64,000 nt of DNA, taken from positions 49,140 through 113,139 of the forward strand of contig NZ_BLZO01000057.1 in NCBI RefSeq assembly GCF_014132355.1, given 5' to 3'. Position numbers and translations under genes: made by a program. Within the stretch, counting starts at the first letter, position 1. Every line of letters starts with the position of its first letter. The stretch is from Okeania sp. KiyG1 (GTDB lineage: Bacteria; Cyanobacteriota; Cyanobacteriia; Cyanobacteriales; Microcoleaceae). Under the pieces are notes generated by a model. It was not told the DNA's origin. It saw only the letters and a list, made by a program, of their open reading frames with translations, and did not search any database. Below, piece after piece: positions 1 to 64,000 of this stretch.

Positions 1-130
1 TATTCATAGCAGGCAACAGGCAATAGGCAACATATAACACTCACTAATTATTTTAAGATATAAACATCATAAGTTATAAGCTGTAAATTGTAAATACCTG
101 AACACGCATCCTTAAAACTTTGACGAAGAC

Positions 131-476
131 GCGATCGCGTAATTTCTGAAAAATGCAGACCATACAGCTACCGCAATACTACATTGTTCAACAATTAATA
201 ATGAATAATGAATAATGAATAATTACCTCTCCTTGAAACGGATAGGATTGACAAATTCATGAAAATTTTTCTTCTCTTGGTCGATTGGATATGGCTCCGA
301 GACCTCGCCATCCCATCCTAACGGACTGCTCCGCAAACGACCGCTTATTATCCCCGATCAAGGGGAGGCGCATACCCACAATTTTTCGGTAATTAATTTG
401 TAGTATAATCTTGACCCAGGCGCGATCGCGTAATTTCTGAAAAATGCAGACCATACAGCTACCGCAATGCTACATT
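131..476. repeat. pair of about 55-bp direct repeats
   Basis: A segment beginning with the HIP1-like GCGATCGCG at 131-185 is repeated almost exactly at 422-476, differing mainly at one base near its end. The pair brackets a copy of the AATTACCTCT repeat at 224-385. No coding function is seen in either copy. Confidence 0.7.
224..385 (+). repeat. AATTACCTCT-family intergenic repeat, copy with an insert
   Basis: The element starts AATTACCTCTCCTTGAAACG and ends near the AATTTTTCGGTAA at about 380. Related copies occur at about 25416-25563, 29788-29875, 30772-30848, 34450-34540, 46660-46760, 47985-48070 and 63404-63530. This copy and the one at 25.4 kb carry the same inner segment (about 275-350 here), which holds TGGTCGATTGGATATGG and GCTCCGCAAACGACCGCTT; the other copies lack it. 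A 65-codon minus-strand open frame across it is most likely a by-product of the repeat. Confidence 0.65.
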
Positions 477-1076
477 AGTAATTAATCTATAGTATGTAAA
501 TATGCCAGCGCACATTGCTATAATATCGACCTATTTTTCAAGTAGTCGCCAAGTTTTGTGAAGATTTGATGAAGACAAACCCTTCTTATTTCTGGATATC
601 TACTATAAATTTTACTTATAAATCCAACGTATCTCCGTTTTTATATGGTTTTTAGATATTAAACACTTCACAAAAATCAACATTATTTTGTATAAAGTAA
701 ATAAATTTTTCAAGAGGAGTCAGGAGCCAGGTAGGGGAGCCGTCGGATTGGGGACGTACAGGAGTCAGGAGGACTGAGGAGAGAGAATTAACCCACATTC
801 CGCACCACAAAATGTAGTATAAAAAATAAGTCAAAAGTCAAAAGTCATGCATTAAGAAGTAAGAAGTAAGAAGTAAATTATAGTAGTCAATAAGAGTCAA
901 GGATTCAGTAAGTGTTTATGCTGCCATAAGTAATCTGAGAATTTGACTCTCGATTGAGGTAAATGAAGATAATTTATACAGTATAAATACCTAAGCAAGC
1001 TACGGATTTTATACTAATTTTTATGTTACGCTCTTGAAGTGCGGAATGTGGGATTAAAGAAGGCAGAAGGAACTTT
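477..1076. other. intergenic, no gene seen
   Basis: This is AT-rich DNA with short reiterated tracts such as GTCAGGAG and AAGTAAGAAGTAAG. A 60-codon minus-strand frame here has no recognisable protein features and overlaps the reiterated tracts, so it is not called. Confidence 0.5.
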
Positions 1077-1078
1077 TC

Positions 1079-1300
1079 ATATAGAATCCGGTTATATAGT
1101 ATATGTTGATAGTTGATAATTTCTATAATTACTTCAAGCCTTTAATCTCCTCTACTCCCCTACTCCCCTACTTCCCCTCCACGGTCGGGGTTAGGGGTGG
1201 GTCCCCTACTCCCCCACTCCCCTCTTCCCCTCCACGGTCGGGGTTAGGGGTGGGTCCCCTACTCCCAACTATACAATAACTATTCAACCGGATTCTATAT
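1079..1300. mobile_element. MITE with ATATAGAATCCGGTT termini
   Basis: The left end ATATAGAATCCGGTTATATA is the inverse of the right end at 1281-1300, with 15 outer bases matching exactly. The centre consists of reiterated CCCCTACTCCC tracts and two copies of a segment reading CCACGGTCGGGGTTAGGGG. A second copy with diverged ends lies at 26768-26936. It has no transposase, so it is taken as a non-autonomous element. Confidence 0.7.
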
Positions 1301-1768
1301 TAGGAGGGGTTTGAATCTCCTCCTGAAAAGGAGCCACTGACACTCTGTTCAGTGGGGGATGTTTTACCCTCGATCGCCGACCGTCGCCAGAAGTACCAGC
1401 CAGATTGCCTTCTGCCCTATGCCTTCGTACTTCTGCCTTCTCCTTAATCATTAATAATCTAAATATTATTTTTCATCCGAATTTTTAAAATTTTATACAA
1501 CAAAATATTTTAAGCAAATTATTGTAGTCTTTTGAATACAATTAGTATCACTTAGTTAAGTTATGGAAATTTTTATTACTTTATCTATAAATTAGAAATA
1601 TTTAAAAACTAATATATTTATACTTCTTAACTAGATAAAAATTCAGTAAAGATACTGACTTGTTATTGCTTTATTTATTTAGTTAGCACTATTATTACTT
1701 TCAGTTGTAATGCAGATTCGCTCTACGCCAATTAGCGGTTAAAATTACTATTGGGGTCAATTATATAA
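1301..1768. other. upstream region of the PEP-CTERM gene
   Basis: The DNA is AT-rich, with no gene. The last 50 bases should hold the promoter and ribosome-binding site of the next gene, but no clear AGGAGG or -10/-35 pair stands out. Confidence 0.4.
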
Positions 1769-3196
1769 ATGAAAATTTCGTCGAAAATCTTAGTATCAGC
1801 AGCCCTTGGGGTAACAACTGTGTTTGGCTTTTCTACGCCTGCCGAAGCAGCCAAACTTATTGAATCGGTTGTAATTGGAGAAAACTTCACTGGAACAACA
1901 CGCTTTGACCCAGGTACATTGGGTTTCATTCCGCCCGATACAATGGGTGCAGTCGGTCCAGACCACATTGTTGAATTGATTAATGGTACATATGCGGTCT
2001 ATGACAAAGGGACTAACGGTTTACTAGCCCAACCCCGAACTTCTCTTGACCAGTTCTGGATTAATGCGGGAGTAACACCTGCTGGAAGTTTCTCCTTCGA
2101 TCCGAGGATTTTGTACGATCCCTTTAGCTCTCGGTGGTATGCTACTGCAGTGGACAATGCCGGGAATGCCAATAATTTTCTAGTTGCTGCCTCCATTGAC
2201 TCCAATCCTCTTAATGGCTGGACAGCAGTTTCTATCGACAGCGACACAGATAATAGCCACTGGGCAGATTTTCCCACTCTCGGCATCAATGCAGACAATC
2301 TTTTCATCTCTGCCAATATGTTTCCCCTGAGTGGAAGCGGTGTTAATACAACCATCCTTGAGGTGGACAAGGATACCTTAGATGTTGTCGGTCTAGAACA
2401 AAATCTCAGCCCCAACAGCACAGGTTTTAGTGTGCAGCCTGTTGTCGATATGGACAATACGTCAGACCCGCACCCGGCGTTTTCCTCTTTTTCGAGTGGC
2501 GTTTACCGGCGCTCGGATATAAATAACGGGGCAGTCATTTCAGACGGAAATATTTTTGTTCCTGGGTTTACTGGCCCTCCACTTGCCCAGCAGCCTGGCA
2601 TTCCAGACACTATCAATACATCAAACAGTCGCTTTAGCTCAAATTTAGTACTAAAAGACGGATGGGTCTGGGGCGTGCATTCTATAGAGGTAGGTGGTCG
2701 CTCAGGGCTTCGCTGGTTCAAAATTGATGAAGCTAATAATACCGTGGTTGAGACAGGTGATATTTTCGATCCCAATCTTGATTTTTACTATGGCTCTATA
2801 GCTGTCAACGATTGGAAAGAGGTCGTGATAGGATTCAGTTGTTCGGGAGAAGCGTTGTTTGTCAGTAGTTGTGCAGTAGTTGGTCAGAATATTGGTGGTT
2901 CCACAGTTTTTGATGACTTTATGATTCTTGAGGAAGGGACTGCTACTTACGAAGTAGTCGATGGAATCGGGCGCAACCGTTGGGGGGACTATAGTGCCAC
3001 TGTTCTCGATCCAGAAGATCCGTTGACCTTTTGGACATTCCAAGAGATTGCTACAGGCAGTAACAGATGGTCTATCCAAGTTACTGAAATTAAACTGGCC
3101 AAAGCACCAGAACCTTCTTCTATGTTAGCTCTCTTAGGTCTTGGCACACTAGGCGCATTGACCTCAAATAAACGCAAATCAAATAAAGATGGATAA
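1769..3196 (+). CDS. secreted PEP-CTERM sorting-domain protein
   Basis: The 475-residue protein starts with a typical Sec signal peptide: a basic start, a hydrophobic stretch at about 8-22, and the cleavage-type motif TPAEAA. It ends in a PEP-CTERM anchor near residue 446, with PEPSS, a hydrophobic helix (LALLGLGTLGALTS) and a basic tail (NKRK). In bacteria this tail is recognised by an exosortase and is usually linked to envelope or exopolysaccharide export. The central 400 residues hold repeated W/D/G-rich strands such as FIPPDTMGAVGPDHIVE and look like a beta-rich, possibly propeller-like extracellular domain. No catalytic motif is recognised. No exosortase lies in the window. The first ATG is used because the signal peptide begins there. 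Confidence 0.85.
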   Translation: MKISSKILVSAALGVTTVFGFSTPAEAAKLIESVVIGENFTGTTRFDPGTLGFIPPDTMGAVGPDHIVELINGTYAVYDKGTNGLLAQPRTSLDQFWINAGVTPAGSFSFDPRILYDPFSSRWYATAVDNAGNANNFLVAASIDSNPLNGWTAVSIDSDTDNSHWADFPTLGINADNLFISANMFPLSGSGVNTTILEVDKDTLDVVGLEQNLSPNSTGFSVQPVVDMDNTSDPHPAFSSFSSGVYRRSDINNGAVISDGNIFVPGFTGPPLAQQPGIPDTINTSNSRFSSNLVLKDGWVWGVHSIEVGGRSGLRWFKIDEANNTVVETGDIFDPNLDFYYGSIAVNDWKEVVIGFSCSGEALFVSSCAVVGQNIGGSTVFDDFMILEEGTATYEVVDGIGRNRWGDYSATVLDPEDPLTFWTFQEIATGSNRWSIQVTEIKLAKAPEPSSMLALLGLGTLGALTSNKRKSNKDG

Positions 3197-3627
3197 GTGA
3201 AGTCATATAGAACCCATATAAAAGATAGGGAGATAGGGAGATGGGGGGATGGGGAAATTTTACAGGGGTAGGTTTTTTACAAAGTTAGTGAGTTATACTG
3301 CAAGTGGGCAAAAATTGCGCTTTTTTTGTCATTTTCAGAAAGTTTGAGGCGAGAAATGGCGCTTTAAGCTATTTCCTGCTCAAAAACCCTGTAGTAGTAA
3401 TCAGTTTTTCTGAATGGTAAACCAGTTTTTTTGCCACCTTTATACCCTGAACCTTGGCCTAATTATTCTCCACAGACTATACCAAATACTTCTTAAACCA
3501 ACCTGTGCCACAGGTTAACAGTGCTGGAAAGGGGATTTTTTTTACTCAGATAGCGATCGCTATTCTCGTTCTCCAAGTAACCAAGTCAAGTGAATAGTCT
3601 AGAAATATTAATAGTAGGTAGGAAAGT
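3197..3627. other. intergenic, no gene seen
   Basis: This region contains G-rich reiterations (GGGAGATGGGG), one HIP1 site near 3554, and otherwise unremarkable AT-rich sequence. Confidence 0.4.
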
Positions 3628-3917
3628 AATTAGGGCTTGCTGATTAAATATGAAAGCATTGAATGATATTGGTATTGGCCTTTTTAGGTATTGAAAAAGT
3701 GCAAGAAGTTAGGTCAAAAAGGTTCATGCGTGTTAGTATTAAAGGCTCACACTTGGCAGAAAAATTAACGGACTATTCTTCCGACTCCCACCTCTAAACT
3801 CCCCGTAAATTCTGACTCCTGTCTCCAGTATTCCCCTCCCCTCCACCGGAGGGGGAGGGGCGAGGGGTGGGTTGTCTCCTACCCTCACCCATCAGACTTT
3901 TTCAGCAAACCCTAATT
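3628..3917. mobile_element. MITE of the TTAGGGYTTGCTGA family
   Basis: The left end AATTAGGGCTTGCTGATTAAA and the right end TTCAGCAAACCCTAATT are inverted repeats. Inner landmarks are shared with copies at 23241-23516, 61845-62088 and a partial copy at 30505-30676: GAAAGCATTGA, a GTTAGTATT box, GGCAGAAAAAT, and a CCCCTCC-rich tract. It carries no coding sequence. The TTAGGG...CCCTAA ends resemble those of cyanobacterial insertion sequences, but the parent transposase is not in the window. Confidence 0.75.
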
Positions 3918-4055
3918 AAATGCGATCGCATTTGGGACTGAAAGGGAGGAATTTTTCACCTCAATCTATGATGGCCAAAATATTGAAGTCTTTGCCCTGC
4001 CTTACTTGAAAAGTATTCAAAATTTCTACTATAACCTGCGGAATATGGGGAGAAT

Positions 4056-4315
4056 TTGACATCCTCCCCGGCCTAAAGGCACGGGGATTCCTACTGAGCC
4101 GTAGCTCTTCGGCGGGTTGACGCTTTGCTTCGCATAGCTGTCGCTAACACAGGGTGCTGCTTCCTTGGCGGTAGTCTGACGCTTCCCTCCACGTCCGTTT
4201 AGAGTTTCCGAGTGCGCCTCGGCAACTAATAATAGTGTAGCATATATTCAATTCACTTGCAAATAAAATAAAAAGTCGCCCTACAAGGGCGAGGCTTTAA
4301 ACCCAATTTTTCGGT
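4056..4315 (-). mobile_element. internally deleted IS200/IS605-type element
   Basis: The left 40 bases (TTGACATCCTCCCCGGCC, then a GGGGATTCC hairpin arm) match the right end of the tnpB element at 58714-60107. The right 45 bases (AAAAAGTCGCCCT, hairpin, GGGCGAGGCTT, TTTTTCGGT) match its left end. Everything between has collapsed to about 150 bp, including the CCTCCACGTCCGTTTA segment found next to the tnpB 3' end. It is therefore a tnpB-less derivative that could only move in trans. Confidence 0.75.
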
Positions 4316-4358
4316 AAAAGACCTATCCCTGTGAATCCCCCGCTCCCCTACTCCCTAT

Positions 4359-6572
4359 CTAATTCAACTGCTCAATTTGATATTGGGCATCTCTATAGCC
4401 TCCTGTTCGACCTTGCTCTAAATAAAGTTTAGCTGCTTTTTCAAAATCACTAATTGCCCCTCTTTTATCCCCCAGATTAACTCTAACTAATCCTCTACCA
4501 TAGTAAGCATCAGCATATTCAGGATTAAGTCGAATTGCTTGAACATAGTCAGCGATCGCTTGCTCATAATTTTCTTGTTGAAAATAAACACTAGCACGAT
4601 TTGAATAAGCTTCTGCATTATTTGGACTGATAGCTATTGCTTTAGTATAATCTTCTATTGCCTTTTCTAGTTGATTTGCCGAAGCGTAAGCCAATCCTCT
4701 ATTTGTATAAGCTGAGGGACTTTTGGGAGCAATTTCAATTGTTTTTGTACAATCAGATATAGATTTTTCATACTCTTTAAGATTTAGGTAAGCAATACAT
4801 CGATTATTATAAGCAACTTCATTTTCCGGGTTAATTGTAATTGCTTGAGTGCAATCAGATATAGCTTTTTCATAAGTAGCTAAATTCAAATATGTGCTGC
4901 AACGATTAGCATAAGCTTCTTCATTTTCCGGGTTGATTTCAATAACTTTGTTGTAATCATCTAAAGAGCCTTGATAATCTCCCAGAAAAAAGCGCGCTCT
5001 GCCTCTACTATAATAACCATCTATTTTATTTGGTTCAAGTCTAACCATTTCAGTATAATCTGCTATTGCTCCTTGTAAATTATCATTGGCAGCACGAGCT
5101 AATCCTCGACCATGATAAGCATCTATATTATTGGGTTGCAGTCGAATAGATTGAGTGTGGTCAGCAATAGCAGCAGGATAATTTTGAGAGCTGTAGTGAA
5201 CTAATCCTCTTTTATAATACGCTTCAGCATCTTGCGGTTTGAGGCGCAATACTTGGGTGAAATCATTAATTGCTCCAGCATAATCTTGGGTCTCATAACG
5301 AACTGTCCCTCGGTTAAAATGAGCATTAACATGGCTAGGGTTCAAATTAATTACCTTGCTGTAGTCAGCAATAGCTTGTGGGTAATTTTTTAAGTTATAA
5401 TAAGCATTGCCACGTTTATAGTAATATTCTTCTTCATTGGGATTTAGTTGAATTGCTTTGTCATAAGCGGCAATTGCTGCTCTTTGATTACCATTGTTCG
5501 CACTTTCTCTCCCTTTCTCAAATATTCTCTCTGCTTTGACCGGGTTGGGGCGATTCAAGAAATTCACTAACCCAATCAGCACTGCGATCGCCCCCACGCT
5601 AGCAAAACCAAATAAAACAAACCATAAAGGATGAGATGTCATTCTCAGTAAGCTTGTTTGAGTTTGAGAATTGCGACTGCTTTTACTTCTAGGTGATGGT
5701 CCTGTAAATGTTTGAGAACGACTGCTAATTTTCTCTAGCGCTTTCACAACTTCTTCTGCAGACTTGTAACGTTTTGTATGATGGTAATGTACCATTCGGT
5801 CGAGGATATCAGCCAGATTTGAAGAACATTCAGTTCGATTTCGCCAGAGAATACCACTAGGATTTGATGGACTAAGGTCTTGTAATTTTGGGAGTTCACT
5901 ACTGGGAATACCTGTCAAAGCTTGAATGGCAATCATACCCACTGCATACAGATCGCTATTAAATTGAGGAATGCCTTGAAATTGTTCGATGGGCATATAG
6001 GAAGGAGTACCTGTAGCTATTGTTCGTTGTTCTTCTCCATTTTCTAGTGCAATTCGATGACTAACTTCTTTGACAGAACCAAAATCAATTAAAACTAATT
6101 TTTCATCTGGTTGACGCCTAATTAAATTAGATGGGTTAACATCCCGATGAATTACACCATTTTTATGTACAAATACTAAAACTTCTAAGATTTCTAACAA
6201 CAGTTTGATTACTTGTTTTTCTTGCCAAGGTTTGCCTGGTATAATTTCTTTATTTAATGGTGTTCCAGGAATGAATTCTTCAACTAAATAAAATTGGTTA
6301 TTTTCTTCAAAATAAGCTAATAGTAAAGGAATCTGGTCGTGCCTACCTAATTTTTCTAATATTTCTGCTTCTTGTTTGAATAAACGGTGAGCAGTTTTAA
6401 CTATTGTATAACTATTGCCAGGAGCGCGTAGTTGTTTGACCACGCATTGAGGATGCCCAGGGCGACGAGTATCGGCTGCCAGATAGGTTTGTCCAAATGC
6501 ACCAGCACTCAGGATTTGAACAACGCGGTAACGTCCATCTAAAAGTTGACCAATCATTTTTGTTTTATTCAT
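4359..6572 (-). CDS. membrane Ser/Thr protein kinase with TPR array
   Basis: The 737-residue protein has an N-terminal Hanks-type kinase domain (about 12-280). It has the glycine loop GAFGQTYLA, the VVK lysine, the catalytic loop HRDVNPSN and DFG in IDFGSVKE. The activation segment reads YMPIEQ, where most relatives have YMAPEQ. A transmembrane helix follows at about 313-337 (LWFVLFGFASVGAIAVLIG). The C-terminal half, expected on the other side of the membrane, is about ten 34-residue TPR units (AYYKRG, AIADY, INLNP pattern). Such kinases phosphorylate Ser/Thr in response to unknown cues, with TPRs binding partners. It stands alone; the ATG has no strong ribosome-binding site. All catalytic residues are present, so activity is likely. 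Confidence 0.9.
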   Translation of the reverse strand: MNKTKMIGQLLDGRYRVVQILSAGAFGQTYLAADTRRPGHPQCVVKQLRAPGNSYTIVKTAHRLFKQEAEILEKLGRHDQIPLLLAYFEENNQFYLVEEFIPGTPLNKEIIPGKPWQEKQVIKLLLEILEVLVFVHKNGVIHRDVNPSNLIRRQPDEKLVLIDFGSVKEVSHRIALENGEEQRTIATGTPSYMPIEQFQGIPQFNSDLYAVGMIAIQALTGIPSSELPKLQDLSPSNPSGILWRNRTECSSNLADILDRMVHYHHTKRYKSAEEVVKALEKISSRSQTFTGPSPRSKSSRNSQTQTSLLRMTSHPLWFVLFGFASVGAIAVLIGLVNFLNRPNPVKAERIFEKGRESANNGNQRAAIAAYDKAIQLNPNEEEYYYKRGNAYYNLKNYPQAIADYSKVINLNPSHVNAHFNRGTVRYETQDYAGAINDFTQVLRLKPQDAEAYYKRGLVHYSSQNYPAAIADHTQSIRLQPNNIDAYHGRGLARAANDNLQGAIADYTEMVRLEPNKIDGYYSRGRARFFLGDYQGSLDDYNKVIEINPENEEAYANRCSTYLNLATYEKAISDCTQAITINPENEVAYNNRCIAYLNLKEYEKSISDCTKTIEIAPKSPSAYTNRGLAYASANQLEKAIEDYTKAIAISPNNAEAYSNRASVYFQQENYEQAIADYVQAIRLNPEYADAYYGRGLVRVNLGDKRGAISDFEKAAKLYLEQGRTGGYRDAQYQIEQLN

Positions 6573-7220
6573 AAGGTGGTAGATTTTAGGTTTTAGGTGG
6601 TAGGTCTTATACCAATTTTAAAAAAAATTTTATGAATAGTCAGGGGAATTAAAAGATTTTGCATTAGATATCTTCATAAAAGAGGGAATAGGGAATGGGG
6701 AATAGGGAACATTGAAGAAATATTAAAATATTTATGGATAAGAATTGATTCTCTTTCTGATTTTTGGGATTTGGTATAAAATATTTATTCTGATTTGAGA
6801 ATCATGACTACTAGAAAAAGTATAACTATTTTGCTCGAACTAACATTACGTTCTCTTAGTTTTAATATCAAATAGAAGACAAATAAAGATAGGTGTACCT
6901 CATTAGGATTAGGTTGAGAAAGGCTATATTATACCAAGGGTGAAAAAAGAATGTTTAACTTAGGTAAAACTTCAATTATTCTGAATAACTTTTTTGATAA
7001 TTAGCACCCCAGTTATACCATTCATCAAAAGTAATGCTACACTTGGAAAGTGTCAAAATAAGCCTCAAAATGGCAAAGATGATTAAAGGCTTACATCACG
7101 TCAATAAATAGTATTTAGAAATATAAATTTTAAGTATAGCAAAGTTTTTGAGAATTGGTATTATTGTTAATTATTCTTATGTTTACTACTACCCTACTCT
7201 CCTGCTCCCCCGCTATAGAT
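6573..7220. other. intergenic with an 84-bp dispersed repeat
   Basis: The stretch 6938-7020 (GGGTGAAAAA ... TTAGCACCCCAGTTATACCA) recurs almost identically at 21088-21171. The rest is AT-rich. Just before the small reading frame at 7.2 kb is GAGAATTGGTATTATTGTTA, a terminus type also seen at 21.4, 30.9 and 45.5 kb. Confidence 0.5.
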
Positions 7221-7469
7221 ATGAAAAAAAACACAATTTCGTCATCTTCTCAGTATCCAGATCGCAAATTACAAGCGATCGCCTACAGTATGGATACTCT
7301 TATTCCTGGTCTTTACATTTGGTTGGGATGCTTGAAAATGCGTTTGGGAGGTAGTTTACTGGAAGAAAACTATCCAGGAACTGTTCATAGCTTTTGGGGA
7401 GTTGGTTTAGTTTTGCCTGGATACCGCATTTATACTACTTATCAAGGAGAGGTAATAATTAATTATTAA
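7221..7469 (+). CDS. small hypothetical protein or gene fragment
   Basis: The frame has 82 codons from an ATG at 7221, and an upstream non-ATG start would lengthen it. The composition (LIPGLYIWLGCLKMRLGG, VHSFWGVGLVLPGY) is protein-like and unlike the repeats around it. I do not recognise a family. It could be the surviving end of a larger gene, since repeats abut both sides and there is no good ribosome-binding site. Confidence 0.35.
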   Translation: MKKNTISSSSQYPDRKLQAIAYSMDTLIPGLYIWLGCLKMRLGGSLLEENYPGTVHSFWGVGLVLPGYRIYTTYQGEVIINY

Positions 7470-7474
7470 TTATC

Positions 7475-7782
7475 GGCGTTGCTGATTTTAGGTATGATGC
7501 AAGCCCCCCTAGCCCCCCAAAATTGGGGGGAATAAAACTCTAAAAGTCCCCCTGTATGATCCCCCTCCCGTCCCCCTGTATGATCCCCCTCCCGTCCCCC
7601 TTAGAAAGGGGGAAGCCAGATGTTGCTGCCCTTTGTGTTGAATGGGGGAAGCCAGATGTTGCTGCCCTTTGTGTTGAATGGGGGAAGCCAGATGTTGCTG
7701 CCCTTTGTGTTGAATGGGGGACCAGCGGGGGCGAAGGCGAGAACCAAACAATCGCACATTCATACTTCAATTCAGCAACGCC
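7475..7782. mobile_element. MITE with GGCGTTGCTGA termini
   Basis: The element is bounded by GGCGTTGCTGA and TCAGCAACGCC. Landmarks inside (ATTGGGGGGAATAAAACTC, GTTTGGTTC on the complementary strand, CATTCATACTTCAATTCAG) are shared with the inverted copy at 18773-18980, which disrupts xisH. This copy contains three head-to-tail 36-bp units (starting near 7612, 7648 and 7684) based on AGCCAGATGTTGCTGCC, absent from the other copy. Confidence 0.8.
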
Positions 7783-7823
7783 TAATTATCCATTATCCAT
7801 TATCAATTATTGAATATACCTGT

Positions 7824-7895
7824 AGTCATTGCGACGGTCACTCCGTGGAAGGAAGCAATCTCAGGAGTTTAGGAGATTGCTTTCTTTCGTCGCCA
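7824..7895. repeat. short imperfect palindromic repeat
   Basis: The segment GTCATTGCGACGGTCACTCC leads into a GAGATTGC/GCAATCTC stem. This design is common in cyanobacterial intergenic repeats, and a partial relative lies inside the element at 15647-15761. Confidence 0.5.
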
Positions 7896-7921
7896 TAACA
7901 ACTATTCCACCTGAGTTGATA

Positions 7922-8476
7922 TTACTCGAACACTGGCGGCCAAATTTCTGATATTGGCAGTTCCCAACCGGGTAATAATTCCGGAATAGTCAATGTATCT
8001 TCATTGGTTAAAACTATTGGTTCCCCAGATGCACGATATACAGTTACGGTTAAGTTTTTCGGGTCTACTAAAATACCTACTTGACTGCCTAACTCAATAA
8101 ATCTTTGCAGTTTTTCAGCTAGAGGTTTAATGTTATCCGATGCTGACCTGACTTCGATAGTTAGGTCAGGAACGATTTCGGCAAAAGCACGGGGAGCTTT
8201 ACGCATCTTGGCAGCAGGAACAAAGGATACATCGGGACCGCGTAAGTTGCCGTCTGGGAGACGAAAACCTGCACCCGATCCAGTAACATAACCTAATGCT
8301 CTTGGTATCACCCAGTTTTGCAAGAAAAATGTTAACCGGGCGATAATAACTTCGGAAACGTAGTCTGATAATCCCATGATGATAATTTGCCCGTCAACTA
8401 ATTCGGTGCGGTAGTCTAAATGTGCTTCTGTTAGTTGGGTTTGGATTTTTTCCAAGTCTTCAACTGTTAGAGACAT
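7922..8476 (-). CDS. Uma2 family endonuclease-like protein (DUF820)
   Basis: The 184-residue protein has the usual length for the Uma2 group of the PD-(D/E)XK nuclease fold, a family greatly expanded in cyanobacteria and of mostly unknown role. The core motifs are visible: an N-terminal helix with ELVDGQIIIMG, the acidic motif RGPDVSFV, and the IVPDLTIEVRSASDN strand, where R replaces the more usual L. It is divergent from the three paralogs just downstream, so it is not part of that tandem family. It stands alone on the minus strand. Confidence 0.85.
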   Translation of the reverse strand: MSLTVEDLEKIQTQLTEAHLDYRTELVDGQIIIMGLSDYVSEVIIARLTFFLQNWVIPRALGYVTGSGAGFRLPDGNLRGPDVSFVPAAKMRKAPRAFAEIVPDLTIEVRSASDNIKPLAEKLQRFIELGSQVGILVDPKNLTVTVYRASGEPIVLTNEDTLTIPELLPGWELPISEIWPPVFE

Positions 8477-8867
8477 AAGGCATTTCCTGTTAATATTTGA
8501 GACTGTAGGTGGAATTTTAACAGGAAATTTATTGGAAATGCAACAGGGAGTCAGTTATCAGTTATTAGAAAATTTTGAGGTGGTGGTGCATCATAATTAT
8601 TTTTGTTAGGATGCAGGGTAGTGGGAGCATCTTGCTCCCATGCCAGGAATTCCTTGAGAACGCGGAATTTTTTTCACTTATCAAAACAATATGGGTCTAA
8701 AACCCCGCCTTTTAAGGCGTAATATTTTTGGAGAATTGCTTAAATCCCCGTTACAAAAATAACTTCTGACTCTCTTGGTGCGCGTTCCGCAAGCGAGCTG
8801 GCGTCGTCGCGGGGTCGCACCGCTTCTGACTTCTGACTTCTGACTTCGTTAAACTCCCTATTTCCTG
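8477..8867. other. intergenic, repeat-derived
   Basis: The region includes a GGGAGCATCTTGCTCCC palindrome near 8620, whose relatives occur near 17915, 25690, 26385, 44665 and 46855. A segment TATGGGTCTAAAACCCCGCC at about 8690 recurs at about 32190. GTTCCGCAAGCGAGCTGG at about 8785 recurs inverted at about 26480. No gene is seen. Confidence 0.5.
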
Positions 8868-9506
8868 CTATTGAAACTGACTGAATAACCAAGTGTAAAC
8901 TTGAGTTTGATTTTCTTGATAAGTGCGTTGCAGTGCTTCCTCTAATAAAGAAATTGCTAAATTTGGCAAAACTTGAGACTGGTTAATTCTTTTACTACCT
9001 CCATCGGCAATAGCAAAGGCAATAATTTCTTGCTTCTGCACGTCAACTATCCAATATTCAGAAACATTCATTGCTTCATACAACAAACGCTTTTCCCCTT
9101 TATCATCAGAAAGGGAAGTATTGGCAACTTCTATAACTAAATTTGGTGGAGGATAAATATCTAGGTCAATAATAGATGTTTTCCTAGGAACTACATTAGC
9201 ATTTTCTCCAATATAAAAGGAAGCGTCTGGTTGAGCTTCTCGAAATCCAGTTTTGCGGTAGGTACAGTTATCTTTGCCATCTACCTCGATCTTTTTAGCC
9301 ATCCCAAATAAATTAACTGTAGTAGTAATAATCATGTGGTCTGTAGCATGGTTATTTCCTAATGGTGAGATTTCGATTCTAAATTTTCCGTTGTGGTAGT
9401 AACTTTTGGCTTTTTCGTAACTTGGGTCTTCAATGGTTTGGATATATTCTTGCCAGGTTCCTGTTATCCAAGTGTCTGTGGGTATTTGAGTTTGGGTTTT
9501 GTTCAT
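8868..9506 (-). CDS. Uma2 family protein, tandem copy 1
   Basis: The 212-residue protein is the first of three tandem paralogs that share the N-terminus MNKTQTQIPTDTWITGTWQE. Uma2 core motifs are AQPDASFYIGE (acidic residue), LVIEVANTSLSDDKGEK (E and K of the PD-(D/E)XK site) and a YWIVDVQ strand. Its upstream 70 bp are nearly identical to those of copy 2, so promoter and start were duplicated together. The function of this family in cyanobacteria is not established; a nuclease fold is inferred from the motifs. Confidence 0.85.
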   Translation of the reverse strand: MNKTQTQIPTDTWITGTWQEYIQTIEDPSYEKAKSYYHNGKFRIEISPLGNNHATDHMIITTTVNLFGMAKKIEVDGKDNCTYRKTGFREAQPDASFYIGENANVVPRKTSIIDLDIYPPPNLVIEVANTSLSDDKGEKRLLYEAMNVSEYWIVDVQKQEIIAFAIADGGSKRINQSQVLPNLAISLLEEALQRTYQENQTQVYTWLFSQFQ

Positions 9507-9576
9507 GGGTTTTATGAGAAAAGGTATATTTAATCGTTAGTAGGCAAAATTAGCGATCGCTCCACTTTAGCAAATT

Positions 9577-10218
9577 CTACGACTGAAACTGACTTAATAA
9601 CCAAGTGTAAACTTGAGCTTGATTTATTTGACGAGTCTGTTGCAACACTTCTTCTAAGAAAGAAATAGCTAATCCTGGTAAAACTTGAGACTCATTAATT
9701 TTTTGACTACCTCCGTTGGCAACAGCAAAGGCAATTATTTCTGTATTCTGCACATCAATTATCCAGTATTCAGCAACATTCATTGCTTCATACAACAAAC
9801 GCTTTTCGCCTTTATCATCTGCAAGGGAAGTATTAGCAACTTCTATAACTAGACTTGGTGGAGGATAAATATCTAGGTTAATAACAGATGTTTCCCAAGG
9901 AATTGCATCTGCATTTTCTCCAATATAATAGGAAATGTCTGGTTGAGCTGCTCGAAGTCCAGTTTTGCTATAAGTGCAATTATCTATACAGGTGAGGTTA
10001 ATTTTTTTGATAGCAGCAAATATATTAATTGTTGTGGTAATAACTGCATGGTCTCTACCATGCTGGCTTCCTAATGGTGACATTTCGATTCTAAATTTTC
10101 CGTTGTGGTAGTAACTTTTGGCTTTTTCGTAACTTGGGTCTTCAATGGTTTGGATATATTCTTGCCAGGTTCCTGTTATCCAAGTGTCTGTGGGTATTTG
10201 AGTTTGGGTTTTGTTCAT
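9577..10218 (-). CDS. Uma2 family protein, tandem copy 2
   Basis: The 213-residue protein is very close to copy 1 at both ends but diverges in the middle third (CIDNCTYSKTGLRAAQPDIS). It retains the AQPD and VIEVANTSLADDKGEK motifs. The repeat period to copy 1 is about 711 bp and includes the intergenic spacer with its GCGATCGC site, which marks a segmental duplication rather than independent acquisition. Confidence 0.85.
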   Translation of the reverse strand: MNKTQTQIPTDTWITGTWQEYIQTIEDPSYEKAKSYYHNGKFRIEMSPLGSQHGRDHAVITTTINIFAAIKKINLTCIDNCTYSKTGLRAAQPDISYYIGENADAIPWETSVINLDIYPPPSLVIEVANTSLADDKGEKRLLYEAMNVAEYWIIDVQNTEIIAFAVANGGSQKINESQVLPGLAISFLEEVLQQTRQINQAQVYTWLLSQFQS

Positions 10219-10288
10219 GGGTTTTATGAGAAAAGGTATATTTAATCGTTAGTAGGCAAAATTAGCGATCGCTCCATCTTGGCAAATT

Positions 10289-10927
10289 CTACGACTGAAA
10301 CTGACTGAATAACCAAGTGTAAGTTTCGATTTGATTTTCTTGAGAAGTCCGTTGCAGCACTTCCTCTAAGAAAGAAATTGCTAAATCAGGTAAAACTTGA
10401 GACTGGTTAATTCTTTTACTACCTCCATTAGCAATGGCAAAGGCAATAACTTCTACATTCTGCACATCAACTATCCAATATTCAGCAACATTCATTGCTT
10501 CGTATAGCAAACGTTTTTCCCCTATATCATCAGCAAGGGAAGTATTGGCAACTTCTATAACTAGATTTGGTGGAGGATAAATATCTAAGTCAATAATAGA
10601 TGTTTCAGGAGGAATTACATCTGCATTTTTTCCAATATAAAAGGAAGCGTCTGGTTGAGCTGATCGAAGTCCTGTTTTGCGATAAATACACTCATTTATG
10701 CCATCAACCTTAATCTTTTTGGCCATCGCAAATAAGTTAACTAAAGTAATAATAACCATGTGGTCTTTACCGTGTCTGTATCCTGGTGACATTTCGATTC
10801 TAAATTTTCCGTTGTGGTAATAACTTTTGGCTTTTTCGTAACTTGGGTCTTCAATGGTTTGGATATATTCTTGCCAGGTGGCAGTTATCCAAGTGTCTGT
10901 GGGAAGTTGGGTTTGGGTTTTGTTCAT
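10289..10927 (-). CDS. Uma2 family protein, tandem copy 3
   Basis: The protein has 212 residues from the ATG at 10927; eleven further in-frame codons upstream belong to a repeat and do not align with the paralogs, so this start is preferred. Motifs are AQPDASFYIGK and VIEVANTSLADDIGEK. It differs from copies 1 and 2 by the 5' flank, which here runs into TTATCAG heptamers. It is the closest of the three to the distant copy at 43938-44573, with which it shares the segment HMVI and KIKVDG-NECIYRKTGLR. Confidence 0.85.
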   Translation of the reverse strand: MNKTQTQLPTDTWITATWQEYIQTIEDPSYEKAKSYYHNGKFRIEMSPGYRHGKDHMVIITLVNLFAMAKKIKVDGINECIYRKTGLRSAQPDASFYIGKNADVIPPETSIIDLDIYPPPNLVIEVANTSLADDIGEKRLLYEAMNVAEYWIVDVQNVEVIAFAIANGGSKRINQSQVLPDLAISFLEEVLQRTSQENQIETYTWLFSQFQS

Positions 10928-11007
10928 GGGTATTTCAGTTATCAGCGATCGTCGGTACACTCCAATAATAATGAAGTTAATGAATATTGTAGCATTTTTG
11001 AGCCTGG

Positions 11008-11046
11008 TAATTTCAGTTATCAGTTATCAGTTATCAGTTATCAGTA
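11008..11046. repeat. TTATCAG heptamer array
   Basis: About five units of the heptamer TTATCAG occur here, the complement of the CTGATAA array at 33501-33616. Other short arrays lie near 18118, 19590, 53066 and 61030. Heptanucleotide reiterations of this kind (STRR sequences) are known from filamentous cyanobacteria. Confidence 0.7.
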
Positions 11047-11156
11047 AAAAGCGATCGCTCCTTTCTCTGACAAAAAGAGCGTTGGCGAAGCCTAGCGGCA
11101 GCTATCTCGCCTCGGTTATACTAGAAAAGTTAGCTGCTAATTTTGAGTAATTACTG

Positions 11157-14100
11157 TTATTGTTCCTGAATCTTTTCTAGTTGTTCCATTGCTGTTTGAT
11201 ATCCTTGAGTGTTTTCTTGTTGCTGATATAGAACTGCTGCTTTCTGGAAATTTTCAACAGCTTTTACTTTTTCTCCACTTTCACTGTATGAGCGACCTAG
11301 CCACTCATAAAATCTAGCATCTTCTGGTTGTAAGCGAATTCCTTCAGTGAAATTTGCGATCGCTTCTTTATATTTTTGCTGTTGGAAGTATAAAGCTCCT
11401 CGCTCGCCGTAATACAAAGCATTGTCAGGTTTCAATTCTATCGCTTTGTTGTAATCTGCCAAAGCTGCCTCATAGTCTCCTAAACTAAGAAATATATTAC
11501 CACGCGAAATATAGAGTTCATGTGCTGATTCAGGGTCAAGACTGATAGCTTTGTTGTAACTTTCTATTGCTTTTTGCTTTTCTCCTATTTGAAAATAAGC
11601 ATCGCCTCGGTTAGCATAATATAAGGCATGATCTGGTTTCAATTCTATGGCTTTGTTATAATCTGCCAAAGCTGCCTCATAATCTTCTAGCTGATAAAGT
11701 GCTTGAGCACGTACATTATAGCGTTCATGGGCTGATTCGGGGTCGAGACTGATAGCTTTGTTGTAACTTTCTATTGCTTTTTGCTTTTCTCCCATTTTAA
11801 AGTAAGCATCGCCTCGGTTAGTATAATATAAGGCATAATTTGGTTTCAATTCTATGGCTTTGTTGACATCTGTCAAAGCTGCCTCATAGTCTTCTAGGTG
11901 ATAAAGTGCTTGAGCACGCCAATTATAGTATTGGTGCGCGCTTGCCTGTAGGTCTGAGGAGAATTTGATGGCGTTGTCGTAATCATCTATTCCTTTCTGC
12001 TTTTCCTTCAAAGCAAAATAGCCATTACCGCGAATCCTGTAAAGGTCACCATGATCGGGTTGTAAGCGTAAAGCTTTTTCTAAATATTCCGTAAACTTCT
12101 GTCTATTTCCTTGTTTCGCGTAAACAAATCCTCGCTCTGCGTAAGCAGTAGCAAAATCTGGCTCCGCTTCTATAGCTCGATCAAAATATTCGATTGCTTG
12201 AGCATAGTCTTCCTTCCTTGTGTATATTTGTCCTTTAAGGGTGTAAGTAAAGGCATTACCTGGATTCAGAACTAATGCCTTATTGATATCTGCGATCGCT
12301 TCTTCGTAGTCTTTCTCTTCCCAGGTTGTTTTTTCTGAATCTTCCAGGTGGACTCTTGCCCAAGCACGTCTGAGATAACCATAAGAGTTATCACGATTCA
12401 TTTCAATCGCTTGATCGGCAGCTTCCAGAGCTTCTTGGTACAATCCCAGATACTTTAGAACGCTGCTTTTCCATTGATAAAGAATAAAATCATTAGGCGT
12501 ATATTCGATCGCCTGTTCCAAAGCTTGCAGAGATTCATTGTATTGTCCTAAATCGAAATGGGCACTAGACTTTTGACGCCAAGCTTGAGATAATGCTCGA
12601 TACTTATATTCAACCTCTGGTAGATTTTTGGCATACTTTGCTGCTTCTGTCAAAGATTTTATTGCCTCTAGATAATTTTTCTGACGCATTAACGTCCAGC
12701 CATGAGAATACCAAGCTAGATAAAAATCTGGTTCAATTGAAATTGCTTGTTCAAAAGCTTCCAGTGATTTTTCATATCGACGTAATCGCCACAATTTGTT
12801 ACCATAATTAAGCCATTCAACTGCAGTAGCATTACTTTGTGGTTCTTGTAAATTGATTAAGTCACTAATAACTAAATCTTGAGTTGCAGCGTCTAGTCGC
12901 TGTGGCAAAGAAGTCTGTTGGTTAATACTGAGGTTAATTTTTTCCTGTTCCAGTTTAGCCAAAAAGGTGCGAATAGGAACTCCTAAACTATAACCTACTT
13001 CAAGAATAGGTTTCTGTGAATCCCTTTGCAAAACTGGACTTTCATCTCCCTCCACTGATTCTGCTGCTGTATGAATTCCAATTAAACGACCTTCTGTATC
13101 TAATACTGGTCCACCACTCATACCTTTTTCTGAGAAGTTGCCGTAGACCAACCCAAAACCCGAAATAAAAGAACGCTCATCTTTTGCTGAGTTAAACCCA
13201 CCTAGACCTAAAAGGTAGCCAGCATTAAATTGACGGTCAGACTCTAGGTTTGCTGCTGTGGGCTGTTTTGATGCTGGCCATCCTGAGAGGAAAACTACTC
13301 TGTCTTCTATTCCTCTAGCATAGTCTCCTATAGTGACTACTTGATAGGATTGGTTGCTTGTAAACTCTAAAAGTGCTAAGTCTAAACCTTGAGATTTACT
13401 CCAATTTTTGGTTTTGTTAGAATCAACTACATATTCTTGACCATCGTGGGTGAAAACTTTCAGCCCCTTCCCATTAGCAACATGACCAGCAGTCAGCACA
13501 TAGTAAGTATTTCCTTCTTTTGCAACAATTACTCCTGAACCATTTTCCTGGTCTGACCTAGTAATTAATACAGAAACCTTTTGGGCAATACCATTAACTT
13601 TTTCTGCTAATGGAGCCATCGGTTCTGGGGAACGCTTCTCAACTGTTAGTGTTACAGTATTGTCTGAGGCCAACTGGGGAGCAAGTTGAGCCAACTTATC
13701 TACGGGAACTCCCCAACTGGAGCGTCTCATTCGAGCTTCTAGGTCATCATTGGGGCGAGTGCCATCTTCATATACATAAGGACGACTGAAACTGAGAGCT
13801 TGTGCAAAAATACCATTAATGCCAACAACTTCACCCCGACTATTGAGTATTGGTCCCCCACTCATACCTTTTTCAACATCAGTAGTGTAGCCAATGAGAT
13901 AACCTCCCTCTAATGGTTTTGGTAATACTAAGGAAATTCTGCCTGTTTGGAAAATAAATCCATTTGCATCCGAGGATTCAGGTTCAAAAGGAAATCCAGC
14001 TACATATATTGGAGAACCTTTCTCAACAGTTTTTAAGTTCCCTAGAAAAGCGACAGTATAATTCTGACTAGCATTAAATTGCAACAATGCCATGTCATTG

Positions 14101-14453
14101 CTGCCAAAGTTGGCTTCAGGAACAGCTTTAGCTTGGTAAATTTTACCATCAGGGGTTTCTATTTGGTGAGACGCTCCGTTTTCTATAACGTGCTGGTTAG
14201 TTAAAACGGTATAAACTCCATTTTGTTTGCGAATCAATATTCCCGAACCCCTATTTTCTCCGGATAAAACTTTAACAGTAATAGATTTTGCTAGGGTTTG
14301 TAATTGCTCGGCTGATTTTTCGGAAGTGACTTGTTGAGCAATAACTTTGGGAGTAGCAATACTAATTTCGTAGCCAACAATGGGTAAGATTAATATTGCT
14401 CCTATGCTAGCGATTAGAGTTAGTGATTTATATTTTTTGTTTCCTGGTATCAT
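11157..14453 (-). CDS. double trypsin-like serine protease with C-terminal TPR array
   Basis: The 1098-residue protein has an N-terminal hydrophobic segment (about 11-30) that exports or anchors it. Two S1-type protease domains follow. The first (about 50-260) has the histidine in LTNQHVIENG, the aspartate in NDMALLQF and the serine in GMSGGPIL. The second (about 285-500) has LTAGHVANG, LDLALLEF and GMSGGPVL. Both triads look complete, which is unusual for a doubled domain. From about residue 540 there are a dozen or more TPR units (YNKAIELKP, YYANRGDAY), some nearly identical to each other, which suggests recent expansion. It is probably a periplasmic or envelope protease whose TPRs bind substrate or partners. 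It is monocistronic. Confidence 0.88.
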   Translation of the reverse strand: MIPGNKKYKSLTLIASIGAILILPIVGYEISIATPKVIAQQVTSEKSAEQLQTLAKSITVKVLSGENRGSGILIRKQNGVYTVLTNQHVIENGASHQIETPDGKIYQAKAVPEANFGSNDMALLQFNASQNYTVAFLGNLKTVEKGSPIYVAGFPFEPESSDANGFIFQTGRISLVLPKPLEGGYLIGYTTDVEKGMSGGPILNSRGEVVGINGIFAQALSFSRPYVYEDGTRPNDDLEARMRRSSWGVPVDKLAQLAPQLASDNTVTLTVEKRSPEPMAPLAEKVNGIAQKVSVLITRSDQENGSGVIVAKEGNTYYVLTAGHVANGKGLKVFTHDGQEYVVDSNKTKNWSKSQGLDLALLEFTSNQSYQVVTIGDYARGIEDRVVFLSGWPASKQPTAANLESDRQFNAGYLLGLGGFNSAKDERSFISGFGLVYGNFSEKGMSGGPVLDTEGRLIGIHTAAESVEGDESPVLQRDSQKPILEVGYSLGVPIRTFLAKLEQEKINLSINQQTSLPQRLDAATQDLVISDLINLQEPQSNATAVEWLNYGNKLWRLRRYEKSLEAFEQAISIEPDFYLAWYSHGWTLMRQKNYLEAIKSLTEAAKYAKNLPEVEYKYRALSQAWRQKSSAHFDLGQYNESLQALEQAIEYTPNDFILYQWKSSVLKYLGLYQEALEAADQAIEMNRDNSYGYLRRAWARVHLEDSEKTTWEEKDYEEAIADINKALVLNPGNAFTYTLKGQIYTRKEDYAQAIEYFDRAIEAEPDFATAYAERGFVYAKQGNRQKFTEYLEKALRLQPDHGDLYRIRGNGYFALKEKQKGIDDYDNAIKFSSDLQASAHQYYNWRAQALYHLEDYEAALTDVNKAIELKPNYALYYTNRGDAYFKMGEKQKAIESYNKAISLDPESAHERYNVRAQALYQLEDYEAALADYNKAIELKPDHALYYANRGDAYFQIGEKQKAIESYNKAISLDPESAHELYISRGNIFLSLGDYEAALADYNKAIELKPDNALYYGERGALYFQQQKYKEAIANFTEGIRLQPEDARFYEWLGRSYSESGEKVKAVENFQKAAVLYQQQENTQGYQTAMEQLEKIQEQ

Positions 14454-14594
14454 TATTTTTTCCTATAATCCCAATAATTTGCAGCGATTTTAATTAGGGT
14501 ATATCACTGTAAGGACGTTGCATGCAAGGTCCCTACGAGTTTTCGGTTGTGACAATGTGGTTTATAAATCTGATGCCTAAGTTCTGTTTGTTTT

Positions 14595-14750
14595 AGAGGA
14601 CATCTGAAAAGTTGTTTAATACTGAATTTTGCCCCCCTAGCCCCCCAATTCTGGGGGGAACAAGAATCTATTAGCTGGTAAAAGTCCCCCAATTTTGGGG
14701 GATGCGCGGGGGCGCGTGATGTAGCAAATGAGACTTCTCAGACAACCTCT
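14595..14750. mobile_element. MITE with AGAGG(N)TATCTGAAAAGT-type termini
   Basis: The left end AGAGGACATCTGAAAAGT is inverted at the right end ACTTCTCAGACAACCTCT. The inside reads TACTGAATTTTGCCCCCC, a GGGGGGAACAAGA box and a GTGATGTAGCAAA box, all shared with the copy starting at 34283. There is no coding sequence. The gene upstream is the protease-TPR protein. Confidence 0.75.
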
Positions 14751-14815
14751 TGTATACACCTAAATTAGAGGGTGGCTATAATAGTCACCCCTCTAAAATA
14801 TGAACAAAGCCAAAA

Positions 14816-15349
14816 TTATCTTGACTTAGTAGTTAATTTTGATTTTTGAGTGAGCATAAAAGCAACATCATAGTAATCCCGAGGAGAACCATCTTCACTT
14901 TGAATCAGTGGACCACTTGCTTTAAAACCTGTACCAAAAAGTGCGCCAAGCACTTCATTAGGCTGATCTTCATCCCTTAAGGTAAATAGTACTATGTTAC
15001 ATGGTCCGCCATATCGACGAGTACCACAAATAACATTGGAGTTGCTGGCAACTGCGCTAGTGAGATAATTCAAAACCCCTTCTTCTTCAGCTTTCTGGAA
15101 CTTCTGAGAAACAATCTGACAGCGTTTTTCAGGAGTAAATTCATTACTCCAAGGTTTTTGCCAGCTAATTATGGGAATTCTTTTTCCACTTGCAGTACGA
15201 GCATAGGTAGTAGGTATACCTGTGCTACTTTTTCCGCAAAAATAGACTGTTTTGCCCCTTTGAGCAAAGCTGGATTGACTAAATGTAGCAATGCTACCAA
15301 TAGCAACTGCACTTGCAGCTATGGCTGACAGAATAGATTTAAGTTTCAT
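14816..15349 (-). CDS. COP23 domain protein, exported
   Basis: The 177-residue protein has a clear signal peptide (basic start, hydrophobic run at about 7-22, FAQR cleavage area). The mature part carries the COP23 signature seen in cyanobacteria: FCGKS and PTTYAR, a WQKPW motif, TPEKRCQIVSQKFQ, NYLTS and VICGT, followed by a conserved CNIVLFTL strand. The family is named after a circadian-oscillating protein of Synechococcus; its biochemical role is not known. Three cysteines in conserved positions suggest a disulfide in the periplasm. Confidence 0.85.
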   Translation of the reverse strand: MKLKSILSAIAASAVAIGSIATFSQSSFAQRGKTVYFCGKSSTGIPTTYARTASGKRIPIISWQKPWSNEFTPEKRCQIVSQKFQKAEEEGVLNYLTSAVASNSNVICGTRRYGGPCNIVLFTLRDEDQPNEVLGALFGTGFKASGPLIQSEDGSPRDYYDVAFMLTQKSKLTTKSR

Positions 15350-15646
15350 AAATGATTCTTTGTAATGTTTCTAGAGAGGTAAGGCTAAGACTAGAATTTA
15401 TAATCTGAAGTTACCAGTTAAATTCCTAAAAATTCATCCTAAAAATAACAACTTGATTTAAGAACTGTCAAGCTAGAAATTACACGGTTGTTTGTCAACT
15501 ACAAATTATATTAAATCCGTATAATTTCTGATAAACCAAATGTTATATCTTTAGCTATTACCAAATATTTCTAAATTATATTCCCTCATAACTTCTGACT
15601 TCTAACTATCTAAAATCATACCAATGCTACCGAATTTGATATTACC
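15350..15646. other. intergenic, no gene seen
   Basis: The DNA is AT-rich, without clear repeats. It presumably contains the promoter of the COP23 gene, which lies on the minus strand. Confidence 0.4.
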
Positions 15647-15761
15647 AGGACTTACGCATAAGGTAGGAAAAATTAGGATTTGAGACTGCTTTCCGTTCCG
15701 GAATGCTCCGCAAACCCTGTCGGTCGCAATGACGGAAATATTTTGCAGGTAAGTAAGTCCT
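15647..15761. mobile_element. MITE with AGGACTTACGCA termini
   Basis: The element is bounded by AGGACTTACGCA on the left and a decayed GTAAGTAAGTCCT on the right. Inside is a GGTCGCAATGACGG palindromic repeat segment. It abuts the stop codon of the GUN4 reading frame on the minus strand. Other family members lie at 18669-18758 and 43766-43853. Confidence 0.7.
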
Positions 15762-15763
15762 AA

Positions 15764-16144
15764 TTACCTGTTTCTTGAGCAGGCATTCATGCGAGAGAAT
15801 AATTCCCCTTTCCGCAAGGTATCTCTAAGGATTGCACTACTAGGTAAATGACCTGGTAATGCTTCACTAGAAAAATTAAGTTCTTGGTCAGATATCCAGA
15901 TTCCTTCTTGTTGCCAACCCACTGTCTTACCGAATTCATTAAAAGTATTTTCCTTGTATTCCCCTATTACATTACCTGTTTCTTCATACTTAGATTTTTG
16001 AACGCTGAAACCAAACTTTTTCTGGTAAGATTCTTGCCAAAGTTGATTAATACGAACTAAATCTTGACAGGGAAACTTTTCAATTTCATCTACTTTGAAA
16101 AAAGCTTCACCATCTTCACTATTTTGTTTAGTTACTTTCAGCAT
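15764..16144 (-). pseudogene. GUN4 domain, out of frame with the upstream kinase
   Basis: The frame encodes most of a GUN4 domain: FPCQDLVRINQLWQ, KKFGFSVQKSKYEE, GWQQEGIW, and the LPGHLPS signature. It continues open upstream of its first ATG through LEKHLKTQDWQKANQET, the N-terminal GUN4 helices, to about 16250. There it meets the end of the kinase frame, one base out of register. GUN4 in its chlorophyll role binds porphyrins and stimulates Mg-chelatase; fused to kinases its role is unknown. With no start of its own, it is most simply the lost C-terminus of the kinase. Confidence 0.8.
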
Positions 16145-16221
16145 AATATCTATAGTTTCCTGATTTGCTTTTTGCCAATCTTGAGTTTTTAAATGTTTTT
16201 CTAGCTGATTGTAATTTCCGA

Positions 16222-17148
16222 TTAATTCTGGTTGTGGATTTTGATTTTTATAATAGCAAATAAAGATATTCCAGCTATTGCAGCAAATACTGAAGTGATA
16301 ATAACTTTAATTGGAAACTTACGTTCCTTTGGGGAAATATTTACCAGAGCCTGCAAAGCTTCACTAGCATTTTTATAGCGTTCTTTATAGTCGTAGCGCA
16401 CCATTTTTTTCAGAACATTTGCTAACTGCTTGCTAATCTGAAAATTTTCCCAACCAATAATTTCACCAGTATGATCTTTTTGTATTTCTTGAGGATATGA
16501 ACCAGTAATTGCTTGGATGGCAATAATCCCAACAGCATAAATATCACTACATAACTTAGGAAAGCCATTTGCTTGTTCAGGAGCCATATATACAGGAGTA
16601 CCAACAGCAATAGTAGGAGTTGTTTTTCCTTGCTTATTTAAGCTTAAAACGCTGAGTTCTTTCACCGCTCCAAAATCAATCATCACCAGCTTATTATCTT
16701 GCTCGCGACGCATTAAATTTGAAGGTTTAAGGTCTCTATGAATGATATTATTATTATGAACATACTTTAATATTTCTAGTATTTCTTGAAGAAGCCGAAT
16801 TACAGAAGTTTCATCTAATAACTTGCCAGGAATTATTTCTTCATCCAAATCATGTCCTTTAACAAACTCTTGAACTAAATAAAATTCACCATCTTCCTCA
16901 AAATGTGCTAATAGCTGCGGAATTTGCTCGTGTTGCCCTAATTCATATAGAGTTTTTGCTTCTGTTTCAAATAACCGTCGTGCTATCTGTAAAACTTCTG
17001 GATGAGGATTTTTCTTCAGTTTTTTAACAACACATTGGGGATGGCCTGGTAAAGCCATATCTACGGCCAAATAGGTTTCTCCAAATCCACCTTCACCTAA
17101 AAAATCGGTAATTCGGTAGCGACCTAGTAGTGTTCTGTCAACTAGCAT
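16222..17148 (-). CDS. Ser/Thr protein kinase, truncated by frameshift
   Basis: The protein has 308 residues. The Hanks-type kinase domain (about 8-270) has the glycine loop [33 protein letters not shown] and YMAPEQANG, so all catalytic residues are there. A transmembrane helix follows at about 280-300 ([18 protein letters not shown]). The frame stops eight residues after the helix. The -1 frame downstream encodes a GUN4 domain, so the intact ancestor was probably kinase-TM-GUN4. The loss is equivalent to one missing base, likely in the A-run near 16248. The kinase domain itself could still work. Sequencing error is the main alternative. Confidence 0.85.
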
Positions 17149-17262
17149 ATTTAGTACGAGTATTGAGCATTCCTATTTTGTCATATTTTTCTAATAAAAG
17201 GAAATGGGCAATAGTAAAGAAGAGAAAACAGCATTTATGAATTGCTTTGATCGGGAAAATTG

Positions 17263-17817
17263 TTAATCAATTGAAGAGGATTTTTTTCCGCGATCGCGAC
17301 GCCACAAACAAATCAATTTTAACCCTACAAAATAACTGAATGTTCCACAAATTATACCCATGACAAAACAACCTAAAAATAGAGCTATTACAAACTGAGT
17401 TCCATATTTCATTAACTCTTGAAATGAAATAATACTATCAGGCATAAATTCCTCTTTAGAGTTGAGTAATAATCTACCAACTTGAAAGTTAATTGCATAA
17501 ATTGGTACATAAGTCAAAGGATTACTCACCCAAGTACCAGCAGCGGCAGCAATTTTATGACCCCGGAACAAAGTTGCTAGTGCTACACCCACTATGGTTT
17601 GCAGACCAAAAATTGGAAATAATCCGGCAAAGACCCCTGTCGCTAAACCCCTAGCAATATATTCTGGAGTTCCCCGCATCCGAATGAAGCGCCAGTATAA
17701 ATATCGCCCATATCTATACAATTTTGGTGGTTTATCTCTATTTGATAGAGATTTTTTTGTAGTCAGTTTAGATAGTAGTTGCTGAGAAGTTTGTGAGATA
17801 TTTTTGAACATATTCAT
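17263..17817 (-). CDS. DUF2062 membrane protein
   Basis: The 184-residue protein contains the DUF2062 signature, rich in small residues: EYIARGLATGVFAGLFP, GLQTIVGVALA and AGTWVSNPLTYVPIY. Two to three hydrophobic segments are visible, with the last at about 145-170. The family is widespread in bacteria and of unknown function, often near glycosyltransferases or ComEC-like proteins; here it has no such neighbour. The start ATG at 17817 fits the family length. Confidence 0.8.
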   Translation of the reverse strand: MNMFKNISQTSQQLLSKLTTKKSLSNRDKPPKLYRYGRYLYWRFIRMRGTPEYIARGLATGVFAGLFPIFGLQTIVGVALATLFRGHKIAAAAGTWVSNPLTYVPIYAINFQVGRLLLNSKEEFMPDSIISFQELMKYGTQFVIALFLGCFVMGIICGTFSYFVGLKLICLWRRDRGKKSSSID

Positions 17818-18151
17818 AGCATTTCACGGAAGTTAAAAGTCAAAAGTTAAAAGTAAGATTTTAGCATATTTCGGGCAAATGATGTACAAGATGAATAGTG
17901 AAAATATTGTAGTGCGGGCATCTTGCCCGCGATAGGTGTAGCTCATAACAATGGAAAACGCTGTATATCTATCGTAAGTCCTGATGTTGTTGGGTTTATC
18001 CTAACGGATAAGCTGGCGCTAACGTACCTCAACCCAACCTACAGTTAGGTTAATAATAACGATCACCAAGAGAAAATCAAGTTCAATATTTCAAGTCTCT
18101 GACTTCAAGCAGAGGTACTGATAACTGATAACTGTTAACTGATAACTGAAA
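17818..18151. other. intergenic, short palindromes and heptamers
   Basis: The region contains the palindrome GCGGGCATCTTGCCCGC near 17915 and CTGATAACTG heptamers at about 18118-18150. No gene is seen. Confidence 0.5.
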
Positions 18152-18502
18152 TTACACCCCATACCCAGTATGTTGACGAATCTCAGGAGGATGAAAAGCA
18201 AGTACAATTCCATCCTTCGGTACTCCTGCATCCACAAGTTCATCGGTAATGCCATCTTCGATACCATCGTGGTGAATCCAAATTTTATCATTTCTGATTT
18301 CAGCATGAACAACCGTACCATATAAACGGAGACCATTTTGCCATCCTTCGTTGACTAATAGAAAATGGTTGCGATCGCTACTAACAATTACATAAGTTTT
18401 CACATCACCATAGCGGTAAGGGAGATCGGCGTAGTATTGCAAGATTTTTATGAGTGTTTCACGCCATTTTTCCAGATCTAAGAGTTGACTTGTGGTTTCC
18501 AT
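18152..18502 (-). CDS. xisI: XisI family protein
   Basis: The 116-residue protein matches the XisI family over its full length: a helical start with LDLEKWRETLIKILQYYA, then DVKTYVIVSSDRNHFLLV, GWQNGLRLYG, KIWIHHDGIEDGITDEL and a C-terminal VLAFHPPEIRQHTGY. In Anabaena, xisI was described with xisH and xisF as needed for excision of the fdxN element. The many cyanobacterial xisH/xisI pairs elsewhere have no proven role. Its ATG overlaps the last codons of the xisH reading frame. Since xisH is broken here, xisI is an orphan. Confidence 0.9.
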   Translation of the reverse strand: METTSQLLDLEKWRETLIKILQYYADLPYRYGDVKTYVIVSSDRNHFLLVNEGWQNGLRLYGTVVHAEIRNDKIWIHHDGIEDGITDELVDAGVPKDGIVLAFHPPEIRQHTGYGV

Positions 18503-18668
18503 TGAATAATTTCCTCCATTTTGGCATCAAAAACAAACAGGCGAAAACCAGGTTATTCTAACAGCAGTTCTCCAACTTCCTGCTTAAAGAAAGTTTCAAA
18601 AACATTGCGCTCGACTGCCAAATATATTTGACGTAACGAGTCTTGTTTCTTAAGTATTCTACTATATC

Positions 18669-18758
18669 AGGACTTACGCATAAACACTATATCTGGTAGG
18701 GGCGAATGGCATTCGCCCTCTACAGATAGCGTATTATCTACAAGTTTGCGTAAGTCCT
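18669..18758. mobile_element. MITE with AGGACTTACGCA termini, inside xisH
   Basis: The 90-bp element starts AGGACTTACGCA and ends TGCGTAAGTCCT, a perfect inverted match. Its centre is the palindromic box GGGGCGAATGGCATTCGCCC. The copy at 43766-43853 has the same length class and the same box. It lies 14 bp from the next MITE. Confidence 0.85.
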
Positions 18759-18772
18759 GTATATAAAAAAAA

Positions 18773-18980
18773 GGCGTTGCTGAATTGAAGTATGAATGCG
18801 CGATTGTTTGGTTCTGGTTAAGCCCCCTAAATCCCCCGTTCAACAAAAAGCGAAGCATCCTCTGGCTTCCCCCTTTCCAAGGGGGACGGGAGGGGGATAA
18901 AAAAGGGGGACTTTTAGAGTTTTATTCCCCCCAAAATTGGCTTGCTCGGGGGGCAAAATCATACCCAGAATCAGCAACGC
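18773..18980. mobile_element. MITE with GGCGTTGCTGA termini, inside xisH
   Basis: The element is bounded by GGCGTTGCTGAATTGAAG and AGAATCAGCAACGC and is the inverse of the copy at 7475-7782. It separates the XisH N-terminal half from the remainder. Internal tracts are GC-rich (AAGGGGGACGGGAGGGGG). Confidence 0.8.
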
Positions 18981-19218
18981 AAAAAAATTGCCCCCATGCT
19001 TTTTTCAGCTCATTAACTAGAGAAGCACTCATAAAACTTTTGACTTCAACAGCTATTTTTGTAGCACCTCGTTCTGCAGCAATCAATTTTTCGGCACCCA
19101 TATCAACTAAGACGTTACGAATGCCAATTCTAAGAACCAGTGGATCGTCAGTAATAGTCCAACCATCTTTTATTAAGGCAGTTTTGACAGTATCGTGATG
19201 AAAGTCCTTAGCAGCCAT

Positions 19219-19626
19219 GGGGTAGTTTTTCTGTAGTTTGATATTTAATTAATTGTAGGTTGGGTTAAGCGACAGTGCAACCCAACAAAATGTAGCTAGG
19301 AGTCAGGTATAATATAGACAGGACTTATATCATGTCCGGTAGCATCGGTATTGTATAGTAAATAGGCAACAGCTCATCTGGCAACAGGCAAGAAAAAAGC
19401 TTAAATTTCCTGTAGATACCCACGCTAACTTTATCAAGACTTACACAAAATCTGAAATTATGCACTACCTATAAGGGCGAATGCCATTCGCCCCTACTGG
19501 GTGCTTCTCTCCTATTAATATTCTGATGATTTTTATTGTTATAATTATTCTCACAGAAAAAAATCAAACTCAGTATTTCCATCTTCCTGCTGATAACTGA
19601 TAACTGATAACTGATAACTGAAAAAA
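19219..19626. other. intergenic between xisH and mnmE, repeats
   Basis: At about 19327 lies one end (ATATCATGTCCGGTAGCATC) of the MITE family seen whole at 22703-22854. At about 19478 is a GGGCGAATGCCATTCGCCC palindrome. At about 19590-19620 CTGATAA heptamers stop 6 bp before the mnmE start, so mnmE translation must start with little or no classical ribosome-binding site. Confidence 0.5.
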
Positions 19627-20997
19627 ATGACTACTATTGCCGCGATCGCTACTGCTATTATCCCCCAACAAGGAAGTGTGGGGATAGTCCGGATGTCTGG
19701 TTCTGAGGCAATGAAAATTGCTAAAACTCTATTTCATGCACCAGGGAAGCAGGTTTGGGAAACTCACCGCATTCTCTATGGTTATATTCGCCATCCCCAA
19801 ACTGGGCAGTTAGTAGATGAAGCTTTGTTATTAATTATGAAAGCTCCTCGTTCTTATACTCGTGAGGATATAGTTGAGTTTCACTGTCATGGTGGAATTA
19901 TTCCCATACAAAAAGTATTACAATTATGTATTGAGGCAGGGGCAAGACTGGCACAACCAGGGGAGTTTACTTTACGAGCTTTTTTAAATGGAAGACTGGA
20001 TCTGACTCAGGCGGAAAGTGTTGCGGATCTTGTGGGGTCTCAGTCTCCTGCCGCTGCTCAAGTTGCTTTGGCTGGTTTGCAAGGTAAGTTAGCTAGTCCA
20101 ATTCGTCAGTTAAGGGCTAACTGTATTGATATTTTAGCAGAGATAGAGGCTCGCATTGATTTTGAGGAAGATTTACCACCTTTGGATGAGTCGGGAATAA
20201 GTCAAAAAATGGATAGTATTTTGGTAGATTTGTCAAGAATATTAGCAAGTGCAAATCAAGGGGAATTGTTACGCAATGGTTTGAAGGTGGCTATTATCGG
20301 ACGTCCGAATGTGGGCAAGTCGAGTCTATTAAATGCCTGGAGTCGTAGCGATCGCGCTATTGTGACTAATCTTCCTGGCACTACGAGGGATGTGGTAGAG
20401 TCTCAGTTAGTGGTGGGTGGTATCCCGGTGCAGGTTTTGGATACAGCGGGTATTCGAGAAACTGAGGACCAGGTGGAAAAAATGGGGGTGGAGCGATCGC
20501 GTCGAGCGGCTGAGTCTGCTGACCTTGTTTTATTGACTATTGACGCTAGTGCTGGGTGGACGGAGTTAGATGAGGTTATTTATCAGCAGGTAAAACATCG
20601 TTCTTTAATTTTGATAATTAATAAGGTTGACCTGGTTAAGTCGGAATTTATGGAGTCTATTTTTTATCCAGAAACTATTAAGAATGTTGTGACTACAGCA
20701 GTGATTAATAATCAAGGAATTGAGGAACTGGAAGCAGCAATTATTAATTCTGTAAATTTGGGTGATTTGCAGGCAGAAAATCTAGATTTTGCTATTAATC
20801 AAAGGCAAGAAGCAGCTTTAACTAGGGCAAAGGTGGCTTTGGAGCAATGTTTAAATACAATTAAAAATAATTTACCTCTAGATTTTTGGACTATAGATTT
20901 AAGGGGAGCAATTTATGCTTTGGGGGAGGTTACGGGAGAGGATGTAACGGAGTCTGTTTTAGATAAAATTTTTAGTCGCTTTTGTATTGGGAAATAA
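19627..20997 (+). CDS. mnmE: tRNA modification GTPase MnmE (TrmE)
   Basis: The 456-residue protein has normal length. The N-terminal tetrahydrofolate-binding domain (about 1-118) contains [10 protein letters not shown] and FHCHGG. The helical domain carries the inserted G domain: P-loop GRPNVGKS at residue 225, the TTRD switch, [10 protein letters not shown], and NKVD. It ends in the invariant CIGK, whose cysteine is needed for tRNA modification. With MnmG it installs the carboxymethylaminomethyl group on U34 of several tRNAs. MnmG is not in the window. The gene is intact, although its 5' flank is a heptamer repeat. Confidence 0.97.
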
Positions 20998-21925
20998 TTT
21001 CTCAGAGTTTTACTTTTGAGTCTCTTCTATATTTTGTCTGTCATCTCGATATTTGGGTATTTGGGTCATCATTCTCTATGATGCGAAGGGTGAAAAAATA
21101 ATGCTTAACTTAGGTGACACTTCAATTATTCTGAATAACTTTTTTTGATAATTAGCACCCCAGTTATACCAAATTGATAGATGTTTGCTACAAATATCTA
21201 GGGTATTTCTTAGAAGTCAACCCACCCTAACCCCTCCCAGGAGGGGAAGTCAGGAGTCAGGAGTCATAATGAATAGGTTCAATACCAGTTTTTACCTCAT
21301 AAATTTTCTTTTTTGTCAAAGGGACATATACTGTTAAGTCTTTTGGTCGCGTCAGCGGAATGGAGTTCTATTGCACTTATTATTCGTAACATTCTTTTTT
21401 CACAATGGTATTATTGTTAATTATTCTGATGTTTATATGAAATACAAAAAATTATGCTACTTATGAATCTCCCCTCCTTATACCTTAAAACTCTCTCTTC
21501 TTAACTTCCTAGTGCAGGATGGTAGAAATAACTAACCAGTTACAAAATCCTAAAAGCCTTACCAATCAAGACTTTTGACTGTATTGAGTGTGTCTTACAT
21601 TCTGAGGAAACCTCAGAATTACACACTCGCTTTTATAGCAGTCGAAGTAAAGGTTAGGACAGGTCAAAAGCTTAAAACTCAGACAACGTAATACTTTTCC
21701 TTCTTCCTTCTTCCTTCTTCCTTCTTTCTTCTGCTATAACTTTTGACTTTGAACTTCCGCGTAGCGGCACTGACTTCTGACTTTTGATTCCTGACTCCTG
21801 ACTCTTTTTGGAAGATTGAAAAAATTATGAGAATATTTGTGAATATTTGTGATAATTTATGATAATATTTTACAAAGTAAGGAAAACTAACGAAGTACAA
21901 ATTATTTAATCAAACTGTATTTCTG
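20998..21925. other. intergenic with two dispersed repeats
   Basis: 21088-21171 repeats the 84-bp segment found at 6938-7020. About 21164-21410 is a MITE-like element whose ends ATACCAAATTGATA and CAAAATGGTAT-type sequence are shared with 26068-26257. Tracts of CTTCCTTCTTCC follow near 21700. A 73-codon minus-strand frame here is composed of these reiterations and is not called. Confidence 0.5.
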
Positions 21926-22104
21926 GTAAAGCAGTATCGGAGGGCATCCGAGAACTGAGGTTAACCACCTGAACGACTGGGGACAACTCCACCTCTGGCT
22001 AGCTACTGCGTGAGTAGAGATAGTTAAGTGGTCTGAATGATCCAGTAATCCCTGATGCACGAGTATGGGAGAATCCACTCACTTTAGGGAGTGGAGTATG
22101 TCAA
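21926..22104 (+). mobile_element. IS200/IS605-type right end with candidate guide-type RNA segment
   Basis: The segment ends in a hairpin GAATCCACTC-ACTTTAGG-GAGTGGAG followed by TATGTCAA. This layout matches the right ends at 58714 and 51018 (GGATGTCAA after a GGGGATTCC-type hairpin). The 130 bases before it are unusually GC-balanced and full of short complementary blocks (GGGGACAACTCC, CCACCTCTGG, TGATGCACGAGTATGGG). In TnpB elements this region encodes the guide-type omega RNA. No tnpB precedes it, so it may be a relic, or an RNA kept after the gene was lost. Confidence 0.45.
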
Positions 22105-22146
22105 ATAACATAACAATATCAACATAATACATAAGGATAAAAACAA

Positions 22147-22539
22147 ATGAGTGGATTTATCGGAGCATTGTTTGGACTATTTAGCGGTAAGAAGGCCGAA
22201 GATCAGGGTAGCGGTGAAGCTTTTTTCCTAGATGCAGATAGTGCAAGTAGTCTTGGTGATGTAGATTTTATGCGGAAATCTATCGCAGTTAAGAGGAGCT
22301 ATCCCAAAGCAGCAGGTAAGATTAACTTGATAGAAGGAGAGACAGAAAAGAGTGCTTCTTCTATGCAAGTGAAAGAAATTATAGGAGAAACTAAAACTGC
22401 TTCTTCTAGCACATCTACTTCTAGTTCAACACAATCTTCTACATTTAACTCTACTCCTGTAAAACCTCGTACCGTTAGTAACTCTAATAGTGGACTAGAT
22501 TTCAAAAGTATGGCTCGTGATATCAAGAAAAAGAAATAA
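22147..22539 (+). CDS. small conserved cyanobacterial protein, unknown function
   Basis: The 130-residue protein starts with a glycine-rich segment (GFIGALFGLFSGKK), followed by a conserved-looking core, SSLGDVDFMRKSIAVKRSYP, which I recall from small cyanobacterial hypothetical proteins. A Ser/Thr-rich linker follows at about 78-105, then the basic end FKSMARDIKKKK. No membrane helix or catalytic motif is seen. The start is supported by the purine-rich AAGGATAAAAACAA just upstream. It stands alone after the IS605-type end. Confidence 0.6.
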   Translation: MSGFIGALFGLFSGKKAEDQGSGEAFFLDADSASSLGDVDFMRKSIAVKRSYPKAAGKINLIEGETEKSASSMQVKEIIGETKTASSSTSTSSSTQSSTFNSTPVKPRTVSNSNSGLDFKSMARDIKKKK

Positions 22540-22702
22540 TTACTTTTGCTAGATTTAGATGGCAAAGTAATTATTATCAATTTGACTGAAAAATATAGCA
22601 ATCCAATTTCAGGTTTGAAACTTTACCATTGAGTAAGTTTATTGCACAATGGCTAAGTTTTTATATCTACTGAGGATTACTATATTTTTTGTTTTCTGAG
22701 TA

Positions 22703-22854
22703 ATATCATGTCCGGTAGCATCGGTATTGTATAGAGAAGGTAAGGAAGAAGTAGGGGCGATTCGCGAATCGCCCCTACAAAGCAAGGAAAAACCTTATAT
22801 GACGGTAGATACTTCCCCAACTTTTACACAAACGATACCAACGGACACGATATA
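22703..22854. mobile_element. MITE with ATATCATGTCCGGTAGC-type termini
   Basis: The left end ATATCATGTCCGGTAGCATC is inverted at the right end as GATACCAACGGACACGATAT. A palindrome GGGGCGATTCGCGAATCGCC sits in the centre. Related termini occur at 19327, 24989-25157, 26768-26936 and 1079-1300, so this is a superfamily sharing the CCGGTT/CCGGAC core. Confidence 0.75.
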
Positions 22855-22968
22855 ATAGACATCTCCAAAAATCAAAAATAAAATCAATTATCGTAAAGAA
22901 ATTATCAGTTCTTTCCCCCCTATTCCCTATTCCCTATTCCCTATTCCCTCTTTTCTGGAGATGTCTAA

Positions 22969-23219
22969 TATCAATTTGATAAATGTTTACTACAAATAGC
23001 TAGGGTATTTTTTAGGAGTCAACCCACCCCTAACCCCTCCCAACCCACCCCTAACCCCGACCGTGGAGGGGAGGGGAAGTCAGGAGTCAGGAGTCGTATG
23101 GGAATGGCTTCAGTACCAATTTTTAGGTCATAAATTCTCTTTTTTGTCAAAGAGATATTTCCTGTACTTGTATTTTAATCACACTTATCATTCGTAGCAA
23201 ACATTTATCAAACTTGTAT
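22969..23219. mobile_element. MITE with ATCAATTTGATAAATGTTT termini
   Basis: The left end ATCAATTTGATAAATGTTTAC is inverted at the right end as GCAAACATTTATCAAACTTG. The centre holds CCCACCCCTAACCCCTCCC reiterations and AGTCAGGAGTCAGGAGTC. Related elements lie at about 21164-21410 and 26068-26257. Confidence 0.7.
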
Positions 23220-23240
23220 GATAAGTTCTTGCTGATTTTT

Positions 23241-23516
23241 AATTAAGGCTTGCTGATTAAATCTAAAAGCATTGATATATAAAGACTTTAGCCTTTTTGG
23301 TGTCGAAAGAAGTGCGCCTGTTTCATTCTAAAACGCTCTAAAAGTTAGTATTTTAGGCGCATAGTTGGGCAGAAAAATCAAGGGACAATTCTTACTTCTA
23401 TCTCCTCGCTCATTCCCATTTCTCCTGTATTCCCCTCCTGGGAGGGGAGGGGCGAGGGGTGGGTTGTCTCCTGTCTCCTACCCCTACTAAAAGACTTTTG
23501 AGCGCAAACCCTAATT
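23241..23516. mobile_element. MITE of the TTAGGGYTTGCTGA family, overlapping a gene end
   Basis: The left end is AATTAAGGCTTGCTGATTAAA and the right end GCAAACCCTAATT. It shares TTAGTATTTTAGGCGCATAG and GGCAGAAAAATCAAGGGA with 61845-62088. Its last bases contain the TAG stop codon (23511-23513) of the radical-SAM gene on the minus strand. Confidence 0.8.
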
Positions 23517-24173
23517 CTCGCCCAAACCTAACTGTCCCCAATAACCAGTAAATATCCGACTACCATCTTTCAGTACATGAATTTCTAGGCGATCGCTTGC
23601 CCAATTTAATTGATTTTTTAATGCTGGATTAAATACTCTCACTCTTTGATTACTAGAAGAAACTAAGGAATTAGGAGAATGAATAGCTAAAGTTTCTATA
23701 AATGGTCCGTCAATTAAAATATCTAACTGAGATAATAATTTTTCAGCTCCTTCTGGGGCATTTTTGGATTGCAATTCTCTGAGGGTAAACCCACTAAAAG
23801 ACATTACATTTAAACCACGAGCTTTTAAGATTTCTGCTAATTCTGCTAGTGCTGATGCTTGTAAAAAAGGCTCCCCTCCAGAAAATGTAACTCCTGTATT
23901 CCGAGGATTATTTAGTATTTTATTTGCTAGTTCTTCAATACTTATTAATTGGTTAATATCAAAATACCAAGAATCAGGATTAAAACATCCAGTACATCCA
24001 CGTTTACAACCTTGTACCCATACTACAGCACGACAACCAGGACCGTTGACTTCGGATTCATCAATATAGCCCATAATATTGAGATATCCTGATGGAATTT
24101 CTACTGGTGTTGTGGTTGATAATTTGGCTGTTAAGTTACTCATATTTCTATTTAATGCTTTTTTTATAGTCAA
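23511..24173 (-). CDS. radical SAM activating-enzyme-type protein (NrdG/PflA-like)
   Basis: The 220-residue protein binds a 4Fe-4S cluster through CKRGCTGC (CX3CX2C), preceded by GPGCRAVVWVQG, and contains the SAM-binding motif TFSGGEPFLQ. This is the pattern of glycyl-radical activases such as NrdG, but the glycyl-radical partner is not in the window. The protein downstream of the core (LDILIDGPFIE, SNQRVRV) also fits that family. A second ATG at 24143 is possible. The gene follows another radical-SAM gene with a 12-bp gap, so the two are probably co-transcribed. Its stop codon lies in a MITE end. Confidence 0.85.
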   Translation of the reverse strand: MTIKKALNRNMSNLTAKLSTTTPVEIPSGYLNIMGYIDESEVNGPGCRAVVWVQGCKRGCTGCFNPDSWYFDINQLISIEELANKILNNPRNTGVTFSGGEPFLQASALAELAEILKARGLNVMSFSGFTLRELQSKNAPEGAEKLLSQLDILIDGPFIETLAIHSPNSLVSSSNQRVRVFNPALKNQLNWASDRLEIHVLKDGSRIFTGYWGQLGLGEN

Positions 24174-24185
24174 ACAACCAGGATG

Positions 24186-24995
24186 TTATTTCTGTTTATA
24201 ACGAACAGGAATGTTAGTATTTTTGTGAATTTCTTCTGCAAAATTTTGTAACTTTTCTGGGCTAATACACTTTAATTTTTGTACTGCATAAGGACGATCG
24301 TCTGTATGATTTCCTCTGCCATCTAATTGACGTTTTATGGGTTTAGGTCGAGTGGGGGTGTTAAGTTGAATTTCATCTGGTTTGAGAGATTTTATCAAGT
24401 TAATATATTCTATTTTGTTTTGAGTATTCCATGGAGATAAAATCATTGTTTGGATTGCTAATTTACCTTGATATTTATCTCGAAAATCTTTGATGTTTTG
24501 CCAGATATCTGACAGATTTAATATTTCTGCGGGTCGATTTATTCCTTGTAGTTGTTTGAAGGTTACTGCATCTATTTTGATTGATACTCGATCTACTAAA
24601 GCTAAGGCTGATTTAACTTCTGGATTAGTTAAAGTTGTGCCATTTGTTAATACTAATATTGGTTTGTTTGTTAATTTTTTCGTTTCTTGTAGAATCTCTT
24701 TTAAATTCAGAGCTAATGTTGGTTCTCCACTGCCACTCAGAGTGATAATATCTACATCCCACGGCGCAAATTTTTGTAGATTTAATAATATTTCTGTGGT
24801 AGAGACATAGACTGAGCGATCGCTTATTTTTTGTTCGATTTCTCCTAATTGACAGTAAACACAATTGAAGGAACAGGTAGAAATTTTGCCTATGGGGTCT
24901 ATTCCTAGAGAGCGACCATATCGCCAAGATTTTACTGGTCCATAGACTGGTATAAATTCATCAGTTAATTTTGTAATCATTTGATTTGATATCAT
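24186..24995 (-). CDS. radical SAM protein of the COG0731 type
   Basis: The 269-residue protein has the cluster motif CSFNCVYC at about 37-44, after GRSLGIDPIGKIST, and a SAM motif DIITLSGSGEPTL. The segments PILVLTNGT and VSIKIDAV fit a TIM-barrel radical SAM enzyme related to the wybutosine-type group; the substrate is unknown. The first ATG (24995) lies inside the terminus of a MITE (CCGGACATGATAT). The next ATG at 24980 gives MITKLTDEFIPVYG and may be the ancestral start. It heads a likely two-gene operon with the activase-type gene. Confidence 0.85.
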   Translation of the reverse strand: MISNQMITKLTDEFIPVYGPVKSWRYGRSLGIDPIGKISTCSFNCVYCQLGEIEQKISDRSVYVSTTEILLNLQKFAPWDVDIITLSGSGEPTLALNLKEILQETKKLTNKPILVLTNGTTLTNPEVKSALALVDRVSIKIDAVTFKQLQGINRPAEILNLSDIWQNIKDFRDKYQGKLAIQTMILSPWNTQNKIEYINLIKSLKPDEIQLNTPTRPKPIKRQLDGRGNHTDDRPYAVQKLKCISPEKLQNFAEEIHKNTNIPVRYKQK

Positions 24996-25157
24996 GTCCG
25001 GTTGAATAATTATTTATAAGTGATTAGGGAGCAGGGACCCACCCCTCGCCCCTCCCCTCCCAGGAGGGAATTTGGGAGTAGGGAAAATAAAAAGATTTGC
25101 CCTGTACAGAAAGGATAGTTTTTTCATAACTAATTACTAATTATCCGGACATGATAT
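24989..25157. mobile_element. MITE with ATATCATGTCCGG termini, overlapping a start codon
   Basis: The left end ATATCATGTCCGG is perfectly inverted at 25145-25157. The inside includes the common CCCACCCCTCGCCCCTCCC tract. The left terminus holds the ATG of the radical-SAM gene on the minus strand, so the element sits where that gene's promoter should be. Confidence 0.85.
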
Positions 25158-25415
25158 GATTGATTTAATTTTTATTTCTCGCATTTGCATTGATTTATTA
25201 TCTATAAATAATTTAGCGCTTACGAGTTCTAAAAACCTCCTCCTTAATATTGCCTTTATTTATCCTCACCTATTTATTAAGAAGATAGATATAAGTAGAT
25301 ATTCTTTGAAGTATTGCAGTATACAAATATTCTTTTTTTACATAAATTAATAAACTGACAACATATAGGAAGTAGAGAGAAAGAATTATTCAGCAATTAA
25401 CAATTAACAATTAAT
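25158..25415. other. AT-rich spacer, no confident gene
   Basis: There is a 64-codon plus-strand frame, but it starts in the MITE end and has low-complexity I/L/F/Y content with no ribosome-binding site, so it is not called. Confidence 0.4.
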
Positions 25416-25563
25416 AATTACCTCTTCTTAAAACGGAATTGATTGACTAAAAGGATTTTTTTTGATTCTCTTGGTCGATTGGATATGGCGCAGGTTTCGG
25501 AGCCATCCCATCCTAGGTCATGCTCCGCAAACGACCGCTTTATCCCCTTAAAAGGGTCGGCTT
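25416..25563 (+). repeat. AATTACCTCT-family repeat, copy with insert
   Basis: The copy starts AATTACCTCTTCTTAAAACG and carries the same inner segment as the copy at 224-385 (TCGATTGGATATGGCG ... GCTCCGCAAACGACCGC). The pair shows an older repeat with a younger segment inserted. Confidence 0.65.
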
Positions 25564-26971
25564 CAAGGCGTGAATTGTTGAATGAATAATTATTAACCAT
25601 CAACTATTAATTATTAATTATTAATTATTAATTATTCCGTAACTTCTGTGTGATAATTGATTTTATTTTTATTATTGAACAAGAGTACGGGAGCAAGATG
25701 CTCCCACTATCGTGTCTGGTAACAAAAAATAATGACAATACACGACCACCCTTAACGAAGTCAGAACTCAGAAGTTAACCCACCCTAACCCCTCCCAACC
25801 CACCCCTAACCCCTCCCAACCCACCCTAACCCCTCCCAGGAGGGAAGTAGGGGATTTGAACTCCGCTCGAAAAATATTTCGCCTTAAAAGGTGGGGTTGC
25901 GCCACCCAATCCTGTTTGATAAATTATTTTTTTGAGTGTGAGCATCCTGGTTTAGTGCCGCTACCTGGAAGTTAAAAGTTATGCATTTAAAAGTCAATCA
26001 TTTTTGATTTGTAATTGTTCGCGCGATTTTGCAACCAGTTATTTCCCCCATCCTGCACTAGGAATAATACCAAATTGATAAATGTTTGCTACAAATAGTT
26101 AGGGTATTTATTCTAATGCGCGAATGCGCGAATGCAGAATGCATAGATTTAATACCATTTTTGATGTTTAAAATTACCTTTTTCGTGAAATAGACTTTAT
26201 TTGAAAGTCTTTTTATGGTGCTTATTATTCGTAACATTCTTTTTTCAAAATGGTATAAGGAGACTTGACATCAGGAATAGTCTCTTTTCTCTTATGTGAG
26301 CATCCTGGTCTAGAAAGTACGGAAGCAACAGTACGGGAGCAACAGTATGGGAGCAACAGTACGGGAGCAACAGTACGGGAGCAAGATGCTCCCACTATCG
26401 TGTCTGTTAACAAAAATAATGACAATACACCACCACCATTAACGAAGTCAGAAGTCAGAAGCGGTGCGACCCCGCGACGACGCCAGCTCGCTTGCGGAAT
26501 GCTGACCAAGAGAGGGAATGCGCACCAAGAGAGTCAGAAGTTATTTTTGTAACAGGGATTTGATCTCCGCTCCAAAAATATTTCGCCTTCAAAGGTGGAG
26601 TTGCGCGACCCAATCCTGTTTGATAAATTATTTTTTTAGTGTGAGCATCCTGGTCTAGTGCCGCTACGTGATAGAACTCCGTTCCACTTACGCGACAAAA
26701 AACTTTCTTCTTCTATTGCTGTTTCTTTTTCTTTCTTTCCTCCTGATATCAAATCCAGTGGGGTTGCACATAGAATCTGGTTATATAATATCTGTTTATA
26801 CTTCTATAATTACTTCAATATTTAATCGGACCGACTCCCCCACTCCCCTACTCCCTACTCCCCCACTCCCCTACTCCCTACTCCCCTACTCCCCCACTCC
26901 CAACTATATAATAAGTATTCAACCGGATGTGATATGACTCCTGACTCCTGACTCCTGACTCCTATTTAAAC
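25564..26971. other. 1.4 kb intergenic region built of repeats
   Basis: It contains, in order: a GGGAGCAAGATGCTCCC palindrome near 25690; CCCACCCCTAACCCCTCCC reiterations; an AAATATTTCGCC box repeated near 25880 and 26575; a MITE-like element at about 26068-26257; five 15-bp units based on ACGGGAGCAACAGT at about 26317-26390; and the MITE at 26768-26936. Short open frames here are built from these repeats. No gene is supported. Confidence 0.6.
26768..26936. mobile_element. MITE related to 1079-1300
   Basis: The left end ATAGAATCTGGTTATATAAT and the right end TATTCAACCGGATGTGATAT form an imperfect inverted repeat. The core is made of CCCCTACTCCC reiterations, as in the copy at 1.1 kb. Confidence 0.65.
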
Positions 26972-27589
26972 TTACTTTCGCATGGATAAACCAATTCGTT
27001 TTAACTTTTCATTTATTTCCAAAACTCTTACTTTTACTACTTGCCCAACTTTCACAACTTGCTTTGGATCTTTAACAAAATAATCTGCTAATTGAGAGAT
27101 ATGTACTAACCCATCTTGATGTACTCCCACATCAACAAAAGCTCCAAAATTAGCGACATTAGTTACTATTCCTTCCAACTCCATTCCTACTTCTAAATCT
27201 TTAATTTCTTTAATTCCTTCTCTAAAAGTTGCATACTTAAATTCTGCTCTAGGGTCGCGTCCTGGTTTTTCCAATTCACTGATAATATCTTTGAGTGTTG
27301 GTTCGCCAATTTTATCGGTTACATACTTTTTTAAATCCAGAGATTTTACTCTATTTGAGATTTGATTAATCTGATTTATCGATACAGCTAAATCTTGAGC
27401 TATATTTTCTACCACTGAATAACTTTCTGGATGTACTGCGGTATTATCTAAAGGATTTTCACCACTCCGAATTCGTAAAAAACCAGCACAAAGTTCAAAA
27501 GTTTTCCCTCCCAATTTTGACACTTTCAAAATTTCTTGACGATTCTTAAAAGCTCCATTTTCATTCCGATATTTAACTAAATTTTTCAT
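26972..27589 (-). pseudogene. duplicated 3' end of tex
   Basis: From the ATG at 27589 this frame gives 205 residues nearly identical to the last 205 residues of the complete Tex next to it: helix-hairpin-helix region NLVKYRNENGAFKNRQEIL and the S1 domain with GAFVDVGVHQDGLVHISQL. The copies are spaced exactly 622 bp apart and differ by only a few bases, so the duplication is recent. It lacks the YqgF and N-terminal domains. It could be translated as a free S1-domain protein, but is more likely an inert fragment. Confidence 0.85.
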
Positions 27590-27593
27590 GATA

Positions 27594-29744
27594 TTACTTT
27601 CGCATAGATAACCCAATTCGTTTTAACTTTTCATTTATTTCCAAAACTCTTACTTTTACTACTTGCCCAACTTTCACAACTTGCTTTGGATCTTTAACAA
27701 AATAATCTGCTAATTGAGAGATATGTACTAACCCATCTTGATGTACTCCCACATCAACAAATGCGCCAAAATTAGCGACATTAGTTACTATTCCTTCCAA
27801 CTCCATTCCTACTTCTAAATCTTTAATTTCTTTAATACCTTCTCTAAAAGTTGCATACTTAAATTCTGCTCTAGGGTCGCGTCCTGGTTTTTCCAATTCA
27901 CTAATAATATCTTTGAGTGTTGGTTCGCCAATTTTGTCGGTTACATACTTTTTTAAATCCAGAGATTTTACTCTATTTGAGATTTGATTAATCTGATTTA
28001 TCGATACAGCTAAATCTTGAGCTATATTTTCTACAACTGAATAACTTTCTGGATGTACTGCGGTATTATCTAAAGGATTTTCGCCGCTCCGAATTCTTAA
28101 AAAACCAGCACAAAGTTCAAAAGTTTTCCCTCCCAATTTTGACACTTTCAAAATTTCTTGACGATTCTTAAAAGCTCCATTTTCATTCCGATATTTAACT
28201 AAATTTTTAGCGACTGTCGAACTCATACCAGAAACAAAAATTAGTAGTTCTTTTGAAGCAGTATTCAAATCTACTCCCACATAATTTACACAACTTTCTA
28301 CTGTCTCATCTAACTTTTTTTTCAACAATTTTTGGTCTACATCATGTTGATATTGACCGACTCCTATAGACTTCGGGTCGATTTTTACCAGTTCCGCTAA
28401 AGGGTCTTGTAAACGTCTGCCTATACTAATAGCTCCCCGCACTGTAATATCTAAGTCGGGAAATTCTTCTATTGCTACTTTAGAAGCGGAATAAATTGAA
28501 GCACCAGATTCATTTACTATGACTTTTATTGGTTTTTTATCCAAAGTAGAAATTACTTCAGTCATAAATTCATCTGTTTCTCTTCCTGCCGTACCATTAC
28601 CAATAGCAATAAGTTCAATTTTGTACTTTTGAATTAATTGCTTAATAGTTGTAGCAGCTTGTTGTTTTTCCGCCGCAGATTTATGGGGAAATATTGCTTG
28701 ATATTTTAAGAATTTTCCCGTTTCATCTAACACAACAACTTTGCAACCCGTTCTAAATCCTGGGTCAATTCCTAAAGTAGGTTTCATCCCTGCAGGTGGA
28801 GATAATAATAACTCTTTGAGATTAGTTTCAAAAGTTTTAATTGACTCAATATCCGCCTCAGCTTTCTTTTGTCCTCGAACTTCATTGATTAAAGAATTTT
28901 TCATCAAACGATTCAAAGCATCTTTGAGCATTTCCTGATAAAAATTTCTGACTTCTTTAACTCTAGTTTTAATTTCTGAATCTGCTAAGTAAGACAGTAC
29001 AAAATCTCGGTCAAAATCAAGTTCTAGATTTAATACCCCTTCACTCTCTCCTCGTAACAAAGCCAACATATTATGAGGAGCAATATCTTTAACATTTACC
29101 CGAAAATTCCGGTACATTTCAAACTTAGTCGTACCTTCAGGATAATCATCTTTAATTTTGGAACTAAAACAACCAGATTTGAGAAAATATTCTCTGATGT
29201 AAGAACGTAACTCAGCTTTTTCTGCCACTGATTCTGCCAAAATATCAGATGCTCCTTGAATAGCCTCTTCTATATTTTTTACACCTTTTTCTTCATCAAT
29301 ATATTTAACAGCTTCTTGCTCAATAGATGTAGATTTTGCTTGAGGGTTATTCAGAGATTTAATAAATTCTGCCAAAGATTCTAAACCTTTTTCCCTAGCA
29401 ATTGTCGCCCTAGTCCGTCGTTTTGGTTTATAGGGAAGATAAAGGTCTTCAAGTTCTGTTTTTTGTAGACATAACTCAATTTTTTCCTGTAGTTCATCAG
29501 TAAGTTTACCAGCATCATTAATTGCTTTGAGAATCACCTTTTTTCTTTCTTCAAGTTCCTGAAGATAAGTAAATCTATCCCAAATATTTCGCAATTGAGT
29601 TTCATCCAAAGAATTTGTATATTCTTTCCGATAGCGAGCCACAAAAGGAATAGTCGCCCCTCCATTTAACAGCTCCAAAGAATTTTTAATACTTTGAGAA
29701 TTGATATTTAATTCTTGAGCTAAAATTTTATTTATGTCCAGCAT
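27594..29744 (-). CDS. tex: Tex-like S1 RNA-binding transcription accessory protein
   Basis: The 716-residue protein has the usual Tex length. The order is: N-terminal helical region with NGGATIPFVARYRKE; YqgF-type RNase H fold domain from about 325 (LGIDPGFRTGCKVVVLD); helix-hairpin-helix units at about 500-560 (GVDLNTASKELL, VKYRNENGAF); and a C-terminal S1 domain at about 640-716 (GIVTNVANFGAFVDVG, RVLEINEKLKRIGLSMRK). Tex binds nucleic acids and associates with transcription complexes. The gene is intact, but its last 622 bp are repeated directly downstream, with the duplication joint 5-12 bp after the stop. Confidence 0.95.
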   Translation of the reverse strand: MLDINKILAQELNINSQSIKNSLELLNGGATIPFVARYRKEYTNSLDETQLRNIWDRFTYLQELEERKKVILKAINDAGKLTDELQEKIELCLQKTELEDLYLPYKPKRRTRATIAREKGLESLAEFIKSLNNPQAKSTSIEQEAVKYIDEEKGVKNIEEAIQGASDILAESVAEKAELRSYIREYFLKSGCFSSKIKDDYPEGTTKFEMYRNFRVNVKDIAPHNMLALLRGESEGVLNLELDFDRDFVLSYLADSEIKTRVKEVRNFYQEMLKDALNRLMKNSLINEVRGQKKAEADIESIKTFETNLKELLLSPPAGMKPTLGIDPGFRTGCKVVVLDETGKFLKYQAIFPHKSAAEKQQAATTIKQLIQKYKIELIAIGNGTAGRETDEFMTEVISTLDKKPIKVIVNESGASIYSASKVAIEEFPDLDITVRGAISIGRRLQDPLAELVKIDPKSIGVGQYQHDVDQKLLKKKLDETVESCVNYVGVDLNTASKELLIFVSGMSSTVAKNLVKYRNENGAFKNRQEILKVSKLGGKTFELCAGFLRIRSGENPLDNTAVHPESYSVVENIAQDLAVSINQINQISNRVKSLDLKKYVTDKIGEPTLKDIISELEKPGRDPRAEFKYATFREGIKEIKDLEVGMELEGIVTNVANFGAFVDVGVHQDGLVHISQLADYFVKDPKQVVKVGQVVKVRVLEINEKLKRIGLSMRK

Positions 29745-30047
29745 AAACCATCTATATAAATATATTTTTTTGATTTTACCGAATAATTAAGGTAAAAATC
29801 CTCTCCTTTAAAGGAGAAACAAGAAAAAATTTTCCTTTTATTCAATCCTCTCCCTAAAAGGAAGAGGTAATTATCCATTATCAATTATCCATTATCAATT
29901 ATTTTTATAGCAATATGATTTAAGTTGTGAAATATTGGATAATTTTAGGGAACAGGGAACAGGGAACAGAAAAAAGAAAAAAAGAAAAAAATGAATATAT
30001 ATGAACATGATAACTGCTATATTCTCTACTTTGAAGGAACATTCAAA
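29745..30047. repeat. intergenic, AATTACCTCT-family copy and reiterations
   Basis: 29788-29875 is an inverted AATTACCTCT-type element (CCTCTCCTTTAAAGGAG ... GGAAGAGGTAATTATCC). It is followed by GGGAACAGGGAACAG reiterations. No gene is seen; an 86-codon minus-strand frame across it is repeat-derived. Confidence 0.55.
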
Positions 30048-30169
30048 GGGGTGCATCTCAATGCGTGAATAAAGCCAAAAATTTATCGCTTTTAGGGAAC
30101 AGGGAACAGGGAACAGGGAACAGGGAATATATAGGAAAAAAGTATTTGTGCACATAAGAGATGCACCCC
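30048..30169. mobile_element. MITE with GGGTGCATCTCA termini and target duplication
   Basis: The element has perfect ends, GGGTGCATCTCA and GAGATGCACCC, and is flanked by CATTCAAAG on both sides, a 9-bp target duplication. Inner arms (AAAGCCAAAAATTTATCGCT and ATATATAGGAAAAAAGTATT) are shared with the inverted copy at 32353-32471. The centre differs: GGGAACAG reiterations here, TTGCCTG reiterations there. Confidence 0.9.
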
Positions 30170-31029
30170 ATTCAAAGTAAGCAGTCAGCCGTCAGCTATT
30201 AGCTAGCCTCCTAGGTCGGAACTGCGGACTTCAGCTATTAATGTTGGGAAAGGTAAAAGCAGCCTTTGAAATTGGGTTTGAACAAAAAGTTACTGTCAAA
30301 GTCTCCTTCTCCAATCTGAGAAGTAATTATTCATTATTAATTGCTGTTTGCGTAGCATTTCGTAGGAATAGATGACTGCTAATAGCTGAATGCTTACCAT
30401 TCAAATTCTCACATCTGAATTCCTGATTGCTATAGCTCGGAAAATGTTATAGCGCTAGGGAATAGGGAATAGGGAATAGGGAATAGTTAACTTTTAAAGG
30501 GTTTTCGGTGCGGAATTAGAAGGAAGAATAGTCCCTTAATTTTTCTGCACAACTATGCGCCTAAAATGCTAATTTTTTGAACCATTACGACCTAAAAGGT
30601 TGGACTACCTTCAACTAAAAAATTCTCAAACGTTATATATGTCAATACTTTTAGATTTATTCAGCAAGCCCTAATTAAATACGTTTACTCTCCCGGAATA
30701 ACCATTCAATGATTAACACATAACTTCCATCTAATCTCTACGTTTTATGTTAAGAAAGATGTTTATAAAGCATAGCCTTTAAAGGGGAAAAAAATAATTT
30801 TTTTCCTTTTAGTCAATCCTCTCCCTAAAAGGAAGAGGTAATTATCCATTATCCATTATCCATTATCCATTAATGAATCCCCTACTTAAAAAAGTGTAGA
30901 AAAGTTTTTGAGAAATGGTATTATTATTAACAGGTTAAGCAAAAATAAAAAGCTGACCGCTGACCGCTAATAGCTAAATGCTTACAAAATTAATCATAAT
31001 TCATAATAAACTTTTTAAAATAGGTAAAA
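30170..31029. other. intergenic with partial MITE and repeat copies
   Basis: About 30505-30676 is a one-ended copy of the TTAGGG-type MITE (right end TTCAGCAAGCCCTAATTA). 30772-30848 is an AATTACCTCT-family copy. 30890-30930 carries the GAGAAATGGTATTATTATTA terminus. No gene is seen before the start at 31030, which has a weak AAAATAGGT leader. Confidence 0.5.
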
Positions 31030-31899
31030 ATGGCTAAAATTCAATTACGACGTACTGAAAATATTCATGGCGATATATACGTTGATAGTACCTGTATAGA
31101 CTGTGATACTTGTCGCTGGATGTCACCTACAGTTTTTCATCGAAGTGGAGATAAGTCGGCAGTTTATCATCAACCAGAAAACGACAAAGAAAGACAAGAA
31201 GCAATGCAAGCTTTACTATCTTGCCCGACAAATTCTATCGGTACTATTGAAGCACCAAAAGATATTAAAAAAATTCAGCAAACCTTGCCAATTTTAGTAA
31301 CAGATAATGTTTATCATTGTGGATATCATTCAGAAAAATCTTTTGGTGCAGCGAGTTACTTTATTGTCAGACCAGAGGGAAACATTTTAGTTGACTCACC
31401 CCAATTTTCACCTTCATTAGTGAAGCGTTTAGAAGAAATGGGAGGAATTAAATATATGTATTTAACCCACCAAGATGACGTAGCAGACCATCAAAAATTT
31501 AGAGAACATTTTAACTGCGATCGCATCCTTCATGTAGATGATATTTCTTCAGATACTAATGATGTAGAAATAAAATTAACTGGTACAGAACCATTTTCCC
31601 TAAGTCCTGATTTATTAATTATTCCTGTACCTGGTCACAGTAAAGGTCATACAGTCTTACTATATGGAAAATTTTTATTTACAGGCGACCATCTAGCTTG
31701 GTCTAGTGGTTTAAATCAACTTTATGCTTTTCGTCGTTATTGTGGGTATTCTTGGTCAGAACAAATTAAATCTATAAGTAAACTCATACCTTATAGTTTT
31801 GAATGGATATTACCTGGTCACGGTCATCGATATCATGCTGATACAAAAACCATGGAACAACAGTTACAAAAGTGTATTAATTGGATGGAAAAATTATGA
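31030..31899 (+). CDS. ferredoxin-MBL-fold metallo-hydrolase fusion
   Basis: The protein has 289 residues. Residues about 14-75 form a 4Fe-4S ferredoxin-like domain with CIDCDTCRWMSP and a distant LLSCPTNSIG. From about 90 onward is a metallo-beta-lactamase fold with metal ligands in LTHQDDVADH, PVPGHSKGHT, FTGDHLAWS and LPGHGHRYH. MBL enzymes of this kind hydrolyse thioesters or act with redox centres; the fusion suggests an electron-linked hydrolase of unknown substrate. It is a plant-type single-domain fusion common in cyanobacteria. All metal ligands are present. Confidence 0.88.
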   Translation: MAKIQLRRTENIHGDIYVDSTCIDCDTCRWMSPTVFHRSGDKSAVYHQPENDKERQEAMQALLSCPTNSIGTIEAPKDIKKIQQTLPILVTDNVYHCGYHSEKSFGAASYFIVRPEGNILVDSPQFSPSLVKRLEEMGGIKYMYLTHQDDVADHQKFREHFNCDRILHVDDISSDTNDVEIKLTGTEPFSLSPDLLIIPVPGHSKGHTVLLYGKFLFTGDHLAWSSGLNQLYAFRRYCGYSWSEQIKSISKLIPYSFEWILPGHGHRYHADTKTMEQQLQKCINWMEKL

Positions 31900-31950
31900 G
31901 TTTTTCTAACAGTTATGACGATTAGTAAAATAGATAGGATTTATCTCAAT

Positions 31951-32111
31951 TATAGCGCTTCTCTAATTTATGAGATACAGTTTTAGATCCCCCCTAACCC
32001 CCCTTAGTAAGGGGGGAACCGCTTAAAAAGGGGGGAGGTTTCAAAGTCCCCCTTTTTAAGGGGGATTTAGGGGGATCGTAAATGTACCTCATCTTTATGA
32101 GAAATGCTATA
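31951..32111. mobile_element. MITE with TATAGC-TTCTC-ATGAGGTACA termini
   Basis: The left end reads TATAGCGCTTCTCTAATTTA and the right end is its imperfect inverse (CTCATCTTTATGAGAAATGC). The inside is made of GATCCCCCCTAACCCC and AAGGGGGATTTAGGGGGATC. A copy of the same element lies within the coding sequence of the STAND gene at about 38977-39165, and one terminus is present at about 33472-33500. Confidence 0.75.
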
Positions 32112-32352
32112 TCAAAAATAGCACTATAAAAAGAGGATTCAAAAATTAAGGTCAAGGTGGCTTTTTCCCTTCCTATTTTTTATCAAAATAATATGGGTCT
32201 AAAACCCCGCCTTGATTGGCGAAATATTTTTGGTGAGTCGCTCAAATCCCCGTTACAAAAATAACTTCTGACTTCTGACTTCTGACTTCTGACTTCGTTA
32301 ACATCTCCTCTTTTATTTGAATGAAACAAATTCTAATCTATTCAATTAAGAA
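32112..32352. other. intergenic, no gene seen
   Basis: A segment near 32190 (TATGGGTCTAAAACCCCGCC) repeats one at about 8690. It is followed by CTTCTGACTTCTGACTT reiterations. Confidence 0.45.
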
Positions 32353-32471
32353 GGGTGCATCTCATATTTGCAAAAATACTTTTTTCCTATATATTCCCTG
32401 TTGCTTGTTGCCTGTTGCCTGTTGCCTAAAAGCGATAAATTTTTGGCTTTATTCAAAATTGAGATGCACCC
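32353..32471. mobile_element. MITE with GGGTGCATCTCA termini and target duplication
   Basis: The inverted copy of the element at 30048-30169. It is flanked by ATTAAGAA on both sides, an 8-bp target duplication that includes the TTAAG around the stop codon of the minus-strand gene beginning at 32473. The centre is TTGCCTGTTGCCTGTTGCC. Confidence 0.9.
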
Positions 32472-32472
32472 A

Positions 32473-33399
32473 TTAAGAAGGCGAATGTTCGTGTAACCAA
32501 CTTTCTAAATCCTCCAAACTATTAAAATCCAAAATATCCTCCGTTAAACTTTCCAAATCAGACAAAAGCAAATCTTCAATCTGACTACCTATTGTCGCCG
32601 GAATTTCTCCAAAACGCTTTTTCAGTAAACGTATAACTAGAGCAATTGTTTGATTTAACCTTCCTTTTTCTTCTCCTTGTTCTTCCGCATAAGTTATCCG
32701 TCCTCTTTCATCTTGCATTGCAATTGCTCGACGCTCAACTATATCTAATTCTTCTACCGTCATATTAATTCTATTAGCAATATTTAAAGCCTTTTCTATT
32801 TCCGAAACTTCTCCTAAATTCTCTGGAATACTATCCAATCTGTTAGCCTCTTTCAGAAAATAAATCCATTTATCAGTCAAACTGTTTAACTCTGATAAAG
32901 CTTTCTTAAATTTCGGCAACTCTAAGAAAATTAATCGTAATTGTTTATCAAGACATTCAAAATTTTTAGTCTCCTCCTTAAACACAAACTTATTGATAAA
33001 ATTATCTCTCTTTTCAAACAGAATAAAATCTGTAATTGTGACCGCTATGGCTGGATTTAGTAGCAGATAATCCTCTCCAGTTTCTAACTGATTGGCATAA
33101 GCTTTAGCCAGGTTGTAAGCAACTCGTTTGTTGAAACCAGCCATTCTAGCTACTTGCATTTCAATAACTACAATTGAGCCATCTACTAAAACTGCTTTGA
33201 TGTCTAAATTAGGGGCGAATGGCCATTCGCCCCTACTCAATTGACCGGGATTAAAGGGATTAAGAATTGTTAGAGATTGAATTACTTTTTTGCCTCCATA
33301 AATTATCGCATTGAGAAAGCTAATTAAAATGTCTTTGCTTTATTCGGAGCCAAAGATTTTTTTAAAGGCATAATCGACCTTGGGATTGATAAATTTCAT
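32473..33399 (-). pseudogene. Rpn-family nuclease/transposase-like protein with early stop
   Basis: Read from the ATG at 33399, the frame gives KFINPKVDYAFKKIFGSE, a typical start of Rpn-like PD-(D/E)XK proteins, then a TAA at 33340-33342. The frame stays open to 32473: ILISFLNAIIYGG, NLDIKAVLVDGS, IEMQVARMAGFNKR, and an acidic C-terminal helical region. A TTG at 33240 could restart translation but would lose part of the nuclease core. Between GQLS and NLDIKA the palindrome GGGGCGAATGGCCATTCGCC is inserted in frame and encodes RGEWPFAP. The family has about 300 residues, so only the stop codon breaks it. Confidence 0.8.
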
Positions 33400-33500
33400 G
33401 GTGGTTTTAATTTAGTTTTATATTGGCATATTTTTTCCAGATTCACCATTAATAGGTTTGGTAACTATTATGATATAGCAGTTCTTTAATCTATGAGGTA

Positions 33501-33616
33501 CTGATAACTGATAACTGATAACTGATAACTGATAACTGATAACTGATAACTGATAACTGATAACTGATAACTGATAACTGATAACTGATAACTGATAACT
33601 GATAACTGATAACTGA
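33501..33616. repeat. CTGATAA heptamer array, about 16 units
   Basis: The longest heptamer array in the window, with perfect CTGATAA units. It follows directly after a terminus of the TATAGC MITE (ending ATGAGGTA). A minus-strand frame reading VISYQLS repeatedly is a translation of the array and is not a gene. Confidence 0.9.
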
Positions 33617-33719
33617 AATGACCCCCTGGGGTAGAATAATATTTCCATAAAGTTGAGGTAATAATTAAAGTAAATTTGTCTGATATAAATACTGGATAGG
33701 GGAAGTATTACTAATAACA

Positions 33720-33974
33720 TTAGGCATTAGCCAAATCCTCAATTAATTCAGCTTCAGTTAGTTTAAAAGTGTTAACGCCATAATCCCCTAATTTTGTTAA
33801 AAATAACACCTTGGGAATACCAGCAAAGACTGCTGCAGCACCTGTAGAAATTCTACCCATTTCATAATATTTAATTGCAGCTATTAAACGAATTTCTGCA
33901 CTCAAATTTTCGGGAGTAATTTCCAGTGCTGAGAAGCTTTCATCTGGTATAGTAATAGTAATTTCTTGTGTCAT
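33720..33974 (-). CDS. UPF0175 family protein, orphan antitoxin
   Basis: The 84-residue protein matches UPF0175: ITIPDESFSALEITPENL, EIRLIAAIKYYEMGRISTG, AAVFAGIPKVLFLTKLGDYG. Such proteins are usually paired with a PIN-type toxin gene directly downstream. Here the downstream side is repeat DNA and the heptamer array, so no toxin is present. It may be a surviving antitoxin or a free regulator. Confidence 0.85.
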   Translation of the reverse strand: MTQEITITIPDESFSALEITPENLSAEIRLIAAIKYYEMGRISTGAAAVFAGIPKVLFLTKLGDYGVNTFKLTEAELIEDLANA

Positions 33975-34624
33975 AAATACTTAGTATTAAGCCTAAATAA
34001 TTTAGTAATAAAAACCTTAACTATAGGTTTGGTTAAGCACGCTTTGTAATTCAACAAGGCTAGATTAATCTAGATTTAGATTCAACAAGTTGTTGCGATC
34101 GCTTACTGTTACCAATCATTTCTTGGTTGAATAAAAAGTCATGTGTATGGGCGAACAACCCCCAATGTATATATCGTATCACAATTTTTTATGAAATACT
34201 ATCTGAAAAAGTTCTGAATTTTTGTGGTGCTTTCAAAAATGACGAGGTAGCAACTTCAGGTACATAGACATAGAATAGATTAAGAGGATATCTGAAAAGT
34301 TTTTTGATACTGAATTTTGCCCCCCGAGCAAGCCAACTTTGGGGGGAACAAGAGTCAATTTGCTTCTCAAAGTCCCCCAAAATTGGGGGATTTAGGGGCG
34401 AGCGATGTAGCAAAATGTTAGGATATATCAAAAGCTCAAAACTCAGACAAAGCAAGCTTTTTACCCTTTTAAGGGGATAATCAAGAAAAATTTTCATCTC
34501 TTTGTCAATCCTATCCGCTTTCAAGGAGAGGTAATTGTTAATTATTAATTATTAATTATTAATTATTAATTATTAATTGTTGAATCCTTCCTTCTTCCTT
34601 ATTTTAAATTGACCATTAAATATT
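33975..34624. other. intergenic with a MITE copy and AATTACCTCT repeat
   Basis: From 34283 to at least 34410 lies a relative of the MITE at 14595-14750 (AGAGGATATCTGAAAAGT, TTGATACTGAATTTTGCCCC, GATGTAGCAAAA). About 34450-34540 is an inverted AATTACCTCT-type element. The ATTAATTATTAATT tract runs up to the ATPase gene. A 111-codon minus-strand frame spans the MITE and is not called. Confidence 0.55.
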
Positions 34625-36043
34625 ATGGGATTACTAGATTTACAGAAATTTTATCAAGCGACAAACCCTAGTCAGGTTCTGAAAGCAGATAGCCCAGAAG
34701 ACGAAAAGTATTACATAGATTTTTCTCAAGTGCGGGGTGGCAAAATTATTGAAGAACTTCGGGAAAACATCACATTCTTTTCTCCAGATGAACCTACCTG
34801 CGAACTATTTACAGGTCATATCGGTTGTGGCAAATCTACAGAATTATTGCGACTGAAGGCAGCTTTAGAAAAAGCAGAATTTCATGTGGTTTATTTTGAA
34901 TCTTCCCAAGACTTAGAAATGGGTGACGTTGATATTGGGGATATCATGTTAGCGATCGCTCGTCGAATCACAGAAAGTATTGGGAGCTTAGAAAAAATAA
35001 CTTTGCCCCAAGCAAGAGGTTTTCAAAGAATTATTGATGGAGCGACCAGACTTTTACAAACAGAGATAGAGTTGTCTGCGGAAGCTAAACTGCCTGGGGT
35101 TGGTGAAATTTCCGCTAGTTCCGAGGGTAAGTTTTCTGTGGAAGCAGGTTTGCCTGGTATTGGGGTGAAAGCTAGCGATGATGAGGGAGTTTCTCTAGCT
35201 TTGGGAATTGGTAAAATTACCGCTAAAACTAAGAAAAGTCTTGAACTGCGCAAGAAATTAAAAGATTATTTGGAACCACAAACAGATAATATTCTGGAAA
35301 CTATCAACACAGAATTAATTGAACCTACCGTTGAGAAGTTGAAACAATATGGGAAAAAAGGCTTGGTAGTAATAGTTGATAACCTTGACCGTGTAGAAAA
35401 TGTAATTAAATCTGGAAGTCGCCCTCAACCTGAATACTTATTTGTAGATAGGGGAGAAAATTTACGCCTACTCAAATGTCATGTTATTTATACTATGCCT
35501 TTGTCTCTAATGTTTTCCAATGATTACAATAGACTGACCAGTCGTCTTGCGGTGGAACCGAAAGTTTTGCCAATGGTGCCTGTGAGACTGCGAGATGGTA
35601 ATGAATGTGCTTTGGGAATGAAGAATTTACGACAGATGGTTTTGGCGAGAGCATTTCCTGACTTAGACCCCGAACAGCGACTTTGTTTAATTTCGGAAGT
35701 TTTTGATGCGCCAGAAACACTCGATCGCCTCTGTCAAATTAGTGGGGGTCACGTCCGCGAATTATTACAACTGCTGCGTAGTTTAATAACAAAAGAGCGG
35801 AAACTACCACTTTCTCGTGAATTGTTAGAAAGAGTTATTCGGGACAAAGGTAATCAAATGAAGTTGGGAGTGGACGATCAAGAGTGGGAGTTGTTGCGTC
35901 AAGTACAAGAAAGTCAAGAGGTAAAGGGTGATAAAGAATATCAAATTCTGGTTGGTACTAGGTTAGTATATGAATATCGAGACAGTCAGGGGTCTTGGTT
36001 TCAAGTGAATCCAATATTGGCAGAATTGGGAAATTTAATTTAA
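34625..36043 (+). CDS. P-loop ATPase (STAND/AAA-like), first gene of a two-gene locus
   Basis: The 472-residue protein has Walker A GHIGCGKST at residues 64-72 and Walker B GLVVIVDNLDRV at about 246-257. Both are intact. The segment between them (about 130-200) has a duplicated block, ELSAEAKLPGVGEIS and FSVEAGLPGIGVKAS. The C-terminal third has ISGGHVRELLQLLRSL and a final winged-helix-like part (QILVGTRLVYEYRDSQGSW). I do not recognise a named family. Its neighbour on the same strand, after 1.1 kb of GC-rich repeats, is a STAND-TPR-WD40 protein; together they look like a sensor-ATPase pair. The start has no strong ribosome-binding site. Confidence 0.8.
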   Translation: MGLLDLQKFYQATNPSQVLKADSPEDEKYYIDFSQVRGGKIIEELRENITFFSPDEPTCELFTGHIGCGKSTELLRLKAALEKAEFHVVYFESSQDLEMGDVDIGDIMLAIARRITESIGSLEKITLPQARGFQRIIDGATRLLQTEIELSAEAKLPGVGEISASSEGKFSVEAGLPGIGVKASDDEGVSLALGIGKITAKTKKSLELRKKLKDYLEPQTDNILETINTELIEPTVEKLKQYGKKGLVVIVDNLDRVENVIKSGSRPQPEYLFVDRGENLRLLKCHVIYTMPLSLMFSNDYNRLTSRLAVEPKVLPMVPVRLRDGNECALGMKNLRQMVLARAFPDLDPEQRLCLISEVFDAPETLDRLCQISGGHVRELLQLLRSLITKERKLPLSRELLERVIRDKGNQMKLGVDDQEWELLRQVQESQEVKGDKEYQILVGTRLVYEYRDSQGSWFQVNPILAELGNLI

Positions 36044-36059
36044 GAGACCGTAGTGGCGT

Positions 36060-37130
36060 AACACGCCTAAAATGGTGCATCGGGTAGGGGCGGGTTCCCC
36101 GGGTAGGGGCGGGTTCCCCGGGTAGGGGCGGGTTCCCGGGTAGGGGCGGGTTCCCCGGGTAGGGGCGGGTTCCCCGGGTAGGGGCGGGTTCCGCGTTAAG
36201 TAAATGGTTTTACCCAGAACCTGGTAAACCCGCCCCCGCACCAATAATCGCTCTGCACAGTTTTAGTTGTGTCGCCCCAGTAGGTTGGGTTGACGCAGGA
36301 AATCCAAATGGTGCATCGGGTAGGGGCGGGTTCCCGGGTAGGGGCGGGTTCCCCGGGTAGGGGCGGGTTCCCCGGGTAGGGGCGGGTTCCGCGTTAAGTA
36401 AATGGTTTTACCCAGAACCTGGTAAACCCGCCCCCGCACCAATAATCGCTCTGCACAGTTTTAGTTGTGTCGCCCCAGTAGGTTGGGTTGACGCAGGAAA
36501 TCCAAATGGTGCATCGGGTAGGGGCGGGTTCCCCGGGTAGGGGCGGGTTCCCCGGGTAGGGGCGGGTTCCGCGTTAAGTAAATGGTTTTACCCAGAACCT
36601 GGTAAACCCGCCCCCGCACCAATAATCGCTCTGCACAGTTTTAGTTGTGTCGCCCCAGTAGGTTGGGTTGACGCAGGAAATCCAACAAATTTAGGTGTTG
36701 GTGAAGCGGGGGCGGGTTTACCCAGTCCTGGGTTACACCACTAACTTAACGCGGAACCCGCCCCTACAAAATCTAATTACATCAATGCTAGGGGCGGGTT
36801 TTCCTACTCCTGGGTTACACCACTAACTTAACGCGGAACCCGCCCCTACAAAATCTAATTACATCAATGCTAGGGGGCGGGTTTTCCTACTCCTGGGTTA
36901 CACCACTAACTTAACGCGGAACCCGCCCCTACAAAATCTAATTACATCAATGCTAGGGGCGGGTTTTCCTACTCCTGGGTTACACCACTAACTTAACGCG
37001 GAACCCGCCCCTACAAAATCTAATTACATCAATGCTAGGGGCGGGTTTTCCTACCCTGGGTTACACCACTAACTTAACGCGGAACCCGCCCCTACAAAAT
37101 CTAATTACATCAATGCTAGGGGACTTAATC
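36060..37130. repeat. nested GC-rich tandem arrays between the ATPase and STAND genes
   Basis: Three long units start near 36071, 36308 and 36506. Each begins ATGGTGCATC, holds 6, 4 and 3 inner copies of a GGGTAGGGGCGGGTTCCCC unit, then a common tail with GTTTTACCCAGAACCTGG and CGCTCTGCACAGTTTTAGTT. Five 81-bp units follow from about 36706 (CACCACTAACTTAACGCGG, CCCGCCCCTAC). GGGTAGGGGCGGG is inverse to CCCGCCCCTAC, so strong cruciforms are possible, and the G-runs allow quadruplexes. The STAND gene starts 8-10 bp after the last unit. Confidence 0.95.
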
Positions 37131-37137
37131 TAACACA

Positions 37138-40100
37138 ATGACAAACCTAAACAAATTAGAAAATCTTTCACAGAAAAATCAAAATTCTTTACAGGAATTA
37201 GCTTTTGCTCTTGAAGCTGAAGGGAAAAATTTTTCTTTGATTTTAGCTCGTTGTAATTTTAAGAGTTTGCAACATAATCTCATACAAATATTGGCTAATA
37301 TCTGTTCTCTAAAAATTCAGCAACTTAATTTAGAACCATCTGCAATTACTCTCTATACTACTATTGAAAAACAAATAGGAAATGAACAATTTCAAGCTTT
37401 AATGGTATTGGGTTTAGAGTCTGTGAAAGAAATTTCTCAACTTTTGCCTAGTGCTAATCAAATTCGGGGAGAATTTAGCGATAATTTTCACTTTCCATTG
37501 GTGCTGTGGGTGACGGATAATGTGTTAGCTGAAATGATTCGTTTAGCTCCTGATTTTTATAGTTGGGCAGTGACAATTGATTTTGAAGCTTCTACTAATA
37601 ATGTAGTTGATTTTATTCGGTCAACTAGCGAAGATGTTTATCGCAAAACTTTCGAGTCTGGGAATATTTTTCTGGGCAAAGATGATTTTGATAGTTGCAC
37701 TGGTATCCAACTTAAGGCTGCTTTTCAAGAGTTATTAAATAGTGGGGTAAAAATAGAATCGGAATTAGAGGCAAGTTTTGAATTTGCTCTGGGAAGATTA
37801 GGTGATGATTTGGAGGAATCTCGGCAGCACTATGAGCAGAGTTTAGAGTTGTGGAAACAAAATAATAATCTGGTAAAACAAGGATATTTGTTATTTTATT
37901 TGGGTTTATGGTGGCGAGACTATGCTGAAGGAAATCGTCAGGAATATCAGCATAGTTGTCTACGGGCAAAAGATTATTTTCAGGAATGTATAGATTGTTT
38001 TGAATTTGCTCAAAGGAGCGATTTAGTTGATAGATTTATTAATTATTTGGCAGAGGTTAATCATCGACTTTTGGATTGGGATGAGTTGGAAAAAGTTGCT
38101 GAAAAGGCTTTAAATATTCATCAAAATCATCAAACCAAATTTAGGATGGCAAGAGCTTATGGATTTTTAGCAGAAGTTAAGTCGAATCGAAAAAATTGGC
38201 ATGAAACTCAAGAGTTAGCTGAACAAGCATTATCTTTACTAGCAGAAGCTGTTACTGAAATATCCAATGATTCTGAAAAAAATAACCAAGTATTAGATTG
38301 GGAACTCCACTATCACAAAGGTTGGTATTTATTTTCTTTAGCTAAAGCTCAAAAAAATCTTGACCAAGTAGAAACAGCAGTTACAACTTTAGAGGAAGCA
38401 AAAAATATTACTAAGCCTAGTTACGACCCCGAACTTTATCGGTTAATTTTGAAAGAATTGGGAAATTGTTATTTCCATAGAGGAGATTATTTACCAGCAT
38501 TTAATCAAAAACTAGAACAACAAGAAATTGAGACTCAATTTGCTATTAAAGCTTTCATTGGAGCCGGGAAATTACAGCCAAGAAAACATCGTTCTAATCC
38601 TGCTTTATCCTCGATTCAAGCATCAAAAAAACTAACTCAAGAAATAGCTACTTCTGGTAGGTTGCCGGATGTGGAGAATTTAGTCAGTCGGATTAAAGTT
38701 TCTCACCATAGATTCACAATTTTGTATGGTTCTTCTGGAGTTGGTAAAAGTTCTTTAGTAGAAGCTGGATTAATTCCTATTTTGAAAGGAGATTCTGTAG
38801 ATGCTAGAGATATTTTGCCTGTTTTGCAGCAAGTTTATACTAATTGGAGGCAAAACCTTAGTGATAGTTTGGCAAAGGCTATTTCAGAGTTAGAAAATAG
38901 GGAATATAATCCCCCTAAATCCCCCTTAGAAAGGGGGACTTTGAAGACTTCTCCCTCAGAAATGGAGTGCTTTGAAGACTCTCCTCTTAGAAATATGAGG
39001 CACATTGACGATCCCCCTAAATCCCCCTTAGAAAGGGGGACTTTGAAGACTTCCCCCTTAGAAAAGGGGACTTTGAAGACTCCCTTAGAAAACTCCCCCC
39101 TTAAGAAGGGGGGTAGGGGGGGTTCTAAAACTGTACCCCATAGATTAAAGAACTACGATAGTTTTATTAATTCTAATGATGACTTACTGTCAATTTTAAG
39201 AAGACTAGAAAAGCAGAATAAAGTCACTGTTTTAATCTTCGACCAATTTGAGGAATTTTTCTTTAATAATAAGGATATAAATCAACGACTACAATTTTAT
39301 GATTTTCTTCAAGAATGTTTGAAAATATCTTTTGTTAATGTAATTATTTCCCTGCGAGAAGATTTCATCAACTATCTTTTAGAATGTAATCGTCTGGTCA
39401 GTTTAGATATTATTAATAACGACATTCTCAGCAAAAAGCATATCTATTATATTGGTGATTTTTCTATCGAAAATGCTAAGTCGGTAATTCAAGGAATAAC
39501 ATCCCAGACTACTTTTACTTTAACCCCAGAATTAATAGATGAATTAGTGAAAGATTTAGCAGGAAGTTTGAATACTGTACGACCAATTGAGTTACAAATT
39601 GTGGGGTCGCAGTTGCAAAATGAGAATATTACTACTTTAGTAGAATATCAAGAAAAGGGTCCGAAACAAGCATTTGTCGGGCGGTATTTAGAGGAGGTAA
39701 TAAAGTATTGTGGACCGGAGAATGAAAGGTTAGCAAAAGTAGTTTTATATTTCCTCACAGATGAGAATAATACTCGCCCTCTCAAAAGTCGGGTAGAGTT
39801 GGAGGAATATACTGAGGAACCGGAACGGATGGAATTAGTTTTGACTGTGTTAGTTAAGTCTAGGTTGGTTTTTATAATTCCCACAAGTCCGTCAGATAAC
39901 TATCAATTAGCTCACGATTATTTGGCATATTTTGTCAGAAAAGAAATGCCTGAAGCAGCTCAAATATATGCTGAGTTGGAGAAGGAAAGAGAGCTGCGCA
40001 AACAGACAGAAAAAATGTTAAATCAGGCGTTACGAAAACAACTAAATACTGCCCGTCGTGCGGCTATTACTTTAGGGGGAATGGTGTTAGCATTTGGGGG

Positions 40101-40806
40101 AGTTGCTGTTATTGCAGCGTTAGTAGGAGTTAACACTTATTTGTCAGGTTTAAGTGCTGCTTCTAAGCCAAATACAGAATTAGATCGGTTAGTATCTGCT
40201 ATTGAAGCGGGAAAAAAATTAAAATGGTTATCTTTTGCAGCAACTCCAGGAACTAAACTGGAAGTTTTGTCAGAATTAAGTACAGCAATTCAGGAAGTCA
40301 AAGAGTTTAATAGATTTGAAAAACATAAGGATGATGTGACTCACGTTAGCTTTAGTAACGATGAGAAAATGATTGCTACTGGGAGTAAAGATGATACGGT
40401 AAAACTTTGGTGGATTGATGGTAGTCAAGAGGAAAAAACCTTTGATGAACATACTGATGATATTACTCAGGTTGACTTTAGTTCTGATGGTAAAATAGTT
40501 GCTTCTGCTAGTAAAGATGATCGGGCAATAATTAGGTGGATAGATGGGAGTAGAAAGCCTATAGTTTTAGAACATAATGATGATGTCTTGGATATTAGTA
40601 TTAGTTCAGATAATCAATTTTTAGCTACAGCTTGTAAAGATAAAATAGTGCGAATTTGGAAGATTAAAAATGGTAATTTAGTTAATTTTTTTGATAGTCA
40701 CACTGCTCCTGTTGCACAGGTTTCTTTTAGCCCTAATGGTAAAATTATTGCTTCTGCTGATGATTATGATAATGTCAAGCTTTGGTTTATTGATGAGGAA
40801 AAATAA
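37138..40806 (+). CDS. STAND NTPase with TPR-like and WD40 regions, first part of a split gene
   Basis: The protein has 1222 residues to a TAA at 40804-40806. Residues about 1-175 form an alpha/beta domain without a visible Walker A (PLVLWVTDNVLAEMIRLAPD). About 200-510 is helical and TPR-like (ESRQHYEQSLELW). The nSTAND1-type NTPase has GSSGVGKS at 531-538 and DQFEEFF at 702, with IISLREDF and a YQLAHDYLAYFVRK winged-helix end. A transmembrane helix lies at about 973-998. WD40 blades start at about 1060 (KDDTVKLW). Residues about 592-671 (KSPLERGTLKT units) are encoded by an inserted MITE. The reading frame continues beyond the stop with further WD40 blades, so this is probably one gene with a nonsense mutation. 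Confidence 0.85.
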   Translation: MTNLNKLENLSQKNQNSLQELAFALEAEGKNFSLILARCNFKSLQHNLIQILANICSLKIQQLNLEPSAITLYTTIEKQIGNEQFQALMVLGLESVKEISQLLPSANQIRGEFSDNFHFPLVLWVTDNVLAEMIRLAPDFYSWAVTIDFEASTNNVVDFIRSTSEDVYRKTFESGNIFLGKDDFDSCTGIQLKAAFQELLNSGVKIESELEASFEFALGRLGDDLEESRQHYEQSLELWKQNNNLVKQGYLLFYLGLWWRDYAEGNRQEYQHSCLRAKDYFQECIDCFEFAQRSDLVDRFINYLAEVNHRLLDWDELEKVAEKALNIHQNHQTKFRMARAYGFLAEVKSNRKNWHETQELAEQALSLLAEAVTEISNDSEKNNQVLDWELHYHKGWYLFSLAKAQKNLDQVETAVTTLEEAKNITKPSYDPELYRLILKELGNCYFHRGDYLPAFNQKLEQQEIETQFAIKAFIGAGKLQPRKHRSNPALSSIQASKKLTQEIATSGRLPDVENLVSRIKVSHHRFTILYGSSGVGKSSLVEAGLIPILKGDSVDARDILPVLQQVYTNWRQNLSDSLAKAISELENREYNPPKSPLERGTLKTSPSEMECFEDSPLRNMRHIDDPPKSPLERGTLKTSPLEKGTLKTPLENSPLKKGGRGGSKTVPHRLKNYDSFINSNDDLLSILRRLEKQNKVTVLIFDQFEEFFFNNKDINQRLQFYDFLQECLKISFVNVIISLREDFINYLLECNRLVSLDIINNDILSKKHIYYIGDFSIENAKSVIQGITSQTTFTLTPELIDELVKDLAGSLNTVRPIELQIVGSQLQNENITTLVEYQEKGPKQAFVGRYLEEVIKYCGPENERLAKVVLYFLTDENNTRPLKSRVELEEYTEEPERMELVLTVLVKSRLVFIIPTSPSDNYQLAHDYLAYFVRKEMPEAAQIYAELEKERELRKQTEKMLNQALRKQLNTARRAAITLGGMVLAFGGVAVIAALVGVNTYLSGLSAASKPNTELDRLVSAIEAGKKLKWLSFAATPGTKLEVLSELSTAIQEVKEFNRFEKHKDDVTHVSFSNDEKMIATGSKDDTVKLWWIDGSQEEKTFDEHTDDITQVDFSSDGKIVASASKDDRAIIRWIDGSRKPIVLEHNDDVLDISISSDNQFLATACKDKIVRIWKIKNGNLVNFFDSHTAPVAQVSFSPNGKIIASADDYDNVKLWFIDEEK
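38977..39165. mobile_element. MITE inside the STAND reading frame
   Basis: The left end (AAATATGAGGCACATTGACG) and the right end (AAACTGTACCCCATAGATTA) match the termini of the MITE at 31951-32111. GATCCCCCTAAATCCCCC and the AAGGGGGACTTTGAAGAC units lie within. It adds about 60 codons without closing the frame. A related stretch, 38908-38976, lies directly before it. Confidence 0.8.
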
Positions 40807-43443
40807 GATGTAAATATCAATAATTATGCTACAACTGATATTGAATTTATAGATAATGAAACTGTTATTTTATCTAGTCAAGGGAATGATTTTAAAGTTT
40901 ATCAAGTGGATGGAAAGTTGATTAAGAGATATGGCAAATCTCGAAAAGATTATATTGGTAACGTTATTAGCAAAAATCGAAGATTTATAGTGACTGTTGA
41001 TGAGGATGATCAAAATAATTTGCAAATAATAGAACGACAAAAAAATCTACATTATTTTACTTCTTATTCTTCTTCAATTCCTTTTAATAAGCATAATGAT
41101 AGTATATCTCATCTTAGTTTTAGTCCTAATAATAGATTTCTAGTATCAGCAAGTGAAGATAACACAGTTAAACTTTGGAAACTTGATAATTGGTTGAAAA
41201 ATTCTTATGCTCATAGAGATTTATTTTTTAAGGAGCAGAAAAATAATTTTGACAAAAGTTTAAGTGTAATTATTACTCCGGTTAATCAAGATTTGGGAAA
41301 ACTAAAAGTAAGTATCTGGCAAAATGGTCAAAGTTTAACAGCGAGAAAACCAATTGTTATGTCAAATTTTTATCGTCTAAGTTTCAGTCCTAGCAATCAA
41401 CATTTTATTACTAGCAGCACTCTGGATTATTCTTATGCCACAATATTAAAAAATGATGGGAGAGAAACAGCTTTAAAGACTGATAACAACTCAGTAAGAA
41501 AACTCATAATTAGTCCTGATGGAAAGACAATTGCTACTATTAGTAGTAATAGTGATGGTAATGAAAAGTTTATTCAGTTATGGAACCAACAAGGAGACCC
41601 TATCAAAAAATTAAAACATTACCAGGTAGAAAAACTGCATTTCAGTCTAGATAGCAAAACCCTGGCTTCTATCAGTGAAAATCAAATTAAATTTTGGACT
41701 AAAGATGGTAGGTTAATTAATTCTTTTGATGGTCATAATGAAAAAATTGAGGGAACAATTTTCAGCTTAGATGAACAATTAATTGCCACTAGAAGTCACA
41801 ACAAAATAAAACTCTTAAATCTGAATAGCAAATTAGTTATAAATTTAGAGGGGCATTATCAACAATTTCAAGCAATAGGTTTCAGTCCAGATAGTCAAAT
41901 TATTACTTCTATTGGTGATGATAATTTTGTCAAGCTTTGGAGAAGAGACGGTACTTACATTGGCACATTAGAACACACAGATCAAATAACAAGTCTGTCT
42001 TTTAGCCGTGATAGTAAGAGAATTATTACTTTTAGTTCTAACTCAGACAGACCAGAAAAGAGAATGATTAAACTATGGCAAAGCAATGGGACTCTAATCA
42101 AGCAATATCAAATTGATGATTACGTTATTAATTTTCTTCGCCTAAGTCCAGATGCTAAAGCTATTGTTTACGGTTCTAGTAAACTTGTCAAACTTTGGAA
42201 TCTTGATAGAAAATCAACTAAGACTATAGAGACTATGGAGAAGAATTATGGAAAAACTAATGACGTAGAGTTTAGTTCTGATGGTGAAATAATTGCTATA
42301 GCTAATGACGATAAAACTATTAGGCTTTGGAATAGCGAGGATGGTCAAGAAATAAAAACGCTTAGAGGACATAAACACCCTGTTAAAAATATAATTTTTA
42401 GCCCTGGAGGAAACTTTTTTGCCTCTATGGATAATGATGGTGAATATGCTAAGAAGGAAGAAACAATAATTTTTTGGGATATAGAAGGTAATAGGCTAAA
42501 AAATATTGAAGGAAATCAGCTTTCTTTTCTAGACTATAACAATACTATTAGTTCCGTTAGTTATAATCCAAAGTGCGGAACTTTGATATTTTGGCAGCGT
42601 GATGGTAAAAAATTAGAAACTCCTGAAGAGTATGAGTTTTGTGAGGAGTTTGCTTCATTTCTAGATTACACTTCTGATGGCCAGATAATTGCTTGGAGTA
42701 AAAGAGAATATCCTTTAAGACTCTGGAATATTAATGGTGAGTTAATCAAAACTTTTAAAGGTCATAATGCTAGGGTGAGTAGTGTAAGTTTTAGCCCTGA
42801 TGGAACAAAAATTGTCTCTGGTAGCTACGATAAAACTATTAAAATTTGGAACAGCAAGAATGGCGAAGAAATCAATACTATTGAAGAAAACGATGAAGTA
42901 AACACTGTAACTTTCAGCCCCGATGGCAGAACTATACTTTCTGGCAGTGATGATAAAACGTTAAAACTTTGGAGTTTAGATGGAACACTTATCGACACTT
43001 TTAAGGGTCATACGAGTACGCTTTGGAAAGCAACTTTTAGCCCTGATGGTAAGATGATTGCTTCAGTTGGTAATGATATTGATGACATAATATTGTGGGA
43101 TAGTAAAACTAGGGAAATCAAAAAACGGATCAAGAATAACGAGGGAGTTAAAAGTATTAGTTTTAGCCCTGACAGTGATATCCTAGCCATCGAACGCAAA
43201 AATGGTAAAGTAACACTCTATCTACTCAATGGCATATTTACCCAAAAAACCCACCTCTACACAACCAATTCATTCTTAGGGGAAAAATTTAGTCCTGATG
43301 GGAAAGCGATCGCCGTACAAAACCAGTCAGGAGTCTTACTTTTAAACGCAGACTTAGACGACTTACTCAACCGTGCTTGTAATTGGGCGAGTGCTTATCT
43401 GAAAACCACTGAAAATGAAGATATAAAACATCTTTGCGATTAA
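40807..43443 (+). pseudogene. WD40 second part of the split STAND gene
   Basis: The frame is the same as in the preceding gene and open from 40807. The first in-frame start codon, at 40906, would give an 845-residue protein. It is made of WD40 units: SFSPNNRFLVSASEDNTVK, FSPDGTKIVSGSYDKTIK, FSPDGRTILSGSDDKTLK and others, ending LLNRACNWASAYLKTTEN, a C-terminus often seen after WD40 repeats in STAND proteins. The codons just after the TAA (DVNINNYATTDIEF) fit as linker and blade sequence. Translated alone it could fold as a propeller, but no ribosome-binding site is evident. Confidence 0.75.
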
Positions 43444-43496
43444 AACCTTCCTCAAAAACCCTACAATATTCATTAACTTCATTATTATTCGAGTGT

Positions 43497-43751
43497 ATGG
43501 AAAACATAATAATTTCTCTACCCCACTCCCTGCGAGTCTACGTCGAAGAACAACTACAACTTGGTAGTTATAAAAATGCCAGCGAGTATTTTCTGCTCCT
43601 AGTGCAGCAATATCAACAACCCCAAACCAAGCAACCCTAAGAAACAAAATTAATCCAAGGTATAGAGTCTAGTCCCTCCGAACCCATGACTGCACAAAAC
43701 TGGGATGAAAATCGTCAAGCAGTGCGAGAAAGAAGTGTCAAGCGATCGTAA
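43497..43751 (+). pseudogene. ParD-like antitoxin with internal stop
   Basis: The first 47 codons give ENIIISLPHSLRVYVEEQLQ and YKNASEYFLLLVQQYQQ, the ribbon-helix-helix and helix of ParD/CopG antitoxins. A TAA at 43638-43640 interrupts; the frame continues with LIQGIESSPSEPMTAQNWDE, matching the usual ParD tail, to 43751. No parE follows; a MITE lies there instead. Translated to the first stop it could still bind DNA as a short protein. Confidence 0.75.
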
Positions 43752-43765
43752 AAATAAAACTAAAC

Positions 43766-43853
43766 AGGACTTACGCATAACCACCACATATAGTAGGGGC
43801 GAATGGCATTCGCCCTACAATTGGTGTATAGTTTCACATTTTGCGTAAGTTCT
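43766..43853. mobile_element. MITE with AGGACTTACGCA termini
   Basis: The 88-bp element has ends AGGACTTACGCA and TGCGTAAGTTCT, with the centre GGGGCGAATGGCATTCGCCC. It is the same family as the copy in xisH at 18669-18758. Confidence 0.85.
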
Positions 43854-43937
43854 GACTAAAGTATTTTTCTTAAAAGAGCGATCGCCAGTTTTGGCTATAA
43901 TAAAAAATACACCTTTTCAACTTTTCCCACAAAACCC

Positions 43938-44573
43938 ATGAACAAAACCCAAACCGAACTACCCACAGACACTTGGATAACAGCAACTTGGGAAGAATAT
44001 ATCCAAATTATTGAAGACCCAAGTTACGAAAAAGCCAAAAGTTATTACAACAACGGAAAATTCAGAATCGAAATGTCACCAGCAAACAAGCACAGTAAAG
44101 ACCACATGGTTATTACTACCATAGTTAACTTATTTGCAATGGCAAAAAAGATTAAGGTAGATGGCAGAAATGAGTGTATTTATCGCAAAACAGGACTTCG
44201 AGTGGCTCAACCAGACGCTTCCTATTATTTTAGAGAAAATGCAGATGTAGTTTCTTGGGAAGCATCTATTATTGACCTAGATATTTATCCTCCACCAAAT
44301 CTAGTTATAGAAGTTGCCAATACTTCCCTTGCTGATGATAAAGGGGAAAAACCTTTGCTGTATGAAGCAATGAATGTAGCTGAATATTGGATAGTTGACG
44401 TACAGAAGCTAGAAGTTATTGCCTTTGCCATTGCCAAGGTCGGTAGTCAAAGAATTAACCAATCTCAAGTTTTGCCTGGTTTAGCAATTTCTTTATTAGA
44501 GGAAGCACTGCAACGCACTCGTCAAGAAAATCAACTCGAAATTTATACTTGGTTATTCAGTCAGTTTCAATAG
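43938..44573 (+). CDS. Uma2 family protein, dispersed copy of the tandem family
   Basis: The 211-residue protein is strongly similar to the three tandem Uma2 proteins at 8.9-10.9 kb but lies on the other strand 33 kb away: MNKTQTELPTDTWITATWEE, AQPDASYYFRENADVV, VIEVANTSLADDKGEKPLL. The nuclease motifs (D, E, K) are retained. The upstream bases also resemble those of the tandem copies (CTTTTCNNNTTTTNCCNCAAAACCC), so a larger segment was copied. Confidence 0.85.
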   Translation: MNKTQTELPTDTWITATWEEYIQIIEDPSYEKAKSYYNNGKFRIEMSPANKHSKDHMVITTIVNLFAMAKKIKVDGRNECIYRKTGLRVAQPDASYYFRENADVVSWEASIIDLDIYPPPNLVIEVANTSLADDKGEKPLLYEAMNVAEYWIVDVQKLEVIAFAIAKVGSQRINQSQVLPGLAISLLEEALQRTRQENQLEIYTWLFSQFQ

Positions 44574-45098
44574 TAGGGAATAGTTGAAACAACATTTCCG
44601 AGATTTTGAGATTTACAGCAAATTCCAAGTATATGAAGTACAGATATTAATAATTAAATCTTATCAGTGCGAGCATCTTGCTCGCGTGATTGTACCTAAC
44701 TAAAGTGTAATCCGCTGTATCATTAGAGAGTGGGGTGCTCAAGCGCAATAGCGTAGCGCACCAGGCAACATCAAAAATGGTGCGTTACGCTCCACTTCGT
44801 TCCGCTAACGCACCCTACTGGACTGAAATTCATCATCCGCATAAGTCTTAACCAATTTTTTTTTAGCTTCAGGATTTTTATATAGCGATCGCTCAAGATT
44901 AAATAATCCTTATGAAAAACCAAAATTTTTGGCATTGCTGAGGGGTGGGATTAATATAAGTTCAGAAATAATCTTGAATCATAAGTATTAACTTCGATTA
45001 TACCACAATTAGACTATTTCTTTCTTCCTTATTTAAAGATTAGATAATTTATGCTAATATACTAAAACTTGAAATGTTAGAGCTATTTAAAGTAGTAG
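44574..45098. other. intergenic, no gene seen
   Basis: It contains a GCGAGCATCTTGCTCGC palindrome near 44665 and an inverted GGTGCGTTACGC/GCTAACGCACC repeat near 44780-44815. The remainder is AT-rich. Confidence 0.45.
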
Positions 45099-45112
45099 CC
45101 AAAATTGGCTAA
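45099..45112. promoter_or_regulatory. hairpin in the rpsU leader
   Basis: AGCCAAAATTGGCT is a perfect palindrome about 100 bp upstream of rpsU. It lies in a leader region of roughly 150 bp that carries no reading frame, so a role in the 5' UTR is possible but unproven. Confidence 0.35.
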
Positions 45113-45199
45113 CCTTGCTTTCTATTAACTGAACTAGCAAAGAATAACTACTTTTGCTCCACAAAACAACAAAACAAAAATAAAGTAAAAATATCTATT

Positions 45200-45205
45200 A
45201 GGAGG
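45200..45205 (+). promoter_or_regulatory. ribosome-binding site of rpsU
   Basis: AGGAGG, 11 bases before the ATG, is the only perfect Shine-Dalgarno core noted in front of a gene in this window. It fixes the rpsU start. Confidence 0.85.
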
Positions 45206-45216
45206 ATAATGCATAG

Positions 45217-45405
45217 ATGACCCAAGTGATACTAGGAGAAAATGAAGGAATTGAATCTGCATTACGTCGGTTTAAACGACAAGTTTCTCAAGCTGGAATA
45301 TTCCCAGATATGAAAAAGCATCGTCACTTTGAGACACCCATTGAAAAACGGAAGCGTAAAGCAATGGCTTTACAAAAACAAAGGAAAAGACGTTCCCGCT
45401 ATTAA
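45217..45405 (+). CDS. rpsU: 30S ribosomal protein S21
   Basis: The 62-residue protein is of normal length for S21: [27 protein letters not shown]-type centre ([16 protein letters not shown]) and the basic tail RKRRSRY. S21 sits on the small subunit near the anti-Shine-Dalgarno sequence. A strong AGGAGG precedes the start. Downstream is a GAGACGC/GCGTCTC stem (45498-45517) without a T-tract. Confidence 0.97.
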
Positions 45406-45497
45406 TCTTTATTGCTTTATTGTAATTTGAATTTGTTGTCAATTAGTGTCTTTCTAAGTCTATTAGTCATTAAGAAGCTATGAAGATAACTGTTGCT

Positions 45498-45517
45498 GAG
45501 ACGCCTGGGTGCGTCTC
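45498..45517. repeat. perfect 7-bp stem-loop downstream of rpsU
   Basis: GAGACGC, loop CTGGGT, GCGTCTC. It lacks a following T-run, so it is not a standard intrinsic terminator, but could stabilise the rpsU mRNA end. Confidence 0.4.
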
Positions 45518-45530
45518 CCTGACACTATTA

Positions 45531-45723
45531 ATACCATTTCTCAAAAACTTTTCTACATTTTGTTGAGCAGGGGAGTGAGGGAGTGGAGGAGTGGGGGAGA
45601 AGCAAACACAAGGATAATTAACATGAACTTAGCTGAAATTAGTAAAAAAGTGATTTTACTTTTGCTAATTAGTTAATAACTGAAGTACTGTCCAAGTATA
45701 GCAATACTTTTGGGAATTGGTAT
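45531..45723. mobile_element. MITE with ATACCATTTCTCAAAAACTT termini
   Basis: The left end ATACCATTTCTCAAAAACTT and the right end AATACTTTTGGGAATTGGTAT are inverse. Single ends of this family are seen near 7140-7165 and 30890-30925. There is no gene inside. Confidence 0.65.
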
Positions 45724-45941
45724 AACAACAAAAGAACTAAACATCCGCAATTACTAATATTTGGTGAGGTACAAAATTATAAGTTTTAGGCAACAAGCTA
45801 CAGCAAATAAAAAGATAATTGTACCTCACCTATGGTGAAAAACCCTATATCTTAAAAATCATTTTTACAAGTAAGAATTTTCTGTTAAATTAATATTAAT
45901 TTAATAATTGAATTTGACACTATATTTTGGGAGAGAAAAAA

Positions 45942-46619
45942 ATGGCTGTAGAACAGCCGGAACTTATAGATATTTCCCCTTTTATTGACCACTCTTTATT
46001 AACAATTACCGCAACCCCAGAACAAGTTTCAAAATTCTGTACGGACGCTGAAAAATTTAAGTTTCCATCAGTTTGCGTATATCCTTACTACGTCAAACAA
46101 GTAGCTGAACTTCTCCATGGCAAACATCCAAAAGTTTGTACTGTGATTGGTTTTCCTCATGGTCAAACTACTGGTAAAGCTAAATTATATGAAGCTTCAG
46201 AAGCTGTAGAAAATGGCGCTTCAGAATTAGATGTGATGATTAATTTGAGTCAAATCAAAACAGGCCAAACTAATGAATTACATCAGGAAATTGCCGAAAT
46301 TTCTGAGGAAACTGGTAAAGCAGTTAAGGCCATTTTAGAGATGGCATTACTTACAGAAGCAGAAAAGCGATTAGCGACAGAAGTCTTAATGGATTCTGGT
46401 GTGGCCTTTATTGTCACTAATACGGGATGGTATGGTGGAGCAACGGTGGCGGATGTACAACTGCTCAAAGAAATGACCAAAACTAATGTGGGAATTAAAG
46501 CTGCAGGAGGAATTAAAAGTTATGAACAAGCAGTGGATCTAATTTCTGTGGGTGCTACTCGGTTAGGTACATCTCGTGGTCTAGAATTGCTCAAGGCTTT
46601 AAGTGATAGGTTTCAATAA
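45942..46619 (+). CDS. deoC: deoxyribose-phosphate aldolase
   Basis: The protein has 225 residues from the ATG at 45942, preceded by GGGAGAG; an upstream TTG would add only five residues. DeoC cleaves 2-deoxyribose 5-phosphate to glyceraldehyde 3-phosphate and acetaldehyde. Visible signatures are [36 protein letters not shown], the lysine region [10 protein letters not shown], and the Schiff-base lysine in [10 protein letters not shown]. The gene order deoC-recO-MFS on one strand is interrupted by repeats, so each probably has its own promoter. Confidence 0.95.
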
Positions 46620-47140
46620 TTAATAATTAATAATTAATAATTAATAATTAATAATTAATAATTACCTCTCCTTGAAAACGGATAGGATTGACTCAAAAAA
46701 AAATTTTTATTTATTATCCCCTTAATAAGGTGAGGCTTTAAACCACAATTTTTAGGTAAATTTAACAGGGAAAACTGGAGCGATCAAAAGTTTCGGATAT
46801 TCCTTAAATTATGTAATTACAGCGCTTTCCGTTGTTATGAGGTACACCCGCGCGGGCAAGATGCCCGCACTACAATATTTTCACGATTTATCCTGTACAT
46901 CATTTGCCCAAAATCTGCTGTAAATATTGATATCCTGACTTTTGACTTCTTAATTTATTCACTTTTGACTTTTGACTTCTTATTTATTCACTTTTGACTT
47001 TTGACTTTTGACTTCTTAATTTATTCACTTTTGACTTTTGACTTTTGACTTTTGACTTCTTATTTATTCACTTTTGACTTTTGACTTCTAACTTCTTCTT
47101 CCTTCTTCCTTCTTCCCTCTTCCTTCTTCCTTGTTAAAAT
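46620..47140. repeat. intergenic reiterations between deoC and recO
   Basis: About 46660-46760 is an AATTACCTCT-family element without insert. Near 46855 is the GCGGGCAAGATGCCCGC palindrome. 46934-47130 is an imperfect array of TTTTGACTT and ATTTATTCACTT units followed by CTTCCTTCTTCC tracts that run up to the recO start, leaving no obvious ribosome-binding site. Confidence 0.65.
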
Positions 47141-47956
47141 ATGTCCCGAACCTACAAAGCAACTGGAATAAATCTTAAAGCTATACCCATAGGCGAATCA
47201 GACCGTTTATTAACGATTTTGACACCAGAATATGGTTTGATTCGAGTAGTGGCACCAGGAGTGAGGAAGCCAAAATCCAAATTGGGCGGCAGAAGTGAAT
47301 TATTTGTCGTAAATCAATTATTAATTTCCCAAGGGCGATCGCTTGATAGAATAAATCAAGCAGAAACTATATTATCCTACGCGGGTCTTAGTCAAAACCT
47401 CGGAAAACTAGCAGCAGGTCAATATCTAGCAGAATTAGTTCTCCATCAAGCCTTAAGCGGACATCCTCAAACAGAACTTTTCTATCTTCTCAGCGAACAT
47501 TTGGAACGTATCGAAAAACTAAAAAATAAAACCGACCGTCTCTGGCATACCCAACTCATATCATATCTCGCTCATGGCATTTATCATCTATTAGCCATAG
47601 AAGGAATTGCTCCCCAAGTACAAATCTGTTGTATTACTGGACGTCCATTACAGCCAAACTTTAATCATCCTAATTGGCAAGTAGGATTTAGTATAGATTC
47701 AGGTGGAGCCATTAAACTTGCCGATAATTCTGTAATTTCATCTTCACAGCAGCAAGTTAGGATGAATACTATGCTAAATGCCAATCAACTTTCACTATTT
47801 CAACAGTTAGCTCAACCTCAGCTCAATGCTCAGGTAGAACTGACTTCTCATCAAGATTGGGTCATCGTTGAAAAACTTTTAAGAAAATATACCCAATATC
47901 ATTTGGGTTACTCTATCCGCTCTGCGGCTCTTATTGATACCTTTTTAAATGGATAA
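47141..47956 (+). CDS. recO: DNA repair protein RecO
   Basis: The protein has 271 residues. The N-terminal OB-fold region (about 1-80) has TGINLKAIPIGESDRLLTIL and APGVRKPKSKLGG. The helical domain contains QYLAELVLHQALSGHPQTELF. The usual zinc cysteines are reduced to ICCITGRPL and no second CxxC is seen, as in other cyanobacterial RecO proteins. RecO with RecR loads RecA onto SSB-coated DNA. The gene is intact. Confidence 0.92.
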   Translation: MSRTYKATGINLKAIPIGESDRLLTILTPEYGLIRVVAPGVRKPKSKLGGRSELFVVNQLLISQGRSLDRINQAETILSYAGLSQNLGKLAAGQYLAELVLHQALSGHPQTELFYLLSEHLERIEKLKNKTDRLWHTQLISYLAHGIYHLLAIEGIAPQVQICCITGRPLQPNFNHPNWQVGFSIDSGGAIKLADNSVISSSQQQVRMNTMLNANQLSLFQQLAQPQLNAQVELTSHQDWVIVEKLLRKYTQYHLGYSIRSAALIDTFLNG

Positions 47957-47984
47957 TTGACAATTGATAATTGATAATTAATCC

Positions 47985-48070
47985 ATTCGGTTTAAAGCCT
48001 CTCCTTTTAAGGTTTATAAATAAATCTGATTTCTTTATATTCAATCCTCTCGGTTTTAACCAGAGGTAAT
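47985..48070. repeat. AATTACCTCT-family repeat
   Basis: The inverted element runs from TTTAAAGCCTCTCCTTTTAA to AACCAGAGGTAATTATCC, filling most of the gap between recO and the MFS gene. Confidence 0.6.
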
Positions 48071-48115
48071 TATCCATTATCCATTGATGAAAATCTATAT
48101 CTCCTTTAATAAAAA

Positions 48116-49504
48116 ATGCAATTGTCTGATTCAGAGTTAAATACAGAAGAAAAACAACAAACACAACCAAAAGTAGATCCTATTTCAGCTACATCCTTAG
48201 CAGACATGGAACCCGAACGTGGACTTTTGCCAGTACTGAAAAATGGTAAATTTTTAATCCTCTGGAGTGGTCAAGTATTTTCCCAACTTGCAGATAAAGT
48301 TTACCTGGTACTGACGATCGCTATTATTGCTAATCAATTCCAAGCAGCAGACCAGACTATAAGTAGATGGGTATCGGCAATTATGATTGCTTTTACTATT
48401 CCTGCGGTGCTATTTGGAGCTGGAGCTGGTGTCTATGTGGATAGGTGGCCGAAAAAGATAGTATTGGTGGCCACAAATTTACTAAGAGGAGGATTAGTTT
48501 TGATTCTGCCACTGATATTGTGGCTGTCTAATGATTTTAATCTGGGCAATTTACCTTTGGGATTTTGCTTAATGTTGCTTTTGACTTTTCTAGTTTCTAC
48601 CCTAACTCAATTTTTTGCCCCTGCTGAACAAGCAGTTATTCCTTTAATTGTGGAAAAGCGACATCTTCTTTCGGCTAATTCTTTATATACAACTACTATG
48701 ATGGCTTCTGTAATTATTGGCTTTGCAGTGGGAGACCCATTATTAGAATTAGCTGATAGTTTAGTAAGCAAAATTGGTATAGGGGAAGCTATAGGTAAAG
48801 AGTTAGTTGTGGGAGGGAGTTACGCGATCGCTGGTTTATTACTAATTTTAATCAAGACTGGGGAACAGAAGGACTTAAGTGAAAAGGAACAACCTCATAT
48901 TTTGGCAGACCTGGGGGATGGCCTAAATTACCTGAAAAATCATCTTCAAGTTCGTAACGCGATTATTCAACAAATCATTTTATTTTCTATTTTTGCAGCT
49001 TTGGCAGTTTTAGCTGTACGTCTGGCAGAGATTATTCCTGGTATGGAGGCTGAAGAATTTGGATTTTTATTAGCTGCTGCGGGTATAGGTATGGCTATAG
49101 GCGCTGGAATAGTCGGTCAACTTGGACATTGGTTATCCCATTTCCAACTCAGTCTCATTGGATCTATAGGAATGGCAATTTCTTTAGTTGGTTTGTCGAT
49201 ATTTAACCAACAGTTGTGGGTGAGTATGGGTTTGATTGGTCTTTTGGGAATGTTTGGTGCAATAGTGGGAGTGCCGATGCAAACTACTGTTCAAGCTGAA
49301 ACACCTGAAGAAATGCGGGGTAAGGTATTTGGTCTCCAGAATAATGCGGTTAATATTGCTCTTAGTTTACCTTTGGCTTTAGCGGGAGTTGCAGAAACTT
49401 TTTTGGGTTTATCGACAGTTCTTCTTGGGTTGGCAGGGGTGGCAATATTAGCAGGTATATTTTTCAGTACCGTTCATAGCTCAACTAATCAAGGCCAGCA
49501 TTGA
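48116..49504 (+). CDS. MFS transporter
   Basis: The 462-residue protein has about twelve hydrophobic segments. After a 40-residue polar start it reads NGKFLILWSGQVFSQLADK, the usual entry helix of the MFS_3/enterobactin-exporter-type group; a VYVDRWPKK loop lies between helices 2 and 3. Substrate is not predictable. The initiating codon is an ATG at 48116 that follows AAATGC-poor DNA; a later in-frame ATG in the polar start is possible. The stop at 49502-49504 is followed by the large tandem array. Confidence 0.88.
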   Translation: MQLSDSELNTEEKQQTQPKVDPISATSLADMEPERGLLPVLKNGKFLILWSGQVFSQLADKVYLVLTIAIIANQFQAADQTISRWVSAIMIAFTIPAVLFGAGAGVYVDRWPKKIVLVATNLLRGGLVLILPLILWLSNDFNLGNLPLGFCLMLLLTFLVSTLTQFFAPAEQAVIPLIVEKRHLLSANSLYTTTMMASVIIGFAVGDPLLELADSLVSKIGIGEAIGKELVVGGSYAIAGLLLILIKTGEQKDLSEKEQPHILADLGDGLNYLKNHLQVRNAIIQQIILFSIFAALAVLAVRLAEIIPGMEAEEFGFLLAAAGIGMAIGAGIVGQLGHWLSHFQLSLIGSIGMAISLVGLSIFNQQLWVSMGLIGLLGMFGAIVGVPMQTTVQAETPEEMRGKVFGLQNNAVNIALSLPLALAGVAETFLGLSTVLLGLAGVAILAGIFFSTVHSSTNQGQH

Positions 49505-49594
49505 GAGTCTTAACAATCAGCGAGCTAATAGACCTTAGTTGAATAGTTCATAAAAATATAGTCAAATACGAATCTTTGGTTGAGAATGTAGTAG

Positions 49595-50945
49595 AAGCTA
49601 AACAAATCCGGAATACTTTTTACCGGGAGCAGATTTTCATTTTGTTCTTTTAATTGTCTATTCTTACATTTAATTTTCGTCGGGGTTACTACCTAGGTTT
49701 TCCATTCCGGAATACTTTTTACCGGGAGCAGATTTTATAGGAGGGGTTACTACCTAGGTTTTCCATTCCGGAATACTTTTTACCGGGAGCAGATTTTCAT
49801 TTTGTTCTTTTAATTGTCTATTCTTACATTTAATTTTAGTCGGGGTTGCCCCTAGCTTTTCCGTTCCGGAACACTTTTTTTTCGGAGCATACTTTAACTG
49901 TCTATTCTTACATTTAATTTTCGTCGGGGTTGTTCTCTAGTTTTTATGTTCCGGAATACTTTTTACCGGGAGCAGATTTTCATGAGCAGACTTTAACTGT
50001 CTATCAGTCATTTAATTTTCGTCGGGGTTGCCCCCTAGCTTTTCCATTCCGGAATACTTTTTACCGGGAGCAGACTTTAACTGTCTATTCTTACATTTAA
50101 TTTTCGTCGGGGTTGGTCTGTAGTTTTTATGTTCCGGAATACTTTTTTTTCGGAGTATATTTTCAAAGATGTTCTTTTATATTGTCTATTCTTACATTTA
50201 ATTTTCGTCGGGGTTGGTCTGTAGTTTTTATGTTCCGGAATACTTTTTTTTCGGAGTATATTTTCAAAGATGTTCTTTTATATTGTCTATTCTTACATTT
50301 AATTTTCGTCGGGGTTGCCCCTAGCTTTTCCGTTCCGGAATACTTTTTTTTCGGAGCAGACTTTAACTGTCTATTCTTACATTTAATTTTCGTCGGGGTT
50401 GGTCTGTAGTTTTTATGTTCCGGAATACTTTTTTCGGAGTATATTTTCAAAGATGTTCTTTTATATTGTCTATTCTTACATTTAATTTTCCTCGGGGTTG
50501 CCCCTAGCTTTTCCGTTCCGGAATACTTTTTTTTCGGAGCAGACTTTAACTGTCTATTCTTACATTTAATTTTCGTCGGGGTTGGTCTGTAGTTTTTATG
50601 TTCCGGAATACTTTTTTTTCGGAGTATATTTTCAAAGATGTTCTTTTATATTGTCTATTCTTACATTTAATTTTCCTCGGGGTTGCCCCTAGCTTTTCCG
50701 TTCCGGAATACTTTTTTTTCGGAGTATATTTTCAAAGATGTTCTTTTATATTGTCTATTCTTACATTTAATTTTCCTCGGGTTGCCCCTAGCTTTTCCGT
50801 TCCGGAATACTTTTTTTTCGGAGCAGACTTTAACTGTCTATTCTTACATTTAATTTTCGTCGGGGTTGGTCTGTAGTTTTTATGTTCCGGAATACTTTTT
50901 TTTCGGAGTATATTTTCAAAGATGTTCTTTTAATTGTCTATAAGA
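49595..50945. repeat. 1.35-kb interspersed tandem array
   Basis: About fifteen units are centred on TTCCGGAATACTTTTTTTTC, spaced 85-105 bp. Two spacer types alternate: one with GGAGTATATTTTCAAAGATG and one with GGAGCAGACTTTAACTGTC. Each is followed by TATTCTTACATTTAATTTTC and GTCGGGGTT, then GGTCTGTAG or GCCCCTAGC. Both strands show open frames 90-98 codons long, made only of the repeat. It separates the MFS gene from hemB and ends against an IS605-type end. Confidence 0.9.
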
Positions 50946-50954
50946 AACAGAAAG

Positions 50955-51018
50955 TCTCTAACAGTGATGCTAGGGAATCCCGCGCTGTCACGCAAGTGCA
51001 GCGTCGGGAGGATGTCAA
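50955..51018 (+). mobile_element. IS200/IS605-type right-end relic
   Basis: The segment GGGAATCCCGCGCTG ... CAGCGTCGGGAGGATGTCAA has the hairpin and terminal ATGTCAA of the right ends at 58714 and 22104. No left end or tnpB is seen; it sits at the border of the tandem array. Confidence 0.65.
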
Positions 51019-51100
51019 TCTTCCAAGATAATCATATTAATAACTTATAGCTGATAGCTGACGGCTGACTGCTGTTTGCGCAGCATTCCGAAGGAAATGC

Positions 51101-52341
<1,241 letters not shown>

Positions 52342-52350
52342 AAAGAAGGG

Positions 52351-53011
52351 AGCTTTGTTGCATGAAAGTATATAACTGCCACACTTGCTTGTGCATATGT
52401 ACTTCATAACGTGCGGAAACTGCTGTTACTATTGGACAATAGTTACATAAAAATTCTGAAACTTTTACCTGTAATAGCTTTGAGGTTTAATCAGTACCAT
52501 CAAAGCATATAGCTGCCACACTTGCTGAGTATATGTACTTCATAACGTGCGGAAACTGCTGTTACTATTGGACAATAGTTACATAAAAATTCTGAAACTT
52601 TTACCTGTAATAGCTTTGAGGTTTAATCAGTACCATCAAAGCATATAGCTGCCACACTTGCTGAGTATATGTACTTCATAACGTGCGGAAACTGCTGTTA
52701 CTATTGGACAATAGTTACATAAAAATTCTGAAACTTTTACCTGTAATAGCTTTGAGGTTTAATCAGTACCATCAAAGCATATAGCTGCCACACTTGCTGA
52801 GTATATGTACTTCATAACGTGCGGAAACTGCTGTTACTATTGGACAATAGTTACATAAAAATTCTGAAACTTTTACCTGTAATAGCTTTGAGGTTTAATC
52901 AGTAGTTCAATAACTATTGGACAATAGATGATATAGAACATCAATCTATAGAAAGAGAGCGATATAGCTGCGGAATGGATGTTAAGAACGCTACTTTCAT
53001 GCAACAAAGCC
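52351..53011. mobile_element. 661-bp MITE with internal 136-bp tandem repeats
   Basis: The left end AGCTTTGTTGCATGAAAGTA and the right end, inverse, differ at one base out of 20. AAAGAAGGG flanks both sides (52342-52350 and 53012-53020), a 9-bp target duplication. Inside are four units of 136-137 bp starting near 52368, 52505, 52641 and 52777, the last three nearly identical. Each contains the palindrome ACTATTGGACAATAGT and the block CATAACGTGCGGAAACTGCT. There is no reading frame of note, so it is non-autonomous. Confidence 0.9.
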
Positions 53012-53020
53012 AAAGAAGGG

Positions 53021-53197
53021 CGGAAAAATCAAGGGACAAATATATCCGACTACCTCCTCTTTACAGTTATCAGTTATCAGTTATTAGTTATCAGTAAAGA
53101 GTTTACAGTTAACAGCCTTTAGTTTTCAGTATTCAGTTAGTTTTTAGTTTTTGTTTCTAGTAACTGTTATAAATAACTATTAACTATTAACTATTAA
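53021..53197. other. short spacer with heptamers
   Basis: TTATCAG units lie at about 53066-53095, followed by degenerate TTAACAGTTA and TAACTATTAACTATT tracts. No gene is seen. Confidence 0.5.
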
Positions 53198-53464
53198 CTA
53201 TATTTTTTGATAGACTACAGTTCTAAAGGAAACTTGATTAGTATTCGGATTATAAAAAGTATAGGTAGCATTTCCCGGCAAACTTCCCACATTACCTACC
53301 CCTATAACCTGACGTAGTTTTGTCAAAGTTTGAGTAGATGATGTTGTCTCAATAGCACCTACTTCAGCTCCCAACTTTGTCACTCCACTACTCACCGAAC
53401 CATTTTCCAACTGATATTGAAAAGCTAAACCAGAGCGACCACAAAATAAAATTAAGATTAGCAA
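53198..53464 (-). pseudogene. C-terminal fragment of a phosphoesterase-like gene
   Basis: The 88 codons after position 53464 match the last third of the protein at 61075-61806: FCGRSGLAFQYQLENGSVSSG, GAEVGAIETTSSTQTL, VIGVGNVGSLPGNATYTFYN. Nucleotide identity is high, which suggests recent copying. It lies directly downstream of the truncated amine oxidase part and probably replaced its true 3' end. Confidence 0.8.
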
Positions 53465-53481
53465 TCTTCTTTAAAACCTTT

Positions 53482-54201
53482 CTAAACTGAATAGGCAGTG
53501 TAAATAGTTTGTAAGGCTCTTTGCACAATATCTTCATCTGAAAGTGCCGATAAAGCTAAAGCTGGGGGCCCCCCATTTAAAACCATAATGATAGGTTCTT
53601 TAATGTATGGATAAAGATTAAACCATTGGTTAAACTGCCCCCGAGGAAGATCGTTTTCTGGAGTTAATATCCAGGTAGTTGATAAATCCCAGAATGGCCG
53701 ATCGAATAACAAATAAACTTTGTCTAAAGTCCCCATTCCGAGTCTATCGATAGCTCGCTGCTTATTTGTGGGCAATACAGGATTGAACTTGATATCTCCT
53801 CTTTTGAGTACACCAAGGGGGACTGTGACCAAAACCGCATCAAAAGATTGATTATTAATTTTCTCAAAACCCAGTGTTACCCCTTTTTGAGTTCTCGAAA
53901 TTTCCTTAACCAGTGTATTCAATTTAATTTTGTAGTCACCCTTGAAAGCTTCCAAAATGCCTGCGTATCCATTTGGGAATATGACATCGGGACCATCATA
54001 GTCGTTCACAAATAGATAAGCCAACTGATTGATTTGATCTTCATTTGTTCCAGCCGTGTGCTGGATACTAACGACATTTTCCAACCATCTTGGGGCATCG
54101 CGGTCTCTAATTTTACGCCCACCACGTCCTCGAATAATGTAATCCTCTTTTTCCGTTTGGATAAGTCGCTGACCTAACCCCTCGGCCAAATCCACAAGGG
54201 G
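53482..54201 (-). pseudogene. amine oxidase, middle part
   Basis: The part reads LVDLAEGLGQRL, DGPDVIFPNGYAGILEAF, AVLVTVPLGVLKRGDIKF, AIDRLGMGTLDKVYLLFDRP and YIKEPIIMVLNGGP, the substrate-domain body of a flavin amine oxidase. It joins perfectly to the part at 55547-56050 if the TnpB element is removed (Gly-Asn-Pro-Leu across the joint). It ends at TIYTAYSV and lacks the usual C-terminal FAD-contact segment, which instead lies near the N-terminus of the upstream part. Confidence 0.85.
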
Positions 54202-54202
54202 G

Positions 54203-55548
54203 TGATTAACTGTTGAATGAAAATTGTAAAAGCGTAGTTGCTATTATAAGAAAAGTGTTGTAATATTAAACAGGTACAGGACTTAAAATGAATTATAGCG
54301 GGTGAATGCGACTTGTTGACAGACATATTATTAACCGAACACATCAGTATTGGCGAGTGTGTGATGAGTTAGCCTTTAAATCAAAAAACTTGTACAACTT
54401 GGCTAACTATTATTGTCGTCAGCATTTTTTCAAGTGTGGAAAAAGTCTAGATTTAACTAAACTGTACCACACCACCAAAGATAGCGATGCCTATAGAGCA
54501 TTACCAACTAAAGTATCAAAACAAATAATAAAATGCTTGGTTGCAACTTGGCGTGGTTATTTTCAGGCAATCACAGAATGGTCAAAACATCCAGAGAAGT
54601 TTTTAGGTAAACCAAAAATACCAAAGTATAAGGACAAAACCAAAGGTAGAAATGTAGTTATATATTCAAAGGAATCAGTCTATAGAGCAAGTCTAAAAGA
54701 TGGTATTTGTCACTTATCAATGAGTGAGATCAAAATACCTGTAGTTGTGGAAACAGTAATCGAAGTCAGGATAGTACCTGCTACTAGCTGCTATATAATT
54801 GAAGTAGTGTATGAAAAAACGAATCAGCCACAAATACACTCAACATATGTAGCCGGAATTGACTTAGGAATTGACAGATTAGTTGCTCTATCTACAAACA
54901 AGCCTGGTGTTAAGCCTATGCTTGTTAACGGGAAGCCACTAAAAAGTGTTAATCAGCTTTACAACAAGCGTAAAGCCAAGTACCAAAGTTATCTCAAAGG
55001 GAACAGAAAAACCAGTCGTAAGATTGAAGCATTAAGTTATCATAGAAATCGTTTTGTGGAGAATTATCTGCATAACACCAGTAAATTAGTTGTCAATTAT
55101 TTAGTGATTAATAATATTGGTACTGTAGTCATAGGAAAAAATGATAACTGGAAACAAAGTGCAAATATAGGCAAAAAAAACAACCAAAATTTCACCCAAA
55201 TACCACATAATAAGTTAATCAAGCAAATTACTTATAAATGTCAGCTAGCAGGAATCAAGGTGATTGAAACAGAGGAAAGCTATACAAGCAAAACATCTGC
55301 CCTTGACCTTGAGAAACCAATTAAACATGAAACTTATGGGGGTAAACGAGTCAAACGTGGTTTATTCAGGAGTAGAACTGGTATAGTCATTAATGCCGAT
55401 ATCAATGGCAGTCTTCAAATAATTAGAAAGAAATTCCCAGGGGCATTTACTGCCGAGGGAATAGTGAGCTGCGCCGTACAGCCAGTATTGGTTAATCCAG
55501 TATCAAGATAAAAGCTGTCACGATTTTCTACAGTTTTTTTCGTACGGT
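54203..55548 (+). mobile_element. TnpB-type IS element (IS200/IS605 group) inside the amine oxidase gene
   Basis: The element lies between flanks ending CCACAAGGGGG and starting TTTCCATTTATCC, placing its borders within one or two bases. Joining the flanks restores the amine oxidase codons Asn-Pro-Leu. There is no tnpA, so it would depend on a transposase in trans. The last 90 bases hold complementary blocks AAAGCTGTC-ACGATTTTCT-ACAG and end CGTACGG; the right-end region is where the guide-type RNA of TnpB elements is encoded. Confidence 0.85.
54306..55511 (+). CDS. tnpB: TnpB, RNA-guided nuclease of IS605-type element
   Basis: The 401-residue protein is full length for the zinc-ribbon-poor TnpB group. 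The RuvC motifs are GIDLGIDRLVAL (first aspartate), the glutamate in IETEESYTSKTS, and INADINGSL (last aspartate). The N-terminus (MRLVDRHIINRTHQYWRVCD, FKSKNLYNLANYY) is complete. TnpB proteins use an RNA from the element's right end to cut DNA next to a short motif. There is no CxxC pair between the last two motifs, as usual for this subgroup. All catalytic residues are present. Confidence 0.93.
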   Translation: MRLVDRHIINRTHQYWRVCDELAFKSKNLYNLANYYCRQHFFKCGKSLDLTKLYHTTKDSDAYRALPTKVSKQIIKCLVATWRGYFQAITEWSKHPEKFLGKPKIPKYKDKTKGRNVVIYSKESVYRASLKDGICHLSMSEIKIPVVVETVIEVRIVPATSCYIIEVVYEKTNQPQIHSTYVAGIDLGIDRLVALSTNKPGVKPMLVNGKPLKSVNQLYNKRKAKYQSYLKGNRKTSRKIEALSYHRNRFVENYLHNTSKLVVNYLVINNIGTVVIGKNDNWKQSANIGKKNNQNFTQIPHNKLIKQITYKCQLAGIKVIETEESYTSKTSALDLEKPIKHETYGGKRVKRGLFRSRTGIVINADINGSLQIIRKKFPGAFTAEGIVSCAVQPVLVNPVSR

Positions 55549-56050
55549 TTCCATTTATCCCATGAATCCAACTAGCTCCCAGTTCCAATGGTACTCCCAG
55601 TCGGTCATCTGTCCATATCCGTCCCCCAATGCGATCGCGTGCTTCAAACACAGTAACTTCTCGACCATTTGTAGAAAGTTTATGTGCTGAAGCAAGGCCA
55701 CTCATTCCCGCACCAATAATTGCAATCCTATCAGCACTACCTTGCAAAATTGAGTTAGCTGCCCGAAGCCCGGATTCGTAGGCAGCATGAACTGTACTGT
55801 TGTGCTTTGGAAAAGTAGCTTCACCAGCAAAAAATATCTTCTTGTCAATGGGCTGCTCCAGGGCACCAATGTCACTGCGCGAAGCTCCCTTTGGGATGTG
55901 TGAATATGAGCCATAAGTGTAGGGATCGCGACTCCAATTGGTTCGGATGTAGCCCAGAAGCTTTTGTTTTTTTGCCTGAAAACTTTGCCAGGGCAAGAAA
56001 TTCAAAAGTAAGCCACTTGTAACTCCATGTAGTAATAATCGTCGATTCAT
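55547..56050 (-). pseudogene. amine oxidase, N-terminal part with permuted C-terminal segment
   Basis: 168 residues precede the TnpB insertion. After a signal-like start (MNRRLLLHGVTSGLLL) come residues 33-101, RTNWSRDPYTYGSYSHIPKG and KIFFAGEAT at 72-79, which in ordinary amine oxidases form the C-terminus. Only then comes the dinucleotide-binding start IAIIGAGMSGLASAHKL (110-126) with FEARDRIGGRIW. Thus the C-terminal FAD-contact segment precedes the N-terminal one. With the TnpB element removed, about 410 residues would form one frame with every expected piece, in permuted order. Confidence 0.85.
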
Positions 56051-56333
56051 TTTTAGCTAGATTTATCAAAAGATCATTAGTTACTTTAGCCTAAATTTGA
56101 TAAACATTAAGTATAGTCAAAAAGTGTTTGGGGAAGGGTAGAGCGATCGCTTATCTGCTATAATTTTCCTTATTTAGATTCCACAAAATTGTCAATCTGT
56201 CGAACTACTGATTAGAGAGCTACAAAAAGTCAGCATTTTCAGCACAGAAGGGCGGAAAAATCAAGGGACAAATATATCCGACGACCTCCTCATTTTTTGG
56301 TGAAAAATTTAACCTTTTCTTCCACTAAATAAG
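56051..56333. repeat. intergenic with a TTAGGG-type repeat fragment
   Basis: 56220-56285 (AAAAAGTCAGCATTTTCAGC, AGAAGGGCGGAAAAATCAAG) is the uninterrupted version of the sequence split by the 661-bp MITE at 52.3 kb. No gene is seen. Confidence 0.55.
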
Positions 56334-58583
56334 CTAGCCATTTTTATAAGTTACGGTTCTAAAAGAAACTTCATTAGTATTAGGATTGTAAAGAGTATAG
56401 GTAGCATTCCTCGGCAAACTTCCCACATTACCTACCGTCAGTCCCGATCTAGAGAGAGTTCGGAGTTCCGCTCCAGTTGCCAAATCCCAGACTTTGATGG
56501 TGCCGTCTTCACTGCCAGAAACAATGGTCTTGCCATCGTTGCTGATACTGACGCTATAGACTGAGTCTTCATGTCCAGAGAGAGTGCGGAGTTCGGCTCC
56601 AGTTTCCAAATCCCAGATTTTGATGGTGTTGCCATAACTGCTAGAAACAATGGTCTTGCCATCGTTGGTGATACTGACGTTATTGACTCCGCTTTCATCT
56701 CCTGTGAGAGTGCGGAGTTCCTCTCCAGTTGCCAAATCCCAGACTTTGATGGTGCCGTCACTACTGCCAGAAACAATGGTCTTGCCATCATTGCTGATAC
56801 TGACGCTCAAGATACTGATTCTAAACCCCGTATAGACTGTGCTTTCATTTCCAGAGAGAGTGTGGAGTTCCGCTCCAGTTGCCAAATTCCAGACTTTGAT
56901 GGTGTTACTGCTAGAAACAATGGTCTTGCCATCGTTGCTGATACTGACGCTATTGACTCTGCGTTCATGTCCTGTGAGAGTGCGGAGTTCGGCTCCAGTT
57001 GACAAATCCCAGATTTTGATTATGCCGTCATAACCGCTAGAAACAATGGTCTTGCCATCGTTGCTGATACTGACGTTATTGACTGTGCTTTCATGTCCTG
57101 TGAGAGTGCGGAGTTCCGCTCCAGTTGCCAAATCCCAGATTTTGATGGTGTTGTCATTACTGCCAGAAACAATGGTCTTACCATCGTTGCTGATACTGAC
57201 GTTATTGACTGTGCTTTCATGTCCTGTGAGAGTGCGGAGTTCCGCTCCAGTTGCCAAATCCCAGATTTTGATGGTCTCGTCATAACCGCCAGAAACAATA
57301 GTCTTGCCATCGTTGCTAATACTGACGCTATAGATTGGGCTATCATATCCAGGTAAAGTGCGGAGTTCGGCTCCAGTTGCCAAATCCCAGATTTTGGTTT
57401 TGTATTTACCGACAAAAAAAATGGTCTTGCCATCGTTGCTGATACTGACCCTTCCGCGTTCATCTTCAGTAAGAGTGTAGAGTTCGGCTCCAGTTGCCAA
57501 ATCCCAGACTTTGATGATGTTGTCAAAATTGACAGAAACAATGGTCTTGCCATCATTGCTGATACTGACGCTTGTGACTGTGGTTTCATTTCCAGAGAGA
57601 GTGCGGAGTTCGGCTCCAGTTGTCAAATCCCAGACTTTGATGGTTTTGTCACCACTGCCAGAAACAATGGTCTTGCCATCGTTGCTGATACTGACGCTCA
57701 TGACTCCGACCTCATGTCCAGAGAGAGTGCGGAGTTCGGCTCCAGTTGTCACATCCCAGACTTTGATGGTGTTACCAACGCCAGCAACAATGGTCTTGCC
57801 ATCGTTGCTGATACTGACGGTCTGGATGGCATCAAGTGCATCATTAGGTCCAATAAGAGTGAGGAGTTCGGCCCCAGTTGCCACATCCCAGACTTTGATG
57901 GTGCCGTCTTCACTGCCAGAAACCATGGTCTTGCCATCGTTGCTGATACCGACGCTAAAGATTGCGCCATTATGTCCAAAGAAAGTGCCGAGTTCGTCTC
58001 CAGTTGCCAAATCCCAGACTTTGGTTTTGTCTTCACTGCCAGAAACAAAGGTCTTGGCATCATTATCCCAGACTTTGGTTTTTTCTTCACCGCCAACAAC
58101 AATGGTCTTGGCATCATTGCTGATGCTGACGCTAAAGATTTGGCCATTAAATCCAGTGAGAGGGAAAGTGCGGAGTTTGTCTCCAGTTGCCAAATCCCAG
58201 ATTGTGATGGTGTTGTTACGAATCCTGAAAACAATGGTCTTGCCATTGTTGTTGCTCATACTGACGCTTGAGACTAGGCCATAATCTCCCTGCGTATAGT
58301 TGCGCTGACTGCCTTCATAAATATTGCTTGTCAATTTTCTTTGATCCAATAGAGACATAGAAGCAATAGCTAAGGAATCTACTAGATTAAGTTTTGCTTT
58401 TTTTGTCTGATTCAAAGCCCATCCAGGACCCCCTAAAGTGATTAAGAATAAAACACCGAGAAATGTGGCTCCCAAAGGCAGATGCAGATAATCTCGCTTT
58501 TGTTGTTTTTCCCTATTAATTTTTTCTAACAATTTTCTAGTTTCACTATACTGGGGATGATGTAATCGGATATTAGTTTTCAT
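56334..58583 (-). CDS. membrane-anchored WD40 repeat protein
   Basis: The 749-residue protein has a basic cytoplasmic start, a hydrophobic segment at about 36-57 (LPLGATFLGVLFLITLGG), then about fourteen WD40 blades and one partial blade. They follow the pattern VSISNDGKTIVSGS, TIKVWDLATGAELRTL. The blades are unusually alike in DNA as well as protein, so the gene is being homogenised or has expanded recently; this also leaves long open frames on the other strand. The last 38 residues (VGNVGSLPRNATYTLYNPNT) are not WD40 but match the tail of the phosphoesterase-like protein at 61 kb. Its function is unknown; probably a scaffold. Confidence 0.88.
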   Translation of the reverse strand: MKTNIRLHHPQYSETRKLLEKINREKQQKRDYLHLPLGATFLGVLFLITLGGPGWALNQTKKAKLNLVDSLAIASMSLLDQRKLTSNIYEGSQRNYTQGDYGLVSSVSMSNNNGKTIVFRIRNNTITIWDLATGDKLRTFPLTGFNGQIFSVSISNDAKTIVVGGEEKTKVWDNDAKTFVSGSEDKTKVWDLATGDELGTFFGHNGAIFSVGISNDGKTMVSGSEDGTIKVWDVATGAELLTLIGPNDALDAIQTVSISNDGKTIVAGVGNTIKVWDVTTGAELRTLSGHEVGVMSVSISNDGKTIVSGSGDKTIKVWDLTTGAELRTLSGNETTVTSVSISNDGKTIVSVNFDNIIKVWDLATGAELYTLTEDERGRVSISNDGKTIFFVGKYKTKIWDLATGAELRTLPGYDSPIYSVSISNDGKTIVSGGYDETIKIWDLATGAELRTLTGHESTVNNVSISNDGKTIVSGSNDNTIKIWDLATGAELRTLTGHESTVNNVSISNDGKTIVSSGYDGIIKIWDLSTGAELRTLTGHERRVNSVSISNDGKTIVSSSNTIKVWNLATGAELHTLSGNESTVYTGFRISILSVSISNDGKTIVSGSSDGTIKVWDLATGEELRTLTGDESGVNNVSITNDGKTIVSSSYGNTIKIWDLETGAELRTLSGHEDSVYSVSISNDGKTIVSGSEDGTIKVWDLATGAELRTLSRSGLTVGNVGSLPRNATYTLYNPNTNEVSFRTVTYKNG

Positions 58584-58713
58584 AAGTGAAAATTGGCAAT
58601 TTTTTCTAAATTTTTGTTAATTCTAATTTTAAGCTGTTACGACCAATCCCGAACTTCGTAGTTATAGCAAAGTGCAGGATTGTAATTTTTTGTAAAGTTA
58701 GCTTGATATATCT

Positions 58714-60107
58714 TTGACATCCTCCCCGGCCTAAAGGCGCGGGGATTCCTACCGAGCCGAAGCTCCTCGGTGGGTTGACGCTTCACAGGCTGCTGCTGCC
58801 AGATGCGGTAGTCTTACGCTTGCCTCCACGTCCGTTTAATGTCTCGGACTGCCCGCCCGCGACTAATATATTTATGGCTGCATTTTCGTCTCTATCATGT
58901 TTTGCACCGCAGTTTAGACACTCCCATTCTCGCACCTTCAAGGTCTAACTTTCCACCTTTGAATCCACAGCTAGAGCAAGTTTGAGATGTGGGTTCAAGG
59001 GCGACTAATTACTCTGAAATCGCGACCATATTTTTCTGCTTTTCCTTCTAGGAATGTTCTGAAAGTGTCTCCACCCTAAATCTGAAATTGCTCTGGATAA
59101 TTTACGGTTTTTCACCATACCAGATACATTCAAATCTTCTAAAACAATTGTTTGGTTTTCACGAATTATTTCAGTGGATAATTTATGTAGAAAGTCTGTT
59201 CTTGTATCTTTCAGTTTGCCATGGAATTTAGCTACTCTAATCCGTGCTTTTTCATACCTTTTAGAGCCTTTAGTTTTATGAGATAATGACAAACTTTACC
59301 TTTCTTAATTTCTTAATTCGTTTCTTCAGTGGCTTAGGAGCATCAACCTTTGTACCATCACTAAATGTAGCAAAGGTTTTAATACCTAAATCTATACCTA
59401 CTGAATTATCAGTTTGAGGTAAGATTTCTGGTTGTATTTCTACTACAAAACTCAAGAAATATCTATGTAGGGGCGAACGGCCGTTCGCCCCTACGTCTTT
59501 AATTACTGTTACTGATGATGGAGCAGCAGGTAACTCTCTTGACCATACAATTTTCAGCTTTCCTATCTTTGCTAAATAAACTTTATGTTGACCAACTTTA
59601 AACCCTCCCTTTGTAAATCTAGCAGTTGCGAGCGACTTTTTACTTTTAAATTTAGGAGGTTTAACAGGTTTACCTTTTCTCTGGCCTTGAGTTGATTTAA
59701 AAAAGTTTGTAGGGGCGAACGGCCGTTCGCCCCTACGGTTTAAATCATTCAAGGACTGCTGCAGTGGTATATTAGAAACCTCTGACAACCATTCTCTGCA
59801 TTCAGTCTTTTTAGCTTGAGTAATAAAAAGCTTTTGTAGTTCAGAATTAGTGGGCTTATTTTCTCCCGATTTATACTTCTGTTGGCAACAAGCTAGACTA
59901 TCATTCACTCGCCACACGGACACAGCCAAATAGCTTGGCTAATCGGTATTTTTGTCCCGGCGTTGGATATATACGGTACTTAAATCTAGCTTTCATAACT
60001 TGACGCATCAAACTAACAACATAATAACATATTTATTGAAAAAAATCAACCCGCAAGCAATAAAAAGTCGCCCTAGAAGGGCGAGGCTTGAGACCCATTT
60101 TTTCGGT
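58714..60107 (-). mobile_element. decayed IS605-type element with broken tnpB
   Basis: The right end (TTGACATCCTCCCCGGCC and hairpin GGGGATTCC) is at 58714; the left end (AAAAAGTCGCCCT, GGGCGAGGCTT, TTTTTTCGGT) ends at 60107. The same two ends form the short element at 4056-4315. It contains no tnpA. Confidence 0.85.
58855..59996 (-). pseudogene. tnpB with frameshifts and palindrome insertions
   Basis: From the ATG at 59996 the frame reads KARFKYRIYPTPGQKYRLAK and then shifts near 59915. The next frame holds NDSLACCQQKYKSGE, PPKFKSKKS, VGIDLGIKTFATFSDG. A further shift near 59280 leads to LSHKTKGSKRYEKARIRVAK and VLEDLNVSGMVKN. The zinc-ribbon end ([22 protein letters not shown]) is spread over two frames at 58860-58980. 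Two copies of the palindrome GGGGCGAACGGCCGTTCGCC lie within the coding sequence, at 59468-59495 and 59709-59737, each without closing the frame. The gene cannot give full-length TnpB. Confidence 0.85.
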
Positions 60108-60130
60108 CACCATTAATTTCATCATAAAAA

Positions 60131-60449
60131 TTCGGTAAGTGGGAAACCACCGTCTTTTAAGCGGTGGATGGAAACGACTCGACGGGTTTTAACCCGTAGT
60201 CAAAAAAATGTGTTATTATTAATGAATAATTGAAAAAGTAGCCTCAATGGCCTTTTGGCCGGAGAGAGTAGTGGCAATTGACACCGTAAGCGTGGACTGC
60301 TGCTGTATACGTACTACGGTACGGTACTGGCAATGTGGTTGTTTTGCCTGAAGGCATACTTCGTAAACGAGCAATGTGAAAATCGTGGTTTTAACCCGAT
60401 TTATAGCTCCTCTGAAGAATCCACGCGACTTTAGTCCGTGGAGTGTCAA
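60131..60449 (+). mobile_element. internally deleted IS605-type element
   Basis: The left part has a hairpin (AAACCACCG ... GCGGTGGATGG) and GACGGGTTTTAACCCG. The right part ends in GAATCCACGCGACTTTAGTC, CGTGGAGTGTCAA, the right-end hairpin layout of the family. The 200 bases before the right end have paired blocks (GGCCTTTTGGCC, GTACGGTACGGTAC) typical of the guide-RNA region. No tnpB remains; a 76-codon minus-strand frame here is not supported. Confidence 0.6.
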
Positions 60450-60486
60450 GCATACAGTAAGACCATAAATATAAACTGGTCAAATA

Positions 60487-60737
60487 TTCGTGAACTGGAG
60501 GGTAGAGAGAGAACCACGGATCAATCAAATTTGTCGCTCTAAATCTCTTTCGTCTAACTGCTGTAGGCGTTTTTCCACTAATTCTATACCAGATTCCTCA
60601 AAAAAATCTCGGTACAAATGGTTATCGCTGGCAACTAAATCTCTAGAGTTAGCACAAGTAGTAAACATGGGGATGTCGCCCTGCCACAAATCTCTCTGTT
60701 CGGCAGGAATGACTTTAGCCAGCTCTTGGATCCCCTG
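60487..60737 (-). pseudogene. fragment of a LanM-type lanthipeptide synthetase
   Basis: Read on the minus strand from 60737: LWQGDIPMFTTCANSRDL, FFEESGIELVEKRLQQLDE, then RQI, a TGA at 60525-60527 where the family has a tryptophan, and LIRGSLSTLQF. This order (DIPxFTT, SRDL, F..SG, R..QL, QIW.IR.S) is the end of the dehydratase domain of class II synthetases LanM. The rest of the gene, including the cyclase domain and any precursor peptide, is missing. It is a relic of a lanthipeptide cluster. Confidence 0.7.
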
Positions 60738-60748
60738 AGTGGAGTGAA

Positions 60749-60997
60749 CTAGATTTCAACTTTGTAGCTCTTGGGTTTAGCTGTTTGAATCATACGGTTA
60801 AGCATGGCGCATTGTATGAACAACTCCACTGCCTGATTATCAAATTTTCGTCGTCGCAACTTACCTCCAAATATCACGAAGAAGTCTAAACATCGTGGCC
60901 TCAGATAGGGAACGTCGATGGTAGCCACTTTCACCCTTCCATTTTTTCCCCCCACAGATGCGAATCCGCATTTGGTATAATATCCAGCAAAAGTCAA
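60749..60997 (-). CDS. small hypothetical, possibly a gene fragment
   Basis: The 82 codons have protein-like composition (VKVATIDVPYLRPRCLDFF, NQAVELFIQCAMLNRMIQ). Starts and ends sit next to the LanM relic and a heptamer repeat, and no ribosome-binding site is visible. I do not recognise a family; the end resembles ends of some transposases only vaguely. It could be a remnant. Confidence 0.3.
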   Translation of the reverse strand: MTFAGYYTKCGFASVGGKNGRVKVATIDVPYLRPRCLDFFVIFGGKLRRRKFDNQAVELFIQCAMLNRMIQTAKPKSYKVEI

Positions 60998-61074
60998 GAT
61001 ATCATCGGCAAGAATAGTCTCAGGTGAAATGATAACTGATAACTGAAATTACAGTTCTGGAGGTAAGAGCAAGA

Positions 61075-61806
61075 TTATGAATATGCCTCCCTAACTGTTC
61101 TAAATTTCACTTCATTAGTACCAGGATTATAAAGAGTATAGGTAGCATTTCCGGGCACACTTCCCACATTACCTACTCCTATAACCTGACGTAGTGTTGT
61201 CAAAGTTTGAGTAGATGATGTTGTCTCAATAGCACCCACTTCAGCTCCCAACTTTGTCACCCCACTACTCACCGAACCATTTTCTAACTGATATTTAAAA
61301 GCTAAACCAGACCGACCACAAAATAAGTTATTAACGCCAAAACGCATTAATCTATCTAACATTTGTATTGGTGGAGTATCGGGAGTCAATTTATCGCTTA
61401 CCCCCAGAGTGCTGCCGTGAATTAATAAACAGTCAAGTTCAGAAAAACCAAAGGGCAAATTTCTCAACCATTCTACTGTTTCTCTATCCACATTATCCCA
61501 TAATATTTTCACAGTATCTATGCCATATTCTGCTATTAATTCTGTCGGTTCAGCTGTGGTAGTTAATCCATGTAAAATCAAACATTGTTCTTCCCACCAT
61601 CCCGTACAAATTTGGGGTTTAAGTTCGTTTTCTTTGGGATAACGTACTCGCTCTACTAATTTTTTGCAATCTATATTTAGCCCGACTATATCGCCTAAAA
61701 TATATAAAGCTTCTACAGAATATTTCTGCCGTTTAATATCAGCAAGTACTGCTTCATAAGCTGTGATGTTTCCTTGGATTCCAGTTAAAATTGCCCAATA
61801 ATTCAT
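61075..61806 (-). CDS. degenerate calcineurin-like phosphoesterase
   Basis: The 243-residue protein has the length and strand order of YfcE-type metallophosphoesterases. The metal sites are altered: the usual SDIHGN reads TGIQGN (8-13), GNHD is replaced by TGWWEEQ at about 68, and GHTH reads GRSGL. Only GDIVG (38-42) is kept. It is therefore probably a catalytically inactive member with another role. Its C-terminal third is duplicated at 53198-53464, and its tail is shared with the WD40 protein. A genuine family member with intact GHTH lies at 63.5 kb. The frame is free of stops, so it is likely still expressed. Confidence 0.75.
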   Translation of the reverse strand: MNYWAILTGIQGNITAYEAVLADIKRQKYSVEALYILGDIVGLNIDCKKLVERVRYPKENELKPQICTGWWEEQCLILHGLTTTAEPTELIAEYGIDTVKILWDNVDRETVEWLRNLPFGFSELDCLLIHGSTLGVSDKLTPDTPPIQMLDRLMRFGVNNLFCGRSGLAFKYQLENGSVSSGVTKLGAEVGAIETTSSTQTLTTLRQVIGVGNVGSVPGNATYTLYNPGTNEVKFRTVREAYS

Positions 61807-61844
61807 ATAATTTTTTGCTTTTTTAGGTTAGATAAAGTGAGATT

Positions 61845-62088
61845 AATTAGGGTTTGCTGATTAAATCTAAAAGCATTGAATATAAATACTTTAGCATTTT
61901 TTGGGTCGAACAAAGCGCCTGGTATCACGTGTAAAACGCTCAAAAAGTTAGTATTTTAGGCGCATAGTTGGGCAAAAAAATCAAGGGATAATTCTTGCTT
62001 CTACCTCCTTGCTCATTCCCATTCCTCCTGTCTCTTGTCTCCTGTCTCCTACCCCTACCACTCATACTTTATTCAGCAAACCCTAATT
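61845..62088. mobile_element. MITE of the TTAGGGYTTGCTGA family
   Basis: The complete ends AATTAGGGTTTGCTGATTAAA and TTCAGCAAACCCTAATT make this the best-preserved copy. The interior is close to that of 23241-23516 (GTTAGTATTTTAGGCGCATAG). It lies 38 bp upstream of the phosphoesterase-like gene's start. Confidence 0.85.
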
Positions 62089-62156
62089 AGTTTTCATCAG
62101 CCATAAAAAAATAATACCTGTTTCAAAAAATATTGCTTTGCTTGGTTATAAGTCAA

Positions 62157-62253
62157 TACGGTTCAGATAAGATTCAAACTCCCATGGTATGAAACCATTA
62201 GAGTAGAACTTCAGATTACCGAAATGTAAAACAAAATTCTTAACTGAACCGTA
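62157..62253. mobile_element. short element with ATACGGTTCAG termini
   Basis: ATACGGTTCAG on the left and CTGAACCGTAT on the right enclose about 75 bp. The sequence TTAACTGAACCGTAT recurs at 63342-63357, on the far side of the methyltransferase pseudogene, so the pseudogene is bracketed by copies. Confidence 0.55.
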
Positions 62254-62261
62254 TCGTTATT

Positions 62262-63229
62262 CTAACTAACCCCTAAAACATGAATAACCATGCGTTGATT
62301 TTCATAAACAAAATAATCTATGGGTTTTAATCCTCCTTCTATAGCCAGATTTTGAAAATAATCCACTGGATATTTATAAGAACTCAAGAGATGAAATTTT
62401 GTGCCTTTCTTGATATTTATAGGAGTACCATCTAGAACAAAATTTTGTTCTGCAGTTGCTCTGACATTATGTTCTACACAATGAGTTTCAGCTACCCAAT
62501 TAAATTCATAATTAAATGCAGTTGGATCGAAGCCAGAAACTGGTAAATCACGATTGATGAAAAATAAAATACTGAGTGTCAATTTTGCCATTCTTCCTTC
62601 ATCATAAGCTTCTCTTAATGACGACTCATTTTGATTAGAATCAACACCAACAATTAGAATGCCATCTGGTTTTCATGCTTGTGAAATTCTTCGGAAAAAC
62701 TTCAGGCAATTACTGGTAGAAAGATTACTAATTGTGCTGCCTTTAAAAAAACTACAGGTTTAGCAAAGTTTTGCACGAGTTCGACATTTTTAATAAAATC
62801 ATCTTGCATTATTTGAACTGGTATTTCTGGTAACTCCCGTCCTAATATTTCTTGAGTTTGGTGCAGATAAGTTTCGCACACATCTACAGGAATATAACTT
62901 TGAAATTTTTCAACTGCTTTTAGAAAAGGTAAAGTTTTATTCTGGAAAGCTATATCTGTACCCGGACCAAATTCTATAATATTAGCTTCTTGTGGAACAT
63001 AAGTAGCGATTTTTTCAGCTACATTATTAATTAATTGGATTTCTTCTTTGTAAAGATAGTAACCTAAATTTTAAGATATTAGTTCCATATAACATACTTC
63101 CCCATTGGCAGGATCGTTCTCAATATTTGGGTCAGGAGTGCTATACAAATAAGCAGCCATATTTTCTTCCTGTTGTCCTAAAAATAGGGATTTTGCATCG
63201 GAAAGGAATAAAGCGCTAAAGTCCATCAT
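62262..63229 (-). pseudogene. EgtD-like SAM-dependent methyltransferase, broken
   Basis: Read from an ATG at 63229, the product starts MDFSALFLSDAKSLFLG and continues with YSTPDPNIENDPANG, then a TAA at 63071-63073. The SAM site follows (NIIEFGPGTDIAF) and PVDVCETYLHQTQEIL. A one-base loss in a T-run near 62745 shifts the frame into KGSTISNLSTSNCL, a TGA lies at 62673-62675, and the rest reads LREAYDEG, FDPTAFNYEFNWV and GTKFHLLSSYKYP. The order fits histidine N-methyltransferase-like proteins (EgtD group). With two stops and a frameshift it is inactive. Confidence 0.75.
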
Positions 63230-63541
63230 AATTTTTTCTGTTGAGATATACTAACGGCCAATACATTTGAGTTAAAACGAAAACTCATAAGATATCTAAC
63301 CATTATATAGGCTTTTGAGACTACAAAACTGCCAAAAAAATCCTTAACTGAACCGTATTGGGTTATAAGTTTTAGGTAGTAGGTGGACTTTCATTAATGG
63401 ATAATTGATAATTACCTCTGGTTAAAACCGTTACGGAATTGAATATAAGGAAATATTATTTCTTTTTTCCTTTAGAAGAGGAAGCTTTAAACCAGAAATA
63501 TTCAATTATTAATTATTAATTATTAATTATTAATTATTTAC
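63230..63541. repeat. intergenic with AATTACCTCT-family copy
   Basis: 63404-63530 is an element from AATTACCTCTGGTTAAAACC to GAAGCTTTAAACCAGAAA, followed by TTATTAATTATTAATT. No gene is seen. Confidence 0.6.
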
Positions 63542-64000
63542 TTATCTCTCACAAATATGAGTAGGGTCATCAGCTTTTTCAGCATATTCTAAACCCCTAG
63601 CCAAACGCCAAGCAAAAATTTCTGGCAACCCCTTATTAACTATAGCTTCACAAGTAAGTTGATAATTGTATGGAATCTCTCGAATATTTACTTCCCCTGT
63701 TTCATTGTCATAAATAACATAAGTAGCATTCGGTCTGCCATGACGAGGTTCTCCTACAGAACCAACATTAACAATTTTTTTCAGAGGAGCAATACAACTC
63801 TTTGACTCTAAATTTTCGCTCCCAAAACTACTAACTTTAACTAATAATTGACCAGCATCAAGAGTACGAACATAAGGCACATGAGTATGACCGCAAAACA
63901 ATACATCAGCACCACTACTAATTACCCTTTCAACTGCTAAAAATCCATCTAAATCTGGCAATAAATATTCATGGTTACTATGAGGACTACCATGAACAAA
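63542..64000 (-). CDS. metallophosphoesterase, 5' end beyond the window
   Basis: The visible 153 codons are the C-terminal part of a YfcE/YmdB-like phosphoesterase. They contain FVHGSPHSN at the window edge, LFCGHTHVPY with intact metal-binding histidines, and the NVGSVGEPRHGRPNATYVIYD tail typical of the family. The frame runs off the end at 64000. Unlike the neighbour at 61 kb, this copy keeps its metal ligands and is likely active on small phosphodiesters or monoesters. Confidence 0.85.
   Translation of the reverse strand, partial: FVHGSPHSNHEYLLPDLDGFLAVERVISSGADVLFCGHTHVPYVRTLDAGQLLVKVSSFGSENLESKSCIAPLKKIVNVGSVGEPRHGRPNATYVIYDNETGEVNIREIPYNYQLTCEAIVNKGLPEIFAWRLARGLEYAEKADDPTHICER

Follow-up and report, generated by a model that had tools for sequence, protein, structure and literature searches.

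Rotated segment order in an Okeania flavin amine oxidase gene interrupted by a TnpB element, and in its intact relatives

On the minus strand of the 64-kb stretch of Okeania DNA analysed here (the window), the segments of a flavin amine oxidase gene lie on both sides of a TnpB element and follow each other in a rotated order. The question raised by this locus is whether these segments belong to one rotated gene that was split later by the element, as a sequence-only reading had proposed, or to two adjacent broken amine oxidase genes that, possibly through an assembly artefact, mimic one.

The split gene and its surroundings

From 56050, the minus strand carries one open frame that starts with a twin-arginine-like (Tat-like) leader (MNRRLLLHG..., residues 1-27; 55970..56050, minus strand), placed on the basis of sequence and with an end position that is an estimate. 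The frame continues into what we call the C block (55739..55957, minus strand; TNWSRDPYTYGSYS ... FFAGEAT ... STVHAAYESGLRAAN; positions 363-443 of the PF01593 profile), which is the C-terminal FAD-contact segment of ordinary amine oxidases and comes first in the chain here. Past STVHAAYESGLRAANSILQ, the N block with the dinucleotide-binding fold (55547..55738, minus strand; IAIIGAGMSGL ... EARDRIGGR ... WIHGINGN; PF01593 positions 1-55) is fused straight onto the C block, reading GSADRIAIIGAGMSGL...FEARDRIGGR...WIHGINGN before the frame enters the TnpB element. The amine oxidase body picks up again at 54203 with the M block (53482..54203, minus strand; PF01593 positions 186-366 in the genome search and 186-364 in hmmscan, placed also by flank alignment). 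This block holds the middle body with its motif around the active-site Lys (GMGTLDKVYLLF...FW) and closes with the stop at 53482, the native 3' end of the gene.

In a profile search of the genome to which the window belongs, the PF01593 matches are in fact found, in gene order, as 363-443, 1-55, the insertion, and 186-366, and the two gene pieces score 129.5 and 96.5 bits against this profile in hmmscan (cut-off 19.8). When the upstream piece, which totals 211 aa, is aligned to the solved structure of spermine oxidase, its residues 104-170 match chain residues 2-69 and its residues 34-103 match chain residues 411-481; maize polyamine oxidase, the second of the two structure alignments shown, is likewise matched twice in swapped order. 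Because of these profile matches and of the swapped double match, the rotated order is present in the sequence itself, far beyond chance. The C, N and M blocks occur in one copy each in the whole window (tblastn, E <= 1e-4), and the proposal that every segment is there once but rotated was thus borne out. The window's genome holds 22 stretches matching PF01593, several of which are pieces of a single gene, and the G+C content of the amine oxidase gene is 43%, versus 37.5% for the window.

The inserted element (54204..55548, plus strand) is about 1.34 kb long, with ends placed by flank alignment and uncertain by a few bases. Its only gene, tnpB (54306..55511, plus strand; 401 aa), encodes the OrfB_IS605 and TNB domains (PF01385, 70.9 bits; PF07282, 43.6 bits), which identifies it as a TnpB-only element of the IS605 type. 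In the intact relatives described below the site is empty, as their sequences align with the flanks up to window position 54203 and again from 55546. A search of the genome for the element gave 41 matches, many of them partial; besides the window copy, six copies span the whole queried stretch at 85-90% identity, and the genomic copies share the stretch from 54199/54200 to 55548. The empty site and the single-frame relatives support the view of one rotated gene that was split afterwards. The TnpB of the window (54306-55511) reads VVIGKND where many TnpBs carry a Glu in the second RuvC motif, and might be among the variants with a shifted catalytic Glu. A second TnpB-like gene, recognized by eye, lies at 59005-59929 on the minus strand as two overlapping frames of 217 and 95 aa, and is apparently broken.

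Both gene pieces are devoid of internal stops as far as the insertion, and they are still similar to the intact relative L013 (dN/dS of 0.34 and 0.13 for the two pieces), so that the TnpB insertion is probably recent. The upstream piece reads on into the element and the downstream piece has no leader, which means that the window copy, in which the element has parted leader, C block and N block from the M block, is very probably dead and the enzyme lost there.

The 3' end of the gene was also thought to have been replaced by a phosphoesterase fragment. This turned out not to be the case: the M block ends as the intact Okeania relatives do (...ALQTIYTAYSV, stop), about 180 bases 3' of the gene also align in three of the six of them, and the intact locus L009 likewise has an ORF from the family of the downstream fragment immediately 3' of its gene (7242-7508), all of which rules out a lost 3' end. 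The fragment in question is an 88-aa ORF (53198..53464, minus strand) that has no Pfam match and is not part of the amine oxidase; it is a dispersed fragment, its stretch 53301-53454 matching other places in Okeania loci. In L009, L010, L011 and L013, one ORF family recurs around the permuted gene (10 ORFs in the four loci), and one member of this recurring family is phosphoesterase-like by eye.

Two pairs of direct repeats, with partners about 3.1-3.2 kb apart, flank the amine oxidase gene, namely 53011-53062 / 56243-56294 (94% over 52 nt) and 53205-53300 / 56341-56436 (88% over 96 nt); the 88-aa ORF and a WD40 protein, which end alike, have their tails in this second pair. Elsewhere in the window, at 50113-50876, repeats yield similar ORFs of 92-98 aa (YFFFGVYFQRCSFILSILTF...) and an overlapping ORF on the opposite strand.

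Intact relatives and distribution

Relatives were collected by scanning one genome per species, for 84,980 species, with the 170-aa leader, C and N piece as query; an exact short-peptide pattern was required first, and the scan is therefore not exhaustive. Sixty loci were obtained; the match runs through the C-N junction in 47 of them (L009-L055) and is confined to one side of it in 13 (L056-L068). Since the 47 loci were selected by the junction, their number is uninformative on how frequent the rotated order is. By record title, they comprise six Okeania/Hydrocoleum loci, one myxococcal metagenome-assembled genome (MAG) and 40 loci that we take to be alphaproteobacterial. The same order without the insertion, which was to be sought in related genomes, occurs as a single uninterrupted frame of 403-414 aa, with start codons picked by script, in 43 of the 47; the frames of L025, L040 and L050 are broken, and L053 begins at a contig edge. 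The C, N and M blocks each occur once, and no more than once, in every one of the 47 loci, just as in the window, and no relative combining an ordinary-order gene with a second, partial copy was seen among them.

The idea of two adjacent broken genes, or of an assembly artefact, could draw on the broken state of the window copy and on the presence of other PF01593 genes in the same genome. The 43 loci that keep this order in one open frame, some of them from named isolates, the one copy of each block per locus, and the purifying selection seen on either side of the junction in Okeania/Hydrocoleum (dN/dS about 0.2-0.3) all speak against it, and the intact relatives together with the block counts rule it out, leaving it a negligible probability. 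Very likely, the window gene belongs to a natural family of circularly permuted flavin amine oxidases and has been broken by an insertion; the order in this family is leader, C block, N block and M block, with the old termini linked by a few residues.

The gene hemB (ALAD, from Pfam) lies downstream in the window and, by eye, also in five intact Okeania/Hydrocoleum loci, so that the window locus looks orthologous to them. No neighbour conserved across the permuted family was found, the best shared clusters reaching 7 of 47 loci (flank lengths differ); such a cluster is, by eye, an ABC-type ATPase at varying positions, and the others look like local synteny (the Marivita group; hemB), which led us to reject a conserved operon.

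The permuted family is sparse. Of 148 genomes from the order to which the window belongs, 28 have matches to the junction piece (E <= 1e-10), over the whole piece only in the window's own genome; in the other 27 the matches are partial, none spanning both blocks fully, and 26 of these genomes give two. Within the window's genus, the junction piece is found in five of six genomes, one genome having no permuted gene. With profile A1 (E <= 1e-60), matches were obtained in 3/385 genomes of the class of Shimia (G153), 15/295 of its family and 3/349 of its phylum, as well as in 2/188 genomes of the phylum of the myxococcal MAG (Myxococcota) and 1/244 of the window's phylum; every one of these counts includes the centre genome, and the samples were drawn from larger groups and overlap. 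The rotated order is kept in Okeania/Hydrocoleum, in Alphaproteobacteria and in the two genomes of the Myxococcota-phylum search. Plasmid-borne permuted copies were sought by tblastn in 72,556 plasmid records, with the L024 (Nitratireductor sp. XY-223) junction piece as query, and rejected: the only matches are in two Haloarcula records and cover 51% and 37% of the piece. Both are 3'-terminal in a CDS of 1,365 bases, the first extending beyond its stop, and because of this position they were read as ordinary C-terminal segments.

Phylogeny and origin of the rotation

ORFs of at least 250 aa in the collected loci were sorted by block order, which gave 53 distinct proteins with the C block before N+M and 37 distinct proteins with the C block after. 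Of the former, 51 were rotated before alignment (two were too short), and block order itself is therefore not a character in our trees. In a quick tree of 94 rows, which includes six distant paralogues of the window's genome that, with some other rows, form long branches, the permuted rows are on one side of a branch with an SH-aLRT of 84. A careful tree, which left out those six paralogues, four other long-branch rows and 17 more, mostly near-copies, separates 42 permuted from 25 ordinary rows at 100/100, in 200 of 200 bootstrap trees. A patchy distribution over three phyla might speak for a rotation that arose several times; this is, however, very improbable, given that a single branch, supported at 100/100, sets the permuted forms apart and that the breakpoints are similar in the permuted proteins compared (aside from L053, which is cut by the contig edge). 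The Okeania proteins are nested in the permuted group, beside a Geminicoccaceae MAG (97 in the quick tree; 73/91 in the careful tree), and this position suggests that Okeania acquired the gene horizontally from an alphaproteobacterium-like donor.

The models of circular permutation given in PMC3320104 (section 3) are mainly duplication and fission-fusion, with cut and paste also mentioned. The sequence-only reading had named a tandem duplication followed by deletion as a possible route, but no ORF with two C blocks, and hence no duplicated-block intermediate, was found among 110 ORFs (90 distinct). Compatible with our main reading, and with a likelihood a little short of even, is a different route, in which cut and paste set a second C block between leader and body before the original one at the 3' end disappeared. 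The leader stays at the front in permuted and ordinary forms alike, an RR pair being present in it in 51 of the 53 permuted proteins and in 29 of the 37 ordinary ones, and no leader remnant is seen in the short C-N linkers compared, where a full tandem duplication would initially leave one. Although a leader may be gained or lost afterwards, and ORFs with two C blocks, which either model would lead one to expect somewhere, are missing from the same 110, we infer from the leader placed right before the C block and from its absence in the linkers that cut and paste fits slightly better.

Predicted fold, function and comparison with known enzymes

All 43 members of A1 match the PF01593 profile (E <= 0.001), with L013 scoring 232.7 bits against a curated cut-off of 19.8. 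The ordinary N - M - C order is absent in the 53 distinct proteins in which the C block precedes N+M, which is the reason for classing them as a permuted variant rather than as ordinary members. In L013 numbering, the GxGxxG ... E ... GGR residues (G113, G115, G118, E136, G143, R144) and those of the C-terminal FAD-contact segment (W39, G47, Y49, S50, A75, G76, E77) are kept in 51/51 permuted proteins. So is K329, which is a Lys in 36 of 37 ordinary relatives and which we take to be equivalent to the active-site K661 of LSD1 and K300 of maize polyamine oxidase.

The predicted fold of L013 is confident, with the exception of leader residues 1-23 (pLDDT < 50). In this model a linker of five residues bridges the old termini, from the former terminal helix (87-102) to the strand with which the dinucleotide fold begins (108-112), and the chain is predicted to be opened between helix 390-405, the last of the middle body, and strand 31-36, the first of the C block. 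In the ordinary relatives, the gap between the N+M and the C match is 5-24 residues in 31 of 37 and 49-74 in six. Foldseek gave TM scores by query of 0.59-0.68 and rmsd values of 3.2-24.6 (best 50 rows) through a sequential alignment that cannot align a swapped C block and covered only about residues 102-407; packing of the C block on the FAD site would follow from overall model confidence and homology. Besides order, a second difference concerns the P169-G238 stretch (L013) on the substrate side, whose median length is 68 residues in the permuted family and 115 in the ordinary relatives, a shortfall of about 45.

Based on these features, the chain of the intact relatives would fold like polyamine oxidase/LSD1, bind FAD, and oxidize an amine to an imine with reduction of O2 to H2O2, and the twin-arginine-like leader would export the enzyme folded, with FAD already in place. 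The rotation would also bring two FAD-binding segments, distant in ordinary enzymes, next to each other where the chain begins. A rather unlikely alternative grants that these proteins exist and fold but takes them not to oxidize amines, each being instead an FAD-binding sensor, a dehydrogenase with another acceptor, or a dead enzyme; the absence of pathway context in the compared loci and the shorter substrate region would speak for it, while the Lys, Trp and FAD-contact residues present in 51/51 proteins and the dN/dS of about 0.2-0.3 argue for the amine oxidase reading. Our broader proposal is tentative and, in our judgment, falls appreciably below an even chance: an undescribed, single-origin family of active, Tat-exported enzymes in which the adjacent FAD segments allow early formation of the FAD site, and which has spread across three phyla. 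If it holds, formation of the FAD site could precede both synthesis of the substrate domain and export, and the family would have spread by horizontal transfer among bacteria of these phyla.

Much work has gone into flavin amine oxidases such as MAO, polyamine oxidase and LSD1, whose FAD domain is built from segments distant in the chain. A permuted amine oxidase was not found described in the open-licence literature as judged by titles and abstract openings, which is weak as evidence of absence. NCBIfam gave no match above cut-off for the first gene piece among the best 25 of 48 families, and none for the second, and Rfam none at 53000-56500. In none of the best 60 of 134 PDB rows does the best-aligned stretch extend over the C block as well as the N block. 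The permuted family could escape annotation in which domain hits are tallied regardless of their order.

Members of the PF01593 superfamily such as monoamine oxidase, polyamine oxidase, spermine oxidase and LSD1/LSD2 have the order N-M-C, as do all four PDB chains aligned, whereas the permuted family has C-N-M. Among the closest ordinary relatives found are flavin amine oxidases of Cyanobacteria and Chloroflexota; four of them (L094, L087, L065, L066) are 32-34% identical to L013 over N+M and 47-58% over C (26-35% and 37-58%, respectively, for all 37 ordinary relatives). The ordinary relatives differ from the permuted family by their N-M-C order and longer P169-G238 stretch, and a lipobox-like Cys is found in the leader of 17 of the 37 ordinary proteins. 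A natural permuted family would show that this fold tolerates new termini at the border of middle body and C block, and would provide a natural experiment bearing on the order of folding and on how the cofactor is loaded. The natural circular permutants exemplified in section 3 of PMC3320104 include no flavin amine oxidase; those given there, such as saposin/swaposin, transhydrogenases and DNA methyltransferases, likewise have moved termini and have kept their homologous parts.
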